Assembly (NCBI GenBank): GCA_017413255.1
Contig: JAFPUC010000005.1
Coordinates: 1-64,000 of the forward strand
Reading direction: 5' to 3'
Length of the DNA: 64,000 bases
Source: Aeriscardovia sp.
Lineage (GTDB): Bacteria > Actinomycetota > Actinomycetes > Actinomycetales > Bifidobacteriaceae
Positions 1 through 64,000 of the stretch are shown one piece after another. The position numbers and the translations under genes are program-made. Within the stretch, counting starts at the first letter, position 1. Every line of letters begins with the position of its first letter. The notes below the pieces were generated by a model, which saw nothing but the letters and a program-made list of their open reading frames with translations, was not told where the DNA came from and did not search any database.

Positions 1-1194
1 TATATATATATACTTTGTTGGTATTCTATAGGTTTGGCATCATGCTACTTTTGGATGGAATTGATAGCCATCTTTGCCAGGGCGAATTTAGGTGAATGTA
101 GGGCTTTTTGGCGGATTGCGCAAAATTTTGGAGAACGGTACGGCATTAATTTAGGAAGGCATGACTATCAGGTGCCACCAATGAAAGGGAAGCTGACGAT
201 GAATTCTGTAGGTAGGCACTGGTGTTAATGGGAAGAAATTGGGAAGACTGCCTCAGGTCCTTTGACGCCTGTTTTGCCTTCTTTAACCGCGGGGCGAAAT
301 GCAGTATTCTTAAGGCCTATTTCAAATTTTTCCGCACAGTTAATCCGTCCTACTCGAGGTGGAGAATGCAATCCTCCCTCCACTTTGTTTTGAAGTTGCC
401 AAATTTTCTCCTTGATCCAGTTTTGGCAAAGAAAACATAGGTGTTGCTAAAGATGGTTGCCTTTTGGCATGAAAATAGAAAAACGGCAAGTTGAAGAGCG
501 CACAGGTACTGCTGGGATTTTAGGATAGACAAGGAAGTTCAAGTATCAGGGGCCTGTAATTGCTTTTAATTGACTTAAATCCTCGGATGAAAGTGCCGTA
601 TTTGTATTTCATTTGCCAAATATCCCCAGGGCTTTGCCGGTATTTATAAAGGGCAAAATGCTTTGACCGGTAGCGCCGAAAGACCGCCGACATCTGCTGC
701 ACTTAACCCCTTTAGTGCTTCCAGCTCACGAAAGATGGGAAACAACATGACTTAAAGACCTAATATTAATAGAAGACTGCCATTAGACTTTCATCCTTTT
801 CGTTTGCCATTCGACTTTTAAATGTCTTCCAAAAAATGGCGCGCAGATGAAATCCTCTCCTATTTACGAGAACAAGAAAGAATAGAGGCGCGAAAAAGTT
901 GCCGGATAGATGAAAATGGGTAATAACGCAGAAAGATCATAGGCTTTGCCATATAAAAACCCCTGCAGGCCGATCGCAGTTGTTTGTCGGAAGGGAATGC
1001 ATAAAACCGCAAATCCGGCCTCCCCTAAAGGGGCTACCTTAACAAATGTTTTCGGCTTTTTAACTTCTTTATCATTCCCAAGAAGAATGATAGTAATCCT
1101 AATGGTATAAGTTTTTCAAAACCCATGTAGTCTCTGATTTTAAAAATATATGTGGGATAGTTAAAACTGTTTAGGTATTAAAACTTATGATAAC
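1..1194. other. gene-poor AT-rich stretch upstream of mod
   Basis: I find no supportable gene here. The open frames are short (60 to 72 codons), lack ribosome binding sites and have no recognisable domain. The only structured element I can defend is the inverted repeat at 1070..1092. The stretch begins with a short TA run at the window edge, so a feature could extend in from outside. It may be decayed accessory DNA, but I see no identifiable remnant. Confidence 0.5.
1070..1092. promoter_or_regulatory. inverted repeat upstream of mod
   Basis: The arms TATCATTC and GAATGATA are perfect complements of 8 bp, separated by 7 nt. The element lies about 100 bp before the first mod start codon. It could be an operator for a dimeric regulator or a weak hairpin. 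No U-tract follows, so a terminator is unlikely. Confidence 0.35.
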
Positions 1195-3135
1195 ATGAAG
1201 AACATGAGTATAAAAAATGATGGACGGACTTTTGGTCTAATTTATGAAGATAGACCCGAAGAACTCTGGCTTGAGAGCACAGATTACAAGCCTGTTGTAG
1301 GAAGCACTGTACGTGTGAATGGTGCAGATTATAATGTAGAAAAAATTGAGGATGACAGTCTTTGGCTTGAAGCCAACAATAAGAGAGAGAGAGAGAGAGA
1401 GTCTGTTAAGGTTCCATTAAATGCGGATTACAAGGTAAAGCTTCAGACTCCTGCTTACCCAGTTCTACAATTTATAGACTCTGTTCAAAATGCGAAAGAC
1501 AAAAGATCTCAAATTTTAATTCAGGGCGAAAACCTATATACTCTAAAACTTCTAACCTTTGCATATGCAGGAAAAGTAGATTGCATTTATATTGATCCAC
1601 CTTACAACACAGGTTCCACAGATTGGAAGTATAACAATAATTTTGTACATCCTACTGACGTCTATCGTCATTCAAAATGGCTTTCTTTCATAGAACATAG
1701 GCTTCGCATAGCGAAACTCCTTTTAAATCCCGCAAATTCTTGTCTAATAGTTGCAATAGACGAAACAGAACGCGATGAATTAGGGCTCCTTTTAAAGCAA
1801 ATGTTTCCTGAGTCACTTATTCAGATGGCGTCCGTCATCACGGGTGGGGGAAATGATCCCTCAGTAGGGTTTAATAAAAGCATAGAATACCTATTTTTCG
1901 TCATGATAGGCTCAAGTACGCCGCAAAAGCTTCCTGATGGGAATAAAAAAACTCCATGGATACCCCTGCAAAGAAGTGGAAATCACAGTCTTAGAAGCGA
2001 TAGGCCAAAAGAGTTTTATCCTGTTTTTATTTCTACGGAAAAACCTTACCGTGTAGTAAGCGTAGGATCTCCGCTGCCCGAAGGAATTGATCGGGAGAGT
2101 GCCAATATAGTGCCCCCTGATGGGACTGAGGCACTTTGGCCAAGCAGACATAAAAAGAACGGTCCGTACCTTCGCTGGTACTGCAGTTCTGAGGGTTTGC
2201 GCGATCTTTTGAAAAAAGGGTTAGTAAAGGTTAAAGGGCACCCTGGCAACTTTTCCGTGAGTATTTTTTCAAAGCCTATTTTTGAAAAGATTGAATCAGG
2301 GGAACTTGAAAACCACATAGTGGGGTATGAAGAAGATGGATCAATAAAAATTGATCCCCCCTATGTTGCTACTTCACATCTTCCAAATCTTAATTGGAGC
2401 AGCAGCGATTACTATACGGCCGTAGGATCCAAATTAGTAGACACCCTTACAGGTAAAAGTAAGGCTTTTCCATATCCCAAGTCCCTTTACGCCGTAGAGG
2501 ATGCGATTCGCTTCTTTGTAGCTAACAAGCCAAATGCTTTAATTCTCGACTTCTTTGCAGGATCCGGTACTACCGCTCATGCCGTCATGCGCCTAAATAA
2601 ACAGGATGGCGGAAGAAGGGTGTGTGTTTCGGTTACAAATAATGAAAATAAGATTTGTGATGAAGTGACATTCCCTCGTCTTAAGGCATGTATTACAGGA
2701 AAATATCCCGACGGTAGCGTGATTGAAGGTACCTACAAAGGCAGGGATGAAAGCTCAATTAAGGAGGGATACGAAGAAAACTTAGAGTACTTTAAACTCT
2801 GCTACGCAGATAGGGAAAATGTAGAACTTGGAAAGGAGCTCCCAAGGATATTACCGCTTCTTTGGATGTCGTCCGGATCCAAAAAGCTCTTAACACAGGA
2901 GGAAATACAAGAATGCACTAAAGCACATTATATGATCTTCGATTCTTTTGGTCTTATCACTCAATACAGATTTATATCAGAATTTCTAAACTACATTACC
3001 AATGAGATGGAATTAATTGCTATATCTACATTTGATGATGAGCGATATCAATGGCTAGCCTCCCATTTTGCAAAAAATTGTTACCAGCTTCCTCAAGCCT
3101 ATGTGCATTCCATGGAAAGAGAGGATGAAATCTAA
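1195..3135 (+). CDS. mod: type III restriction-modification system, DNA methyltransferase subunit Mod
   Basis: This is the modification and target-recognition subunit of a type III restriction-modification system. It transfers a methyl group from S-adenosylmethionine to adenine N6. At about residues 133-139 there is DPPYNTG (catalytic motif IV). Much later comes DFFAGSGTTAHAVM (SAM-binding motif I, about residue 452). This beta-class order is the norm for type III Mod, and 646 residues is a normal length. ATG codons at 1195 and 1204 are both possible starts, and neither has a good ribosome binding site. The res gene follows almost immediately, as expected for a mod-res pair. The early reading frame contains an AG10 tract that encodes alternating Arg and Glu, so the gene is a candidate for phase variation. 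The family assignment is firm; the DNA target cannot be read from sequence. Confidence 0.93.
   Translation: MKNMSIKNDGRTFGLIYEDRPEELWLESTDYKPVVGSTVRVNGADYNVEKIEDDSLWLEANNKRERERESVKVPLNADYKVKLQTPAYPVLQFIDSVQNAKDKRSQILIQGENLYTLKLLTFAYAGKVDCIYIDPPYNTGSTDWKYNNNFVHPTDVYRHSKWLSFIEHRLRIAKLLLNPANSCLIVAIDETERDELGLLLKQMFPESLIQMASVITGGGNDPSVGFNKSIEYLFFVMIGSSTPQKLPDGNKKTPWIPLQRSGNHSLRSDRPKEFYPVFISTEKPYRVVSVGSPLPEGIDRESANIVPPDGTEALWPSRHKKNGPYLRWYCSSEGLRDLLKKGLVKVKGHPGNFSVSIFSKPIFEKIESGELENHIVGYEEDGSIKIDPPYVATSHLPNLNWSSSDYYTAVGSKLVDTLTGKSKAFPYPKSLYAVEDAIRFFVANKPNALILDFFAGSGTTAHAVMRLNKQDGGRRVCVSVTNNENKICDEVTFPRLKACITGKYPDGSVIEGTYKGRDESSIKEGYEENLEYFKLCYADRENVELGKELPRILPLLWMSSGSKKLLTQEEIQECTKAHYMIFDSFGLITQYRFISEFLNYITNEMELIAISTFDDERYQWLASHFAKNCYQLPQAYVHSMEREDEI
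1382..1401 (+). repeat. AG dinucleotide repeat, ten units, inside mod
   Basis: Ten uninterrupted AG units lie about 63 codons into mod and encode an Arg-Glu alternation after a Lys. Slipped-strand mispairing that gains or loses one unit would shift the frame and truncate Mod before its catalytic motifs. Simple repeats at the 5' end of type III mod genes are the known basis of phase-variable regulons in other bacteria. In the sequence given the gene is in frame, so it is in the ON state. Confidence 0.85.
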
Positions 3136-3136
3136 G

Positions 3137-5644
3137 ATGTCGATAAGTATTACATTAAGACCTTTCCAAAAAGGAGCTGTCCAACAGTTACTCTACAACC
3201 TCAGAGACATGAAGCAGACGTGGGAGGACTATGGAAGCCTATCGTGGACATGCCTCAAAGCTCCTACAGGCGCTGGAAAAACTGTGATGGCTGGCGCCGT
3301 AATAGATTCACTTTTATATCCTAAAAAAACATCTCTCATTCCCGACAGGTTTTCTGATAGGGATGCCGTAATTCTATGGGTGTGTGAGAAAAGCCTGCTT
3401 TTGCAGAGCCAATCCAAACTAAAGCATCTTTTAGAAAGTGATGCTTTAGGCGAAGAGAGCATTAGGACTATTAGTGCCGATAGTCTTAGTCAGGGTCTTG
3501 AAAAAGGAAAAATTTATTTTCTTGAAACTCAACTTTTGGGAGAAGGAAAACATATATCCAGCCCAACAGATAAAAATGGTGGCCTTACATTTTGGAAGGT
3601 CCTACAAGATGCCATTGACCAAAAGATTCCTGTATATTGTTTTATGGATGAAGCTCACAGGGGGTTTAATTCGGCAGCTACTAAAGACAGCATAAGAGAG
3701 CGAATAATTCAGAACATCCCATTTGTTATAGGAATAAGTGCCACCGAGGATAATTTTGTATCCTACATGAAAAATACTAAACGGCTGGACTATGGGGTAG
3801 TTTCTGTATCCCCCCAAGATGTTAGGCAGTCGGGCTTATTGAAGGAATATATCAACTTATACGTGCCTGCAAAAAATGCATCTGGTATAGACAAGTATGA
3901 TCCATATTTAATCAAGGCTCTGGAAGACTTTCGTAGTTCAAGAAAAGCTTGGGAAAAATACTGCTCCACTCATCCCTCCCTCAAATCTGATCCCGTAGTT
4001 CCACTGCTTGTAATACAACTGGAAGCTAAAAGCGCAGGAGACAGCTCCGGTGAGGAAGAAAAGAAGAGAATTGAAAAGATAGTAGGTGTTGTAAAGTCGG
4101 AACTGCCAGATATTCCTGAGGAAGCTTTTGCGCATGTGTTATCAGATACCCCCGATTTATTACTGGCAGGGGCAAAAATACGCCATGTCTCTCCTGAGTC
4201 TATTCAGTTAGACAAGTCTATACAGGTCCTTTTTGCAAAGGAAGCCATTTCAAATGGGTGGGACTGCCCTAGGGCGGAAGTTTTATTTTCTAGAGTCCGA
4301 AGGAAGGATCCGACTTACATTGCACAATTTCTAGGCAGGATGGTGCGCACTCCTTTAGGACGAGAAATCAAAGGCAATCAAGAATTAAATTCTGTCTCTG
4401 CTATGCTTCCTGACTATGACGAAAAAACAGTTAGAGAAGTGATTTCATACTTAACCAGAGATTCTGTAGAGGAAAATGAAACAACCGTGACAGTTAACTC
4501 AGTTTCCATTCCATTGGCAGATCCTTCCCGCAATCCAAATTCCACTTTTGAGCCTGAAATTTGGAAGGGAATAATGGACGCAGTGAAAAAAATTCAGGTA
4601 CCTGTTTCACCTAAGATTCCGCAATCTCCCTTCCACCTTCTTCAAGATACATCTTCTCTTATAGCGGAATCTAGCTATGCTTTGCGATCGAGCATGGGGG
4701 AAATGGTAGGAGCATTGAATGGAAATTTCCATAAGTATATAGAAACGATAGCATCGACTAACAAGTTTGCAAGAAAAAACTTTCTGGATGACTTTCTAAA
4801 GACGGGTTACTTTAAAGAAACGGTAGATACCAAAGATCGCGAAGTTAGTAAGGAACTGGTGGGTCGTCTAAAAGATACTTCAAAAGATATCTATAGGAAG
4901 GCCTTATCTACCGAGGATGTTTTTACTGCCGATTTTGTAAAGTCATACATGAAAGAAAACTCGAATATTGAAAGTGAAAAAGATCTTATCTTTGTGGGAA
5001 GAGATAATGCTGCATTAAAGGAAATGAAAGATTGGGCAAAAAGAGAACAGTCAAAACTCTGGAATGAGTTCACGAGTTCATCGTTATATGAAGAACTTAA
5101 TCCCTCGGAACAAGCAAAATATGATGAAATTGCTGGTGAACTTGAAGAAGTATCAGGAAAGACCAATTTCCATAACTTCAAATTAAATGAATTTATGACT
5201 GAACGTCTTAATGATAAAGCCTTTGAAAAATGCATATATCAGGGCGAAGATGGAACAGCTCATCTTCATCTGAATGATTTAGAGGCCAAGTGCGTAGAGG
5301 ACTATTCACGTTTAGATAATACTGTTGCTTTCTTCAGGAACCCTCCCCATGGAAGCGGAGCCTTTGGAATATTGAAGGAGGACGGCAAGCATTTTTATCC
5401 GGACTTCATCTTCTTTGAAGTCTTCCATGATGCAATTTATCCATATGTAGTCGATCCCCATGGCCTTCAATTCAATGACAGTCTTTCAAGAATAAAGGGG
5501 GCTGTAAAGTATTTACAAGAGAATCCTGGTCTGTTTTCAGCATGGTATGCAATTGATGGGGATGGAAATTCAATAAATCTTGCAGATCCCTTTACTCAGT
5601 CAAAAGTAGAAAAAGCCACGAGTGCATCTGAACTCTATATCTAA
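3137..5644 (+). CDS. res: type III restriction-modification system, Res (helicase/endonuclease) subunit
   Basis: This subunit cuts DNA together with Mod after ATP-driven communication along it. The superfamily 2 helicase motifs appear in order: APTGAGKT (Walker A), DEAHRG (Walker B), SAT in GISATEDN (motif III), and QFLGRMVR (motif VI). Near the C-terminus the segment FYPDFIFFE is followed by a DPHG motif. This fits the position of the nuclease domain, although a textbook E-x-K pair is not obvious. I place the start at the ATG two bases after the mod stop; the ATG at 3125, overlapping mod, is also possible. At about 835 residues it is somewhat shorter than classical type III Res proteins but has all helicase motifs. 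It is surely co-transcribed with mod. Confidence 0.9.
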   Translation: MSISITLRPFQKGAVQQLLYNLRDMKQTWEDYGSLSWTCLKAPTGAGKTVMAGAVIDSLLYPKKTSLIPDRFSDRDAVILWVCEKSLLLQSQSKLKHLLESDALGEESIRTISADSLSQGLEKGKIYFLETQLLGEGKHISSPTDKNGGLTFWKVLQDAIDQKIPVYCFMDEAHRGFNSAATKDSIRERIIQNIPFVIGISATEDNFVSYMKNTKRLDYGVVSVSPQDVRQSGLLKEYINLYVPAKNASGIDKYDPYLIKALEDFRSSRKAWEKYCSTHPSLKSDPVVPLLVIQLEAKSAGDSSGEEEKKRIEKIVGVVKSELPDIPEEAFAHVLSDTPDLLLAGAKIRHVSPESIQLDKSIQVLFAKEAISNGWDCPRAEVLFSRVRRKDPTYIAQFLGRMVRTPLGREIKGNQELNSVSAMLPDYDEKTVREVISYLTRDSVEENETTVTVNSVSIPLADPSRNPNSTFEPEIWKGIMDAVKKIQVPVSPKIPQSPFHLLQDTSSLIAESSYALRSSMGEMVGALNGNFHKYIETIASTNKFARKNFLDDFLKTGYFKETVDTKDREVSKELVGRLKDTSKDIYRKALSTEDVFTADFVKSYMKENSNIESEKDLIFVGRDNAALKEMKDWAKREQSKLWNEFTSSSLYEELNPSEQAKYDEIAGELEEVSGKTNFHNFKLNEFMTERLNDKAFEKCIYQGEDGTAHLHLNDLEAKCVEDYSRLDNTVAFFRNPPHGSGAFGILKEDGKHFYPDFIFFEVFHDAIYPYVVDPHGLQFNDSLSRIKGAVKYLQENPGLFSAWYAIDGDGNSINLADPFTQSKVEKATSASELYI

Positions 5645-6966
5645 TTAGATTTCAGGCTGCGTGTTCGATGTTTTAAGAGAGCGGAGCCAGGAATCTGCCA
5701 TAAAAAGCGGAACATTTACAATGTTGTCCTGCCTTTTAAATCCTATCTGGGAAAATCGGATGGCTTTTAAATCCGGATTTTCTCTCAATACCGTTGTTAA
5801 ACTTTTGGCCTTTGTATTATTTCCTGATTTGACTTCAATTGGAATGGCTAAATCTCTGCACTGAATAACGAAGGCCAACTCAAGTTGGGAATTTGATTTC
5901 GCATAGTAAAACGGATTAAAGCCGCTAGAAATTATGGTCTGGACAATGAATTGCTCCGCAAAAGCGCCGTTAAATTCTGCAAAAAATGTGCCCTTCACAA
6001 ATATGGCAGTTAAATCGACATCCGTCATGCACCCCAGAAGTCCCAAATCCATAGGAAAAAGCTTAAAAATATTTTGCTCTTCATAAAATTTCAGGGGATA
6101 GCCGACTTTAGAACACCTGTCCACTTTATAAACTAGGCCTGCTTCCTCAAGCCATTTGATTGCTTCCTCAAATTCTTTTAATCTGGATCCCTTTTTAATT
6201 AACGACAAAATAAATTTTTTGTTTTCCTTTGCAAGCTGCAAAGGAAGCGAGCTCCAAATAAGTTCTACTTTAGAAAGAAGATTGGCAGGAATGTGCTTTG
6301 AAAAATCTTTTTCATACCCCAGCAATATGGATCTTTGAATTTCCCTGGTTCTGTAAAGATCGCGCCCTTCAACGTAGGTTTTTACAACTTCGGGCATTCC
6401 GCCGGTGAAGCAGTATTCCTGAAGCAAAGAGGAAAAAGAGGCATTAAGCAGGCTTATTTCATCCCAGTTTGAAGATTTAAGAAAATCGAATTTTGCCTTT
6501 CCTCCCTTGGCCAAAACAAATTCATTAAAGGACATGGGATAGAGGTTGACTTCTTCTACTTTTCCCACGGGAAATCCGGTACCTGCATGCAGGCCTATAC
6601 CTAAAAGGCTTCCTGAGGCGCAGACGTTGTATCCTAATTCCGATTCTGCAAAATATTTGAGGGATGTAAGGGCTAAGGGATTTTCTTGAACTTCATCAAA
6701 GATAATCAAAGTTCTGGAGGGAGAAACGGGCTGATCGGTGAGAGAAGAAACGGCCCTTATTATTTTTGGTATGTCGAAGCCGCTAAAGACTTCATCGGGA
6801 AAGGGTGAAAAGTCAAAATTGATGTAAGCCGTATTTTCATATTCGTTTTGCCCAAACTCCTTTAAAGCCATGTTTTCCCAGTTTGTCTGGCCCCATTCAG
6901 CAATAAGGGTTTATGGGAAATGTTATTTTTCTAATCTATAAGCCGCCTATAAGCATATCTGAACAA
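5645..6966 (-). pseudogene. broken AAA ATPase of the DUF4143 family
   Basis: The open part (start near 6871) matches the AAA-14/DUF4143 ATPase family from Walker B (LIIFDEVQ) to the C-terminal nuclease-like domain, but it lacks the P-loop. Reading upstream on the minus strand recovers the missing N-terminus. There is an AAGGAG site, a TTG start at 6966, then RYAYRRLID, an in-frame TAG at 6931..6933 where the family usually has Trp, then LLLNGARQTGKTWL, which is the Walker A loop. Just after this loop, at about 6861..6868, one base is missing and the frame shifts into the open part. So there is one nonsense and one frameshift mutation. An internal ATG start could still give a truncated protein, but without the P-loop it should not bind ATP normally. 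The function of this family is poorly known; members are often found in variable gut-bacterial loci. Confidence 0.8.
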
Positions 6967-6986
6967 GAATTTACTCCTTATTACAT

Positions 6987-7035
6987 TTTTATGAGGGAAT
7001 AACGGCGCTAATTTAACACTTTTATGAGGGAATAA
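6987..7035. repeat. two direct copies of a 16-bp palindromic element upstream of the DUF4143 pseudogene
   Basis: The sequence TTTTATGAGGGAATAA occurs at 6987..7002 and again at 7020..7035, a period of 33 bp. Each copy has TTAT and ATAA arms around GAGGGA. The pair lies just upstream of the ribosome binding site of the broken DUF4143 gene on the minus strand and downstream of the B3/4 gene. The layout suggests tandem operators. The intact DUF4143 gene at 12670 has the same layout with a different sequence. Confidence 0.5.
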
Positions 7036-7080
7036 TTCTTTTCCCCGCTTTTACTTTCCGCTTTAAACTGTTTAGGCGTC

Positions 7081-7872
7081 TTAAAACTTTAGCGGGCACC
7101 TGCCTTGAAATTGCGGTTTAATATTTTCATCCCCCTCTTTAGAGGAGGGCTCTATCGAAACAGCAGGCTGGGAGGCGTCCAAGACGAAGTCATATACTTT
7201 TGCTCCAAAGTACTTTTCAATTCTTCTTTCAAGATCCTCCATTGCTTCCCGGCTTCTTCCTTCCAAATCCTTTTGGGTGCACTCTATCAGGAAAATCGCA
7301 TCCTTAGTGCCATCGGTAAGCTCGGTTCTCTGTCCGTCCCTCCAGTTCATGCAGCGGCACACTGCTCCTGCATCGTCCAGGTAGCAGATTTCACCTTCAA
7401 GAGTCGGCTCGTTTTCTTCGGATCCTCCTATGGGAAGGAACGCATCTCCCCCCTTGGTGAGGCAAAGGCCCATGCTGCCTTGAATTTTATCCAGATCTTC
7501 TCCGCCAACGGGCACTGCAAAGGTAAGCGACACCGCGTTGTATATGTCTACCAAAGGAGTTATCGAAGAGACGGGCTTATCCTGAGCCACCCTTTTGAGC
7601 AGGGCTTCAATGGAGCTTCTTGCTCCCTTCTTCGTTTTGAACTTTTTGTAGGCATCCCTCCACACCATAACAGGCTCGTTTTCGGAAATTATGTCGCTTG
7701 TTATCCACTGGCGCGCTTCTAAATTGGCTTTCTCCAGATCACCTTTTATCTCTTCCTTCTTTTCTTCATCCAAATCCCCGGCGGGAGGCAAGTTTCGGGC
7801 TATGACGCAGAAAAGATGAAAATCTGGAAATGTGGAAAATACGGGGGCATCTATGTATATGCGGCGTTTCAT
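7081..7872 (-). CDS. B3/4 domain-containing protein
   Basis: This 263-residue protein resembles the free-standing B3/B4 domain, the fold also found in the beta subunit of phenylalanyl-tRNA synthetase. The recognisable core is at about residues 80-160: a conserved Arg after the helix (GARSSIEALLKR), then PLVDIYNAVSL, PVGGEDLDKI and a strand with GGDAFLPIGG. This spacing is typical of the family, which is proposed to bind tRNA or aminoacyl-tRNA, though the role of the stand-alone proteins is largely untested. The C-terminal 25 residues are polar and probably disordered. The ATG start has only a weak site upstream. It stands alone between AT-rich spacers. Confidence is high in the domain and low in any specific role. 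Confidence 0.8.
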   Translation of the reverse strand: MKRRIYIDAPVFSTFPDFHLFCVIARNLPPAGDLDEEKKEEIKGDLEKANLEARQWITSDIISENEPVMVWRDAYKKFKTKKGARSSIEALLKRVAQDKPVSSITPLVDIYNAVSLTFAVPVGGEDLDKIQGSMGLCLTKGGDAFLPIGGSEENEPTLEGEICYLDDAGAVCRCMNWRDGQRTELTDGTKDAIFLIECTQKDLEGRSREAMEDLERRIEKYFGAKVYDFVLDASQPAVSIEPSSKEGDENIKPQFQGRCPLKF

Positions 7873-8262
7873 TGCAGCTCCATTCTCTAAAGAAAAGGTT
7901 ATTAAACATCATAGGATCTAACGTTTGGGAAATTAATTACGTGGGATCTGAACTGGATTTTAAGCAATTACCGTTTTGAGTTTCATCACAGACTTTTCCG
8001 TAAGAGCAATCAGATTCCAAGTCTTTAGGCATTTATTTGTATTCTATTTTAATTAGTAATAAACTTGATAACTCATAGTTATTAGTTCTATAGTGGGTTT
8101 TTTCAAGTTTAGGTTTGAGTTGATCCATTTTACAGATCGCAATTTTTCCCTCCCCCAGGTGTGGGATTTTCAATTTTAAAATTTCAAAAAACTGTTGCAA
8201 ATCTGCTTAGAGCGGGGGTATGGAAGACTTAAAACGATCTGAGAAGCTAGGAGCGTGCGGAA
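7873..8262. other. AT-rich intergenic region between divergent genes
   Basis: This is spacer between the start of the minus-strand B3/4 gene and the plus-strand gene at 8263. It must hold both promoters, but I cannot single out convincing -35/-10 pairs. The only clear signal is AGGAG at 8249..8253, which fixes the GTG start at 8263. Confidence 0.4.
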
Positions 8263-9198
8263 GTGAAAAGTCAAAGAGGAACTATACAACAACTTATTGC
8301 CAGGAATGGCTTGCTGGACGACAAGGAATGTTTTTACGGAGTAGACACCATAGGAATAAGACGCAGCGTTGCAGTAGTTCCAATAGTGTGTGGAGGCTTT
8401 GACTGGGAGCCTGAAGCGGAAGAGGAGGTAAAACAAGAAGTTCTAAAGAGTGCGGAAGGAGTTCGCTTAAGAGCTGAAACTTGGAGGGAATTTTTCCAGC
8501 AGGTAGACACAAGTGATTATTCCAAAGTGTACATCAATCCTGAGGGTATAGCCAAGCTCTCTCACTCACGAATAAAAAAATCTCCCATGACGGGGGAACA
8601 AAGAAAACTAGAGGAAAAGGAACGAAGTTTGAAAGCCGATCATGATATATTGAAGGGTCTTCTCAAATTATGGGAAGCAAGCCATTATAAGGATGCGCAT
8701 GGAAAGTGGCACGAGTATGAAAGTGACAATGAATATGGGACCGAAGGAGATGAGGAAGCTGCGTATGCTAAAACTTGTATTCCGGTTTCTGTAAAGAAGG
8801 GGGAAGAAAATAAAAACTCTGAAGAAAAGGAGAAAATCGGATATAATTTCGCTATTTATGGCGATCTGCAGATTCTTGTACACATTGCCCAGTCCATAGC
8901 CCTCCCCCTATTGCCTATGAGTCTGTGGATGAGTTCTACGTTAGGTTTGTTCGCTCAATATGCCCCAGAAGCAATAGGTTTGAAAGTAAAACCTGATCAT
9001 ATTCATCTGCTCTCAATTAACGATGACAGCACGATAATGAGGCATGACGACTTTGTGAATCAGCTGGTTAATGATGCTGTCAATGCTCACTACAACGAAT
9101 TCAGATGGCAAATCAAAAAAATTGAAAGGGTCAAAAACGAGCTTGACGTTGAGATGGGTCAGATAGATTTTAAGGAATTCGACTGGAAGGAAAAATAA
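8263..9198 (+). CDS. hypothetical protein, 311 residues
   Basis: I do not recognise this protein. The GTG start is supported by AGGAG nine bases upstream. The first third is mixed alpha/beta in character. A highly charged, probably disordered stretch occupies about residues 105-190 (many Glu and Lys, with Gly-Glu-Glu-Asn clusters). It is followed by a hydrophobic segment at about residues 205-235 that could be a membrane-associated helix or a buried core, and then an acidic, helical C-terminus. There is no signal peptide. It is a single-gene unit in accessory DNA between the B3/4 gene and the lipoprotein/lysozyme pair. Length, coding bias and a good ribosome binding site make it very likely a real gene. 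Confidence 0.7.
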   Translation: MKSQRGTIQQLIARNGLLDDKECFYGVDTIGIRRSVAVVPIVCGGFDWEPEAEEEVKQEVLKSAEGVRLRAETWREFFQQVDTSDYSKVYINPEGIAKLSHSRIKKSPMTGEQRKLEEKERSLKADHDILKGLLKLWEASHYKDAHGKWHEYESDNEYGTEGDEEAAYAKTCIPVSVKKGEENKNSEEKEKIGYNFAIYGDLQILVHIAQSIALPLLPMSLWMSSTLGLFAQYAPEAIGLKVKPDHIHLLSINDDSTIMRHDDFVNQLVNDAVNAHYNEFRWQIKKIERVKNELDVEMGQIDFKEFDWKEK

Positions 9199-9577
9199 CA
9201 AGATTGCGAGTTTGCTTTGAGAACGGCATAGATTGCGATCTTGACCTGCCTTTTACAAAATCTCTTGGACAAGGTCAAAAATTTAGATTGGATTAGTTTT
9301 TAAGAAATACTGAGAAAAGTCAAACATTTACATTTGTAAAATACAAAAATCCTTTTTAGCGACCTTTAAAACCAATTCTTTTATTTGCCTTTCAAACTTT
9401 TTAAGCAAATATTAAAGTTAGGCAGGTGTTTTTATTGGGCCTTGCATATTCAGATCTTAGCTGAATGATTTGTTGTACAAATATGGGATAGAGTGAATAT
9501 TCTTTATATGTTTTATATGTGGGAGGAGGTCAGACTCTTCCTGAGCTTTTAGAGCTTTTGAGTAGAAAGAAAAAGAA
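9199..9577. other. AT-rich intergenic region
   Basis: No gene is supportable. There is a GGAGGAGG stretch at about 9522..9529 that looks like a ribosome binding site, but no start codon follows at a suitable distance. Confidence 0.4.
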
Positions 9578-9760
9578 ATGTCGCAACATCGAGTGGGTGA
9601 ATGGCACTTTAACGACAGGGAATTTTTGGTTCTTCAAACCCTGGCCAATTTGCATGATATGAGTCCAAAAGAATATATCTCACACCTTCAGTTCGATCCT
9701 AAAGAAATAATAAAAGCCGTTACAATTAATCCGCTGGCTAGAGGGTGTAGAAGGGTTTAG
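9578..9760 (+). CDS. possible small protein, 60 residues
   Basis: This short open frame begins MSQHRVGEWHFND and has a plausible helical, amphipathic composition with both charged and hydrophobic residues. The upstream sequence is purine-rich (AGAAAGAAAAAGAA) and not a strong ribosome binding site. No family is recognised. It could be a fragment of a longer lost gene. It lies in the spacer after the hypothetical gene at 8263 and points toward the convergent lipoprotein gene. Confidence 0.3.
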   Translation: MSQHRVGEWHFNDREFLVLQTLANLHDMSPKEYISHLQFDPKEIIKAVTINPLARGCRRV

Positions 9761-9813
9761 CGTGCCTAAAGTTTATAAGACTCGCCCTGCCTTGAGGGGG
9801 TGATTTTCCGGTT

Positions 9814-10788
9814 TCAATTTTGAATCTGGCCTGCAGACGGTAGCCACTGGGACTGGGTCTGATTTGCCCGATTTATATAGTTATTAACTGCCTGCTTTTG
9901 ACTTGCAGTTGAATAGTACTTGCTGAGCAATTCGTCAGCGTTAAAGGTCCACGTGTGACCGGTAGAAGGCTGGCACCCCTGGGAGCCGCCGCAATTTGGT
10001 TGTGCATTTTTCACAGTCACTTCATTACCGTTTAGTGTGATTGTACCTGTGGTGTCTGCAGTTCCGCCACTCACCACGTTGCCCATTATTTCCACGTTCT
10101 GCCCTGTAAAGTCCCCTTTGCCCCACACTTGCATGTAGGCAAGAAAATCTATGAGGTTATGCCGAGTCCCCTGATCTAGCAGGTTGTTTATTGTATCCTG
10201 CTGCTCTTGAGTCTGATAATACTCGCCTAGCAAGTCGCTTACGTTGTAAACCGTGGTTTTATCCGCGGTAGATGAGGGCGGTCCGAACACCTCATCTGTC
10301 ACCATCACCTGATCTCCTGAGACTGTGACAAGTTTCATGTTGCCGTCATTTCCGGAAACAGTTTCCAGGGCAAGTAGGTTGCTGTTCACAATCAAGTTTT
10401 TTGCCGGAACATTTGCAACTCCTCCCATGGCTTTTACATAGGCCATTACCCTAATAGCTTCGTTGCTTGCCTGAAGAGGTGGGACAGAAGGTTTAGTTTG
10501 GCTTGTTTGAGAAGAACTGGGAACCGAAGGAGATCCTGTCTGCGTTTGAGCATTGGGAGCTTCACTTTTTCCACCAGACATGGAGGCGCCGCCAGAGGAT
10601 GTTTCAGCTTTGTCAAAGGAAGCCTGATTTTGAGGTGTCTGACCCGTTTTCTGGGATTGATCAGAAGGGGCACTTTTTAACTGGGTGCCAGTAGAAGTTT
10701 GTCCGCAACCCGCCAGTAAAGCCAGAAGGCATATTCCCGTTGCAAGCAGGGATGCAATTCTAACAGTCCTCTTGCTCGTTTTTCTCAT
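9814..10788 (-). CDS. secreted lipoprotein, function unknown
   Basis: The N-terminus has Lys/Arg, then a hydrophobic run ending in LLAGC, a lipobox with its modifiable Cys. The mature protein is therefore likely anchored to the outer face of the membrane. Residues about 30-100 are a low-complexity Ser/Thr/Gln/Pro-rich linker. The rest contains two similar blocks that include DLLGEYY and ELLSKYY followed by a short helical segment, which suggests an internal duplication. I choose the ATG at 10788 because GGGAG sits at the right distance. A GTG at 10806 overlapping the upstream lysozyme stop is also open. The 4-base overlap or near-contact with the lysozyme-LysM gene indicates one operon, so the two proteins may act together at the cell wall. 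No domain name can be assigned. Confidence 0.8.
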   Translation of the reverse strand: MRKTSKRTVRIASLLATGICLLALLAGCGQTSTGTQLKSAPSDQSQKTGQTPQNQASFDKAETSSGGASMSGGKSEAPNAQTQTGSPSVPSSSQTSQTKPSVPPLQASNEAIRVMAYVKAMGGVANVPAKNLIVNSNLLALETVSGNDGNMKLVTVSGDQVMVTDEVFGPPSSTADKTTVYNVSDLLGEYYQTQEQQDTINNLLDQGTRHNLIDFLAYMQVWGKGDFTGQNVEIMGNVVSGGTADTTGTITLNGNEVTVKNAQPNCGGSQGCQPSTGHTWTFNADELLSKYYSTASQKQAVNNYINRANQTQSQWLPSAGQIQN

Positions 10789-10802
10789 CTGCCACTCCCT
10801 TC

Positions 10803-11996
10803 TCACACTCTCAGAACTTGCCCCGCATAAATTTGATTGGGATTAGCAATATTGTTCCACTGGCATAATTGTGAAACAGTTACGCCAAACCTAGCGGCAA
10901 TACCACTCAGCGTGTCTCCACTTTGTACCGTATAAGTAGTTGTGGAAGCATTTTCTCCACTTGAATAAATTTTTAATACTTGCCCCGCATAAATTTGATT
11001 GGGATTAGCAATATTGTTCCACTCACAGAGCTCCTGAACGCTAACTCCGAATTTTTGTGCTATTCCCGACAAAGTATCCCCATACTGAACGGTGTAATAA
11101 ATCATATGAGGGCTAAAGGAGGAAGAAGCATCGCGATAAATTGTCAACACCTGACCCACATATATAAAGTTGGGATTAGCAATATTGTTCCACTGGCATA
11201 ATTGTGAAACAGTTACGCCAAACCGCTCCGCTATGGCCCCTAAAGTATCTCCACTCTGTACTACATAGTGAATGACGGCACCATTATCGGGGATGTGATT
11301 AGCTCTTCTGCTGGTTTCACCATAAATTTTTAATACTTGCCCCGCATAAATTTGATTGGGATTAGCAATATTGTTCCACTGGCATAATTGTGAAACAGTT
11401 ACGCCAAACCTAGCGGCAATACCACTCAGCGTGTCTCCACTTTGTACCGTATAAGTTTGAACAACATTGCCATTAGATGAGACGGGATAAGGACTTCCGC
11501 CCATAGATTTAATAGGTATTACCCTGGTTCCGGAAAGGGTGTTGTACCAATTTTGTGCATAATCCCCTCTTAGCATTGCAGTTTGAGTGCTGGGATCTTC
11601 AAAATTCCAGCAGAATATTACCCCCAACTCATAGGCCGATTGAGTACTGTGGATATACTGAGCTCTGGTAACTATGCGATAAGGGTAACGTAGTTCCCAT
11701 TGATTATTGGTGGGATTTGTCATTTCGTTGTATAGGCAAGCACACTGTCCCTCCAAAGTTGACCAGTCATATCCATGTGCATCGCACCAATCAGTGAGTT
11801 TGGTAGCAGGGGTCCATTGCGCAATGCCGTACCCAGTTTCAGGTCCCCATTGAGGCATGCCATACTGCCATATGTCAGGTTGCACACTGCTTTCGGCTTG
11901 GAAATTGCCGATCATGCCACAGGTTGCCTCAGGGGTAAACCCTCTGCCGACGAAATAATCATAGATATATTGGGCGTTTTGATATTCACTACCCAT
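10803..11996 (-). CDS. phage-tail-lysozyme-like domain with four LysM repeats
   Basis: The N-terminal domain (about residues 1-150) resembles the phage tail lysozyme family. It has [19 protein letters not shown], then a Glu in [11 protein letters not shown] that fits a catalytic acid, then [13 protein letters not shown]. These enzymes cleave peptidoglycan. It is followed by four LysM modules ([18 protein letters not shown] type, ending in GQVLKIY), which bind N-acetylglucosamine glycans of the cell wall. The ATG at 11996 is preferred over the GTG at 12005 because AAAGGTG precedes it. There is no signal peptide or membrane segment, so export must be by another route or by lysis. The downstream gene is a lipoprotein in the same operon. 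A remodelling enzyme, a domesticated phage lysin or a lytic effector are all possible. Confidence 0.85.
10816..11456 (-). repeat. near-identical LysM-coding repeats
   Basis: The first and last LysM modules share an identical 122-bp block (10816..10937 and 11335..11456). The two middle modules share shorter parts of it, including the segment encoding [13 protein letters not shown]. The identity is at DNA level, which implies recent duplication or gene conversion and makes the array prone to changes in module number. Confidence 0.85.
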
Positions 11997-12669
11997 AATT
12001 AACACCTTTCATTCTTATTCGCTTATCCCCAAGTGGGTTATTAGTAGGATATAACGGGGGTATTAAAATAGCAATTAGGTCGATTGTAGGTGAAAAGAAT
12101 AGATTTAAATTCTAGTTTTTCTCTCCCAAAAACAGATGAGATTTTTATTTTTCTTTTAGGTTATGAATAGAATTTGTATTACCATTTGAATTAGATTCCC
12201 TACTAAGTGCAAAAACCATGATTAGAAAAAGATTAAAAGTTTTAGCAGGAATCTTTCGTCTTCTATACATCAATCCGCCGGAAGGACAGAAAAAGTGCAA
12301 ATGGGATAGTCTTTTTAAAGTTATCCAATCCTTGTGTGGAAGAGAGGTGGTGGAAGAAAGATTGCAATTTCATGATCCATCGCTGCGCTCCAGAAGAAGA
12401 AACTCTATCTTGTTTTTTCAATAGGGCCATACCGCCCTTTCAGCAAGAGTAAAAAAGGGGTCTCTGGATTATCTTTCCTTTTAACATCAAATTAATCGTG
12501 ATATTACACGCTTGAAATGTTCTTTCCGAGAAGAGGTAAAAGCAAAAAAACTGAAAAAGTGAAGAGGGGCACCTAAAATTCACTGTAACTTTGTTTAATT
12601 TATGAAACAAACCTACAATATTTGTAACTTTGTTTAATTTATGAAACAAACTTAACAGAAAGCTTATTT
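11997..12669. other. AT-rich intergenic region with tandem operator-like repeats
   Basis: Divergent spacer between the lysozyme gene and the DUF4143 ATPase. An open frame at 12218..12424 has no ribosome binding site and is not listed as a gene. The main content is the repeat pair at 12584..12651. Confidence 0.45.
12584..12651. repeat. two direct copies of a 29-bp palindromic element before the DUF4143 ATPase
   Basis: A 29-bp unit occurs identically at 12584..12612 and 12623..12651, a period of 39 bp. Each contains perfect TTTGTTT and AAACAAA arms separated by 8 nt (AATTTATG). The second copy ends 18 bp before the ATG of the ATPase gene. Binding by a dimeric repressor, perhaps the encoded product itself, would block transcription or translation start. 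The arrangement parallels the pair at 6987..7035. Confidence 0.6.
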
Positions 12670-13908
12670 ATGATATTGCGTCGATCTTACCTTGAACAAC
12701 TGGAGCTGTGGAAAGACAAAAAAATTATCAAGGTTGTAACAGGGGTGCGACGATGTGGAAAATCAACGCTTCTTGCAGAATTTCAGACCAAACTCTTACA
12801 AGGCGGAGTAGACATAGGGCAGATTATCAGTCTGAATTTTGAAGACCTGTATTATGAAGATCTTTTGGATTATCGAAAACTTTATAATTTTTTGCAGAAA
12901 AAAATTATTACAGGCAAGCCAACTTATATTTTTCTTGATGAAATTCAAAGGGTGCCCCAATTTGAAAAAGTCGTAGACAGTTTGTACCTCAAAGACAACG
13001 TAGACATCTACATCACGGGATCGAATGCCTTTTTGCTTTCCGGAGAGCTGGCAACTTTTTTATCAGGGCGTTACATAGAAATTAATGTGCTTCCAATGTC
13101 GTTTAAAGAGTACATGGAAGCACGATCAGAGCAAATCCCCGAGAAAGAATTCCTTAATTATTTGCAATACGGAGGGTTTCCTTATGCGGCTGTTAACCTG
13201 AAAGACGACAGAAATATGTTTGATACTTACTTTGATGGAATCTATAACACGATAGTCGTGAAAGATATTGAAGAGCGATCCATGAGGAAAAATAAGGGAT
13301 CGGATTTACATGAAGTAAGCAATATCCCCCTGTTGAAAACTATTTCTTCTTTTCTCGCAAGTTCTGTAGGAAGCCTGATTTCGCTTAGAAATATTGCAAA
13401 TTACCTTTCTTCTTCCCTCGATCGCAGCTCATCTGTCGCTACCGTGAGCAGGTATGTGAGGGCATTGGAAGAGTCATACCTTTTTTATCCTGTGCATGCG
13501 ATGAATGTCAGCGGAAAACAGCTTTTAAAAAATATAGTCAAATATTACATTGTCGATCCGGGGTTGAGAAATTACTTGGTCCCAAGGCAAAACTACGATT
13601 TGGGATTTTTACTGGAAAATATAGTTTATTTAGAGCTACGCCGTAGAGGCTATGAGGTATATATCGGCAAGATGAAAGATCTTGAAGTTGATTTCATCAC
13701 GCAAAAATCCGGAGTTTGCCAATATTTTCAAATCACGGCTAACTGCAGCGCTAAAGAAACGTTTGAAAGAGAGATAATGCCGCTGCAAAAAATCAAGGAT
13801 AACTATGAAAAGACAATACTAACTCTGGATAATTTTACTCTTGGCAATTACGGAGGAATTTCCGTACAAAATGCGATTTCCTGGCTCCTTGAAGAGGATG
13901 CAGTTTAA
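12670..13908 (+). CDS. AAA ATPase, AAA-14/DUF4143 family
   Basis: An intact member of the family that is broken at 5645..6966. The P-loop is VVTGVRRCGKST (about residues 22-33), Walker B is YIFLDEIQRV, and sensor 1 is YITGSNAFLL. A winged-helix region (about 190-270) follows, and then a C-terminal DUF4143 domain whose core (YEVYIGKMKDLEVDF) resembles the PD-(D/E)xK nuclease fold. The length, 412 residues, is normal. The start codon lies just after the second copy of the 29-bp palindromic repeat. The family is abundant in gut bacteria and its biological role is not settled. The two family members are not recent duplicates; their sequences differ strongly. Confidence 0.88.
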   Translation: MILRRSYLEQLELWKDKKIIKVVTGVRRCGKSTLLAEFQTKLLQGGVDIGQIISLNFEDLYYEDLLDYRKLYNFLQKKIITGKPTYIFLDEIQRVPQFEKVVDSLYLKDNVDIYITGSNAFLLSGELATFLSGRYIEINVLPMSFKEYMEARSEQIPEKEFLNYLQYGGFPYAAVNLKDDRNMFDTYFDGIYNTIVVKDIEERSMRKNKGSDLHEVSNIPLLKTISSFLASSVGSLISLRNIANYLSSSLDRSSSVATVSRYVRALEESYLFYPVHAMNVSGKQLLKNIVKYYIVDPGLRNYLVPRQNYDLGFLLENIVYLELRRRGYEVYIGKMKDLEVDFITQKSGVCQYFQITANCSAKETFEREIMPLQKIKDNYEKTILTLDNFTLGNYGGISVQNAISWLLEEDAV

Positions 13909-14127
13909 AATGTTGCAGTTTAGGCTTTTGATATTTTTCTGTACGAAACTGATAATCGTTGGGTTATCAGCATTTTAATTTTGGATCGTATAAGCTTTCA
14001 TAGCCGGACATATCAAATAAAGCCGCGCTGATTTGCAATTTGAAATTCTTCAGCTAATGGGAAAGATCCTCCTTTTGATGCCCGATTTACGGAGATTTGA
14101 AAATAACTAACAAAAACTAAGGTCTTG

Positions 14128-16353
14128 CTACATAAATAAGAACCACGAGGCCACCCGGAAAACATTCACATTGTTGGGGTCGTTATAAATAGAGCTGTCG
14201 TAAAGGGTGGACCCCACTCTTCCGGGCGTGAAGATGGCGAAAAATTCACACAGGAATGCCACGGTAAGGAAAAGGACCAAAAGAAGCTTGGTTAGCTTTA
14301 CCAGGTAGCTTCCCTCCCTTTCCACGCACACCCATCGGGGAAGCATGGTATAGAGGACGAAGACGGTGACGAAAGTGTAGTAGATCCCAAAATCAATCAG
14401 ATACCTGTGGGAAAACCCGCACCACTGGCAGTCTATGAAAAGAATGGCCGTTCCGAAGGCGACTGCCATGCATATTAAAGAGATAATGCTGTTTTTCACG
14501 CTCTTTTTTTCGCCGCAGAATGTGCGCTCAAGGTCCAGCGTCCTTTTTTCAGAATAAATCCATGGAGAGGCAAAAAGGATGAGGGAAAATGGCGAGACAA
14601 AAGTAAAGTACCCTCCTCCGGCTGCCACGTCTATTGGGTACCAGAGGGGAATGTGGGTTCTGACAATCTCCACGAATGGGAAGAAGGCCGTAAGGTTTAG
14701 AGGCTGGAAGAGGTAGTAGAAAACTACTATGGGCAAAAGGAATCCGAAAGACGGCCTTTTTGCGGTAGTCATGTTGAAGCAGGTCAGGTTGTAATTTTCC
14801 CCGAAGTTGAAAATGGAGCCGAACCTGTCGTAGTTGTAAAGGAAGATGAGTGCAAAAATGATGGCAACGGGCAGGACGATCAAAATGCTGGCCCAGATGC
14901 TCTTTTTGCTGAAAAGCAGCCTGTCTTTGAAAACGGAAGTCCAAAATATGGGGATTGCCAAAAGGCCGAAGAAGACAAACTGGGGCCTGCAGCCCACATT
15001 GCACGCCATAAACAGGGATCCGAAGAAAGCCCAGGCGGGAGACACGCCCCTCTCTTTACCCACCTTCTGCGTCTCTATGGATTTTAGCCAGCACCACATG
15101 CCGGCAAGGGTGAACATATAGCTGGAAGATTCCGGAACGGAATAGAAGGAGGAATAAAAGACCTGCACCAAAATTCCGCTTCCCATTCCTATTATCCAGG
15201 AGGCTAAAAGCGTGCAGCCCAAAGTGGCGTCCTCAAAGTACATATTGGCTATTCTCGATACCAATAAGGTGGCGAAGACGGCACCTATGAGAGCGGCAAG
15301 GAGGACAGCCCAAGCGGTGGGAAGCCAATGTCCGCCGCTTATAAGCTCGAAAGGCATGAAAAATATGACGGCCGGAATCACTCCGTCATAGCAGTAGTAC
15401 TTTCCGTGATAAAAAACATGATCCCAAAAGGAAAACTGGCCCGCATTTTTCAGTTGCAGCCTGCCTGTGAGGTTATAGGGATCTTTTAACGCCAAAAGCC
15501 CTTTTGATATGGGCAGGTTAAGCCAGGTGTGTCCATGAAGAAGCGAGTTGGCGAGGTTTCCGTAGAGGTTGTAAGAGGACCAAAGGCCGTCGGGATCCCT
15601 GTTCCAGCCCACATAGCCCTTCCACCCTTGAGTCATGAACCAGTTGATAAAGTAGAAGGCCATGATGGCGAGGGTGGAAAGAACAAGAAGAAAAATATGG
15701 GAACCCCGCTTGGTGTCGAGCTCCGTTTTCCAAAGGATGCTGCCGGGGCCCAGGATAATCCAGAAAGAAGCCGCTACCAGCAGCAAAAACAGCCTGAGGG
15801 AAGAGAAGCGGTAAGGGATGTGGGGATTTACCGTAAGGGCATCAAAGGGTATGAAAGTTCCCGCAGGTTCGTCAAATCTTATCACGACGTTTTTTACATA
15901 TGACCCTGCATTGATAAAGAGGCTGTTATCCACCCCAGTACACATCTGCATGGAATTTCCGAAGTGGATGTAGGCGTCTCCCGGATAGACCGCCCCAACG
16001 CTGTAGGTGATGGTTTGGGGCTTGGAAGGATTGGCCAAAGATGAATCTTGGAATTTTAAGTATTTTATTTTTGCTTCGCTTTTTATATTAATTTGAGCAT
16101 TATTTGGCGCCTGCACATAAAATCCTCCGGCCGACATCCTGAGGCCCGAAGTTCCAAAGGAAGAAACCGGCTCATGATTCGGAGAGGCCAAAAGCGTCTG
16201 CCATGTAGGAGCATTAAAGACGAATACTTCCAGCAGCACTATTCCCAAAAGGCAGAAAAAGATTACCTTCCACCTTGTTTTCAGAAATAGGCGAAAATCC
16301 GGAATGAACAGGTTTTTTGTCTTTTGAATCTTTGGCCCTCTTTCAAATTCCAC
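14128..16353 (-). CDS. polytopic membrane protein, glycosyltransferase-C-like
   Basis: This is a 741-residue integral membrane protein. A single N-terminal hydrophobic segment (about residues 31-50) is followed by an extracellular domain of about 130 residues (Ser/Asn-rich, beta-like), then about ten to eleven more membrane segments. After the second segment the extracytoplasmic loop WNRDPDGLWSSYNLYGNL contains acidic residues, as in GT-C glycosyltransferases that use lipid-linked sugars. No family motif is firm enough to name a substrate. The ATG at 16353 is open but has no clear Shine-Dalgarno. It is a single gene, convergent with the ATPase gene at 12670. A role in decorating surface polysaccharide or protein is inference only. 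Confidence 0.6.
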   Translation of the reverse strand: MEFERGPKIQKTKNLFIPDFRLFLKTRWKVIFFCLLGIVLLEVFVFNAPTWQTLLASPNHEPVSSFGTSGLRMSAGGFYVQAPNNAQINIKSEAKIKYLKFQDSSLANPSKPQTITYSVGAVYPGDAYIHFGNSMQMCTGVDNSLFINAGSYVKNVVIRFDEPAGTFIPFDALTVNPHIPYRFSSLRLFLLLVAASFWIILGPGSILWKTELDTKRGSHIFLLVLSTLAIMAFYFINWFMTQGWKGYVGWNRDPDGLWSSYNLYGNLANSLLHGHTWLNLPISKGLLALKDPYNLTGRLQLKNAGQFSFWDHVFYHGKYYCYDGVIPAVIFFMPFELISGGHWLPTAWAVLLAALIGAVFATLLVSRIANMYFEDATLGCTLLASWIIGMGSGILVQVFYSSFYSVPESSSYMFTLAGMWCWLKSIETQKVGKERGVSPAWAFFGSLFMACNVGCRPQFVFFGLLAIPIFWTSVFKDRLLFSKKSIWASILIVLPVAIIFALIFLYNYDRFGSIFNFGENYNLTCFNMTTAKRPSFGFLLPIVVFYYLFQPLNLTAFFPFVEIVRTHIPLWYPIDVAAGGGYFTFVSPFSLILFASPWIYSEKRTLDLERTFCGEKKSVKNSIISLICMAVAFGTAILFIDCQWCGFSHRYLIDFGIYYTFVTVFVLYTMLPRWVCVEREGSYLVKLTKLLLVLFLTVAFLCEFFAIFTPGRVGSTLYDSSIYNDPNNVNVFRVASWFLFM

Positions 16354-16721
16354 GTTAAAAGTCTACTCGGAAGGATGCAAGTGAGATTGATCTGCCAGGA
16401 CTCCTTTGTAGTTTTCATGCAGAAAGGGGCAAGCCCTGTTTTAGCATACCCATAATTCCACAATCTAAAGAATAAACACGACAATGATTAAAAGCTAAAA
16501 CTAAATTTGAAATCAGGTTTGCTACAAAAGTTCCCACATGCGCAAGATGCCTTAAAGAAAATTTTTATACGGGAGGAGCGTTGCAAAAACTTTTGCAAAA
16601 CCTCAAATCCTTGAATATAGAGGGAAGGCAAAGGAAAGATTGAGACTCGTTTGCCGCAGCGTTTCAGTCTTTTGAAAAGAAGATCTTTTATATCATTTGA
16701 TACGTGGTCAAAAATCTTTCG
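16354..16721. other. intergenic region between the membrane protein and dam-like genes
   Basis: Divergent promoter region. The notable content is the 18-bp palindrome at 16581..16598. No gene is supported. Confidence 0.4.
16581..16598. promoter_or_regulatory. palindromic operator candidate upstream of the dam-like gene
   Basis: TTGCAAAA and TTTTGCAA arms of 8 bp are separated by AC. The near-continuous palindrome has the size of a binding site for a helix-turn-helix dimer. It lies about 120 bp before the methyltransferase start, in a divergent promoter region. Confidence 0.4.
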
Positions 16722-17561
16722 ATGAGCGCTGGAAAAGAAAAGATAAGCCCATGTATAAAGTGGGCCGGCGGGAAAGGGCAAATTCTCGGCGAAATAGAAA
16801 AAAGGATGCCTTCAAATTTTGAAAATTATTTTGAGCCCTTTGTAGGCGCAGGCAGCGTTCTTTTCTTTTTTCAGCCCTACTCAGCTTTCATAAACGATGT
16901 AAATCCCCAGCTCATTAATTTATATAGGCAGATTCAAAGCGATCCTGAAAAGCTCATATCTGCCGTAAATGCCTTGGATGCTGAAGAATGCAATGCTGAG
17001 CTGTATCTTAAAAACCGGGAAGAATACAACCAAAGAATAAAGGAAAATATTACAGATTCCTTCACGGCTTCGCTTTTCATATGGTTAAACAAGCACTGCT
17101 TTAACGGCCTTTACAGGGTAAACAGTAAAGGCTTTTTTAATGTTCCATACAACAACAGATCAAAAGGGAGTTCCATTGACCGGGAAAATATAAGGTACAT
17201 GTCCAAGTATCTGAAAAAGGTGAAAATGAGCTGCTTGGATTTTGAAGAAGCGGTGAAAAACGCTGCTCAGGGCGACTTCGTCTATTTTGACAGCCCTTAT
17301 TTTCCTGAAAGCCCCACTGCAAACTTCACTTCTTACGCTAAAGGCGGTTTTTTGCCAGAGGATCACGAAAGGCTTGCCGGAGTTTTCAAAGAACTTGACG
17401 AAAAAGGCGTAAAGGTAATGCTTTCAAATAACGATGTGGAAGATGTCAGAGAACTTTACAGTGGGTACAGAATTGGAAGTTTTGAAGTGAAAAGGATGAT
17501 TAACAGAGACGCAAATAAAAGGAGGGGAAAGGAAGTTATTGTGACTAATTACGACTACTAG
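16722..17561 (+). CDS. orphan DNA adenine methyltransferase (Dam/D12 class)
   Basis: This enzyme methylates adenine N6 within a short target. It contains KWAGGKGQ near the N-terminus, FEPFVGAGSVLFFF (SAM-binding motif I) at about residue 35, INDVNPQLINLY, and the catalytic motif IV as FVYFDSPYFP. The usual motif is DPPY; here the first Pro is Ser, which is unusual and might lower activity. The fold otherwise looks complete at about 279 residues, and the downstream NFTSYAKGGF and HERL segments match the family. A GTG at 16704 is open six codons upstream of the ATG at 16722, and neither has a strong ribosome binding site. No restriction enzyme gene is adjacent, so this is an orphan that may act in regulation, mismatch marking or protection. 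Confidence 0.85.
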   Translation: MSAGKEKISPCIKWAGGKGQILGEIEKRMPSNFENYFEPFVGAGSVLFFFQPYSAFINDVNPQLINLYRQIQSDPEKLISAVNALDAEECNAELYLKNREEYNQRIKENITDSFTASLFIWLNKHCFNGLYRVNSKGFFNVPYNNRSKGSSIDRENIRYMSKYLKKVKMSCLDFEEAVKNAAQGDFVYFDSPYFPESPTANFTSYAKGGFLPEDHERLAGVFKELDEKGVKVMLSNNDVEDVRELYSGYRIGSFEVKRMINRDANKRRGKEVIVTNYDY

Positions 17562-17694
17562 AAAAGGAAGTGAAATTTACACGAAGCCTACGTTCAAATC
17601 CCTTATCTTTGCGATATCGCGCATATGGAGGCCAGGTTATTCAGTTCTTTAGATTGAAAGCTTTTTTACAATTTTAGCCAGAAATCATCCGGCT

Positions 17695-20022
17695 TTATTT
17701 TCTCTTTCCTTTCTCCATCTTCTTCCTGTTTTCAATCCAAAAGTAAACTCCATAGGCCGCTGCGCCTGTCAGAAGGAGCGTTGCTGCAGATATGAGAAAT
17801 GAAGCCTCTCCCTTTCCGCCGGTCAAAGGAAGCTCCTTTATTTTGCAGAAGGGAAGAACCTGAATGGTGCCGGTGGAGGTGTTTAGCATTCCGTAGGAAA
17901 TATTGGTCCCGTCTTTCATATCGCTGTATGAATCGGGGGAATTATGGTTCACGGTTATATAGAAACTGGGAAGGGAAGAAGAAAGCATATTTTGCGCAGG
18001 AGTGGTTTGAGAGACTATATAGACCCCGTTTGCAAGGCCGCCAATCTCAAACAGTCCGCTGTTTTCCTGAAGAGAGGGGGAGGAAGTTCCTGCGTAAACG
18101 CTGGAGTATTCCACGGGATCGGATCCAAATGACCAGCCCGCAAATTCGCTGCCGGAAGGCCCTTCTTGAAGCGGATTTTGCGAGTTGCCCCCTGCAGGCT
18201 CCAAGTAGGCTTGCCCGTTTGAAAGAGTGTCTCCTGAACTCGGATCTGAACCAGGGCCAGTGTAGAGGGTGTCGGCCAGGGTGGCCACGGTAAATTTTGC
18301 TCCCTTTGCAACTTTTCCGTTGCAGCTTTCTTCCGAAAATTCCTCTTTAAACCACAGGCCTGCATTCGTGGTTTGAGGGGATGGAGATCCGTAGGAATCT
18401 GCATTGTTTATGCCGGTTTCGGGATTCAGAGCAAAAGAGCTCCCTATTTGCCCCGTGCCATTGGGGGTGCCGTTCGTGTATACGGCCACAGAAGACTGGG
18501 GGGAGGTTTCCGCATGGTTAAAGGCGGCTTTCCCCGTAATGGTAGCGCCAAGGGAAACGCCGTTCGAGGTGTCTATAACATCGCGGTTTAAGTAGCCTAT
18601 AAAGTCCAAGGCAAAAGACGATCCGTCATAAATGCTCAAGGTACCGTAACCTGTAGAAGATCCGTTGCTCGGGTTTATTCCTGCGCCATGCCATCTAAGG
18701 TAATGAAGCGCGGGGTGGTTAAGAGAAACCTGCAGCTGCGTTTCCCCATTGCCCTCTACGGTTTGGTTCAGATTGTTTATTTTATTTCCGCCCCAGCTTA
18801 CCGTAACTGCCCCGGATCCTTCCTCGCTGTTGATGGTGGAAGGGGTTTCGCCTCCCACTTGGATGGTGTTTAGCATTATGGACTCCCCCGCACCGGGCGT
18901 TACCGTGAAATCAAAGGTAGATCCGTAAAGCCAGAGCGTGAACATTTGCCCAGACTGGGGAAACTCCGTTCCCACCTGATAGGAAATGGGATTCATTTCC
19001 CCTACGGAAAATGACATATCCTCCGGATTTGTAATCCATGTTCCCGTTTCGGCCCAAAGATAGTCGGGAGAATGCATTCCTGTATTTAAAACGTGCACCA
19101 TGGGGGCGGAAGTGTCGATTAAAGTTGACTTCTTTATCGCCTGCAGATATTCCTGTTTTTTCAGGGACTTTGCCCCATTTGCCCCCGATTTTGCTTTAGC
19201 GGTCCCTGCCTTCTTGGCCTCGGAGGATGTTTGCGCTGTTTTCTTTGTCTTTTTATCCGCTTTACCCTTCTTTGATGCAGACTTCAGCGATGTCTTTCCT
19301 TTTTCAGCATCTTTGAAGGAAACGGGGTTTAATTTCACAAAGTCGCTTTGAAGCAAATCCTTTATTTTTGCGCCCGTGGAAAATACAACCTGAGGCAAAA
19401 AAGTGTTATTTGCCGAGTAAAAAAGGTATCCTCCGGCCGGCAGGGCCGCGACGGCGGCGGGGTGAGTGGGGGAGTAAGTAAGGGGGAGTGGCGAAGATGC
19501 CACCTTGTTTTTTGAGCACAGTTTTTCAAGGTATAAAGCAAAAGCCTGTTTTGCCTTTGAAATTTTTGCTTTTTCCTTCTTTGCCTCAGAGGAGCTTAAA
19601 CTCGAAGGAACCTTGGAAAAGATAAACCCCTGCGATCCTAGTTCAGACTGCAGGGGCAGGGCTTTGTTGAAATTTTTGTACCCTTTCTTTGAAAGGTACT
19701 GGGAAATCAGCTTAGTTAGCTTGGGGGTCGCTGCGAGCTTTGCGCCGTTTTCGCCCTCCACGTACCGGGCGATCTGAATATATCGCATTTTTGAATCTTT
19801 AATGCTTTTTGGCGCGGCAAAGACCATAGATTCATTGGTCTCAACTATTTTGTCCGCAGCAATTTTTTTGCCCAGGTTTACCTGTTTTACGCTAACGCTT
19901 TCGTTCGTTTCATCTCCATACGTCATTGGAAGGCAAAAAGTCTGAGCCCCTATGGCGCAGGCCAGGGATGCGATAATGGCGCCCGTTCGTTTGGCGTAGC
20001 CTTTTATGAAGTGGAAACCCAT
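17695..20022 (-). CDS. LPXTG-anchored surface protein with pilin-like C-terminal region
   Basis: This is a 775-residue cell-wall protein. The N-terminus has a signal peptide (Lys/Arg, then IIASLACAIGAQ). The C-terminus has the sortase signal LPLTG at about residue 731, a hydrophobic span and a Lys/Arg-rich tail. The region at about residues 245-285 is a Lys/Ala/Ser-rich linker. The middle, about 290-560, is beta-rich, and the segment at about 570-700 resembles a SpaA/Cna-B type domain (GAKFTVATLADTLYTGPG ... NGVYIVSQTTP). The ATG start has GGGGGA just upstream. No sortase gene is near. Adhesion to host or plant material is the likely role of such proteins, but the ligand cannot be predicted. 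Convergent with the methyltransferase gene. Confidence 0.85.
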   Translation of the reverse strand: MGFHFIKGYAKRTGAIIASLACAIGAQTFCLPMTYGDETNESVSVKQVNLGKKIAADKIVETNESMVFAAPKSIKDSKMRYIQIARYVEGENGAKLAATPKLTKLISQYLSKKGYKNFNKALPLQSELGSQGFIFSKVPSSLSSSEAKKEKAKISKAKQAFALYLEKLCSKNKVASSPLPLTYSPTHPAAVAALPAGGYLFYSANNTFLPQVVFSTGAKIKDLLQSDFVKLNPVSFKDAEKGKTSLKSASKKGKADKKTKKTAQTSSEAKKAGTAKAKSGANGAKSLKKQEYLQAIKKSTLIDTSAPMVHVLNTGMHSPDYLWAETGTWITNPEDMSFSVGEMNPISYQVGTEFPQSGQMFTLWLYGSTFDFTVTPGAGESIMLNTIQVGGETPSTINSEEGSGAVTVSWGGNKINNLNQTVEGNGETQLQVSLNHPALHYLRWHGAGINPSNGSSTGYGTLSIYDGSSFALDFIGYLNRDVIDTSNGVSLGATITGKAAFNHAETSPQSSVAVYTNGTPNGTGQIGSSFALNPETGINNADSYGSPSPQTTNAGLWFKEEFSEESCNGKVAKGAKFTVATLADTLYTGPGSDPSSGDTLSNGQAYLEPAGGNSQNPLQEGPSGSEFAGWSFGSDPVEYSSVYAGTSSPSLQENSGLFEIGGLANGVYIVSQTTPAQNMLSSSLPSFYITVNHNSPDSYSDMKDGTNISYGMLNTSTGTIQVLPFCKIKELPLTGGKGEASFLISAATLLLTGAAAYGVYFWIENRKKMEKGKRK

Positions 20023-20387
20023 TCATTCCCCCTGAGTTTATTACCTAATTGACTACAACAAAGCCTGAGTTTTTAGATTGCCCGTTTTCTAGTTTAAAAC
20101 CTAAAGGGGGCCCGAGGGAAAATAACCGGGGAGATTAAAAATTTTTAAATCAAACGGAAAAATGGGAAAGGGGGAATAAAAATCCAAACTTTAAACTGAA
20201 ACTCCTTAAAAATTCAAAGTCTGCCCGCACAGAAGATCATACTTAAAAGACCCTTTAAAAGCAAATGATGCAGACTTGGATTTGCCTATTGGATTTGTTA
20301 GATCAAAAATACGCACTTCGATCTTATAAATTTTGGCCCCTTTAGGGGACGGGTGCCCATGCATTAGTTTCCAGCTTTCAAATTTAA
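20023..20387. other. divergent intergenic region
   Basis: The 365 bp between the surface-protein gene and the gene at 20388 must carry both promoters. I see A/T-rich runs but no convincing promoter pair, repeat or RNA structure. Confidence 0.4.
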
Positions 20388-21083
20388 ATGGGCCGCACTA
20401 GTATAAAAGCCGTGCAAGAGGATAATGTAACCAACGAAGACAAGCTCAACGCCGTGCTCGCCACCAAGGATGGCGCCATACAAGTCCTGAGCGTGCTCTC
20501 GGATGCGAGCCATTACATGGACGATCTAAAGGCAAAAATCCGTAATGGAAAGGTAAGGGTAGAAGGTTGGGCCGCACACAAAAAAACCGTGGCCGGAATA
20601 TACATGGGGCTGGGAATTGCCTCGGGAATAGTGGGAATTATCACAGGCTATTACGTGGGAATGTTCTGCCTTTTCTTTATCGCCCTTTCGATAGTTTTCA
20701 TCATCCTCATGAGCAGAAGCGCTTATGCGGTATCTTTAAAGGATTATTACAACCGCCAAATAATAGGTGGAGTAAAGGAAGAGGAAGCAAAGCTAAAACC
20801 TGTTGAAAAAAACGTGGAGCCCGTTTTAGATCTCCTTCCGGAAGGATATTCTTCCACAGCCGCGCTCGACTATATGCTTAAAATGCTTCGCATGGGCAGG
20901 GCTGAAAACTTTGTGCAGGCTACAAAATGCTGGGATGAGGAAAGCCACAGAAGAAAAGTGGAAGCGATAGAGCAGGCCCAGCTCCAGTCTCAGCTCAGAA
21001 CCGAAAAGACCACGCGAGACATCCGGGATCTGGAGGCGGTTCTCCTGGTAAATGACTTATACCGCGATCTCAAGTACAGGTAA
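20388..21083 (+). CDS. hypothetical protein with two membrane segments
   Basis: This 231-residue protein is not recognised. Residues about 65-110 contain two adjacent hydrophobic helices (GIYMGLGIASGIVGIITGYY, then LFFIALSIVFIILM), forming a hairpin with both termini on the same side. The rest is charged and helical. The C-terminal third (about 175-231) is Gln/Arg/Glu-rich and may form a coiled coil. The ATG at 20388 lacks a good ribosome binding site; the in-frame GTG at 20412 is an alternative. The zinc-ribbon protein gene follows after 26 bp in the same direction, so they are probably one operon and may act together in the membrane. Confidence 0.65.
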   Translation: MGRTSIKAVQEDNVTNEDKLNAVLATKDGAIQVLSVLSDASHYMDDLKAKIRNGKVRVEGWAAHKKTVAGIYMGLGIASGIVGIITGYYVGMFCLFFIALSIVFIILMSRSAYAVSLKDYYNRQIIGGVKEEEAKLKPVEKNVEPVLDLLPEGYSSTAALDYMLKMLRMGRAENFVQATKCWDEESHRRKVEAIEQAQLQSQLRTEKTTRDIRDLEAVLLVNDLYRDLKYR

Positions 21084-21109
21084 ATCGGAAGCCCAAAGAA
21101 GGACGAAAA

Positions 21110-21955
21110 ATGGAATGCCCAAACTGTCACGCCCAAGTTGAAGAAGGCAGCAATTTCTGCCCGCAGTGCGGTTATGATCTGATGGCGGGGAAAAAAGAGG
21201 CTGAGGGGAAAGACGCTTTAGGGCGGGTTGAAAACACCGGGCAAAATTTGCAAAATCCGGGGGCGGGGGCCCAAAAGAAGTCGGGCCCCCAGCCTTCCGC
21301 CACTCCCCCGCCTTTGCCCTCCGCTTCCGATGAAAAATCCGCCCCCCTCAAAGCAGGTCAGGCGCCGGCAAAGCCAAAGGGAAGCATACCGGGAACTTAT
21401 ATAGCGGGCATGGTAGTGATAATAATCATCTGCATTATCGCTTTAGTTTTGGGAATAGTAACAACTGTCAGCAATGCGCAAATTGCCCGGTCTGCTTCCC
21501 AGTCTCTTCAAAGTTCTTCGGGCTCCGGCAATTCTGCGGGCCCTTCCAATTCTTCTTCCTCTGCTTCTTCCTCTTCCCAGACAGACGCCCAGGTTTATCT
21601 CTCCGATGCCCAGAACTGCTCAAGCGTAAACAGCGCCAATACGCTAAACGAAACAAATGCCGACAACCCCTACGAATTTAGCGTGACAGGTACGGCGGGG
21701 TGGGAAGGCATCATGACGTGCGTGGCGCAGGACCTCTATATGCCCCTTCCTATACAGGCAAAGATTAAAAATCTTATCAATGAGGATGTAACTTCACAAA
21801 TCACTTCCCGCACCACTTCCACTATCAAATGGAACCTGCAGGACGGCTCTTCCATTTTTGCCACCTTCTCTGCCCCCTTAAACGGAAACGGAGGATGGGT
21901 CATAAACTTTAATGACGTCAGCCCTGCCCCCGCCTCTCCTTCAGGCAGCCAGTAA
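21110..21955 (+). CDS. zinc-ribbon membrane protein with extracellular domain
   Basis: The N-terminus is a zinc ribbon: MECPNCHAQVEEGSNFCPQCGYDL gives two CxxC pairs. A Pro/Ala-rich linker follows, then one membrane helix (about residues 100-122, GMVVIIIICIIALVLGIV), then a Ser/Gly/Asn-rich stretch and a C-terminal folded domain of about 120 residues that should lie outside the cell. This layout (cytoplasmic zinc ribbon, single helix, external domain) is common in Gram-positive bacteria and usually has no defined function. It is preceded by the two-helix protein gene and followed by a small minus-strand gene. A second zinc-ribbon protein with the same head is encoded at 22936. Confidence 0.7.
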   Translation: MECPNCHAQVEEGSNFCPQCGYDLMAGKKEAEGKDALGRVENTGQNLQNPGAGAQKKSGPQPSATPPPLPSASDEKSAPLKAGQAPAKPKGSIPGTYIAGMVVIIIICIIALVLGIVTTVSNAQIARSASQSLQSSSGSGNSAGPSNSSSSASSSSQTDAQVYLSDAQNCSSVNSANTLNETNADNPYEFSVTGTAGWEGIMTCVAQDLYMPLPIQAKIKNLINEDVTSQITSRTTSTIKWNLQDGSSIFATFSAPLNGNGGWVINFNDVSPAPASPSGSQ

Positions 21956-21976
21956 AGAAGAAGGCACAAAAAATAA

Positions 21977-22014
21977 CCCCGTTTCCCTGCCGTAAAGGCG
22001 CCGGGGAAACGGGG
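21977..22014 (-). terminator. intrinsic terminator, mainly for the minus strand
   Basis: Perfect 11-bp arms CCCCGTTTCCC and GGGAAACGGGG with a 16-nt loop. Read on the minus strand the stem is followed by TTATTTTTTG, a proper U-tract. It therefore fits termination of the small minus-strand gene at 22030..22146. On the plus strand it has no U-tract. Confidence 0.7.
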
Positions 22015-22029
22015 GGCGGAAATTAAAGC

Positions 22030-22146
22030 CTAGTACTGCTTTTTCTGTTCAGGGGTCTGCCCGCGCCTATAGAGGGGGACGGAGCCCACGAAAATAAAAG
22101 CGGGAAGTTCAGAGCTGGCAGTTTGAATGTTGGATATATGGCACAT
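22030..22146 (-). CDS. small protein, 38 residues
   Basis: This tiny gene has good signals. AAAGGAGGG sits a few bases before the ATG at 22146, and a strong terminator follows the stop. The product begins MCHISNIQ, has a short hydrophobic middle (LPAFIFVGSVPLY) and ends with the basic, polar RRGQTPEQKKQY. I do not recognise a family. It lies alone, antisense to the spacing between two plus-strand genes. The combination of ribosome binding site, open frame and terminator makes it more likely real than most short frames here. A membrane-associated peptide or a toxin-like peptide are possibilities but not supported by motif. Confidence 0.5.
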   Translation of the reverse strand: MCHISNIQTASSELPAFIFVGSVPLYRRGQTPEQKKQY

Positions 22147-22248
22147 ATTTCCCTCCTTTTTAAGTAAGAGTCTACCATTTCCCAAGTCGGATTTTGCCTG
22201 CACCTTTTGAAGCCCGATGAACTTTGTTTAGGGAGCGCATTCGGAAGG

Positions 22249-22254
22249 TATAAT
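22249..22254 (+). promoter_or_regulatory. -10 element upstream of the gene at 22302
   Basis: A perfect TATAAT lies about 48 bp before the ATG. The matching -35 is weak (TTGTTT or TGTTTA at a spacing of 18-19). It likely drives the 100-residue protein gene. Confidence 0.45.
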
Positions 22255-22301
22255 CTCAAGGCAAAAGAAAAAGCAGATTTTGGATAACAAAAAAGGAAGA
22301 A

Positions 22302-22604
22302 ATGATGGAACAGACAAACTCTTCCCCCTCTTCCGATGGGGCGGCTTCAGAGCTGGATTCGGATCCGAATTGGACGCGCGTCAGCTATGAAAACTGGCCT
22401 TCTGACTTTGTTCCGAGCGAGAACGGGCAGCAGGAAGCATGGGGAGCCGGAGAATTTGGGGTGAGCGAACAAATCGTAAAGGATTTTCAAGGCGAACTTG
22501 AAAAATCGGGTTACAAGAGAAAAGAGGGGACGGACCGGTTTTTCATCCACCCAAAAAAGGCTAAAGCCGAGTGGGAAAAATTCAAGAAAAAGCGCCGTCT
22601 TTAG
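22302..22604 (+). CDS. hypothetical protein, 100 residues
   Basis: A small soluble protein with a Ser/Asp-rich N-terminus and a basic C-terminus (WEKFKKKRRL). AAGGAAG just before two consecutive ATG codons (22302 and 22305) supports the start. The middle (FGVSEQIVKDFQGELEKSGYKRK) is probably helical. No family is recognised. It has a promoter-like TATAAT upstream and a GC-rich hairpin at 22645..22687 downstream, so it is likely a single-gene unit. Confidence 0.55.
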   Translation: MMEQTNSSPSSDGAASELDSDPNWTRVSYENWPSDFVPSENGQQEAWGAGEFGVSEQIVKDFQGELEKSGYKRKEGTDRFFIHPKKAKAEWEKFKKKRRL

Positions 22605-22644
22605 AAGGCAAAACCAAAAGTCGGAAAACTATACGCTAAAACAG

Positions 22645-22687
22645 GGCCGCCCGAAGGCTTTAAGGCAAAAATGCGATCCGGGCGGCC
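22645..22687 (+). terminator. possible terminator hairpin after the gene at 22302
   Basis: Perfect 9-bp arms GGCCGCCCG and CGGGCGGCC with a 25-nt loop. No U-tract follows directly (AAAAATTAAG comes next), so the terminator role is uncertain. It may act as an mRNA 3'-end hairpin or in a Rho-dependent context. Confidence 0.35.
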
Positions 22688-22740
22688 AAAAATTAAGTCC
22701 AAAACAGACTGCAGCGCCGCTTTTTCGCCTTTTTTAATTG

Positions 22741-22857
22741 CTAAGTCGGGAAGGGCTTTTCTTTTTCAACAACTTCCGATTTATTTAAGGCGGGTTTCCT
22801 TTTTTGCATAAACGCGGCATAAGAAGGCCCGTTATCTACAGTCGTCCATTCTCTCAA
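22741..22857 (-). CDS. possible small protein, 38 residues
   Basis: A minus-strand frame with protein-like composition (TTVDNGPSYAAFMQKRKPAL followed by a Lys/Glu-rich end). The start would be a TTG at 22857 with only a weak ribosome binding site, and the frame is open further upstream, so it may also be a remnant of a longer gene. It lies just upstream of the zinc-ribbon gene on the opposite strand. Confidence 0.25.
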   Translation of the reverse strand: MREWTTVDNGPSYAAFMQKRKPALNKSEVVEKEKPFPT

Positions 22858-22935
22858 ATTAAACTTATACCTGTAAACAAAGCCCTGAGGGGCGAGAACC
22901 GCGCCGTAAAGCCGGCAGGAGGAAAAGGTGAAAAA

Positions 22936-23343
22936 ATGATATGCCCTAACTGCCACTCCCAGATTAAAGAGGGAAGCAATTTCTGCCCTTATTGCGGCTA
23001 CCCCATAAGAAGGGCGGAGGACGCCACGCAGGCTCCTCCGGTTGGCCCATCCTCAGATCCGGAAGAAAATCCCGCTTCCGCTTCCTTGCAGCCTTCCCAC
23101 CAGCCCCAGCAGCCCCCCGTGGAGCCGAGATCTTCTTTCCCGCAGGGCCCCGGGGTTCCTATGGCGGGTCCGGGGGCTCCAAGGCTTCACAGGAAACTGT
23201 CTGCAATGGAGGTTTGGTTGATTGTGATAGGAATTGTCGCTTTGATAGCCTTAATCATTTCTATAGTGAACGCCGTGCATATAGAAACCGTTAAAAACGC
23301 ACTGATAGAGGTAATTCAAAACCTGCAAAACACATCGAATTAG
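22936..23343 (+). CDS. small zinc-ribbon membrane protein
   Basis: The first 24 residues (MICPNCHSQIKEGSNFCPYCGYPI) are a zinc ribbon with two CxxC pairs and are clearly related to the head of the protein at 21110. A Pro/Gln/Ser-rich linker and one membrane helix (about residues 93-118, VWLIVIGIVALIALIISIV) follow, with a short tail. It has no external domain, unlike the larger relative. The ATG at 22936 is chosen because AGGAGG and AAAGGTG lie just upstream; upstream in-frame codons exist but have no such site. Function unknown. The pair suggests duplication of a zinc-ribbon head onto different membrane bodies. Confidence 0.7.
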   Translation: MICPNCHSQIKEGSNFCPYCGYPIRRAEDATQAPPVGPSSDPEENPASASLQPSHQPQQPPVEPRSSFPQGPGVPMAGPGAPRLHRKLSAMEVWLIVIGIVALIALIISIVNAVHIETVKNALIEVIQNLQNTSN

Positions 23344-23817
23344 GAAATGAAGAGGTCGTTTACAGGGATTTATAAACCTTGACCGCCCTGAACATGCCAG
23401 TCGCGCCGGATGCGTTTGGAGAGCATTTCAGAATTAAAATATTCTTTCTAATTTTTTACCCGAACAGGTTTTATTTGAAGTCGCATTAAAACGATGCAAA
23501 ACGCTCCTCAAGGGATAAGAATCTTTGCTCTGCCTTTTTCCGTTTCCCCTTATCCTAAAGCGGCACTCAAGAAGATGCGCCAAAAAAAGACTGAAAATTT
23601 GATTTTGCAACACCGCTTCCGAAGTTTCAACCTCAACCGCATTACTGACAGTTCTTCTTCCGTTTCCTACCCCGTCAAGACCGACGGGCCCGAAGACGAG
23701 TGCGAGGGGGGATTTTAATCCGTATTCTGGGGGGGGTTGGGTAGGATAAGCATGGTAAATTAACAAAAAAAGGAAATTCGTTTTGATTCTTATAATGGAA
23801 ATTCACTTGTTCTTGGT
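23344..23817. other. intergenic region
   Basis: No supportable gene. The composition changes from GC-rich to AT-rich here. A TATAAT at 23791..23796 lies 21 bp before the next ATG and could be its -10 element. No convincing repeat or RNA was seen. Confidence 0.4.
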
Positions 23818-24264
23818 ATGGATTATATTCCCGTGAAAGGGTTCTATAGATATTTATCAAAATATAGATATTTTTCCTTAGAAAGACTGATTGAGTATTT
23901 TTATAATAAGTACATTTCTAAACTGCAAATAGACGGATTATCATTCCAGATACATATATCTAGGTCTAAGAATTGGGTGGAAAAATTACGCAATAATTTT
24001 CAGGAAGAAGAAATTATATTTAAAACCTGTAATAACTGGTGCAGTTCCTATTTAAATGTTGAAGAAAATAGGTTCCGCAACTGGTTATTGACAGATCAGA
24101 GTGATGATACGACTAGGATCTATCCAAATAACAGGTTACGTAATTTTTATATACATGACCCGGATGCTCATAAGAAATCTAATGAGGAGTGCGAAAAGGC
24201 TTATATAAAACTATTGCATCTTATGATATTTGAAATGGAAAGATTAAATACTTTAGTTAGTTGA
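23818..24264 (+). CDS. hypothetical protein, 148 residues, AT-rich
   Basis: An AT-rich open frame with many Tyr, Asn, Lys and Arg residues. It begins MDYIPVKGFYRYL and has no signal peptide or membrane helix. It is not recognised. There is no Shine-Dalgarno before the ATG, but a TATAAT lies 21 bp upstream. Base composition differs strongly from the preceding zinc-ribbon genes, suggesting separate acquisition. It lies just upstream of the type IIG restriction enzyme gene, in the same direction, separated by a 320-bp spacer. A role linked to that system is possible but not shown. Confidence 0.45.
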   Translation: MDYIPVKGFYRYLSKYRYFSLERLIEYFYNKYISKLQIDGLSFQIHISRSKNWVEKLRNNFQEEEIIFKTCNNWCSSYLNVEENRFRNWLLTDQSDDTTRIYPNNRLRNFYIHDPDAHKKSNEECEKAYIKLLHLMIFEMERLNTLVS

Positions 24265-24584
24265 TAGACTCGGGAAACCTTAAGAGAGCTAAAAATAATT
24301 TTTCTTAATTAAGACTTCAAACAATCCATAGTTAAGAGCTCCCTCTTTTGCGTTTTATCCCTACAGTTCAAAGGGACTTTGATTAAGAATATCCAAATTG
24401 AACCGTTTTCGTTTTGCAGTACATGTGCTGAAATGCCCTGATAGAGATTAGGATTAAGTTCATTCAATGCATTTTTTCGAAATGTATCCAAATAAAGTTT
24501 TGTCATAGATGTTTAGATTCTTAATTGTCTACTATGGATTTTTAAATTATTTAGTTGTTATTTCCCTTCACACGGTGAGGATTT
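24265..24584. other. intergenic region before the type IIG gene
   Basis: AT-rich spacer. A 65-codon minus-strand frame at 24309..24506 has no ribosome binding site; I do not list it as a gene. The promoter for the restriction enzyme should be here, but I cannot point to it with confidence. Confidence 0.35.
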
Positions 24585-27401
24585 ATGAATGACTTGTTTT
24601 CGGCTGAAAAGCCTTTGCAAGAAAAAGCAGAAGATTTTGTAAGAGATTGGAAAACCGAGAATCCAGGCGATCGCGAGCGCCCGCTTTACCAGGTCCTGTG
24701 GATCGATCTCGCAGACCTCTTTACGGGAAGTCACGAGGGGTTGGAATTTGAAAAAGAGACGGCAAAAGGCGGTTTTACCGACATATATTCCCAAAAATAC
24801 GGATTTATAGTCGAGCAGAAAGCGCCCGGTACGGATTTGGACAGGCCTGAAATACGCCAAGGAGAGCCCGTCACTCCTTTTGAACAGGCCAAAAGGTATA
24901 ACGACAACCTCCCTGCAAAGGAAAAAGTTTCGATTATCATCACTTCTAATTTTGAGAAGTTCCGGTTCTACGATCTGGATACTCCTGAAGGCATTAAAGG
25001 GGAAACTTATGCGGAGTGCGCATGGGAAGAAATCCCACAAAAGCTCGAACTCTTTGAGAAGCTGTTCAAGGTAGGGGGAAAGCCTGAAGAGGAATATTCG
25101 ATTCTGGATGCCGAGCATACGGAAGAGGCCGCAGACGATATAAGCGAACTATATCAAAGCCTGCTTAAAGGCATTGAAAACGACGAAGACCTGGACGAAG
25201 AAGAAAAGAAAAAATACGAAGAGGAAATCCCTCTCATCATAATGCGGATAGTCTTCCTACTATTTGCAAACAGCACTTCTGACAAATTGGGGGCGATCTT
25301 CAAAAATCGCGAATTTGAATCCTTCCTTAAGGATACTGACAACGTGCACCTTTCCTCGGATCTCATAACGCTTTTCAAGTGCCTGAACATCGAGGGCTCC
25401 GGCGCTCGGGCAAAAGCCGCAATCCCGCGCTATATGCGCGCCTTTCCTTATGTGGACGGAGAACTTTTCAGTTTCAAAGACCTTAACGGGGAGGAAATCA
25501 ACTGGTTTCCAGCTTTCCCCGAGTTGGTCTACGACAGATTAAACACCCTCGTGCAAAAGTTCAAAGACTGGGACCGCATAGACATCTCCGTCTTCGGGAC
25601 GATCATGGATCAGGCATTCAAAGGCGAATACAGGCACGAGCACGGGATATACAACACCTCAAAGGAAAATATACGAAAAGTTATAGAGCCTCTCTTTATG
25701 AATCAATTAAGGGCGGAATTAGGCGAAATTGAGGGGATAGAGATCTATGAAGAAAAACTGGAGAGGCTGAAGGCCTTCCATGACAAGCTGGGGCACCTGC
25801 AGTTTTTCGATCCGGCCTGCGGAAGCGGCGCATTTCTAATCGAATCCTTCCTCGAGCTCAGGAGCTTGGAAGACAAGGTAATAGGCCTTGAAAATTCCAC
25901 TTACAATCTCGACACGGATATCAAAGTCTCTCTCTCCCAGTTTCATGGGATCGAATTAAACGAATACGCAGCTATGATAGCGAGGACTTCGCTTTATATT
26001 GCGCGCGAACAGGCTTTGAAGAGAAGTTATTCGCGGTTCAGAAATTCGCCTGTTCCGCATTTCCTTCCCCTCAAAGACGAAGTCGAGGGGATTGTGTGTG
26101 CTAACGCCCTGGAGAAGGACTGGGGGAATCTTGTGACCCCTTCCCCGGAGCTATTTGTATTCGGAAACCCGCCGTATTTGGGGTATGATGATCAAACTCC
26201 CTCTCAGATAGATGACCTGAAATCTATATTTGGAAAAAATTATTACGGAGAATTCGATTACTGTACGGCATGGACTTTTAAGGCTGCAAAATTTCTGGAC
26301 GGTTCAGGGGCTAATTTCGCATTCGTCACTACAAGCTCAATCGTTCAGGGCGTCCAAGTCACTCCGCTTTTTGAACCGATATTCAGCATGGGATGGAAGA
26401 TTTCATTTGCTTATACCCCGTTTATATGGGATCGCCCGGGTGCTGCTGTAGCAGTTGTGATAATCGGAATGACACAGAAAATGAATATGAGGCCTTTACT
26501 GTGGAACAAGTCATCCAAAAGCCTTGAGCCCGTTGAAAACATTTCTCAATATCTGACTGATTTGCCTACGGTATTTATCAAAATTGGTGGAAACAAAAAT
26601 AAAAATTCAAATATGCCGAAGATATTTACCGGAAGTATAGCCGCAACAGGTAGGGGAGAAGGTTTTGGCTTGAAGGACTTAACTGCAAAAGCAGAAGCTG
26701 AGCAAGATCCATGGATTGCCAAATATGTTCGACCCCTTATGGGAGGTCACGATCTTATACATGGGACATGTCACTGGTGTTTGTGGTTAGCTGATTCTAC
26801 GCCCCGTGAACGCCATAACAGTAGGTTCTGGCAGAAGAGGGCACTGATAGTCGAAAGAGCCAGAAAAGGTAAAAAGTATGAGGTTAAGCCCATATGGGAG
26901 TTTGGAGAAGATAGGCAGCCGTCTAAAGATTATTTAGCAATTCCCAGAACTTTTACCGAAAAAATGCTCTATTTTCCTGCTAGTTTTCTAAAGAAGGAAG
27001 TAATTGCAGATAGCGGATTATGCACTTGCACTGATACCCCTGAGTTTGCGTTCGGAATAGTGGAAAGCCTGATGTTCATGTCGTGGCAGGACTTAATTGG
27101 AGGTAGGCTGAAAAAAGATAAACGAGCCGGGGCAGATACTACCTGGTATACCTTCCCTCTGGGCAAACTTAAAGAAGAACAGAAGGATCTAATAATCGAA
27201 GGCGGGAGAAAGGTCCTTGAAGCGAGATCTAATTACCCTTCTTCTTCTTTAGCCGACCTATACGACCCCTCAACATGCCCCAGGACCTCAGAAAAGCCCA
27301 CCAGTCCCTCGATAAAGCGATGGACGCCCTATTCTCGGACAAGCCCTTCAAGAGCGAGGAAGAGAGGCAGAAGGGGCTTTTGGAGGCCTATCAGAGAATG
27401 A
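24585..27401 (+). CDS. type IIG restriction-methylation enzyme (MmeI-like), C-terminus frameshifted
   Basis: A single polypeptide that both cuts and methylates DNA. The N-terminal region holds a PD-(D/E)xK-like nuclease core (GFTDIY, then IVEQK, about residues 62-80). The methyltransferase part has DPACGSGAFLIES (SAM motif I, about residue 408) and the catalytic FGNPPYLGYDD (motif IV, about 527). A target-recognition region follows. The last ordinary family segment is LADLYDP at about residue 888. After it the reading frame is wrong. Adding one C to the CCCC run at 27266..27269 restores YDPLNMPQDLRKAHQSLD and a normal acidic end that stops at 27421. So the present frame lost about 47 native C-terminal residues and has an unrelated basic tail. 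The cause may be a true frameshift, phase variation or a base-calling error. Confidence 0.88.
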   Translation: MNDLFSAEKPLQEKAEDFVRDWKTENPGDRERPLYQVLWIDLADLFTGSHEGLEFEKETAKGGFTDIYSQKYGFIVEQKAPGTDLDRPEIRQGEPVTPFEQAKRYNDNLPAKEKVSIIITSNFEKFRFYDLDTPEGIKGETYAECAWEEIPQKLELFEKLFKVGGKPEEEYSILDAEHTEEAADDISELYQSLLKGIENDEDLDEEEKKKYEEEIPLIIMRIVFLLFANSTSDKLGAIFKNREFESFLKDTDNVHLSSDLITLFKCLNIEGSGARAKAAIPRYMRAFPYVDGELFSFKDLNGEEINWFPAFPELVYDRLNTLVQKFKDWDRIDISVFGTIMDQAFKGEYRHEHGIYNTSKENIRKVIEPLFMNQLRAELGEIEGIEIYEEKLERLKAFHDKLGHLQFFDPACGSGAFLIESFLELRSLEDKVIGLENSTYNLDTDIKVSLSQFHGIELNEYAAMIARTSLYIAREQALKRSYSRFRNSPVPHFLPLKDEVEGIVCANALEKDWGNLVTPSPELFVFGNPPYLGYDDQTPSQIDDLKSIFGKNYYGEFDYCTAWTFKAAKFLDGSGANFAFVTTSSIVQGVQVTPLFEPIFSMGWKISFAYTPFIWDRPGAAVAVVIIGMTQKMNMRPLLWNKSSKSLEPVENISQYLTDLPTVFIKIGGNKNKNSNMPKIFTGSIAATGRGEGFGLKDLTAKAEAEQDPWIAKYVRPLMGGHDLIHGTCHWCLWLADSTPRERHNSRFWQKRALIVERARKGKKYEVKPIWEFGEDRQPSKDYLAIPRTFTEKMLYFPASFLKKEVIADSGLCTCTDTPEFAFGIVESLMFMSWQDLIGGRLKKDKRAGADTTWYTFPLGKLKEEQKDLIIEGGRKVLEARSNYPSSSLADLYDPSTCPRTSEKPTSPSIKRWTPYSRTSPSRARKRGRRGFWRPIRE

Positions 27402-27440
27402 CGAAAGAAGAGGGAAAATAAACATGCCCTGCGAGGAAGA

Positions 27441-27683
27441 TTGCAGGGTCAAAGCGAAACTGCCAAAGGGTTGGATGCAGCTCAGGAAGCGTATGATACT
27501 GTAAAAGACAGGGCCAGTCTTACCCATGAATCCATTGACCCTACCGATATCTGCAATTTGAAGCCGAATTGCACGGCTGCAGGCTCAGAATATGGGAGAC
27601 CGGCAGAAGAGAGAAAAGTCTCCCGGGGCGAGTATCAAAAAGCCAAAGACGCTGTAAAGAAAGCCCTGGATGAAAAAAGTTGA
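27441..27683 (+). CDS. possible small protein, 80 residues
   Basis: A TTG-started frame right after the restriction enzyme gene, with GAGGAAGA upstream. The product is charged and probably helical (SRGEYQKAKDAVKKALDEKS at the end), with two Cys in the middle (DICNLKPNCTAA). No family is recognised. Its proximity to the enzyme stop suggests co-transcription. Reality is uncertain. Confidence 0.3.
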   Translation: MQGQSETAKGLDAAQEAYDTVKDRASLTHESIDPTDICNLKPNCTAAGSEYGRPAEERKVSRGEYQKAKDAVKKALDEKS

Positions 27684-27811
27684 ATCCGACCGCGCGGTCG
27701 GGTATGCGGGAAGGGAACTGGATAAAGCTCAAAGCGCCTGTGGCAAAATCATGCGTAATAGGTAAAAGATGCCCTGATAGCAGGTTTTAAAAACCTTGAA
27801 AAGCGCTGCTC

Positions 27812-27877
27812 AAAGGGCAAATGAACTGAGGAGGGGATGCACCTGTTTTCTATCCCCGGTTAGGGATTTTGCCCTTT
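27812..27877. repeat. nested inverted repeats
   Basis: Outer arms AAAGGGCAAA (27812..27821) and TTTGCCCTTT (27868..27877) are perfect 10-bp complements. Inside them GGGGAT (27833..27838) and ATCCCC (27852..27857) pair. The structure lies downstream of the small minus-strand gene at 27892 and could be its 3'-end hairpin or part of an RNA. Confidence 0.4.
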
Positions 27878-27891
27878 ACAGCAAAGCCGAT

Positions 27892-28053
27892 TTACAATTC
27901 CGGAGCCGGAGGTACGGGTTCTTTTTGGGCCTTCTTTAAGGCTTTGACTTCCTTCTCAGTATTCCAGTACCGGACTCCAAGCCAGAATTTCAGATTGACC
28001 CTTTCTTCAGGAATGCCGTACTCTTTGCACCACTTTTTACAGCGCAACTTCAT
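27892..28053 (-). CDS. small protein, 53 residues, possible remnant
   Basis: The minus-strand frame from ATG at 28053 encodes KLRCKKWCKEYGIPEERVN, then KFWLGVRYWNTEKEVKALKK and ends PVPPAPEL. The composition and regular helix-like pattern look much more like a protein than the plus-strand frame over the same DNA. A Cys pair sits near the start. No strong ribosome binding site precedes the ATG, so it may be the surviving end of a longer gene. No family recognised. Confidence 0.4.
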   Translation of the reverse strand: MKLRCKKWCKEYGIPEERVNLKFWLGVRYWNTEKEVKALKKAQKEPVPPAPEL

Positions 28054-28267
28054 GACCAAAATTCCGGAAATGCTTTCCCTTCAGAATCGACGGATTATCC
28101 TAGGGAGATAACATCTTCTCCGCTTCCCCAGTCAAGGCGCTTTTTCTCCCGGATTAGTGAAGTATTCGGAATTTTTGAAAAAGGCATCCGATCTCTTTTA
28201 CGTGCCTGGCAAAGAAACGCCTAAGCGAATTTTGCATTTTTGCTGTACAAAGCATCCTCCCGGGGTT

Positions 28268-28296
28268 TTTACCTCATATTTCTTTCAGGCTATAAA
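28268..28296 (+). promoter_or_regulatory. promoter of a candidate small RNA
   Basis: TTTACC and TATAAA are separated by exactly 17 bp, a good sigma-70-type promoter. Transcription would start at about 28303. No open frame with a ribosome binding site follows before the terminator at 28427..28447. Confidence 0.5.
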
Positions 28297-28302
28297 AATA
28301 TC

Positions 28303-28447
28303 CATAAACTAGAGGGATCGCGATCCCGCCTTATTGGCAATAGCTGAATATCCGGAGGATTTAAAAAGCGGGAGAAAATATTCGGTTCTCTCACGTTCCT
28401 CAATCCCGCCTTTTCGTTCCAAAAGTCCGGCTTGCGCCGGTTTTTTT
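28303..28447 (+). ncRNA. candidate small non-coding RNA, about 145 nt
   Basis: The transcript expected from the promoter at 28268..28296 and the terminator at 28427..28447 has several structural elements. There is a perfect 14-bp palindrome GGGATCGCGATCCC at 28314..28327, a long-range pairing of AAAGCGGGA with TCCCGCCTTT, and the terminal hairpin CCGGC-TTGC-GCCGG with seven U. It is not a tRNA, 4.5S RNA, tmRNA or RNase P that I can recognise, and it codes for no convincing protein. The evidence is structural and positional only. Confidence 0.4.
28427..28447 (+). terminator. intrinsic terminator
   Basis: CCGGC, loop TTGC, GCCGG, then seven T. No plus-strand protein gene ends before it, which is why a small RNA is proposed. 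Confidence 0.75.
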
Positions 28448-28698
28448 AAAGGTTGCCTTATAAGTTCGGGAAAAGTTCTAAGATTTTCCTGCTTTAGTCC
28501 TTAAACCCCTATTAGCCTTAGCGAACAGGGCTGCAAGATTATAGGATTTCGGATCGTCTTCTAGCGCTTCCAGAGCTCACGGATTTCATCAATGGGATTG
28601 AAGCGCTGCAGGATAATGGAGATAACTCGGATTTCTAAACTTGAAAACCGCCGGTGCATGTCCGGCAAGACCGGATCTCTGTGCAAAGCAAAGGGAGT

Positions 28699-29439
28699 TT
28701 AATGCACCTGGAGGGTGGGCCTCAAAATTACCTCATCCACGCATGCCTCGGGGGGCATGTCGATGGCAAAGTCCACGCACTTTGCCACGTCCAATGCAGG
28801 TATGGCGGTGGAAGCGTAGAAGGAACCGGTGCTCTGAAGGGCGTCCGGGTCCGTTATGGTGCTTAAAAGCTCGGTATCTATGGCTCCGGGGGCTATGAGC
28901 GTGATTCTTACCCCGCTTTTAGCCTGGGCTTCCTCTTTCCTAAGCGCGTCGCTTAGGGCCCTGACGGCAAACTTTGTGGCAGAGTAAACCGCAGATCCCG
29001 GATTTGAAACATGTCCCGCAACCGACCCCATGTTTATGATGTGCCCTTCCTTCTGCTCCCTCATGATTTTCAGGCAGGCGTGGGTGCCGTACAGGACGCC
29101 CTTAATGTTTACATCCACCATCCTGTCCCACTCATCTACCTTGTCTTTGATTATTTCAGAAACGGGCATGAGGCCTGCGTTGTTCACCCACACGTCAATC
29201 CTGCCAAATTCAGTGAGGGCGGCCTGGGAGACTTCTTCCATTTGCAGTATGTCGGTAACGTCGGCTTTAAGGTGGATGGCTTCTCCCCCCTTTTCCCTTA
29301 TGGAGGAGGCTATTTCCTTTAGCCTTTCCTCCCTTCTGGCGCACATCACTATCTTGTGCCCCTTTTCAGCCAGCAGTTTTGCACACGCTTCCCCTATGCC
29401 GCTGGAAGCGCCCGTAATGACTACAACTTTGGATTTCAT
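28699..29439 (-). CDS. short-chain dehydrogenase/reductase (SDR)
   Basis: A classical SDR oxidoreductase of 246 residues. The nucleotide-binding motif VVITGASSGIGEACA is at the N-terminus, VNNAG at about residue 86, and the catalytic Ser plus YSATK (YxxxK) at about 150. Arg residues after the second strand (CARREER) favour NADPH. Substrate unknown; the sequence is like the clavaldehyde-dehydrogenase or YdfG type that reduces small hydroxy or keto compounds. The start is supported by a purine-rich site (AAAGGGGCGGAGG) just upstream. It is divergent from ychF, with a 48-bp shared promoter region. Confidence 0.88.
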   Translation of the reverse strand: MKSKVVVITGASSGIGEACAKLLAEKGHKIVMCARREERLKEIASSIREKGGEAIHLKADVTDILQMEEVSQAALTEFGRIDVWVNNAGLMPVSEIIKDKVDEWDRMVDVNIKGVLYGTHACLKIMREQKEGHIINMGSVAGHVSNPGSAVYSATKFAVRALSDALRKEEAQAKSGVRITLIAPGAIDTELLSTITDPDALQSTGSFYASTAIPALDVAKCVDFAIDMPPEACVDEVILRPTLQVH

Positions 29440-29474
29440 TCCTCCGCCCCTTTCAGGTGAAATTAACGGAATAT

Positions 29475-29487
29475 TAGACTTTAGTAT
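29475..29487 (+). promoter_or_regulatory. -10 element for leaderless ychF mRNA
   Basis: TAGACT at 29475..29480 is followed by seven bases and then the ATG. No Shine-Dalgarno is present, so transcription and translation probably start at the same base, as is common in actinobacteria. Confidence 0.45.
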
Positions 29488-30552
29488 ATGAGTTTAACTA
29501 TAGGAATAGTAGGCCTTCCGAATGTTGGAAAGAGCACGCTGTTCAATGCGTTGACGAGAAATAACGCCCTGGCTGCAAACTACCCCTTTGCCACCATAGA
29601 TCCCAATGTGGGGGTAGTGCCTTTAAAAGATGAAAGGCTTTCAAAACTCGCCAAAGTGGTAGGAACGCAAACCCTGGTGCCTGCCACGGTGAAGTTTGTA
29701 GATATTGCAGGCATAGTAAAGGGGGCCTACAAGGGAGAGGGGCTTGGCAACCAGTTCCTTGCCCACATTCGCGAAGCCGATGCGATATGCGAAGTCGTGA
29801 GGGTATTTAAAGACGACGATATAGTGCACGTGGAAAACAGGGTGGACCCCAAAAGCGACATAGAGACCATAAATACCGAGCTCATACTTTCAGACATGCA
29901 GGTTTTGGAAAAGATGCTCCCCAAATTGGAAAAAGACGTGAGGGGGGGGAAGGAAGACAAAAAGAAGCTGGAAGAAGTGAAAAAAGTGTACGAAGCCCTG
30001 AAAGAGGGGAAGATCCTCTCCAATACCTCAAAAGACATAGACTACGAGCTTTTAAAGGGGATAAACCTTCTCACTTTGAAGCCCTTCATCTACGTTTTTA
30101 ACGCGGACGACGCATCCCTGGCGGATGAGGCGCTGAAAAAGGATCTGTCTAACTTCGTATCTCCCGCCCCGGCCATCTTCCTGAACGCCGAACTTGAAAG
30201 GGAAGTGTCGCAGCTCCCCGAAGAGGAGGCTGATGAATTTCTGGAAGAATCCGGCCTGGACAAATTGGCTTCCGCCGGCTTCTCCCTTCTTGGCCTGCAA
30301 ACCTTCCTTACGGCCGGCCCCAAAGAAGTGAGGGCGTGGACTATAAAGAAGGGAAGCCGGGCTCCGGAGGCGGCCGGGGTAATCCACTCCGACTTTGAAA
30401 AAGGGTTTATCAAGGCCAGCGTGGTTTCTTGCGAGGACTTATTGGAAGCCGGAGGGTACGAGGAAGCGAAAAAAGAAGGCAAAATCCGTCTTGAAGGAAA
30501 GGACTACGTAATGCAGGAAGGGGATGTGGTCGAATTTCGATTCAACGTATGA
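29488..30552 (+). CDS. ychF: redox-regulated ATPase/GTPase YchF (Obg family)
   Basis: A ribosome-associated P-loop NTPase of the Obg family. The G1 motif is GLPNVGKST (residues 7-15), G3 is DIAGIV, the G4 position is NADD, and the C-terminal TGS domain ends in YVMQEGDVVEFRFNV. The length, 354 residues, is near normal. It is linked to translation quality and stress responses. There is no Shine-Dalgarno and a -10 box lies just upstream, so the mRNA is likely leaderless. It overlaps pth by 4 bp, so the two are one operon with mfd. Confidence 0.96.
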   Translation: MSLTIGIVGLPNVGKSTLFNALTRNNALAANYPFATIDPNVGVVPLKDERLSKLAKVVGTQTLVPATVKFVDIAGIVKGAYKGEGLGNQFLAHIREADAICEVVRVFKDDDIVHVENRVDPKSDIETINTELILSDMQVLEKMLPKLEKDVRGGKEDKKKLEEVKKVYEALKEGKILSNTSKDIDYELLKGINLLTLKPFIYVFNADDASLADEALKKDLSNFVSPAPAIFLNAELEREVSQLPEEEADEFLEESGLDKLASAGFSLLGLQTFLTAGPKEVRAWTIKKGSRAPEAAGVIHSDFEKGFIKASVVSCEDLLEAGGYEEAKKEGKIRLEGKDYVMQEGDVVEFRFNV

Positions 30553-31127
30553 GCGAAAACAGGATTTGGCTGGTAGCGGGGCTTGGGAACCCGGAACCCC
30601 GCTATGAGATGACGAGGCACAACGCGGGGTTTATGGCTTTAGACCTCATGGCAAAACAGGAAGGAGCCGATTTTAGAAATTCCAGGCTTTCTTCGGTTGC
30701 CAAAATCTGCAGGGAAGGGGGGATAAAAATCTTTTTGAACAAGCCCCTGACTTATATGAACAGCTCAGGGGCGAGCGTGCAATCCATGCTTTCCTATTAC
30801 GACATAGATCCCTGCCGTCTCATAGTGGTGCACGATGACATGGACCTGGAAGTGGGAAGGGTAAAAGTGAAAATGGGCGGATCTGCCGCCGGCCACAACG
30901 GAATAAAATCCATAGATTCCAGCCTCCAAACCCCCTCCTACTACAGGGTGAGAATCGGCATTGGGCGCCCCGGGCGCCCCGGAGGATACATCCCGTGGGT
31001 TCTTGGGAAATTCTCGCCGGAAGAAAGGGAAAAGATGGAAGAAGGGGAAAAGAAGGCCATTGAGGCGGTAAACTCCATAATCAGCGAAGGCCTTTCAAAA
31101 ACGCAGGAAAAATTCAATGCCCGCTAG
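30549..31127 (+). CDS. pth: peptidyl-tRNA hydrolase
   Basis: Releases peptides from prematurely dissociated peptidyl-tRNA. The active-site signature GLGNPEPRYEMTRHNAGF contains the catalytic His, NKPLTYMN and VVHDDMDLEVG carry the conserved Asn and Asp, and GHNGIKSI is the next conserved loop. The 192 residues are the normal length. The start overlaps the ychF stop and its end overlaps the mfd start by 11 bp, so translation is probably coupled. Confidence 0.97.
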   Translation: MSENRIWLVAGLGNPEPRYEMTRHNAGFMALDLMAKQEGADFRNSRLSSVAKICREGGIKIFLNKPLTYMNSSGASVQSMLSYYDIDPCRLIVVHDDMDLEVGRVKVKMGGSAAGHNGIKSIDSSLQTPSYYRVRIGIGRPGRPGGYIPWVLGKFSPEEREKMEEGEKKAIEAVNSIISEGLSKTQEKFNAR

Positions 31128-34100
31128 CCTGGCAGCCTACAGGAAAGATCTGGAAAAGAGCCCCGACTTTCTAGGGATCCTTAACTGCTCCGGAAATGAA
31201 ACGCTCGCCTTCCCCTCCCCGGCCCTGATTGCCGCCAGCTGCATGGCCGAAAGGACCTGCGTTCTGGTTTTGCCCTCCCCTAAGGAAGCTGAGGAAGCAT
31301 GGAAGGGGTGCCTGGAGTGGTGGGGAGGCGACCCAGAGCAGGTGGCGCTACTTCCCACCCCCGAAACCCTTCCTTTCGAGCAGTTATCTCCAAGGCCCCA
31401 GACGGTGTCTGAAAGGTACCGCGTCCTGAGGCGCCTCTACAGGCCTGAAAGAAAGAAAGGCTGGGGAGAAATCAAGGTCCTGGTCTCTTCTATCCGCTCC
31501 CTCCTCCAGCCCTTAACCCCCCTCTTTAGAGAGCCCCCCCTTTTTGTAAAAGCTTTGGAAAATATAAGCCAGCAAGATCTTTTCTGCCGCCTTTCCTCCC
31601 TTGGATACAGGGAAGCGGAGGCGGTGTCTTTAAGAGGGGAAATGGCCAAAAGGAAAGACATACTGGATGTCTTCGCTCCAAATATGGATTCGCCCGTAAG
31701 AATTTTTTGGAAAGGGGAAAAGATAAGGGAAATAAGGAAGTTCTCCATCCTTTCCCAACTTACCTTTGCATCTGAAGAAGAGTGCCATTTGGGGCCTGTC
31801 CACAATTTTTTGGTTACAGAAGAAGTGAAGGAAAGGGCCAAAGATCTCTCCCGCCTCCCTTCCTTTAACTGCCTTTTGAAGAAGGTTGCGGAGGGGAAAA
31901 GCCCAAACGGCATGGAAGCGCTTTCCCCGCTTCTTCTTTCTCCCCTCCCCCTTTCATCCCTTCTCTCGGGCTCGCTTTTCCTATTTTCGGATTTTTCCTC
32001 CGCAGAGCGAACGGCCCTGCTTTTAAAGGAGGCTTCCCAAAAGTTTTTGGCCTCTCAAAAAGAGGAAGGGCAACTCTCCCCCCGCTTTTGCGGATCGGGT
32101 TTTATGAGCATGGAAGAACTTAAAAACGATCTGAAAGGGGAAGATGCCGTATTTGCGGAAAACAAGGATTTAGCCTCGCTTTGCCCATCTCCATCCTGTG
32201 AGGGAATGAAAGAAAAAATCAAAGAGGCGCTGGATCTTCCCGGATTTAAAGTGCTCGTCTCTTCCCCTATGGGCGGGGCTGAAAAGATCTGCTCCGCCTT
32301 CCCCGATCTCCCCCTTATCCCCATCCGGTCCGAGGCGGAATCGGGCTTTAAAGACGAAGGGGCAAAATTTGCCTTGTTTACGGAAAGCGATCTTTTCGGC
32401 TTTTCCAGCCGCTCCCCTTCTGAAAAGCTTTCGTTCAGGGAAAAAACCATAGACATCCCCGACTTAAACCCGGGAGACCTGATTGTGCACACCCAATACG
32501 GCATAGGCAGGTTTTCAGGACTTGAGAAGAGGGAGACAAGGGATGGGGAAAAGGAATTTGTAGTCCTGGAATACGCTTCCTCATCCGGAAAGGATCCGGA
32601 CCGGCTCTACCTTCCCGCTTCCCAGCTTTCGCAAATAAGCAGATATATGGGATCTGACAACCCCAAGTTAGACCGCCTGGGTTCCCCTAACTGGAATTCG
32701 ACCAGATCCAAGGCAAGAAAGCACGCGGCAGAGGTTTCAGCCGAGCTGGTAAAGCTATACTCCAGCCGAAGGCGAATGGAAGGGCACGCCTTTCCCAAAG
32801 ACGGCCCTGAGCAAAAGGCCCTGGAAGACGCCTTCCCCTATAGGGAAACCCCTGACCAGTTAAAGGCGATAGAGGAAGTAAAAAGGGACATGCAGTCCTC
32901 TTCTCCCATGGACAGGCTCATCACGGGAGATGTCGGATTTGGAAAGACCGAGATTGCCATCCGGGCCGCATTTAAGGCCGTGCAGTGCGGGAAGCAGGTG
33001 GCCATCCTCGCTCCAACCACCCTTCTTTGCGAGCAGCACCTGGAAACGTTCCGTTCCCGCTTTGAGCCTTTTGGGGTAAAGGTGGAAGCGCTCTCGCGCT
33101 TCAGGAGCGCAAAAGAAGCGCGCTCCATTGCCGAAGGCGCGGCAGACGGAAGCGTAAACGTCCTCATAGGCACCCAAAAGATCCTTTCCCCATCCGTCTC
33201 GTTTAAAGACCTTGGGCTTGTAGTGGTAGACGAAGAGCAGAGGTTTGGGGTAAAAGACAAAGAGTTTTTGAAAAAGCTAAAGCCGGAAATCGACGTCCTC
33301 TCGCTTTCAGCCACCCCCATCCCCAGGACCCTTGAAATGAGTTTGGTGGGAATAAGGGAAGTTTCCACACTGATGACTGCCCCCGAAGAGAGGATGGATG
33401 TTTTAACCTACGTGGGCCAGTGGAACCTCGAATTGGTGGCGGCCGCCATTTCAAGGGAGATTTTAAGATCGGGCCAGGTGTTTTACGTGTGCGGGAGAAT
33501 CGAGGACCTGGACACCGCAGCCTCCCGCATTCGAGAGGCAGTGCCAGGATGCAGGGTGGATGTGGCGGATGGAAAGATGCCGGCCGCCCGCCTGGACAAA
33601 GTCATAAACGACTTTTGGAAGGGAAAGACGGACGTATTGGTGTCGACGTCGATAATCGAACTGGGCCTGGATATCCCGAGAGCCAACACCCTAATAGTAG
33701 AAAGATCAGACTACTTCGGCCTGGCCCAGCTCCACCAGCTTCGGGGAAGGGTGGGAAGATCCTCCCAGAGGGCCTACGCCTATTTCCTCCACCCCGAAAA
33801 CATCACACCCGACGCCCAGGCCAGGCTTGAAACCATAGAAGAAAACGCCTCTTTGGGGTCGGGCTACAAGATAGCCCTAAAGGATCTGGAACTTAGGGGA
33901 ATTGGAAACCTGGTGGGAGAGGAACAAAGCGGCTTTATAAAGGGGGTAGGCTTTGACTACTTTGTGAGAATGATGAAAGAGGGGATAGAAAAGGAAAAGG
34001 GAGTAGACAAAAAAGAGGAGGACAGGCCCCTTATAAACCTGCCCGGAAAGGCCTACATCCCCCAGTCCTTCATTCCCTCCCAAAAGCTGAGGATGGAAGC

Positions 34101-34458
34101 CTACTCTTCCATCTTCAAGGCGGAAGGGGAAAAGGAACTGGAGGAAGTCAGAAGGGGAATCGAGGACCGCTACGGCGATCTTCCCTCCTCCCTCCTCCCC
34201 CTCTTTTCCCAGAGGCGGCTGGAGTGGGAAGCTGAAAAAGACGGGGTAAAAAGCGTAACCCAAAGAGGGGATAACCTCTTCTTCTCCCTCTCTTCGCCTT
34301 TCCCGGACTTTATGCAGCTGCGCCTAAAGCGCCTGTTTGCCGGCTCTTTCTACCTCAAATCTGAGATGGGTTTTAAAATTCCTTTAGACAAAGAGCAATG
34401 CGAGGGCGGGGCCATAGGCTTTGCCTTCAAAGCCCTTGGCCAACTTTTCACAACCTAA
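31117..34458 (+). CDS. mfd: transcription-repair coupling factor Mfd
   Basis: A DNA translocase that removes stalled RNA polymerase and recruits nucleotide excision repair. It has the UvrB-like N-terminal part, the CarD-like RNA-polymerase interaction domain ([17 protein letters not shown], about residue 450), a Walker [10 protein letters not shown] at about 607, DEEQRFG (motif II) and SATPIPRT (motif III), and the C-terminal TRG motif with [19 protein letters not shown]. The length of 1113 residues is normal. It overlaps pth and is followed by eno after 10 bp. Confidence 0.97.
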
Positions 34459-34468
34459 AGGGGGAATC

Positions 34469-35758
34469 ATGGCAGCGATAGAGAGAATAAATGCCAGACA
34501 AATTTTGGATTCCAGAGGAAATCCCACTTTGGAAGTGAGCCTGGAAACAGATGACGGTGCGGAAGGCGTAGCCTGCGTTCCTTCGGGAGCTTCTACGGGC
34601 ATATACGAGGCCGTGGAAAAAAGGGACGGAGACAGCAAACACTTCAACGGAAAGGGAGTGGGAGGAGCCATAAAGGCCGTAAGGGAGGTGATAGCCCCCG
34701 CCCTTGTAGGCCTAGATTCCATAGATCAGCGCGGCATAGACGAGCGCATGATAGATTTGGACGGAACTAAAAACAAGTCCAAGCTCGGAGCCAACGCGAT
34801 ACTGGGGGTGTCTATGGCAAACCTCAGAGCTGCCGCCCAGAGCGCAGATCTGGCCCTCTTTAGGTACCTTGGGGGAGTAAACGGATACATCCTCCCCGTT
34901 CCCTGCATGAACATCCTAAACGGGGGCGTGCACGCCGACAACAACATTGACATCCAGGAGTTCATGATCATCCCATACGGATTTGATTCTTTCCACGAAG
35001 CTTTGGAAGCCGGATGTGAGACCTACGCCAGCTTAAAGTCCATCCTCAAAGAAGAGGGCCTCTCTTCTTCAGTGGGGGACGAAGGAGGGTTTGCCCCCGA
35101 CCTTGAAAGCAACGCCCACGCCATAGACCTGCTTCTTAAGGCTGTAAGGTCTGCAGGCTTTGAGCCCGGAAAGGAAATCGGAATAGGAATCGACGCCGCC
35201 AGCAGCGAGTTTTACGACGAAGAGAGCTCCTCTTATATGTTTGAGGGATCTGCCCGCAGCCGTGAGTGGATGATGGACTACTGGCAGAGGCTGGTGGAAG
35301 CATATCCGGTGGTTTCCATTGAAGACCCCTTCGCCCAAGACGACTGGGAGGGGTGGAGCGAAATGGAAGAAAAGATGGGCTCTGAAATCCAGATTGTGGG
35401 AGACGACCTGCTCACCACTAACTCTTCCAGGATTTCAAAGGCCATCAGCCTCAAAGCCTGCAACGCCCTCCTTGTAAAGCCCAACCAAATAGGGACGGTG
35501 TCTGAAACCCTGGATGCCATGCGCATCGCCTTCAGGCACGGCTTTGCCGCCATGGTTTCCCACCGCTCCGGAGAGACTATGGACATTTTCATAGCAGATC
35601 TTGCAGTGGCCATGAACGCCTGCCAGATCAAGGCCGGCGCCCCCGCCAGGGGGGAGAGGGTGGCAAAGTACAACAGGCTGCTCAAGATTGAGATGATGCT
35701 GGGCGAGAGCGGGAAGTATGCAGGCAAATCCGCCTTCAAGCGCGCTTCCAAGTTCTAG
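34469..35758 (+). CDS. eno: enolase
   Basis: Interconverts 2-phosphoglycerate and phosphoenolpyruvate with Mg2+. It has [12 protein letters not shown] at the N-terminus, the flexible loop SGASTG, the metal ligands (the Asp of the GIDAA segment, then SIEDPF and VGDDLL), and the signature [10 protein letters not shown] and SHRSGETMD. 429 residues is typical. The ATG at 34469 has GGGGGA six bases upstream, so an earlier in-frame ATG is rejected. In many actinobacteria a divIC gene follows enolase; here DUF501 follows directly and overlaps by 41 bp. Confidence 0.97.
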
Positions 35759-36281
35759 CCTTTCGCAAGCGGATGCGTCCTTTTGCACGGATCTGGCTTC
35801 GAGCCTGCTCTCCCTGCCCGCAAGCGAGGAAGAAATGCGGGAAGTGGAAAAGAGCTTAGGGCGCTACCCTGAAGGCATGGCGGCGGTGGGAGCCAGGAAA
35901 GGCGGAAGGATTTTAGCCGTGGTGGTAAAGCCCCTTGTAAGAAGCTGCCCCTTTCCCACGGTCTTCTACCTTACCGACAGGGATCTTTGCAGAAGAACTT
36001 CGCAGCTAGAGTCTGCCGGATGCATGAAAGGCTGGAGCCAAAGGCTGGAAAGGGACGAAGATCTCAAAACCGCCTACAGGCGGGCGCACCTAATGTATCT
36101 TTGCTTCAGGCGCGAAGTGGCGAAAATATCGGGTGTTGCCCCCTATCCTGCCCCCGTCAGCGCCGGGGGAATGCCGGAGCGGGTAAAGTGCCTCCATTCC
36201 CTTTTGGCCCAGAGCCTTGTGATGGGGCCCGGAATCAACCCGATAGGAGACGAAACGGCAAAGGAAGTAGGAGCATGGTAA
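35718..36281 (+). CDS. DUF501 domain-containing protein
   Basis: A 187-residue actinobacterial conserved protein of unknown function. The core [20 protein letters not shown], then [10 protein letters not shown], and the C-terminal [17 protein letters not shown] and [10 protein letters not shown] are typical DUF501 segments. The usual neighbourhood, enolase upstream and Ppx/GppA downstream, is kept. The chosen ATG overlaps the end of eno by 41 bp, with GGGAAG just upstream; a later start is possible. Its end overlaps ppx by 7 bp. Confidence 0.85.
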
Positions 36282-37198
36282 GAGTTGCCGGCATAGACTG
36301 CGGAACCAACTCTATAAAGATGGAAATAGCGGACGTCTCTTTTTCGCCCTCCGGCCCGAAAATAGGAATGCTGGTCCCCAGGAAGGTGTGGACCATAAGG
36401 ATGGGCGAAGGGGTGGACAAAACCCGTCTCCTTTCCTTTTTCGCTTTAAAAAGGTTAAGGTGCGCCCTGGAAAGCTTTAAGGAAGAGATTGACTCCTTTA
36501 AGGCGGAGAGAATAAGGTTTGTTGCCACCAGCGCGGTAAGGGACGCAAAAAATTCCGACGAGTTCGGGCGGATTGTAGAAGAAATTTTGGGCGTCCAACC
36601 CCAAATCCTTACCGGAAAAGAAGAGGGCAGGCTTGGCTTTGAAGCCGCCTGCCTTGGCATGAGCGGCAAAAGGAAGCTTTTGGTAGACCTTGGGGGAGGC
36701 TCCACGGAGTTTTCCATAGGGGAGGGGGAAGTTCCCTCCTTTGTGAGGTCTTTAGACATAGGATGCGTAAGGATTGCCGAAAAATTCGGATTCGGATCCG
36801 AACCCCTCTCTCTTGAAAAGCGGAAAAGGGCCGAGGCCTTTGTGGAAGACAAAATGGAAGAAATCCCCATTTCCTCGGCCATGCGCCTGATTGGAATTTC
36901 GGGATCCGTCGCGATCGTAAGCTTTATGGCTGCGGGGGAGAAGGAATTTATCCCTTCCAAAAAACTGGAAATAGAGAGGGAAAAAGGGATAGAAGCCTGC
37001 GAAAAGCTGATGAATATGAGCGAAGAAGAGATGGAGGGCTACCCCCTCATCCCCCCCCTCAGGCGAAAAGTCATAAGGGCGGGGGCTTTAATCTGGAAGC
37101 AGGTTTTGATTTCTTCCCCCCTCCACTCCTACCTCTTTTCGGACGCCGCCCTCCTGGACGGGGTGATACTGGACGAGGCCCGCAAGTTGGAGTGTTAG
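36275..37198 (+). CDS. ppx: exopolyphosphatase / pppGpp phosphohydrolase (Ppx/GppA family)
   Basis: Releases phosphate from polyphosphate or from pppGpp. The ASKHA-fold phosphate motifs are VAGIDCGTNSIKMEI at the start, ATSAVRDAKN, then the second phosphate loop LLVDLGGGSTEFSIG at about residue 130, and GISGSVAIVSFMAAG. About 307 residues is the short actinobacterial form. The ATG at 36275 is preceded by AGGAG and overlaps DUF501 by 7 bp, so the earlier open frame is not used. Confidence 0.92.
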   Translation: MVRVAGIDCGTNSIKMEIADVSFSPSGPKIGMLVPRKVWTIRMGEGVDKTRLLSFFALKRLRCALESFKEEIDSFKAERIRFVATSAVRDAKNSDEFGRIVEEILGVQPQILTGKEEGRLGFEAACLGMSGKRKLLVDLGGGSTEFSIGEGEVPSFVRSLDIGCVRIAEKFGFGSEPLSLEKRKRAEAFVEDKMEEIPISSAMRLIGISGSVAIVSFMAAGEKEFIPSKKLEIEREKGIEACEKLMNMSEEEMEGYPLIPPLRRKVIRAGALIWKQVLISSPLHSYLFSDAALLDGVILDEARKLEC

Positions 37199-37209
37199 AA
37201 TCTAAGTGC

Positions 37210-37290
37210 GCCCCCGTGGCGGAATGGCAGACGCAGTGGACTTAAAATCCATCGCCTTTTGGCATGCGGGTTCGATCCCCGCCGGGGGCA
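37210..37290 (+). tRNA. tRNA-Leu (anticodon TAA)
   Basis: The acceptor stem GCCCCCG pairs with CGGGGGC. The anticodon loop reads CTTAAAA with TAA as anticodon. A long variable arm (CGCCTTTTGGCATG) marks it as class II, fitting leucine. The T-arm has GGTTCGATCCC. The genome encodes CC but not the full CCA after the discriminator A. Confidence 0.95.
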
Positions 37291-37292
37291 CC

Positions 37293-38069
37293 TTACCTAA
37301 ACCCTCCGCTGGCCCATATGATTAGAAGCGCTATCACAATTACGCACAAAATTATTATTACGCTCCATGCCACGAGCTTTTTTTGGGCCTTTCCCCTCTT
37401 GTAGGTTTTGAGCATTTCCTTGGGAGTCTGGGCCTTTACCTTTTCAAGGTAGTCTTTGGCGGCCTGCACCGACCGGGTGGCGGCCTTGTCTTGGGCAAGG
37501 GAGGAGGCGGCCATGTCTATGGCATGGGTGTTTTCGGTGGTCTCCTTTACCCCCTGCTCTAAAAGGGCCACGTTTTTCTCGTATTCCTCTTTTGCCCTAA
37601 TGCAGTCCCTGGCGGCCGAAGTAACTTCGTTTGCAAACTCGTGCGCCTGCTTTTCCTTTTCGTAGGGGGCGCGGATGTCGAGCTGGCCGGAAGGGGAAAA
37701 GAAGTGCAAAAGAACCTGCCTCGTGTCTTTGGCGTCCTCTCCGCCCGAGGGGGGAGTGTAAAGGCCCCCCGTCACTTCCACTTCGCATCCCAAGGCGGGG
37801 TCAAGTTTCAAGGTCTCAGCGCCAGATTCAAGCCTGGTCCTGTAGAGCGTGGCTCCCTCAAAAGAGTCCAAAGGGGCTGCAAAAGCTTCCTTCTCCCCTT
37901 CCAAGCTGCTCTGTGCGCTTTCAATGGCTTTTTCATGAGCCTTCTGAGCCTGTTTTAGCTGCTTTTCTCCCTGCTTTACCCTCTGGTTATAAGAGTTTTG
38001 AGCATCCTGAAAGGCCCTTTCGGCCTCCCTAAGCCTGATGATTTCAGCCGGTTCCCTGTTTCTTGACAA
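37293..38069 (-). CDS. coiled-coil protein with C-terminal membrane anchor
   Basis: A soluble-looking protein with helical, coiled-coil-like segments at about residues 10-70 and 130-215, then a single hydrophobic helix at the extreme C-terminus (WSVIIILCVIVIALLIIW). A tail-anchored protein with its bulk in the cytoplasm is likely. There is no known domain. The second of two TTG codons (38069) is preferred, with GGAGGAA just upstream; the first is at 38072. It lies between tRNA-Leu and the FKBP gene and is divergent from the latter. Confidence 0.7.
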   Translation of the reverse strand: MSRNREPAEIIRLREAERAFQDAQNSYNQRVKQGEKQLKQAQKAHEKAIESAQSSLEGEKEAFAAPLDSFEGATLYRTRLESGAETLKLDPALGCEVEVTGGLYTPPSGGEDAKDTRQVLLHFFSPSGQLDIRAPYEKEKQAHEFANEVTSAARDCIRAKEEYEKNVALLEQGVKETTENTHAIDMAASSLAQDKAATRSVQAAKDYLEKVKAQTPKEMLKTYKRGKAQKKLVAWSVIIILCVIVIALLIIWASGGFR

Positions 38070-38152
38070 CAATTCCTCCTCTTGTACGCTATAGTTATAT
38101 ATTTACACGCCTATTTCGATTTTTGAAAACCCTTTTCGAGCAAGGAGAAACC

Positions 38153-38569
38153 ATGAAAGAAGAACTGCCTAAAGTAGAAGCCAAATTCGGAGGGGACGCC
38201 TCCATTAGTTTTGACGGATTGGGGGATCTGGAAAAGCCCGAGCTCGTCTGCAAAGAGCTTGTGCACGGAGATGGCGCGGTGGTGCAAAAGGGAGACACCA
38301 TCACCGTGCACTACAGCGGGGTCGTATGGGGAAAGAAAGATCCCTTCGACTCTAGCTTTGCAAGGCGGGATCCGGCCAGTTTCCCCATAGGAAAAGGCAT
38401 GCTGATTAGGGCATGGGACGAAACCCTGATCGGCAAGACCGTGGGGTCCAGGCTCCTAATCGTCGCCCCTGCCGACTACGCCTACGGAAAGAGGGGCGTT
38501 CCCCAGGCAGGCATCAAGGGCGGAGACACCCTGGTCTTCGTTGTAGACATCCTCGCAGACAGAAAGTAG
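38153..38569 (+). CDS. FKBP-type peptidyl-prolyl cis-trans isomerase
   Basis: A protein-folding isomerase. The FKBP core is clear: GDTITVHYSGVVWGK, then FDSSFAR, PASFPIGKGMLIRAWDE, GSRLLIVAPADYAYG and GDTLVFVVDILA at the end. About 138 residues. It lacks a signal peptide. The start at 38153 has AAGGAG upstream, so the longer frame is rejected. It is followed by greA after 6 bp, an arrangement seen in bifidobacteria. Confidence 0.95.
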   Translation: MKEELPKVEAKFGGDASISFDGLGDLEKPELVCKELVHGDGAVVQKGDTITVHYSGVVWGKKDPFDSSFARRDPASFPIGKGMLIRAWDETLIGKTVGSRLLIVAPADYAYGKRGVPQAGIKGGDTLVFVVDILADRK

Positions 38570-38575
38570 GAAAAA

Positions 38576-39055
38576 ATGCCAGAAGAGGAAACAATCTTCC
38601 TCACCCAGGACGCCTATGACAAGATGAAAAAAGAGCTCGATCATCTCGAGGGCGAGGTGCGAAGCCAAATTGCCCAAAAAATAAAAGAGGCAAGGGCGGA
38701 AGGGGACTTAAGCGAAAACGGGGGATACCAAGCCGCCAAAGAGGCCCAGGGCAAAAACGAGGGCAGGATCGCCGAGCTCGCCCACAAACTGAGGTACGCC
38801 CAAATCCTTCAAACTTCCAGCGACGGAAGAGCGGAAGAAGGAAGCGTAGTAAAACTGAAAGTCGGAGACAGTGAGGCGGAATTTCTTTTGGGGGCAAGAG
38901 ACCTTTCCTGCACCACCGATAAAAAAATCATCAGCCCCAAGAGCCCGATTGGATCTGCCGTTTTAGGCCATAAGGCGGGAGACAAGGTAAACTACGAAGC
39001 TCCCGGGGGACGGCAAATGGAAGTGGAAATTATTTCTGTCACCCCTCTGGGCTGA
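38576..39055 (+). CDS. greA: transcription elongation factor GreA
   Basis: Rescues backtracked RNA polymerase by stimulating transcript cleavage. It has the N-terminal coiled coil (YDKMKKELDHLEGEV ... ARAEGDLSENGGYQAAKE) with the acidic tip DLSEN, then the C-terminal FKBP-like domain ending in SPIGSAVLGHKAGDKV. The length, 159 residues, is normal. The ATG follows the FKBP stop by six bases. Confidence 0.97.
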   Translation: MPEEETIFLTQDAYDKMKKELDHLEGEVRSQIAQKIKEARAEGDLSENGGYQAAKEAQGKNEGRIAELAHKLRYAQILQTSSDGRAEEGSVVKLKVGDSEAEFLLGARDLSCTTDKKIISPKSPIGSAVLGHKAGDKVNYEAPGGRQMEVEIISVTPLG

Positions 39056-39057
39056 TT

Positions 39058-39771
39058 TCACCTCATCTTGCAGATTACCCAAAATACCGCCGTAATTTCG
39101 CAGGCGTAGCCCAGCACGGTAAAGACGTGGAAAATCTCGTGGAAGCCGAAAACCTTGGGCCAAGGGTCGGGTTTTTTGGCCCCGTAGATGACGCCTCCTG
39201 CGATGTAGAACACGCCTCCGCACGCCGTTAAAATCACCACTATAAATCCGGCCCATTTTGAGAGCCATAAGAACGGCATTATGGCAGCTCCCGCCACGCC
39301 TATGACGATGTAGGTGGAAGTATAAAGCCAGCGGGGGGCTGAAATCCAGAGCACGTTTACAAGCAGGGCCATCGCCACCGTTCCCCACATGACCGAAATC
39401 ACTATGACCCTGCCTATAAAGGGCAGGGCAAAGGAGAGGGGGGTGTAGGTGCCGGCGATAAGGAGGAAAATATTGGCGTGATCTATGCGCCTTAAAACGT
39501 CGGTAAGCCTTTTTCCCCAGTTTCCTATGTGGTAGCAGGCCGAATTTATGAAAAGAAGGCAGCTTGAGGCCAGGTACACGCTGCAGGCTGCCTTCAGGCC
39601 TTTAATGGGGGCAAGGCAGATGGCCACTATGCACGCCGCCATGGCCAAGGGCGCAAAAATGGCGTGAACCCACCCCCGGGTGAGGGGTTTTGCCCTCCCG
39701 TGAACATCAAGCCTGGCTCTTTTGCCTACGGCGGCGCTCTTTCCAGCTCCCGCCCTGACTGCGGCTTGCAT
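39058..39771 (-). CDS. trhA: hemolysin III / TrhA family membrane protein
   Basis: A seven-helix membrane protein of the hemolysin III/AdipoR family. Conserved features: NSACYHIGNWGKR (Ser and His), RRIDHANIFLLIAGTYTP (the Asp-His pair), and the C-terminal FHEIFHVFTVLGY with His residues. These His and Asp residues bind zinc in relatives. About 237 residues. The ATG at 39771 with AAAGGAGGAGG upstream is better than the upstream ATG at 39786. It converges with greA with a 2-bp gap and is divergent from pdtaS. Confidence 0.93.
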   Translation of the reverse strand: MQAAVRAGAGKSAAVGKRARLDVHGRAKPLTRGWVHAIFAPLAMAACIVAICLAPIKGLKAACSVYLASSCLLFINSACYHIGNWGKRLTDVLRRIDHANIFLLIAGTYTPLSFALPFIGRVIVISVMWGTVAMALLVNVLWISAPRWLYTSTYIVIGVAGAAIMPFLWLSKWAGFIVVILTACGGVFYIAGGVIYGAKKPDPWPKVFGFHEIFHVFTVLGYACEITAVFWVICKMR

Positions 39772-39834
39772 GCCTCCTCCTTTCACAGGGCTTATTACAA
39801 TTAAATTTACTTGCTTTGCATTAGGATTGGAAAA

Positions 39835-41298
39835 ATGGACGAGTGCCGCAATCTAAAGGATCCTGAAAGGATCTTGAGCTGTTCAAAGATGTCGGAGGGA
39901 GCGAGGCACTTTCTTCACTCCCTCATAGCCGACTGGGGGATAATAGCGGACCTGGGCTACTGCGATCTTCAGCTGGCGGTAAAAGACGGGGAAGGGGGCT
40001 TTATATGCGCGGCCCAGGTGAGGCCCGCCACCGCCCCGTCGTGCTTCCCGGAAGACGTGGTGGGCCAAAAGTTCCCATCCTCCCTTTCTCCCTTCCTCTC
40101 CCAGGCTTTGGGCTCAAAATGCCCCCTGTGCCCGGTAGACCCTCAGTTTAAGACCCTAAGCGCCGTCAGCGCCAACTGGGAGGGCGAGGCTGCGGGGGTA
40201 GTGCTGCAAAGGTCCTACCCGGCCCCCCATACCGGAAGGTACGAACAGATGGGGATAAATGCCGCCTGGAAGCTGTTTTCCATGATTCCCTTCGGCCAAT
40301 TCCCCTATAAAGTCCCGGTAAACACCCAGAGGCACAACGCCCACGTGCCCGACGGATTTGTCATCCTAAATGAAATGTCTCTGGTGACCGACGCTTCCCC
40401 CAACGCCATAAGCTGCTTTAAGCGCCTGGGCTTTGGAGGGGCGCTTATAGGCAAAAACCTTGCGGAAGTTGTGGGGACGCTCACCCGCCCCAAAAGCGTG
40501 GGCAAGGACATGGCCCTCCTCCTTTCCGGAGAAAGCCCCCTCGATGCGGTTTTGACGATAAACAATATTTCGGTGAGCTTGAGATCGCTTCCCATGTGGA
40601 TTGAGAGGGACTACTGCGGGTCTGTGGTCCTTTGCAGGGAAATTACCGAAATCCGCCGCCGCGACAACGAGCTGAAGATAAAAGATGCCACAATAGCCGA
40701 GATCAACCACCGGATAAAAAACAACCTACAGTCCGTAGCCTCCCTTCTGGCTCTTCAGATTAGAGACTCCGGAAATGAAGAAGTGAAAAAGGCCCTGCAG
40801 ACGGCCAAAAGGAGGGTGCAGGCGATTTCCATCCTCCACGATGCCCTCTCCCAGAGCAAAAACGAGATGATCGATTTCGATTTCGCCCTTCCCAAGCTTT
40901 TAAAAACCAACGTAGACATCATGCGCGAGGGGGATCAGAGGATTTCCATCTCCTACCAGGGATCTTTCGGCCTTCTTGCCCCTCCCGATGCCACTCCTTT
41001 GGCCCTGATCCTTTCGGAACTTATCACCAACGCCGTAGAGCACGGGTTTGTGGGGGAAAAGGAAGGGGAAATCGAAATCGACGCCAGAAGAAGGGGGAGA
41101 TCGCTTTCAATCCGCATCCTCGACAACGGAGTGGGCCTCAAAGAAATGCCGGAAGAGGGGGGGAGCTTGGGAATAAACATAGTTCAGACCTTCGTAAAGG
41201 TGGACTTTCAGGGATCCATCTTCTGGAGCCCGGGGCCCCATGGGGGGACGGAAGTCAAGATAGACTTAAACCTTAACGGGGCGGGGGAAGCTATCTAA
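39835..41298 (+). CDS. pdtaS: sensor histidine kinase, PdtaS type
   Basis: A cytosolic sensor kinase of the HisKA_2/HWE group. The N-terminal part (about residues 1-140) resembles the GAF-like sensor of PdtaS, the middle (about 175-275) a PAS domain, and the kinase core has IAEINHRIKNNLQSVASLLA with the phosphoacceptor His, then ELITNAVEHGF (N box) and RILDNGVGL (G box). There are no membrane helices. The ATG at 39835, with AGGATTGG upstream, is preferred over the TTG at 39811. The response partner, an ANTAR-type antiterminator in relatives, is not in this window. Confidence 0.9.
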   Translation: MDECRNLKDPERILSCSKMSEGARHFLHSLIADWGIIADLGYCDLQLAVKDGEGGFICAAQVRPATAPSCFPEDVVGQKFPSSLSPFLSQALGSKCPLCPVDPQFKTLSAVSANWEGEAAGVVLQRSYPAPHTGRYEQMGINAAWKLFSMIPFGQFPYKVPVNTQRHNAHVPDGFVILNEMSLVTDASPNAISCFKRLGFGGALIGKNLAEVVGTLTRPKSVGKDMALLLSGESPLDAVLTINNISVSLRSLPMWIERDYCGSVVLCREITEIRRRDNELKIKDATIAEINHRIKNNLQSVASLLALQIRDSGNEEVKKALQTAKRRVQAISILHDALSQSKNEMIDFDFALPKLLKTNVDIMREGDQRISISYQGSFGLLAPPDATPLALILSELITNAVEHGFVGEKEGEIEIDARRRGRSLSIRILDNGVGLKEMPEEGGSLGINIVQTFVKVDFQGSIFWSPGPHGGTEVKIDLNLNGAGEAI

Positions 41299-41470
41299 GA
41301 TCTTTTAAGCGGTTCCCGTCTTTTGAAGAGATCTCCAAAAGGCCGATTTGGGCTTAAAAAAGTCGTTAAAACCCGCGTTTCCTCCCCCTTCTGCGATTTA
41401 ATGCAGGTGGTAGCATTTTTACAGATCGATGAAGATCCGTTTTTGTGCTCGATTTTAATCTGGAGGAAAA

Positions 41471-43117
41471 GTGTCACTCTCACCCCAAAACCCCAGGACT
41501 TTGCCCGCATGGGAAAAGCTGGAGCGCTGTTTTGAAGATGCGAAGGAAAAAACCCTCTCTTCTTGGTTTAAAGATCCGCAAAGGACAGAAAAGCTGACCT
41601 TTGCGGTGGGGGATTTCAGCATAGATCTGTCAAAAAACCTTATTGACCCGGATATTACAAAAGTCTTTGCAGAGCTTGCAAACCAGGCTTCCATCCCGGA
41701 GAGGGCCAGCGCCATGGTGAGGGGAGAAGAGATAAATTCCACCGAAGGGCGCGCCGTCCTTCACACCTTCCTCAGGGCCCCCCGCGGGATGCAGAGCGGA
41801 GTTATGGCGGGAGGAATCAACGCCATAGAGGAAATCCAAAAAGTTTTAGAGAGGATGTACTCTTTCGCCCGTGAGGTAAGGAGCGGAAAAATCCGCATGG
41901 AGGGCGGCAAAAAAGTAAAGGCCGTGGTCAATATAGGCATCGGAGGATCCGATCTCGGCCCTGAAATGGTCTACGGGGCCCTCCAAAACAAAAGCGACGG
42001 AGCGGTTCAGGCGAGGTTTGTTTCCAATATCGACCCTTCCAGCTTCATTGAAGCCGTGAAGGGGCTAGACCCCGCATCCACCCTTTTCCTTGTGGCCTCC
42101 AAGTCTTTCGGAACCCAGGAAACCCTTTCAAACGCCTTGGAAGCGAAAAGGTGGCTTTTGAAGGGCCTGGGCGAAAAGAACCTTTTGGACAGCGAAAAAG
42201 AAGCTGTGGCCAGGCACTTTGTGGGGATTTGCAGCATGGAAAAGGAGGGGAAGGCTGAGGAATTTGGGATAAGGCCGGAAAACATTTTCGAGATGTTCCC
42301 CTTTGTAGGCGGGCGCTACTCTGTAGACAGCTCCGTAGGCCTCTCTTTGGTACTTTCCCTCGGCCCCGACATCTTTGAAAGGTTTTTGGAGGGAATGAGG
42401 GCCATAGACGAGTACTTCTTCTCCACCAGCGCCGAAGAGAACGCGATAATTCAGATGGCGATGCTAAACATCTGGTATACGGACTTTTTCAAAGCCGAGA
42501 CCCACGTCATCCTCCCCTATAACGACTACTTGAGGAAGCTTCCCGACTACCTTCAGCAGCTTACGATGGAATCTAACGGCAAAAGGGTGAACCTGAATGG
42601 AAAGGAAGTGGAACTTTCCACGGGAGAAATCTACTGGGGAGGTGTGGGGACAAATTCCCAGCACTCTTTCTTCCAGCTCCTTCACCAGGGCACCCACTTA
42701 ATTCCCGCCGACTTTATAGCTTTCGCCAACAATTCCAACCAGCTTGAAGGTGGCCAGGAAGAGATGCAGGAAAGGCTCCTTTCCAATTTCATCGCCCAAA
42801 CCGCGGCTTTGGCCTTCGGAACGGAAGAAGGGACGCAGGAAGAAAAAAGATGCCCCGGAAACAGGCCCTCCACTTCCATTTTCGGGCGCACTCTTTCTGC
42901 ATACACACTAGGCGAACTCATAGCGATCTACGAGCACATAGTGTTTTGCCAGGGCGTAGTATGGGGGATAAACTCCTTCGATCAGTTTGGGGTGGAACTG
43001 GGAAAGAAGCTCAGCCAAAAGGTCTTTTCCCTTCTTTCGGACACCGAATCAAACCTTGCCCAGGTGGACTCTTCAACCCGCCGCCTTATAGAGTGGTACT
43101 GGGAACACAGATCCTGA
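41471..43117 (+). CDS. pgi: glucose-6-phosphate isomerase
   Basis: Interconverts glucose 6-phosphate and fructose 6-phosphate. It has NIGIGGSDLGPEMV (phosphate site), LFLVASKSFGTQETL, GGRYSVDSSVGLSL, TMESNGKRV and TNSQHSFFQLLHQGT with the catalytic His. 548 residues is the long bacterial form. The GTG start has GGAGG four bases upstream. In bifidobacteria fructose 6-phosphate feeds the phosphoketolase shunt. Confidence 0.96.
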   Translation: MSLSPQNPRTLPAWEKLERCFEDAKEKTLSSWFKDPQRTEKLTFAVGDFSIDLSKNLIDPDITKVFAELANQASIPERASAMVRGEEINSTEGRAVLHTFLRAPRGMQSGVMAGGINAIEEIQKVLERMYSFAREVRSGKIRMEGGKKVKAVVNIGIGGSDLGPEMVYGALQNKSDGAVQARFVSNIDPSSFIEAVKGLDPASTLFLVASKSFGTQETLSNALEAKRWLLKGLGEKNLLDSEKEAVARHFVGICSMEKEGKAEEFGIRPENIFEMFPFVGGRYSVDSSVGLSLVLSLGPDIFERFLEGMRAIDEYFFSTSAEENAIIQMAMLNIWYTDFFKAETHVILPYNDYLRKLPDYLQQLTMESNGKRVNLNGKEVELSTGEIYWGGVGTNSQHSFFQLLHQGTHLIPADFIAFANNSNQLEGGQEEMQERLLSNFIAQTAALAFGTEEGTQEEKRCPGNRPSTSIFGRTLSAYTLGELIAIYEHIVFCQGVVWGINSFDQFGVELGKKLSQKVFSLLSDTESNLAQVDSSTRRLIEWYWEHRS

Positions 43118-43146
43118 TTGAATAGGTTTGGGCATAATAGTAGAAT
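43118..43146 (+). promoter_or_regulatory. promoter for rho
   Basis: TTGAAT (43118..43123) and TAGAAT (43141..43146) are separated by 17 bp, about 95 bp before the GTG. Between them and rho lie two 10-bp direct repeats TTTCAAGATC (43169..43178 and 43186..43195), which might be a leader feature. Confidence 0.5.
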
Positions 43147-43240
43147 ACGGAATACAACAGCTGAATAATTTCAAGATCACTCACTTTTCAAGATCTTAAT
43201 TTGGACTTCATTTATTCATTATCTGAGAGGTTCTCAATCC

Positions 43241-44812
43241 GTGTTTAACTTCGATACCGATGAGCTTTCAAATAAAAAGCTGGTCGAATTGCAAGATATG
43301 GCGAAAAAACTCGGGGTAAAAGGCGTGTCAGCCTTAAGAAAGGGTCCCCTTATCGCCGTTCTTTCCAAGGCCCTGGCAAAGGAGACGGGGCAGAAAGAAG
43401 AAAAAGTCCCCCCCTCCCCTTCCTCCCATGAGGCCGGAAAAGAAGATGCATTCAGGGCCGAAAGAAGGGCAGCTGAAAAAAGCTCGGCCTTTATGGCGGT
43501 GATGGAATCTCTTCCTCCAAAAAAATCAGATTTGCAGAAAGACAAAACAGTGGATGATTCTTATGAGATGAACAGGTACAGATCCGAAGGGGATCGCAGA
43601 TTCTTCACCAAAAGCCAGGGAGCCTACCGGGGATTTAAGCCCCAAAGGTATACGAGGGTCGATGAAGTTGAAAAGGGAGAAGAAGCCATTCCCATTTCCG
43701 GAATTGTAGACAATTTCGACAGCTACGCCTTCATAAGAACCAGCGGCTACCTTGAGGGGCCAAACGACGTTTACGTCCCGCTTTCCATGGTCAAGCATTT
43801 CGGGCTCAGGGAAGGGGATGCGGTAACGGGCCTCGTGCAGCCGGAGAGAATGGAAATGCGCGGCGGGAGGGGGAAGAAATATACCCCCCTTAAGTGCATT
43901 GAAACCATAAACGGCCTAAGTCCGGAAGAGAGCCAAAACAGGCCGCACTTTTCTCAGCTCACCCCCCTCTACCCCAATGAGAGGCTTCGCATGGAAACCA
44001 CCTCAAACAACCTGGAGGGGCGCGTAATTGATTTGGTGGCACCGGTGGGCAAAGGGCAGAGGGGCCTTATAGTAGCTCCCCCCAAGGCCGGCAAAACCAT
44101 AATGCTTCAGAGAATCGCCAACGCCATTCACACCAACAACCCCGAATGCCACCTTATGGTGGTTTTGATAGATGAGAGGCCCGAAGAGGTCACCGACATG
44201 CAACGCACCGTCAACGGGGAAGTCATCGCCTCAACTTTCGACAAGCCCGCATCCGACCACACGATGGTGGCCGAACTTGCGATTGAAAGGGCCAAGAGGC
44301 TGGTGGAAGTGGGGCAGGACGTGGTAATCCTGCTAGATTCTCTTACCCGCCTTGCCCGCGCCTACAACCTTTCCCTCCCCCTTTCCGGAAAAGTGCTCTC
44401 CGGCGGAGTGGATTCGCAGGCCCTTTACCCCCCTAAAAAGTTTTTCGGAGCGGCGAGGAACATAGAAGGGGGAGGATCTTTGACCGTAATTGCCACGGCC
44501 CTCATAGAAACGGGATCGAAGATGGATGAAGTGATCTTCGAAGAGTTCAAGGGAACGGGAAACATGGAAATAAAGCTCTCAAGGGAGCTGGCCGAAAAAA
44601 GGATGTTTCCTGCAATAGACATCAACGCATCCGGAACCAGAAGAGAAGAGCTTCTAATTCCTTCTTCAGACCTCAACCTTATCTACAAATTGAGGCGCGC
44701 CGTGGGAGGGATGGATGTAGAGCAGGCTTACCAGGCCATCGTCCCCCGCCTTCGCCAGACCCCTTCAAACAGGGATTTTCTGGACCTTATAGCCAAGTCG
44801 GTAAAGGACTAA
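43241..44812 (+). CDS. rho: transcription termination factor Rho
   Basis: An RNA-dependent ATPase that ends transcription. A Rho N-terminal helix domain (LSNKKLVELQDMAKKLGV) is followed by an extended charged linker of about 80 residues, then the RNA-binding OB fold and the ATPase core: PPKAGKTIMLQR (Walker A), VILLDSLTRLARAYN (Walker B), the Q-loop segment VSGKVLSGGVDSQAL and the R-loop region. 523 residues is longer than E. coli Rho because of the linker, as in actinobacteria. The GTG start has GAGAGG nine bases upstream. It converges with valS, overlapping by 4 bp. Confidence 0.96.
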   Translation: MFNFDTDELSNKKLVELQDMAKKLGVKGVSALRKGPLIAVLSKALAKETGQKEEKVPPSPSSHEAGKEDAFRAERRAAEKSSAFMAVMESLPPKKSDLQKDKTVDDSYEMNRYRSEGDRRFFTKSQGAYRGFKPQRYTRVDEVEKGEEAIPISGIVDNFDSYAFIRTSGYLEGPNDVYVPLSMVKHFGLREGDAVTGLVQPERMEMRGGRGKKYTPLKCIETINGLSPEESQNRPHFSQLTPLYPNERLRMETTSNNLEGRVIDLVAPVGKGQRGLIVAPPKAGKTIMLQRIANAIHTNNPECHLMVVLIDERPEEVTDMQRTVNGEVIASTFDKPASDHTMVAELAIERAKRLVEVGQDVVILLDSLTRLARAYNLSLPLSGKVLSGGVDSQALYPPKKFFGAARNIEGGGSLTVIATALIETGSKMDEVIFEEFKGTGNMEIKLSRELAEKRMFPAIDINASGTRREELLIPSSDLNLIYKLRRAVGGMDVEQAYQAIVPRLRQTPSNRDFLDLIAKSVKD

Positions 44813-47343
44813 AACTCTATCTTCGCCCCCGCCTCTTTTTGGGAGGGATCGAATTCGATTTGGCGGGCGTGCACGGCAGAGAGAAGATCTGAAGAAGCGA
44901 TCTTGGCCTCTTTAGATCCGGGCCCGAAAAGCAGCGCCTTTTCAACCTCGGTTTTAAGCGACACTTTCCTCTCGCTTTTTTCCTTGCGAAGAAGGGAGAG
45001 GAACAGGGCCGCTTTTTTAAATCCTTCCGGGCTCTCTTTGGCCTCTCCCGGGGAAGGCCAGGAAGAAAGGTGGATTGACAGACCTTCCGGATGGGCCCAG
45101 TGCCAGGCCTCTTCGGTGACGAAGGGAAGGAAGGGGGCAAAGAGGGCAAGGAGGGCTTCCAGGGCGATTTTCAATGCGTTTAGCGCGCTGTCGTCTCCCT
45201 TGTAGGCCCTGTCTTTTACAAGCTCTATGTAGTCGTCGCAAAAACTCCAGAAGAAGGCCTCGGTTTCCTGGAGGGCTGAAGCGTGATCGAAAGATTCCAA
45301 GGCTGAAGTGGCCTTTTTTTCGACTTCAAAAAGGGTGGAGAGCAGGGAAAGATCTAAGGGGGAAGCGACCTTTGAAATGTCTCCCTCGCCCTCTTTGAGA
45401 TCCAAGATGAACTTGGAGGCGTTGAGAATTTTATTGGAAAGCCTTCTTCCTATCTTCATCTCCCCTTCGTCGTATGCGGTATCTACCCCAAGCCTTGCAG
45501 AGGCGGCCCAGTACCTTACGGCATCCGGGCCGTAGGCCTCTATGGGCTCTTTTGGAACCACCACGTTTCCCTTGGACTTGCTCATCTTTTTGTGATCGGG
45601 ATCCAAAATCCACCCCGACAGCGTAGCTTCTTTCCAGGGAAGCTCTTTAAATTCAAGCCAGGACCTCAGGACTGTGTCGAAAAGCCAGGTTCGGATGATG
45701 TCTTGCCCCTGGGGGCGCAAATCCATCGGGAAGGTATTTTTAAACAGGCTCTCGTCCCTCTTCCATCCCGAGGCCAGGAGGGGGGTAAGTGAGCTGGCGG
45801 CCCAGGTGTCCATCACATCGGGCTCCGCCACAAATCCCCCCGCCTTTCCCCGCATTTTCTCCTCAAAGCCTTTAGGTGCGCAGGAAGCGGGGTCTACAGG
45901 AAGATCTTGGGCGGCTGGAAGCAAGGGGGAATGGTAGTCGACTTCCCCGTTTTCCTTTACCCTGTACCAGATGGGGAAGGGGATGCCGAAAAACCTCTGG
46001 CGAGAAATAAGCCAGTCCTCGCTTAGCCCTTCCACCCAGTTGTCGTAGCGCCTTTTCATAAAGGCCGGGTGGAATGAAAGCTTTTCTCCGCACGCCAGAA
46101 GATCGCTTCTTAGATTTTCCTCATGCGATCCGTTGACTATGTACCACTGCCTGGAAGGGATGATCTCGATGGGTTTGGATCCCTTCTCATAGAAGTTGGC
46201 CATTCTGGAAGTGGGGACTGGATCTCCTACCATTTCCCCGCTTTCTTTTAGAAGGGAGGCTATTTCCTTTCTGGCGCTGAAAGTAGTGAGGTTTTCTAAC
46301 TTTTCAAAGGCCTTCTTCCCGTTTTCGCTTTGGATCCATTCGGGAACCGAGGAAGTGATTCTTCCGGATTTGGTGAGGATGGAACGGAGGGGGAGGGAAA
46401 GCTCCCTCCACCACTCTACATCCGTAACGTCTCCGAAAGTGCAGCACATGGCGATGCCTGCCCCTTTGTCCATTTCCGCAGCTTCGTGGAAAAGGACCGG
46501 GACTTCAACTCCAAAGAGGGGGGTTTTGACGCTTTTTCCCTTAAGGTGCGAGTACCTGGGGTCCTCGGGGTTGGCGATAAGGGCGACGCAGGCCGCAAGG
46601 AGCTCGGGCCTCGTAGTTTCAATCGCCACATCCTCTCCGCCTCCGTGGAAGAGGAGCTTGTGGTAGAAGCCCGGATACTCCCTGCTTTCGAGCTCGGCCT
46701 GGGAGACGGCGGTTTGAAAGGTGGTGTCCCAAAGCACGGGGGCCACTTTCTGGTAAGCCTCCCCCCTCTTTAGGTTTTCAAGAAAGGCGAACTGTGAAAT
46801 CCTTCTGCACTCTGCGCCTATGGTGCTATAGGTCCTCGACCAGTCCACGCTAAGGCCCAGCTGCACCCACAGGTCCTTGAACTGCTCCTCGTCTTTCCGG
46901 CTTAAGGTTTCACAGAGCTCTATAAAGTTTTCCCTGGAGCAGGGCACGGCTTTAAAGTCCTTGGGGGCTTTGCCCCCTTCCAGGGGCGCTGTAAACGAAG
47001 GGTCGAACTTTAGGGAAGTGTCTACGTAGACACCGTAGTAGTTTTGCACCCTCCTTTCGGTGGGAAGCCCGTTGTCATCCCAGCCCATCGGGTAAAAAAC
47101 GTCATAACCCCTCATTCTTTTGTAGCGGGCTATGACGTCGGTGTGGGTGTAACTGAAGACATGCCCTACATGCAGATGCCCAGATACGGTTGGAGGGGGG
47201 GTGTCAATGGAGTAGGTGGAGGACCTGCTCTTTCCCCTGTACTTGTAAACTTCCCTTTCCGACCACCATTTTGTCCATTTCTTTTCCAGACCGTCTACGG
47301 TCTTCGCCCTTTCAGGCTGTTCTTTCTTGCCCTCTTCTGACAT
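44809..47343 (-). CDS. valS: valyl-tRNA synthetase
   Basis: Charges tRNA-Val. The class I motifs are PPPTVSGHLHVGHVFS (HIGH) at about residue 45 and HKKMSKSKGN (KMSKS). The editing domain and a C-terminal anticodon-binding region are present, but the long coiled-coil end of E. coli ValS is short or absent. About 844 residues. The ATG at 47343 lacks a clear Shine-Dalgarno; an in-frame ATG at 47367, overlapping the stop of the binding-protein gene, would add eight residues and may be used through coupling. The earlier open frame runs antisense to nothing useful and is rejected. Confidence 0.95.
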   Translation of the reverse strand: MSEEGKKEQPERAKTVDGLEKKWTKWWSEREVYKYRGKSRSSTYSIDTPPPTVSGHLHVGHVFSYTHTDVIARYKRMRGYDVFYPMGWDDNGLPTERRVQNYYGVYVDTSLKFDPSFTAPLEGGKAPKDFKAVPCSRENFIELCETLSRKDEEQFKDLWVQLGLSVDWSRTYSTIGAECRRISQFAFLENLKRGEAYQKVAPVLWDTTFQTAVSQAELESREYPGFYHKLLFHGGGEDVAIETTRPELLAACVALIANPEDPRYSHLKGKSVKTPLFGVEVPVLFHEAAEMDKGAGIAMCCTFGDVTDVEWWRELSLPLRSILTKSGRITSSVPEWIQSENGKKAFEKLENLTTFSARKEIASLLKESGEMVGDPVPTSRMANFYEKGSKPIEIIPSRQWYIVNGSHEENLRSDLLACGEKLSFHPAFMKRRYDNWVEGLSEDWLISRQRFFGIPFPIWYRVKENGEVDYHSPLLPAAQDLPVDPASCAPKGFEEKMRGKAGGFVAEPDVMDTWAASSLTPLLASGWKRDESLFKNTFPMDLRPQGQDIIRTWLFDTVLRSWLEFKELPWKEATLSGWILDPDHKKMSKSKGNVVVPKEPIEAYGPDAVRYWAASARLGVDTAYDEGEMKIGRRLSNKILNASKFILDLKEGEGDISKVASPLDLSLLSTLFEVEKKATSALESFDHASALQETEAFFWSFCDDYIELVKDRAYKGDDSALNALKIALEALLALFAPFLPFVTEEAWHWAHPEGLSIHLSSWPSPGEAKESPEGFKKAALFLSLLRKEKSERKVSLKTEVEKALLFGPGSKEAKIASSDLLSAVHARQIEFDPSQKEAGAKIEF

Positions 47344-47363
47344 ACTTGCTAGTTTAACAGGTC

Positions 47364-48851
47364 TCATCCTTTCAAGTTGAAGACGGGCACGCAGTAATCT
47401 GTAAGGTTTTGAGGCGCCCCCGATATCCCTTTCTTCCACACTCCCAAAAGCTGCATCTGGTAAAGCCAATCTGCCGGCTGCCCCTGGGCCACGAGCTTGG
47501 CCGTCTGGCTCATGCCCTGGGTGTAAGTGCCGTAATTGGGGGAAAGTATGGACTGATGGTAAATCCGGTCGGCCTGGGGAGAATCCCACCCCCACCAGGT
47601 TTGCCCGCTTACCCACGTCCCAAGGGTGTGGCTGCCTCCGCTTATGTAAAGGACCATGTCGTACTTCATGCTGTTTACCACGTCATTTGTCCACTGATCG
47701 GGGGTGAGCTTGTAGATTTGAAGGTTTATACCCACTGCCGCCAGCTGGCTTTTTATTGATTCGGCCGCCTCTTTTACGAGGGAATTTCTGTAGGCCAGGG
47801 TGAAAGTTTTGTTGTAGTAGTAGTCTATACTGCTCTTCCCCTCCTCAACATTGAAGGGGAACTGGGATGTGAGATCTTCGTATCCGGGGTCCAGCCTGGG
47901 GATGGGGCCTCCTACCGTAAGGCCAAGGCCCCCGGAAGCTGCGATCACCTGGTTTTTGTCGATTAGCAGCCTCATGGACTGCCTGGCCTTCAGGTCGCTC
48001 ATGAGGCTGGAAGGGTGGTCGTTAAAGACAAGGGTCACGATTTTGCTGCTCAGCCCGGTGCTCACGTTGTATGAAGAAGGAACCCCCTCTGATGAGGACA
48101 AATCCAGCGCGCCTTGGATGCTTCCCTCCTTTAAAGCGGAAAGCTCGCCTGAAGAAGAGGAAAAGTACTTAAAAACCACAGTTGAGTAGTAGGGCTTGTT
48201 CCAATAGTAGCGGTTGCGGGTGAGGGTAATGGACTGGGGGCCCTGGGAGGAAAAGACGTAGGGCCCGGCGCCCACGGGGAGGCCCTGGTAGTTGTATTTG
48301 TTCGGCTCGATGATGATGGAAGAGGGGCCGGCCAGGTACCAAAGGAGCTCCGGGTTCGGGTGAGAGAGGTGGATTTGGAGGGTGTAGGGGCTGGGGGCCG
48401 TAAACGAGCTGACCCCCGCAAAATCCATGTAGCCCGGGTACTTTTCCTTTACCAGGGTTTCTATAGACAAGATGGCATCTTCGGCATTAACCCTCTGCCC
48501 GTCGGAAAAGTAGGTTTTTCTCAACTGGAAAGTGTAAAGCAGGCCGTTGTCGCTTTCGTTCCATCCCGACGCCAGCCCGGGTGCCACCTCGTTTTGGTCA
48601 TTTCTTATGAGAAGGCCCTGATAGACGTTTTGAAGCAAAATCCTTTGTGCGTTGGGATTCCAGGTGGTGCGCATGTCGAGGGAAGTGGGCATGTCCTGAA
48701 GGCCTATGGTTATCTGCCTGCCGCTGTCGGAGATTTTTTCCACTCCGGCCCACGCCCCCCAGCAAATCAGAGAAAAGATTACGATAAGCGATGAAAACGT
48801 AATCCATTGTTTGGCGCTGTAGTCCCCGTGCCGGGCCTCTCTTTTTTTCAT
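47364..48851 (-). CDS. ABC transporter substrate-binding protein, family 5 (peptide/nickel type)
   Basis: An extracytoplasmic solute-binding protein of the OppA/DppA family. A hydrophobic N-terminal segment (FSSLIVIFSLICWGAW) acts as signal or anchor, but no standard lipobox is present. Family features: QDMPTSLDMRTTWNPNAQRIL, VYQGLLIRNDQNEVAPGLASGW, FQLRKTYFSDGQRVNAEDAI, and PVGAGPYVF. The length, 495 residues, is normal. No permease or ATPase gene is adjacent; it is followed directly by valS, with overlapping stop and start. The ATG has a TATAAA box about nine bases upstream, so the mRNA may be leaderless. Ligand unknown. Confidence 0.88.
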   Translation of the reverse strand: MKKREARHGDYSAKQWITFSSLIVIFSLICWGAWAGVEKISDSGRQITIGLQDMPTSLDMRTTWNPNAQRILLQNVYQGLLIRNDQNEVAPGLASGWNESDNGLLYTFQLRKTYFSDGQRVNAEDAILSIETLVKEKYPGYMDFAGVSSFTAPSPYTLQIHLSHPNPELLWYLAGPSSIIIEPNKYNYQGLPVGAGPYVFSSQGPQSITLTRNRYYWNKPYYSTVVFKYFSSSSGELSALKEGSIQGALDLSSSEGVPSSYNVSTGLSSKIVTLVFNDHPSSLMSDLKARQSMRLLIDKNQVIAASGGLGLTVGGPIPRLDPGYEDLTSQFPFNVEEGKSSIDYYYNKTFTLAYRNSLVKEAAESIKSQLAAVGINLQIYKLTPDQWTNDVVNSMKYDMVLYISGGSHTLGTWVSGQTWWGWDSPQADRIYHQSILSPNYGTYTQGMSQTAKLVAQGQPADWLYQMQLLGVWKKGISGAPQNLTDYCVPVFNLKG

Positions 48852-48895
48852 ACTTTAGACTTTATAGAATCTACCTAACAAAACAGGAGGGATAA

Positions 48896-49543
48896 GTGAG
48901 GGCTCCGCGGGAAAAAATCCTAAAAGAAGCTGCGATACTGCGATCCAGCTTTCCTGACGCAAAGTGCACCATAAATTTCAAAAATAGGTTCGAGCTGCTG
49001 GTTTGCACGGTTTTAAGCGCCCAGACGACAGACAAAAGGGTAAACCTCGTTTCGCCCGCCTTATTTTCCGCTTTCCCGGGGCCAAAAGAGATGGCGAAGG
49101 CGCCCCTGGAAGAAATTGAAAGAATAATAAAGCCCCTGGGGATGTACAGAAGCAAGGCTCTGAACATTAAAACCCTCGCATCCCAGTTGGAAGAGACGGG
49201 ATGGCAGGTTCCAGGGTCCATGAAGGAGCTGACCCGGCTTAGGGGGGTCGGAAGGAAGACGGCGAATGTAGTTTTGGCCGAAGGTTTTTCCATCCCCGGC
49301 TTTCCCGTAGACACCCACGTCATCCGCGTCACCTCCCGCCTGCGGTGGCACAGCCAGTGGGACAACCCTCATCCGGATCCGGCAGTCATAGAAAGAGAGC
49401 TCTGCTCCATCTTTCCTCCGAAAAGTTGGGGCGTACTTTCCTGCACCCTAATAGAGTTTGGGCGAGAAATCTGCCATGCGAAAAATCCGGATTGCGCCTC
49501 ATGCCCACTAAAAGATCTGTGCCCCTTTGTGAAGCGCGGTTAA
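48896..49543 (+). CDS. nth: endonuclease III (DNA glycosylase/AP lyase)
   Basis: Removes oxidised pyrimidines and cuts the abasic site. The helix-hairpin-helix LRGVGRKTANVVL has the catalytic Lys, followed by VDTHV with the catalytic Asp. The iron-sulfur cluster motif C-x6-C-x2-C-x5-C is present in CHAKNPDCASCPLKDLC. 215 residues. The GTG start has GGAGGG just upstream. It is divergent from the substrate-binding protein gene, with overlapping promoters. Confidence 0.95.
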   Translation: MRAPREKILKEAAILRSSFPDAKCTINFKNRFELLVCTVLSAQTTDKRVNLVSPALFSAFPGPKEMAKAPLEEIERIIKPLGMYRSKALNIKTLASQLEETGWQVPGSMKELTRLRGVGRKTANVVLAEGFSIPGFPVDTHVIRVTSRLRWHSQWDNPHPDPAVIERELCSIFPPKSWGVLSCTLIEFGREICHAKNPDCASCPLKDLCPFVKRG

Positions 49544-49588
49544 AGTACTAAATTTACATAGTTGAAAGTTGCAAAGGGCGGACGAAGA

Positions 49589-50269
49589 ATGAAAGCTGCC
49601 AACAGATTTTTGAGAATGTCTCTGACTTGGGCGGCTCTAATGGCGGTTTTGTATCTTCTGCCCGCCGTTTGGGATATGGGGGGAGAGGCAGGAAAGTGGG
49701 CAGGATGCGCGATCGCCCTCCTTCTCGAATCCCTTTTAAACCTGTTTTTAAATTTCACTTTTCCAAGGGTTGACGCCTTCTCCCCCAGGCTTCCCAAAAA
49801 TTTCGGCCTTTGCTGCGGCTTTATTTCCCTCGGTTTAAGCGCGGGCTTTTTGCATACGCCTTTCCCGGCCCCGGCACGCGCATGGTTTGAAGGCGCCCTG
49901 ATTTTGCTCCTCTTGGCCCTGGCTTTCTCTTTTCTTTTCCAAATCTTTAAGAAGAGGAGGCCCAATGCCGTCTGGGCGCTTTCCGACCTCTCCGTCCACG
50001 CCTTTCTTTCCATAAGCCTTATGGGCTGGGTGTTTGTCCCCGGCCTTTGGATGGAAAACAGGGGTTGGGCGAGGGGAGCTTTGATGATAGTGGGGGTTTT
50101 GTGGGAGCTCTTGCTTTTTTCCCTAAGCTTTGCCCTCGTATCAAAATTTGTCAGGGAAGAAGACGGCCTTCAGCGCAAAGGAAAGGGCCTGGCATACGCA
50201 CCGGCCCTTGCCATCCCCCTGGCTTTAGGCGCTCTGCTTCCGGCTTTCTTTTGCGCCCTGGGAATTTAA
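49589..50269 (+). CDS. membrane protein, function unknown
   Basis: An integral membrane protein of about 226 residues with roughly six to seven hydrophobic helices, alternating with short basic loops (FKKRRPN, SKFVREEDG). No family motif is recognised. A conserved membrane protein in the nth-ppa interval is also my recollection for bifidobacterial genomes, unverified. The ATG at 49589 is preferred; a TTG at 49562 would add nine residues. It ends one base before the convergent ppa gene. Confidence 0.7.
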   Translation: MKAANRFLRMSLTWAALMAVLYLLPAVWDMGGEAGKWAGCAIALLLESLLNLFLNFTFPRVDAFSPRLPKNFGLCCGFISLGLSAGFLHTPFPAPARAWFEGALILLLLALAFSFLFQIFKKRRPNAVWALSDLSVHAFLSISLMGWVFVPGLWMENRGWARGALMIVGVLWELLLFSLSFALVSKFVREEDGLQRKGKGLAYAPALAIPLALGALLPAFFCALGI

Positions 50270-50270
50270 G

Positions 50271-50765
50271 TTAAAGAGATTCTTTAAGCCTCGCCTGGGC
50301 GGCCTTTAGGCATTCCATGGCCTTCTCTTTATCTTCCATATGCGCTCCGGGCATTACTTTCTTTCCTGGCTCGAGGGCTTTGTACTGCTCGAAGAAGTGG
50401 CAGATTTCGTCCTTGTGGAACTTCTCTATGTCATCTATGTCTCTTATGGCATCGTACCTTATGTCGTTGGGAACGAGGATGATCTTGTCATCTCCCCCTT
50501 CTTCGTCGACCATGTGGTACATGCCTATAACCCTGCACTCTATAAGGCAGCCGGGAAAAACGGGGATGACGTCCATAACCAGGGCATCCAACGGGTCGCC
50601 GTCTTCGCCGAGCGTGCCTTCTATAAATCCGTAGTCATCGGGGTAGCCCATGGCCGTAAACAGGGTCCTGTCCAACTTCATTCTCCCGCTTTTGGGATCC
50701 AGTTCATACTTGTTGCGAGATCCTCTCGGGATTTCTACAAGGACGGTGACTATGTCCTCTTTCAT
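50271..50765 (-). CDS. ppa: inorganic pyrophosphatase, family I
   Basis: Hydrolyses pyrophosphate, pulling biosynthetic reactions forward. [13 protein letters not shown] near the N-terminus, [11 protein letters not shown], and the metal-binding signature [10 protein letters not shown] give the three Asp ligands. 164 residues is typical. Convergent with the membrane protein gene and divergent from hsp20. The start is at the ATG of MKEDIVTV. Confidence 0.97.
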
Positions 50766-50899
50766 ATCTACTCCTAACTTTGTGGGGTACTTACTCTAAC
50801 AAGTATGGCCCCGGAAACGGATTTTTCTCTGAGTAAAAATGAATAATTCCTATCGAATTCATGTTGAAAAGCATAGAAGTCGACGAAAGGAAACGAATT

Positions 50900-51319
50900 A
50901 TGGCATTCCTGCCTGATGTAATAAACGATTTGGCCGCCGGCCCCCTGGGCGACTTTCTGGCAGCCCAGGCTTCTCCTGCGGGCGCCCTCATGCGCACCGA
51001 CATTTCCGAGAACGCCACCGACTACCGCCTTGAAATAGAGCTTCCCGGCTTTTCCAAGAAAGACATTCACCTTCAGCTCAAGGACGGCTACCTCATCGTC
51101 TCTGCAAAGAAAAGCGAAAGCGAAGAAGAGCCCAAGGCCGGCAGGCAGTACCTGCGCCGCGAGAGGGCGGTAGAATCCTGCTCGCGCACTTTCTACGTGG
51201 GCAAGGAGCTTTTGGCCACCGACGTTAAGGCAAAGCTCTCCGACGGAGTTTTGACCCTCACCATCCCCAAGGAAATCGAAACCCCCAAGGGAGAGGAATT
51301 CATAGAGATAAGCGAGTAG
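50900..51319 (+). CDS. hsp20: small heat shock protein, Hsp20/alpha-crystallin family
   Basis: An ATP-independent holdase chaperone. The alpha-crystallin domain occupies about residues 30-135: MRTDISENATDYRLEIELPG, then YLIVSAKK and the conserved GVLTLTIPK near the end. About 139 residues. The ATG at 50900 has AAAGGA upstream, so the longer frame from 50861 is not needed. A TACTT-N8-AAGTA inverted repeat in the divergent ppa-hsp20 region could be an operator, though not a standard HAIR or CIRCE. It ends just before the oxc promoter. Confidence 0.93.
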   Translation: MAFLPDVINDLAAGPLGDFLAAQASPAGALMRTDISENATDYRLEIELPGFSKKDIHLQLKDGYLIVSAKKSESEEEPKAGRQYLRRERAVESCSRTFYVGKELLATDVKAKLSDGVLTLTIPKEIETPKGEEFIEISE

Positions 51320-51325
51320 GTTTAC

Positions 51326-51361
51326 TTGCAAACACAAAAATGCCCCCTATAATGGGGGGCA
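51326..51361 (+). promoter_or_regulatory. promoter of oxc with a palindrome over the -10 box
   Basis: TTGCAA (51326..51331) and TATAAT (51348..51353) are separated by 16 bp, so a transcript would begin at about 51360. The -10 box is the centre of a perfect 7-bp inverted repeat, TGCCCCC before it and GGGGGCA after it (51341..51361). The palindrome could be a repressor site at the promoter or a 3'-end hairpin for hsp20. Confidence 0.65.
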
Positions 51362-51362
51362 A

Positions 51363-51431
51363 GATTAAGTTTTTAATCATTGCGGGCGCCTTTCCAACGC
51401 GAGTGCGTGAGGAAGGGCGCCCGCTTTTTTT
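51363..51431 (+). promoter_or_regulatory. oxc leader RNA with attenuator-like terminator (copy 1)
   Basis: The predicted leader starts with a small hairpin, GATTAA-GTTT-TTAATC, then ATT, then a 14-bp stem made of GCGGGCGCCTTTCC (51382..51395) and GGAAGGGCGCCCGC (51411..51424) with one G-U pair. Inside it ACGC and GCGT form a second stem with loop GAGT. Seven U follow. Only 29 nt separate the U-tract from the oxc start codon, and AAGGAG lies in that gap. The segment 51373..51432 is identical to the frc leader. Termination here would stop oxc expression, so the element is probably an attenuator. Confidence 0.75.
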
Positions 51432-51460
51432 AAATGGCTTTTTGTATTACAAGGAGCGAT

Positions 51461-53185
51461 ATGTCATCTGTAAAAATGAACGGCGCCGATCTTTTAGTGG
51501 AAGCGCTGAAGGCCAACGGCGTTAAAAACGTCTACGGCCTCGTCGGAATTCCAGTCACCGACGTATCCCGCTTGATGGAAATGGAAGGAATCCGCTTTTA
51601 CGCCTTCCGCAGGGAAGATGCGGCAGTGGAAGCTGCAGCTGCCGCAGGCTTTCTCACAGGGCGCCCCGGAATAGCCCTCACCGTTTCGGCCCCCGGATTT
51701 CTTAACGGCCTTGTAGCCCTCAAAGAAGCTACGGAAAACTGCTGGCCCGTCATAATGATCTCCGGATCTTCCGACAGGGCTCTTGTCGATATGGACAGGG
51801 GCGAGTACGAAGGAATGGACCAGTACAACGCGGCCAAGCCCTTCTGCAAGGCAGCTTTCAGAATTGACAAGCCCGAAGACGTAGGCCTTGGAGTAGCCAG
51901 GGCCTTCAGGGCCGCCATGGGCGGAAGGCCCGGGGGCGTTTACTTGGATGTTCCCGGAGAAATGCTGGGACAAATGCTGGATCCCTCCGTCGATCCCGCC
52001 TCCACAATCCACGTTCCCGTCGATCCCGCTCCCGCCCAGTTCCCGAGCGACGAAGCGGTAAAGAGGGCTGTAGACATCCTCACCTCCGCCAAGAGGCCCA
52101 CCATTCTTCTTGGAAAGGGAGCCGCTTACGCCAAGGCGGAAAACCAGATTAGAGATCTCGTAGATTCCACTTCCATTCCCTTCCTGCCCATGAGCATGGC
52201 CAAGGGAATCATCCCTGACGGAAGCGAGCACAGTGCGGCCGCCGCAAGGTCGCTGTCTTTGGGAAGCGCGGATGTGATAGTGCTTTTGGGAGCCAGGCTC
52301 AACTGGCTTCTCGGCAACGGCGCTTCTCCCAAGCCCTTCGCTGAGGACGTAAAGTTCATCCAAGTGGATATCGACGGCCAGGAGATAGATTCCAACCGCC
52401 ACATCGCTGCCCCCCTCGTAGGAGACATGGTCTCGGTTCTCAGCAAGTTCGTTCCCGCCGTAAAGGCAACCGGATACAAGGCGCCTCAAGACTGGCTCGA
52501 TCAGATCGCCGCCAAGAAGGCTTCCAACGTGGAAAAGATGAGCAAGGCGGAAGAAGCCGGCAAGGGCAAGGTTCCCATGGGCTTCTACGGTGCAATGCTT
52601 CCGATTCGCGACCTCATCGCAAAGAATCCGGACACCTATCTGGTTTCCGAAGGGGCTAACACCCTCGACATCGGAAGGGACGTCATCAACATCTTCCAGC
52701 CCCGCCACCGCCTTGACACCGGAACCTGGGGCGTCATGGGCGTAGGCCTGCCCTACGCCATCGCCACCGCAGTAGAAACCGGAAGGCCCGTGATAGACCT
52801 TGCAGGCGACTCTGCCTTCGGCTTTGACGGAATGGAAGCGGAGACCATGTGCAGGTATCACCTGCCCATAACTGTAGTAATCTGCAACAACGGCGGAATC
52901 TACAACGGAGAGAATCCCGAGATTAATGGAATGGTTTCCCCGACCTACCTCGATCCTGCCGGACAGTACGATCTTCTGGCCCGCGCATTTGGCGGAAGGG
53001 CCTACGCCGTGCGCACTTACCAGGAGATGGAAGACGCTTTGAACGAGGCCTACGACTCCAAGGAGCCGACCATCATCAACGCCGTGCTTTCCACCTCCAT
53101 GGGCAAGGAGAGCGGGCACATAGGCCACCTCAACCCCGTCATCTTCCATGAAGACGGGCCGGTAAACATGCCCAGTGAGAAATAG
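51461..53185 (+). CDS. oxc: oxalyl-CoA decarboxylase
   Basis: Converts oxalyl-CoA to formyl-CoA and CO2, using thiamine diphosphate and Mg2+, and consuming a proton. The thiamine motif is GDSAFGFDGMEAETMCRYHL with NNGG about 30 residues later. The N-terminal activating Glu lies in FYAFRREDAAVEAAAAAG. GTWGVMGVGLPYAIA is the family segment before the cofactor site. 574 residues matches characterised enzymes. The ATG at 51461 has AAGGAG four bases upstream, so the longer frame is not used. The codon choice is strongly biased to C-ending codons, unlike neighbours, which suggests high expression. It is monocistronic-looking, with its own promoter and attenuator leader. Confidence 0.96.
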   Translation: MSSVKMNGADLLVEALKANGVKNVYGLVGIPVTDVSRLMEMEGIRFYAFRREDAAVEAAAAAGFLTGRPGIALTVSAPGFLNGLVALKEATENCWPVIMISGSSDRALVDMDRGEYEGMDQYNAAKPFCKAAFRIDKPEDVGLGVARAFRAAMGGRPGGVYLDVPGEMLGQMLDPSVDPASTIHVPVDPAPAQFPSDEAVKRAVDILTSAKRPTILLGKGAAYAKAENQIRDLVDSTSIPFLPMSMAKGIIPDGSEHSAAAARSLSLGSADVIVLLGARLNWLLGNGASPKPFAEDVKFIQVDIDGQEIDSNRHIAAPLVGDMVSVLSKFVPAVKATGYKAPQDWLDQIAAKKASNVEKMSKAEEAGKGKVPMGFYGAMLPIRDLIAKNPDTYLVSEGANTLDIGRDVINIFQPRHRLDTGTWGVMGVGLPYAIATAVETGRPVIDLAGDSAFGFDGMEAETMCRYHLPITVVICNNGGIYNGENPEINGMVSPTYLDPAGQYDLLARAFGGRAYAVRTYQEMEDALNEAYDSKEPTIINAVLSTSMGKESGHIGHLNPVIFHEDGPVNMPSEK

Positions 53186-53187
53186 TC

Positions 53188-53216
53188 TTTACATTCGGCA
53201 TATTGGGACATACACT
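53188..53216 (+). promoter_or_regulatory. promoter of frc
   Basis: TTTACA (53188..53193) and TACACT (53211..53216) are separated by 17 bp. The start point would be about 53223, right at the beginning of the structured leader. So frc is transcribed separately from oxc despite being next to it. Confidence 0.6.
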
Positions 53217-53224
53217 AAAAAATC

Positions 53225-53293
53225 GATTAGAGAGTTAATCATTGCGGGCGCCTTTCCAACGCGAGTGCGTGAGGAAGGGCGCCCGCTTTTTTT
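53225..53293 (+). promoter_or_regulatory. frc leader RNA with attenuator-like terminator (copy 2)
   Basis: The same architecture as upstream of oxc. GATTA and TAATC pair (loop GAGAGT), then comes ATT, then the identical 14-bp stem (53244..53257 with 53273..53286), inner ACGC/GCGT stem and seven U. Positions 53235..53294 match 51373..51432 base for base. The 5' arm of the small hairpin also pairs in both copies although its loop differs, which argues that the hairpin is functional. The U-tract ends 41 nt before the ATG. Confidence 0.75.
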
Positions 53294-53334
53294 AGATTGG
53301 CTTTCGCAGACAATAAAAAGAAAGGTATTTATTT

Positions 53335-54657
53335 ATGGATGAATTTGCACCGCTGAAAGGCATCACGGTAGTTGACTGGACCCAGGTCCAGTCCGGCCCC
53401 TCCTGCACTCAAATTCTGGCATGGCTCGGAGCTGACGTAATCAAGATCGAAAAGCCGGGATCCGGCGACCCCACCCGCAACCAGCTTCTGGATATCGCAG
53501 ATTCCTGGGGCCTTTACTTCCTGCAGCTTAACGCCAACAAGAAGTCGCTGACCCTCGACGTGCGCACTGAGAATGGAAAGAAAGTCCTTACCGAGCTCCT
53601 CAAGAAGGCTGACATTTTCATCGAGAACATCAAGCCCGGCGGCGTCGACAAGCTCGGCTTCGGATGGGAAGACGTGCACAAGCTCAACCCGCGCCTCATC
53701 ATGGGCAGCATCAAGGGCTTCAACAAGGGCTCCCGCTTTGAGAATGTGAAGGCTTATGAGCCTGTGGCCCAGTCCGCAGGCGGAGCCGCTTCCGCCACCG
53801 GCTGGAACGAAGGAAAGTTCAATGTTCCTACCCAGTCCGCCGCAGCCCTGGGCGACTCCAACTCCGGAATGCACCTGACCATGGGCATCCTCGCAGCCCT
53901 CGTGCAGCGCGACCGCACCGGCGAAGGATGCTTCGTTTACCAGTCCATGGTCAACGCCACCATCAACCTTTGCCGCATTAAGCTCCGCGACCAGATCATG
54001 CTCGACAACCTCGGAGCCCTCCCCCACTACGCCGTATACAACACCGGCTTCAAGTGGGGCAAGGCCATCCCCAGGGCCGAAAACACCGAAGGCGGACAGG
54101 TCATCGGCTGGTGCTACAGGGCCAAGGGCTGGGACACCGATCCTAACGATTACGTCTACATCGTCATCCAGGATCCCAAGTCCAGCTGGGAGGCTATGTG
54201 CAACACCATAGGCAAGCCTCAGCTCATAAACGATCCCCGTTTCGACACCTGGCAGCACCGCCAGCTCCACAAAGACGAGCTTTACGCCGAAATCGAAGAC
54301 TTCACCAAGAACTACGACAAGTTCACCCTTACCGAGATGTTCAGCAAGGCAGGCCTTCCCTGCGGGCCCATCATGGATTGGTACGAGCTCGAAAACGATC
54401 CTGATCTCAACTCCGACGGCACCATCGTCACCATCGACGAGGGCGGAAACCGCGGAAACTTCAAGACCATCGGCCTTCCTTGGACTATGTCTAACTACAA
54501 GCCCACCTACAAGCGCGCTCCCGATCTTGGAGAGAACAACAAGGAGATCCTCACGGGTCTCGGCTTCTCTGAGAGCGACATCCAGGGCATGCTCGCCGAC
54601 GGAACGATTTCTGAGGCCCGCGGGCCGAAGAACGCCGCGCCGGAAGTGATCAAGTAG
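53335..54657 (+). CDS. frc: formyl-CoA:oxalate CoA-transferase
   Basis: Moves CoA from formyl-CoA to oxalate, making oxalyl-CoA for Oxc and releasing formate. This is a class III (CaiB/BaiF) CoA-transferase. N-terminal LKGITVVDWTQVQSGPSCTQ, then GADVIKIEKPGSGD, and the catalytic Asp in GDSNSGMHLTMG (about residue 178; Asp169 in the Oxalobacter enzyme). The C-terminal GLPCGPIMDW loop is also typical. 440 residues. Codon bias is as strong as in oxc. AAAGAAAGG lies upstream of the ATG. It has its own promoter and attenuator. Confidence 0.95.
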   Translation: MDEFAPLKGITVVDWTQVQSGPSCTQILAWLGADVIKIEKPGSGDPTRNQLLDIADSWGLYFLQLNANKKSLTLDVRTENGKKVLTELLKKADIFIENIKPGGVDKLGFGWEDVHKLNPRLIMGSIKGFNKGSRFENVKAYEPVAQSAGGAASATGWNEGKFNVPTQSAAALGDSNSGMHLTMGILAALVQRDRTGEGCFVYQSMVNATINLCRIKLRDQIMLDNLGALPHYAVYNTGFKWGKAIPRAENTEGGQVIGWCYRAKGWDTDPNDYVYIVIQDPKSSWEAMCNTIGKPQLINDPRFDTWQHRQLHKDELYAEIEDFTKNYDKFTLTEMFSKAGLPCGPIMDWYELENDPDLNSDGTIVTIDEGGNRGNFKTIGLPWTMSNYKPTYKRAPDLGENNKEILTGLGFSESDIQGMLADGTISEARGPKNAAPEVIK

Positions 54658-54678
54658 GCAAAATAAAGATATAAAAAA

Positions 54679-54706
54679 AGAGGGAAAGTCAAAATGCTTC
54701 CCCTCT
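54679..54706 (+). promoter_or_regulatory. hairpin between frc and the carrier gene
   Basis: AGAGGGAAAG pairs with CTTCCCCTCT with one mismatch; the loop is TCAAAATG. It lies 23 nt before the ATG of the carrier gene. No U-tract follows on the plus strand, so it is not a clear terminator; on the minus strand the neighbouring A-run would give a U-tract. It could stabilise or attenuate the frc transcript. Confidence 0.4.
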
Positions 54707-54729
54707 AGCTGTGTACTAAGGTCGTTCCA

Positions 54730-55770
54730 ATGAATATTGGGAAGATTATTGTAGATGACCTGGTCCCAATTCTGGTCATCATGGCCCTAGGTTGGTGCCT
54801 GGGTTGGAAATGGAAGGGACAGAAGAAGCCCTTCATAGACAACGACGGACGAAAAGCTCTGAACTACTTCGTGTTGGATGTAGCTCTTCCTGCCGCCCTT
54901 TTTGCCTCCATCGCCAAAGCTTCAAGAAGGCTCTTTATTCAAGACGGCGTCTTGACTCTTATCTCCTTTATCGGCGTTACGGCGCTATTTATGGTTTGCT
55001 ACTACTTGGACAAGTGGCTGTTCAAGCGCAACAAGGCCGAAGCCGCCATCTGCGCACTGATAGCAGGATCGCCCACCATCGGCTTCCTGGGATTTGCAGT
55101 GCTTGACCCAATCTTCGGAGATACCACCAATACCAACCTAGTCATAGGCATTATATCCATAGTTGTAAACGCTATCACCATACCTATCGGCGTATCGCTG
55201 GTGGAATCTTACTATAATGAGCAAGCGGCTAAGGCCGGTACGCTCAAGACGGTAAATGAAAAGGGCAAGAAGATTCACCGCGGCGCAGGATGGTCCATCC
55301 TTCGCGCCTGCCGCAAGCCCGTTGCCGCTGCGCCTATCCTCGCAGTGATTTGGGTTTTGGTCGGAATTCCGTGGCCCTCCTGGCTCACCCCGAACTTCGA
55401 GCTCATAGCTAAGGCAAACTCCGGCGTTGCAGTTCTTGCAGCCGGCGTCGCCCTGGCCGCCACCGGAACCTTCGCTTTCAGCTGGGAAATTATCTGGAAC
55501 GTCTTCTACCGTTTGCTCCTCATGCCCGGAATTTTGGTATTCGTAGGATTCCTTTGCCAAATGTGGAGGAACAGCAACAGCCTCATCCTTCTTGAGATGC
55601 TTGCTCTTGGCACCGGCCTTCCCCCTGCAATGAGCGGCGTCATAATTTCCAGTCAAAATAATATTTACGTCAAGGAAGGCACAAGTACGCTGGCTATATC
55701 CACAGTCTGTTTCGCAGGTACATGCGTGCTGTGGATTTGGCTGATACCACTCATCTCTCACGCCCTATAG
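54730..55770 (+). CDS. AEC-family transporter, probably for oxalate or formate
   Basis: An integral membrane carrier of 346 residues with about ten hydrophobic segments, of the auxin efflux carrier (AEC) family. It has GRKALNYFVLDVALPAALF early and ends in an AEC-type helix pair (GLPPAMSGVIISSQNN, then STVCFAGTCVLWIWLIPL). It is in the position of yfdV in E. coli, between frc and the second CoA-transferase. Oxalate/formate exchange is the likely job, but the substrate is inferred from context. The ATG has no strong Shine-Dalgarno. It may be read from the frc promoter through the hairpin at 54679. Confidence 0.85.
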   Translation: MNIGKIIVDDLVPILVIMALGWCLGWKWKGQKKPFIDNDGRKALNYFVLDVALPAALFASIAKASRRLFIQDGVLTLISFIGVTALFMVCYYLDKWLFKRNKAEAAICALIAGSPTIGFLGFAVLDPIFGDTTNTNLVIGIISIVVNAITIPIGVSLVESYYNEQAAKAGTLKTVNEKGKKIHRGAGWSILRACRKPVAAAPILAVIWVLVGIPWPSWLTPNFELIAKANSGVAVLAAGVALAATGTFAFSWEIIWNVFYRLLLMPGILVFVGFLCQMWRNSNSLILLEMLALGTGLPPAMSGVIISSQNNIYVKEGTSTLAISTVCFAGTCVLWIWLIPLISHAL

Positions 55771-55859
55771 CGCGAGGGAAGCTTGTGCCGCAGTTTTTGA
55801 GTGGTACCCATACTCTTTCCTTATCCATTGGACAGCTGCTTGGCAAAAGTCTGAAGGAA

Positions 55860-55965
55860 GCCCCCTCTGGGGCAGGGAGAGAAATACCCTTCTCCCGAAA
55901 AGGGTAGAAAGGGTATAAGGTTTTGCGGGAGTTTTCCGGTTAAAGCCGGGGCTCCCGTTTTTTTT
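55860..55965 (+). promoter_or_regulatory. structured leader with terminator before the second CoA-transferase
   Basis: Three hairpins in a row. First GCCCC-CTCT-GGGGC (55860..55873). Then TACCCTT (55885..55891) can pair either with AAGGGTA at 55900..55906 or with the second AAGGGTA at 55909..55915, two exclusive foldings. Then a terminator: CGGGAG (55926..55931) with CTCCCG (55952..55957), an inner CCGG pair, and eight U. The U-tract ends 24 nt before the ATG, too close to fit another promoter. So the gene needs read-through or anti-termination. Confidence 0.6.
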
Positions 55966-55989
55966 GTGACATGAAAGTAAGAAAAGAAA

Positions 55990-57201
55990 ATGACCGAGAA
56001 CGATAATCCGGACTATAAAAAGGCTGCGGAAGAAAATCCGCATCTAGATCCTTCAAAACCCTACCCCCTGCAGGGAGTATTGGTTGTAGATCTTACGCGC
56101 GTGCTCTCAGGTCCTACCTGCACCAGGATGCTGGCGGATGCAGGGGCGAGGGTGATACACGTAGAAAGGCCGCCCAAGGGCGATGATACCCGCAGCATGG
56201 GGCCCTACGTATCTGACGGATCTTCCGATTACTTCCGCATTGCGAACGTGGGAAAGGAATCTATAGCCCTGGATTTCAAAAACCCCGAGGATCACGATTT
56301 TCTCATGAAGATGATTTCTAAGGCCGATGTGGTAGTGGAAAACTTCAGGCCCGGAGTAATGGCTAAAAACGGCTTGGATCCCGAGGATTTGGTAAAAAAG
56401 TTCCCGCGCCTCATAGTCTGCTCCATTTCAGGCTTTGGCCAGTGGGGGCCAATGTCGCAGGCTGCGGCTTACGACACCGTCATCCAGGCGTGGAGCGGCC
56501 TTATGGATTTAACAGGCCGGCCTGAAGACGAAGGAGGGCTTCCCACCAGGATGGGAACCTCCATTTCCGACATTGTGGCAGGCATTCACGGCTACGCCGG
56601 TATAGTTACCGCTCTTTACGCAAGGGAAAAGACCGGAAAGGGAACCACTGTAGACATTTCCATGCTAGACACCTCCTTCTCCCTCATGGCTCAAGGCCTT
56701 ATGAGTTCCCTTGGACTCGGACAGAGGCCCAAGAGGATCGGAAACCGCCATCCCTACATGTATCCTTTCGACACTTTCATGTGTGCAGACGAAATGGTGG
56801 CTATTTGCTGCGGAAACGACAGGCTCTGGGCTCTTTTAAGCTCGTGCCTGGGTCACCCCGAGTGGGCAAAGGACCCGGAGATGCTCACAAATGATTTGCG
56901 CGAGAAGAACTGGAGGAAGGTAAAGTCCCTTATGGAAGGGGTGCTCTCTACCGCCCCCGCCTCCGAATGGCAAAAGAAGATTTCCGAAGCGGGCGTGCCA
57001 TGCGGACTTTGCTTGAACGTGGATGACACGCGCCGCATGCCCCAAATAGTTTCAAGGGGAATGGTAAAAGAGATGCCTGACGGACAGCTCGTTTTGGGAG
57101 ATCCCTTCAAATATGGAACGTGGAATTCCTACGGCGTCAAAAAGGATGCCCCATCTTACAACGAAAACGGGGATGAAATCCGCAAAGAATTTGAAAATTA
57201 A
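55990..57201 (+). CDS. CaiB/BaiF CoA-transferase, possibly acetyl-CoA:oxalate type
   Basis: A second class III CoA-transferase of 403 residues. It has LQGVLVVDLTRVLSGPTCTR at the start, GARVIHVERPPKGDD, VVENFRPGVM, and the catalytic Asp in TVDISMLDTSF (about residue 220). It is only distantly related to frc (different loop lengths). By analogy with YfdE of E. coli, which makes oxalyl-CoA from acetyl-CoA and oxalate to prime the cycle, I suggest the same role; this is inference from position. The ATG has only a weak Shine-Dalgarno. The gene ends in a terminator shared with tRNA-fMet. Confidence 0.85.
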   Translation: MTENDNPDYKKAAEENPHLDPSKPYPLQGVLVVDLTRVLSGPTCTRMLADAGARVIHVERPPKGDDTRSMGPYVSDGSSDYFRIANVGKESIALDFKNPEDHDFLMKMISKADVVVENFRPGVMAKNGLDPEDLVKKFPRLIVCSISGFGQWGPMSQAAAYDTVIQAWSGLMDLTGRPEDEGGLPTRMGTSISDIVAGIHGYAGIVTALYAREKTGKGTTVDISMLDTSFSLMAQGLMSSLGLGQRPKRIGNRHPYMYPFDTFMCADEMVAICCGNDRLWALLSSCLGHPEWAKDPEMLTNDLREKNWRKVKSLMEGVLSTAPASEWQKKISEAGVPCGLCLNVDDTRRMPQIVSRGMVKEMPDGQLVLGDPFKYGTWNSYGVKKDAPSYNENGDEIRKEFEN

Positions 57202-57228
57202 CTCTTTTTTCTGCATTCTTGAGAATGA

Positions 57229-57249
57229 AAAAGCCCCCTAAGGGGCTTT
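57229..57249. terminator. bidirectional terminator between CoA-transferase and tRNA-fMet
   Basis: AAAGCCCCCT and AAGGGGCTTT form a stem. A- and T-rich flanks let it work in both directions: for the CoA-transferase on plus and the tRNA on minus. Confidence 0.7.
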
Positions 57250-57260
57250 CATTATCTTCG

Positions 57261-57334
57261 TAGCGGGGTCAGGATTTGAACCTGAGACCTCTGGGTTATG
57301 AGCCCAGCGAGCTACCGAGCTGCTCCACCCCGCG
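57261..57334 (-). tRNA. tRNA-fMet (anticodon CAT, initiator)
   Basis: Read on the minus strand: acceptor CGCGGGG, D-arm with AGCAGCTCGGTAGCT, anticodon stem with the three GC pairs CTGGG/CCCAG typical of initiators, loop CTCATAA, and T-arm GGTTCAAATCC. The first base C does not pair with position 72, as in initiator tRNAs. CCA is not encoded. Confidence 0.93.
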
Positions 57335-57496
57335 TCGTTACATGTAATTCTAACAGGTAAAAAAGATATACGCAATAGGGGCAAAAAAACACGTCCCTTG
57401 TCTGGTGATACCTATAAATTAAAGGCGTATAACGCCGATTTTACTTTGGATGAATCGTGCGCAATCGACGAGATATCGAGTAGAAGGCGAGGGATA

Positions 57497-57512
57497 ATGC
57501 CCATCCTAGAAA

Positions 57513-57520
<8 letters not shown>
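57497..57520 (+). CDS. seven-codon leader ORF overlapping atpB start
   Basis: ATG at 57497 with GAGGG just upstream opens a frame of seven codons (MPILENA) whose TGA stop overlaps the first codons of atpB (ATG at 57513). atpB itself has no Shine-Dalgarno. The arrangement suggests that ribosomes finishing the leader restart at atpB. It may alternatively be chance. Confidence 0.45.
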
Positions 57521-58629
<1,109 letters not shown>

Positions 58630-58647
58630 TTTCTCCGGGAGGACCCG

Positions 58648-59184
58648 ATGTTGGTGTTAGCAGCAGGCTCAGGATCCAGCCTGTTTTTCCCAAAGGTTTA
58701 CGATCTCATCTGGTCTTCGGTCGTGCTGATCGTCCTTCTGATTGTCTTTGCCAAGTTTGTAATGCCCAAATTCAACAAAGTGATGGACGAGCGGGCCAAA
58801 AAAATCAAAGGCCAGATAGACGAAGCTACGGCCATGAAGAAGGATGCTGCAAACTTAAAGGAGCAGTATGACGAGCTTTTGGGGTCCGCAAAGGCCGAAG
58901 CTGAAAAGATCAGGCAGGATGCGAAGGAACAGGCCGAGCAGATTGTAGGCCGGGCAAAGGCCGAAGCAAAGGCCGAAGCTGAAAAGATCAGGCAGGATGC
59001 AAAGGCTGATCTTGAAGCTCAAAAGGCCAAGGCCATGTCAGACTTGAGCCAGGAAGTGGGGAATGTGGCTGCGGCTCTGGCCTCCAAAATTTTGGGGACC
59101 GAGCTCAAGGATCCCGCCGTGCGCTCCTCCATGGCAGATCTTGCTATAGACAGAATCGGCTATGAAGGGGGCAAGCAGTCTTGA
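58648..59184 (+). CDS. atpF: ATP synthase Fo subunit b
   Basis: The peripheral stalk subunit: one N-terminal membrane helix (about residues 21-41), then a long coiled coil. GGGAGGA precedes the ATG. A 12-residue motif KAEAEKIRQDAK occurs twice, 26 residues apart, with 35 bp of identical DNA, so the stalk helix contains a recent internal duplication. 178 residues; b and delta are separate genes here, not fused. Confidence 0.94.
   Translation: MLVLAAGSGSSLFFPKVYDLIWSSVVLIVLLIVFAKFVMPKFNKVMDERAKKIKGQIDEATAMKKDAANLKEQYDELLGSAKAEAEKIRQDAKEQAEQIVGRAKAEAKAEAEKIRQDAKADLEAQKAKAMSDLSQEVGNVAAALASKILGTELKDPAVRSSMADLAIDRIGYEGGKQS
58888..59000 (+). repeat. internal duplication in atpF
   Basis: A 35-bp segment at 58888..58922 recurs identically at 58966..59000 (offset 78 bp, 26 codons). 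It adds one heptad-rich unit to the stator coiled coil. Confidence 0.75.
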
Positions 59185-60014
59185 GGGGCCAAACTTCCAG
59201 ATTGTCTTTAAAAAGCGCGAAAGAAAAATCCGTGGAGGAAATTCGGAAAAGCGCAGATCCGGTTTCAGATGCTGAGGCGCTTTTCTTCCTCTCCTCCCTC
59301 CTTTCCTCCCATGACAAAGTCCTGGAGGCGTTTTTGGATTCTTCCCACACGCCCCGGGAAAAAGAAGTTCTCGCTTCCTCACTCCTCCCCTCCCCTTCGC
59401 CCTTGGCCTCCTCCATTTCCTCCCTCCTTTCCTCCCTCCTTTGGAGCCGGAGGGAAGACATGGCATGGGCGGCAGATGAAATGGGCAAAGAGTGCCTGAT
59501 GGAGGGGGCAAAAAAGAAGGGGAGTTTGCAAAAGGTCAGGGGGGAAATGGAATCCTTTCAATCCCTCGCCCTTTCAAACTCCCTTCTGGATCGCTGCCTT
59601 TCCGATAAATTGGCTTCTTCTTCAAAGCGCACAGATCTTTGCCAAAAGATCCTGCCTGAAGCCTTTGAGCCTGAAAGCAAAGCCTTTTGCAAAAGATGCG
59701 CCCAAAAAGAGGGCGGAAGGTACTCTCGAAAGCTCCTGGAGGAAACGGAAAAAATAACTTCCTTTATTGGGGAAGTAGGGATTGAAGTGAGGTGCGCCTC
59801 CCCGCTTTCCGAGGCTCAGGAAAAGTCTTTAAAGGATGCTTATTTTGAAAGGATGAAAAAGCCCGTGCACATTCGCCAAATCTTGGACCCGTCGCTGGTG
59901 GGGGGATTTAGCGTCAGGTGCGGGGCGGAAGTTACGGATATGAGCGCCGAGGCCCAGCTTAGGGCCCTTTCGGGAGCCATGAAAAAGAAAATGGCTTTTT
60001 CCATCAAAATTTAA
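59181..60014 (+). CDS. atpH: ATP synthase F1 subunit delta, long form
   Basis: The delta subunit joins the b stalk to the top of F1. The C-terminal part (AYFERMKKPVHIRQILDPSLVGGFSVRCGAEVTD) is the family signature. 277 residues is much longer than the 180 usual in proteobacteria and fits the actinobacterial long form. The start is probably the TTG overlapping the atpF stop, since no ATG lies nearby. Ser/Leu-rich repeats in the first half (SSLLSS) are unusual but in frame. Confidence 0.9.
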   Translation: MRGQTSRLSLKSAKEKSVEEIRKSADPVSDAEALFFLSSLLSSHDKVLEAFLDSSHTPREKEVLASSLLPSPSPLASSISSLLSSLLWSRREDMAWAADEMGKECLMEGAKKKGSLQKVRGEMESFQSLALSNSLLDRCLSDKLASSSKRTDLCQKILPEAFEPESKAFCKRCAQKEGGRYSRKLLEETEKITSFIGEVGIEVRCASPLSEAQEKSLKDAYFERMKKPVHIRQILDPSLVGGFSVRCGAEVTDMSAEAQLRALSGAMKKKMAFSIKI

Positions 60015-60023
60015 GGAAACCAA

Positions 60024-61642
60024 ATGACGGATTTAACGATAGATCCGGGAAAGATACGACAGGCCCTGGAAGAGTTTGCCGGATCCTACTCCCCATCGAG
60101 CCCGCCAAGCGAGCAGGTGGGAAGAGTAGTGAATGCGGGAGACGGGATAGCCAGGGTCTCCGGTCTTCCCGGGTGCATGTCAAACGAGTTGCTCGCCTTT
60201 GAAGGAGGGGTCCAGGGCCTGGCCTTCAACCTTGACGAACAGGAAATAGGGGCCGTTATTCTGGGCGACTTTTCGGGAATCGAAGAGGGGCAGCCTGTCA
60301 AAAGGACCGGAAAGGTCCTTTCGGTCCCCGTGGGGGATGCCTACCTGGGAAGAGTGGTAGATCCTCTGGGCAGACCCATAGACGGCCTTGGAGAGATCAA
60401 GTGCGAAGAAAGCAGAATCCTTGAAGCCCAGGCCCCCGACGTCATCCATAGGAAAAGCGTCCACGAACCCCTTCAGACGGGGATAAAGGCGATAGATGCG
60501 ATGGTGCCCATAGGAAGGGGCCAAAGGCAGCTAATCATAGGAGACAGGCAGACCGGAAAAACCGCGATCGCCCTCGACGCCATAATAAACCAGAGAAAGA
60601 ACTGGCAGAGCGGGGACCCTACAAAGCAGGTGCGCTGCATTTACGTGGCCGTGGGCCAAAAGGGCTCTACCATAGCCGGAGTGAAGGCCTCTCTGGAAGA
60701 AAACGGTGCTATGGAATACACCACGATTGTGGCGGCCAGCGCATCCGATTCGGCGGGCTTTAAATATATAGCGCCCTACACGGGATCTGCCATCGGCCAG
60801 CACTGGATGTACTCTGGCAAGCACGTCCTTATAGTCTTTGACGATCTTTCCAAACAGGCCGAGGCCTACAGGGCCATCTCCCTTCTTTTGCGCCGCCCGC
60901 CGGGCAGGGAGGCCTACCCGGGAGACGTCTTTTACCTGCACTCTCGCCTTCTTGAAAGGTGCGCGAAACTTTCAGACGACAAAGGGGCAGGTTCCATGAC
61001 GGGCCTTCCTATAGTAGAGACCAAGGCCAACGACATCTCCGCCTACATTCCCACCAACGTCATCTCCATTACGGACGGACAAATCTTCCTTCAGTCGGAT
61101 CTGTTCAATTCCGGACAGAGGCCCGCAATAGACGTGGGAAGATCCGTTTCAAGGGTGGGGGGAGCCGCCCAGACGAAGGCGCTGAAAAAGGTTTCGGGAA
61201 CCCTTAAAATTTCCCTCGCCCGCTACCGCGACCTTCAGGGCTTTGCCATGTTCTCTTCCGATCTGGACCCTGCCACAAAAGGAGAGCTGACCCGGGGTTC
61301 TAGGCTGATGGAGCTTTTAAAGCAACCCCAGTTCCACCCTGTGGCAATGGAAAGGCAGGTCGTGCAGGTTTGGTGCGGAACCCACGGAAAGTACGATGAG
61401 CTGGACCTTGTAGACGTTTTGTCCTTTGCAAACCAGCTGTGCGACTGGTTGGAAGACGAGACCGGGATTTTGGGCGAAATCAGGTCGACTAAGGACTTTT
61501 CCAAGGAAACCGAGGCGCAGCTCGAAAAGGCCGTGGAGGAATTTAAGGGAAGGTTTATCACCCATACCGGCCAGCCTCTTGCAAAGGAGGCGGGGCCCGT
61601 GGGGGAGGTTGACCAGGAGAAGATGGTTGTGGGGCAGGCCTG

Positions 61643-61643
<1 letters not shown>
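60024..61643 (+). CDS. atpA: ATP synthase F1 subunit alpha
   Basis: Non-catalytic nucleotide-binding subunit of F1. Walker A is [13 protein letters not shown], and the family signature [18 protein letters not shown] (observed as [18 protein letters not shown]) is present. The start has AAGGAAACC upstream. 539 residues. The stop overlaps the atpG start (TGATG). Confidence 0.97.
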
Positions 61644-63982
<2,339 letters not shown>

Positions 63983-63983
<1 letters not shown>

Positions 63984-64000
63984 TGGCGGCAAAAACCTTC
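63983..64000 (+). CDS. atpC: ATP synthase F1 subunit epsilon, cut by window end
   Basis: An ATG overlapping the atpD stop (TGATG) opens a frame beginning MAAKTF. The position after atpD is always taken by epsilon in this operon order, so I assign it by context; only six codons are visible. Confidence 0.75.

Follow-up and report, generated by a model that had tools for sequence, protein, structure and literature searches.

The locus described here raises the question of why oxc and frc, two genes of one oxalate pathway, are each preceded by the same strong terminator-like hairpin, placed after a predicted promoter and ahead of the start codon. The window, by which we mean the whole stretch of 64,000 nt that was analysed, comes from a 0.93-Mb genome of Aeriscardovia (Bifidobacteriaceae) with a completeness rating of 100%; the named records closest to it are metagenome-assembled Aeriscardovia genomes from the abomasum or reticulum of yak and buffalo. 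Upstream of oxc lies hsp20, and the oxalate genes follow in the order given in Table 1; an ATG at 51434 is likewise open as an alternative start of oxc. Our results suggest, with a probability that we put at about 0.58, that oxc and frc share a promoter-proximal terminator (an attenuator) which is specific to this genus and at which read-through is conditional. The element looks like a brake on oxc and frc, and conditional read-through is its likely, predicted purpose. How these genes are switched on in oxalate-degrading gut bacteria is relevant to diet, to ruminants feeding on oxalate-rich plants and to kidney-stone research.

Table 1. Positions of the genes and leader elements in the window and of related features in the sister genus
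Feature	Position	Strand	Basis or remark
Predicted oxc promoter	51326..51353	+	-35 TTGCAA, 16 nt, -10 TATAAT; 10/12 consensus matches
oxc leader hairpin 1	51363..51378	+	GATTAA-GTTT-TTAATC; fold; arms kept in genus
60-bp unit, copy 1 (oxc leader)	51373..51432	+	Identical to 53235-53294
oxc leader terminator hairpin	51382..51424	+	Fold; 14-bp stem, -36 kcal/mol
U tract, oxc leader terminator	51425..51431	+	Sequence; U-rich tract in 14/14 copies
oxc, oxalyl-CoA decarboxylase	51461..53185	+	TIGR03254, 832 bits vs cut-off 739
Predicted frc promoter	53188..53216	+	TTTACA, 17 nt, TACACT; 9/12 consensus matches
frc leader hairpin 1	53225..53240	+	GATTAG-AGAG-TTAATC; fold
60-bp unit, copy 2 (frc leader)	53235..53294	+	Identical to 51373-51432
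frc leader terminator hairpin	53244..53286	+	Fold; 14-bp stem, -36 kcal/mol
U tract, frc leader terminator	53287..53293	+	Sequence; U-rich tract in 14/14 copies
frc, formyl-CoA transferase	53335..54657	+	TIGR03253, 654 bits vs cut-off 504
YfdV-like transporter, oxalate cluster	54730..55770	+	Top NCBIfam match YfdV, under curated cut-off
Third, ordinary terminator hairpin (internal control)	55925..55958	+	32 nt upstream of second CoA-transferase
Second CoA-transferase, YfdE/CoA:oxalate CoA-transferase-like	55990..57201	+	Top match PRK11430, under curated cut-off
Broken second CoA-transferase, sister genus	L083:6840-7560 and L084:6157-7355		
Sister-genus block after the -10	L040:1400-1440, L038:1400-1440, L036	minus	Upstream of oxc

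The initial annotation had claimed that a 60-bp unit is repeated identically before both genes and that each copy forms a terminator that has a 14-bp stem, an inner tetraloop stem and seven U. Sequence comparison and a genome search showed the identity to be exact, and both leaders fold as described, into a 6-bp hairpin 1 and, beyond it, a 14-bp stem that encloses an ACGC-GAGT-GCGT hairpin and has seven U after it; the stem needs correction only in that an additional 1x2 or 2x2 internal loop lies under the apical hairpin. Apart from CATT, the GAGT loop and the small internal loop, no part of the leader is unpaired. A leader folds with an energy of -40 kcal/mol (z about -7), which none of 200 shuffled sequences reached. 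A GC-rich stem directly before a U tract, by which an intrinsic terminator is defined, occurs in all 14 copies from the genus (14-bp stem, -29 to -37 kcal/mol). The further claim, of a 5' hairpin with differing loops and conserved pairing, holds for the loop, which is unconserved at 3-5 nt, and less strictly for the pairing, which is imperfect in one of the 14 copies (that of frc in G006). Since this loop varies in length, an RNA hairpin fits better than a DNA operator; an operator at the small palindrome, whose half-sites would lie 3 to 5 nt apart, is less likely. The 60-bp direct repeats (51373-53294) exactly flank oxc, and the gene could therefore be deleted or amplified by recombination.

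Predicted sigma-70-like promoters lie upstream of both copies, in agreement with the claimed location between promoter and start codon, and the predicted oxc transcript begins 1-3 nt before hairpin 1; the initial annotation had put the predicted starts almost at that hairpin. The oxc promoter was among the two best in a 19-kb scan, and its TTGCAA and TATAAT are present in all seven Aeriscardovia species. A -10-like hexamer is found 6-9 nt upstream of hairpin 1 for both genes in every species: at oxc the hairpin begins 8-9 nt past the -10, and at frc the hexamer stands 6-8 nt ahead of it. The frc -35 is not conserved in the genus, and for the frc copy in the window the automatic -10 scan chose a closer AAAAAT, the TACACT of Table 1 coming from a separate promoter scan. 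No conserved -10 was detected downstream of the terminator in the seven species. The order of predicted promoter, hairpin 1, terminator and start codon is the same at both genes in 7/7 species. The sister genus has the hsp20 terminator first, then the promoter and then oxc, which makes the promoter-terminator-gene order a feature of Aeriscardovia. An inverted repeat, TGCCCCC-TATAAT-GGGGGGCA, is centred on the oxc -10 (window 51341-51361); it shows a matched change in G003 (GCCTCC/GGGAGGC), its symmetry is gone in the other clade, and it could be an operator or due to chance.

The element is confined to one genus. A DNA search of 59 genomes, comprising our own and its relatives, detected it in all seven Aeriscardovia members, our own genome included, and in no other genome; in each of the seven, oxc and frc are preceded by one copy each. 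A covariance-model search gave strong matches in Aeriscardovia only, at oxc and frc, among the 189 family genomes searched; no copy of comparable strength was found in the 182 others, and in a 297-genome sample of the order nothing outside Aeriscardovia was found at E 0.01. In our own genome the model returned the two copies and, up to E = 10, no weak relatives save the opposite strand of both hairpins. As there are only two copies, one at oxc and one at frc, the unit is not a general terminator, the case that the initial annotation had named as fatal to a leader, and a scattered repeat is likewise ruled out. Weak model matches in G016 and G092 and a third match in G005 were ordinary terminators with other loops; that in G016, a sister-genus genome, lies downstream of oxc. 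The element is absent upstream of oxc in other Bifidobacteriaceae, and the 16 oxc loci of other genera (L042-L057) yielded a single weak upstream terminator-like hairpin (-10.8 kcal/mol, L046).

A search of Rfam gave no sense-strand match and only Trp_leader on the minus strand, at 31 bits against a gathering cut-off of 41, and in the literature on oxalate-gene regulation we found no paper on an oxalate-gene leader RNA. The earlier suggestion that the element was possibly not described before is thus borne out by the lack of an Rfam family and of literature on it. Premature termination in 5' UTRs is itself already known and, according to a 3'-end mapping study, common in bacteria (PMC7815308); it is the oxc/frc element that is new and genus-restricted. 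The likeness to the cases in that study is a 3' end of intrinsic type that falls between the promoter and the start codon, which is predicted at oxc and frc, and the difference is that a near-identical unit is here common to two genes of a pathway and evolves in concert.

The conservation of the element indicates selection on its sequence. Approximately 45 nt are nearly invariant between deep clades, as against a 48-57% difference at four-fold sites of oxc (a comparison that leaves out G003). The core TTAATCATTGCGGGCGCYTTYYCCAACGCGAGTGCGTGAG is invariant in the genus except for its pyrimidine run, and so are the loop and the spacer. Four versions of the terminator 5' arm occur across the seven species, and within any one species the two copies always agree in it (permutation p = 0.0024, a guide only, as kinship is ignored); the 3' arms of the two copies are alike in just two of the seven. 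Pair covariation did not exceed that of shuffles and is uninformative because the sequence varies too little. The likeness of the copies could stem from gene conversion, the repeats being 1.86 kb apart, or from joint recognition; conversion by itself would be enough to make the copies identical, but does not account for a loop that is constant across species. A near-identical attenuator pair that evolves in concert offers a small, clean test system for how premature termination may jointly control two genes, and points toward a sequence-specific factor.

We assessed how unusual such elements are in 64 + 140 kb of this genome and in 140 kb of a second species (G005). Strong intrinsic terminators were few in these 204 kb and 140 kb; several of the clearest lay at most 25 nt past a stop codon, and no more than a handful of strong ones lay within about 70 nt upstream of a start codon. 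The oxc and frc elements are the most stable terminator-like hairpins in the approximately 204 kb of our own genome. The third terminator of the cluster has kept its position and stem style in the genus while its loop has drifted, and a plain terminator in this cluster therefore needs no fixed loop; as the oxc and frc loops are constant, this speaks for the apical sequence being recognised. This third terminator is strong and sits where an attenuator would, its place being kept in the genus and a preceding promoter not. No other intrinsic terminator was found after hsp20 or after oxc, so the element may double as the terminator of both genes.

According to the attenuator reading, oxc and frc would be transcribed separately, from starts no more than about 4 nt away from the respective 5' hairpin, and transcription would meet the same strong intrinsic terminator at about +60-70, some 30-50 nt upstream of the start codon. 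Most transcripts would end at a length of about 70 nt, and read-through would supply the enzymes. Read-through could be raised by a condition or factor to which both leaders respond, so that the oxc and frc products are made in step; such a factor would most likely contact the constant apical part, CAACGCGAGUGCGUGAG. We infer that transcription actually terminates here, that read-through is regulated and what kind of factor may be responsible. This reading is favoured by the presence of the element in 7/7 species, its restriction to two copies, the near-fixed distance from the -10, the U tract, the sequence constraint, the drifted loop of the third terminator, the variable loop length of hairpin 1, the high stability of the element, the matching 5' arms and the reversed order relative to the sister genus. 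Counted against it are the absence of an antiterminator of comparable stability, the search for a trans factor that gave none, the uninformative covariation, the unconserved frc -35, gene conversion as a possible source of the identity of the copies, and the possible role of the element as the terminator of hsp20 and oxc. Of the shared attenuation switch proposed in the initial annotation, the pair of 5' leader elements in promoter-terminator-gene order, found only at oxc and frc and conserved in the genus, is supported; classical control by a ligand is unlikely in leaders that have no antiterminator of adequate stability.

It is also possible, although unlikely, that these are ordinary terminators of hsp20 and oxc which arose by a single duplication and have been homogenised by gene conversion, with the downstream genes expressed through constitutive read-through or weak promoters after the hairpin. 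The absence of another intrinsic terminator after either gene, the plain terminators that the sister genus has after both and the concerted change of the two copies would all agree with this. However, a predicted promoter precedes the terminator in all species with no conserved -10 behind it, and the invariance of loop and spacer in the genus is unlike the third cluster terminator. Hairpins at the 5' end of an mRNA protect it, and hairpin 1 is nearly at the predicted 5' end and the second stem is very stable; yet neither the U tract of 14/14 copies nor the invariant apical sequence is needed by a stabiliser, and we consider it quite improbable that the paired hairpins chiefly shield the message from 5'-dependent RNases while terminating inefficiently. 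A two-copy small RNA gene, whose RNA of ~70 nt would act in trans with read-through into oxc and frc as a secondary matter, seems improbable, as it would have almost no single-stranded seed, its copies always lie directly upstream of oxc and frc, and no other site in the genome contains the apical sequence or its complement at up to 3 mismatches. Such a gene would nevertheless account for the predicted promoter and terminator of its own, the sequence-specific conservation and the likeness of the copies, and Rli51 offers a precedent for an attenuated leader that is also a trans-acting sRNA (PMC11394854).

For a riboswitch that binds oxalate, oxalyl-CoA or formate the chances appear very slim. 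One element with a near-invariant core stands at both genes of one pathway, and in all 14 copies TTGCG pairs weakly with CGCGA in the nascent RNA (probability 0.5-0.9 until the 3' arm has been transcribed), a pairing which, we speculate, a bound factor could exploit. However, the leader has about 70 nt, nearly all in two simple hairpins, without the sense-strand Rfam match of a known class, and no antiterminator matches a stem of -29 to -37 kcal/mol. Opening the 5' arm would cost 9-25 kcal/mol, so that the completed stem outcompetes any RNA alternative, and the lack of a mutually exclusive antiterminator of adequate stability makes a classical ligand riboswitch unlikely. A leader peptide is excluded because single-nucleotide length differences between species fall inside the stem and leave no conserved frame; trp leader attenuators share the terminator in a short leader, as well as the sub-threshold match on the opposite strand, but differ in these respects. 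BglG/SacY (RAT) systems also have a leader hairpin and an intrinsic terminator ahead of catabolic genes, but the CAT RNA-binding domain (PF03123) had no match in this genome, with control matches in four genomes, and hairpin 1 and the terminator do not overlap. Processive antitermination of the LoaP type is marked by a NusG paralogue besides NusG; this genome has one NusG domain only and no paralogue.

The closest functional parallel is the control of several eut terminators by EutV in Enterococcus (PMC3369931), where terminators likewise precede separate genes of a catabolic cluster, share a sequence near the terminator 5' side and form the second of two hairpins. ANTAR target RNAs, however, are two hairpins with hexanucleotide loops that need A at position 1 and G at position 4 (PMC3369931, PMC8164766), and none of the 14 leaders contains a hairpin of at least 3 pairs with such a loop. 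The one ANTAR protein of the genome is of the response-regulator type and has no link to the oxalate cluster. The search of the BglG, LoaP and ANTAR routes thus yielded no trans factor; a trans-acting factor is possible, as suggested by the sequence-specific conservation of the apical part alone. Because the riboswitch, leader-peptide, BglG, LoaP and ANTAR routes are unsupported, we prefer the shared promoter-proximal terminator. Only tentatively would we go further and propose a form of antitermination not yet described, in which an RNA-binding factor, or a metabolite acting through it, would recognise the apical hairpin and release oxc and frc in the presence of oxalate, joint recognition then keeping the copies alike.

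Other genera show different features at these loci. In the sister genus the second CoA-transferase gene is broken up between oxc and frc in two genomes, and in Aeriscardovia it is intact and follows the transporter. Just past the oxc -10 the sister genus carries a conserved block of its own, GTCC[AG]CTGGGCGGAATGGCGTAG[AG]GGA[CT], which contains an imperfect 7-bp inverted repeat and has no Rfam match. This block is kept in three species, one of them AT-rich and otherwise diverged, and each genome has a single mismatch-free occurrence of its 18-bp core. Many oxc upstream regions of the Bifidobacterium group (L045, L048, L050, L052-L056) carry a motif like AAATACGCT(G/A)AGCGC, which is possibly a regulator site.
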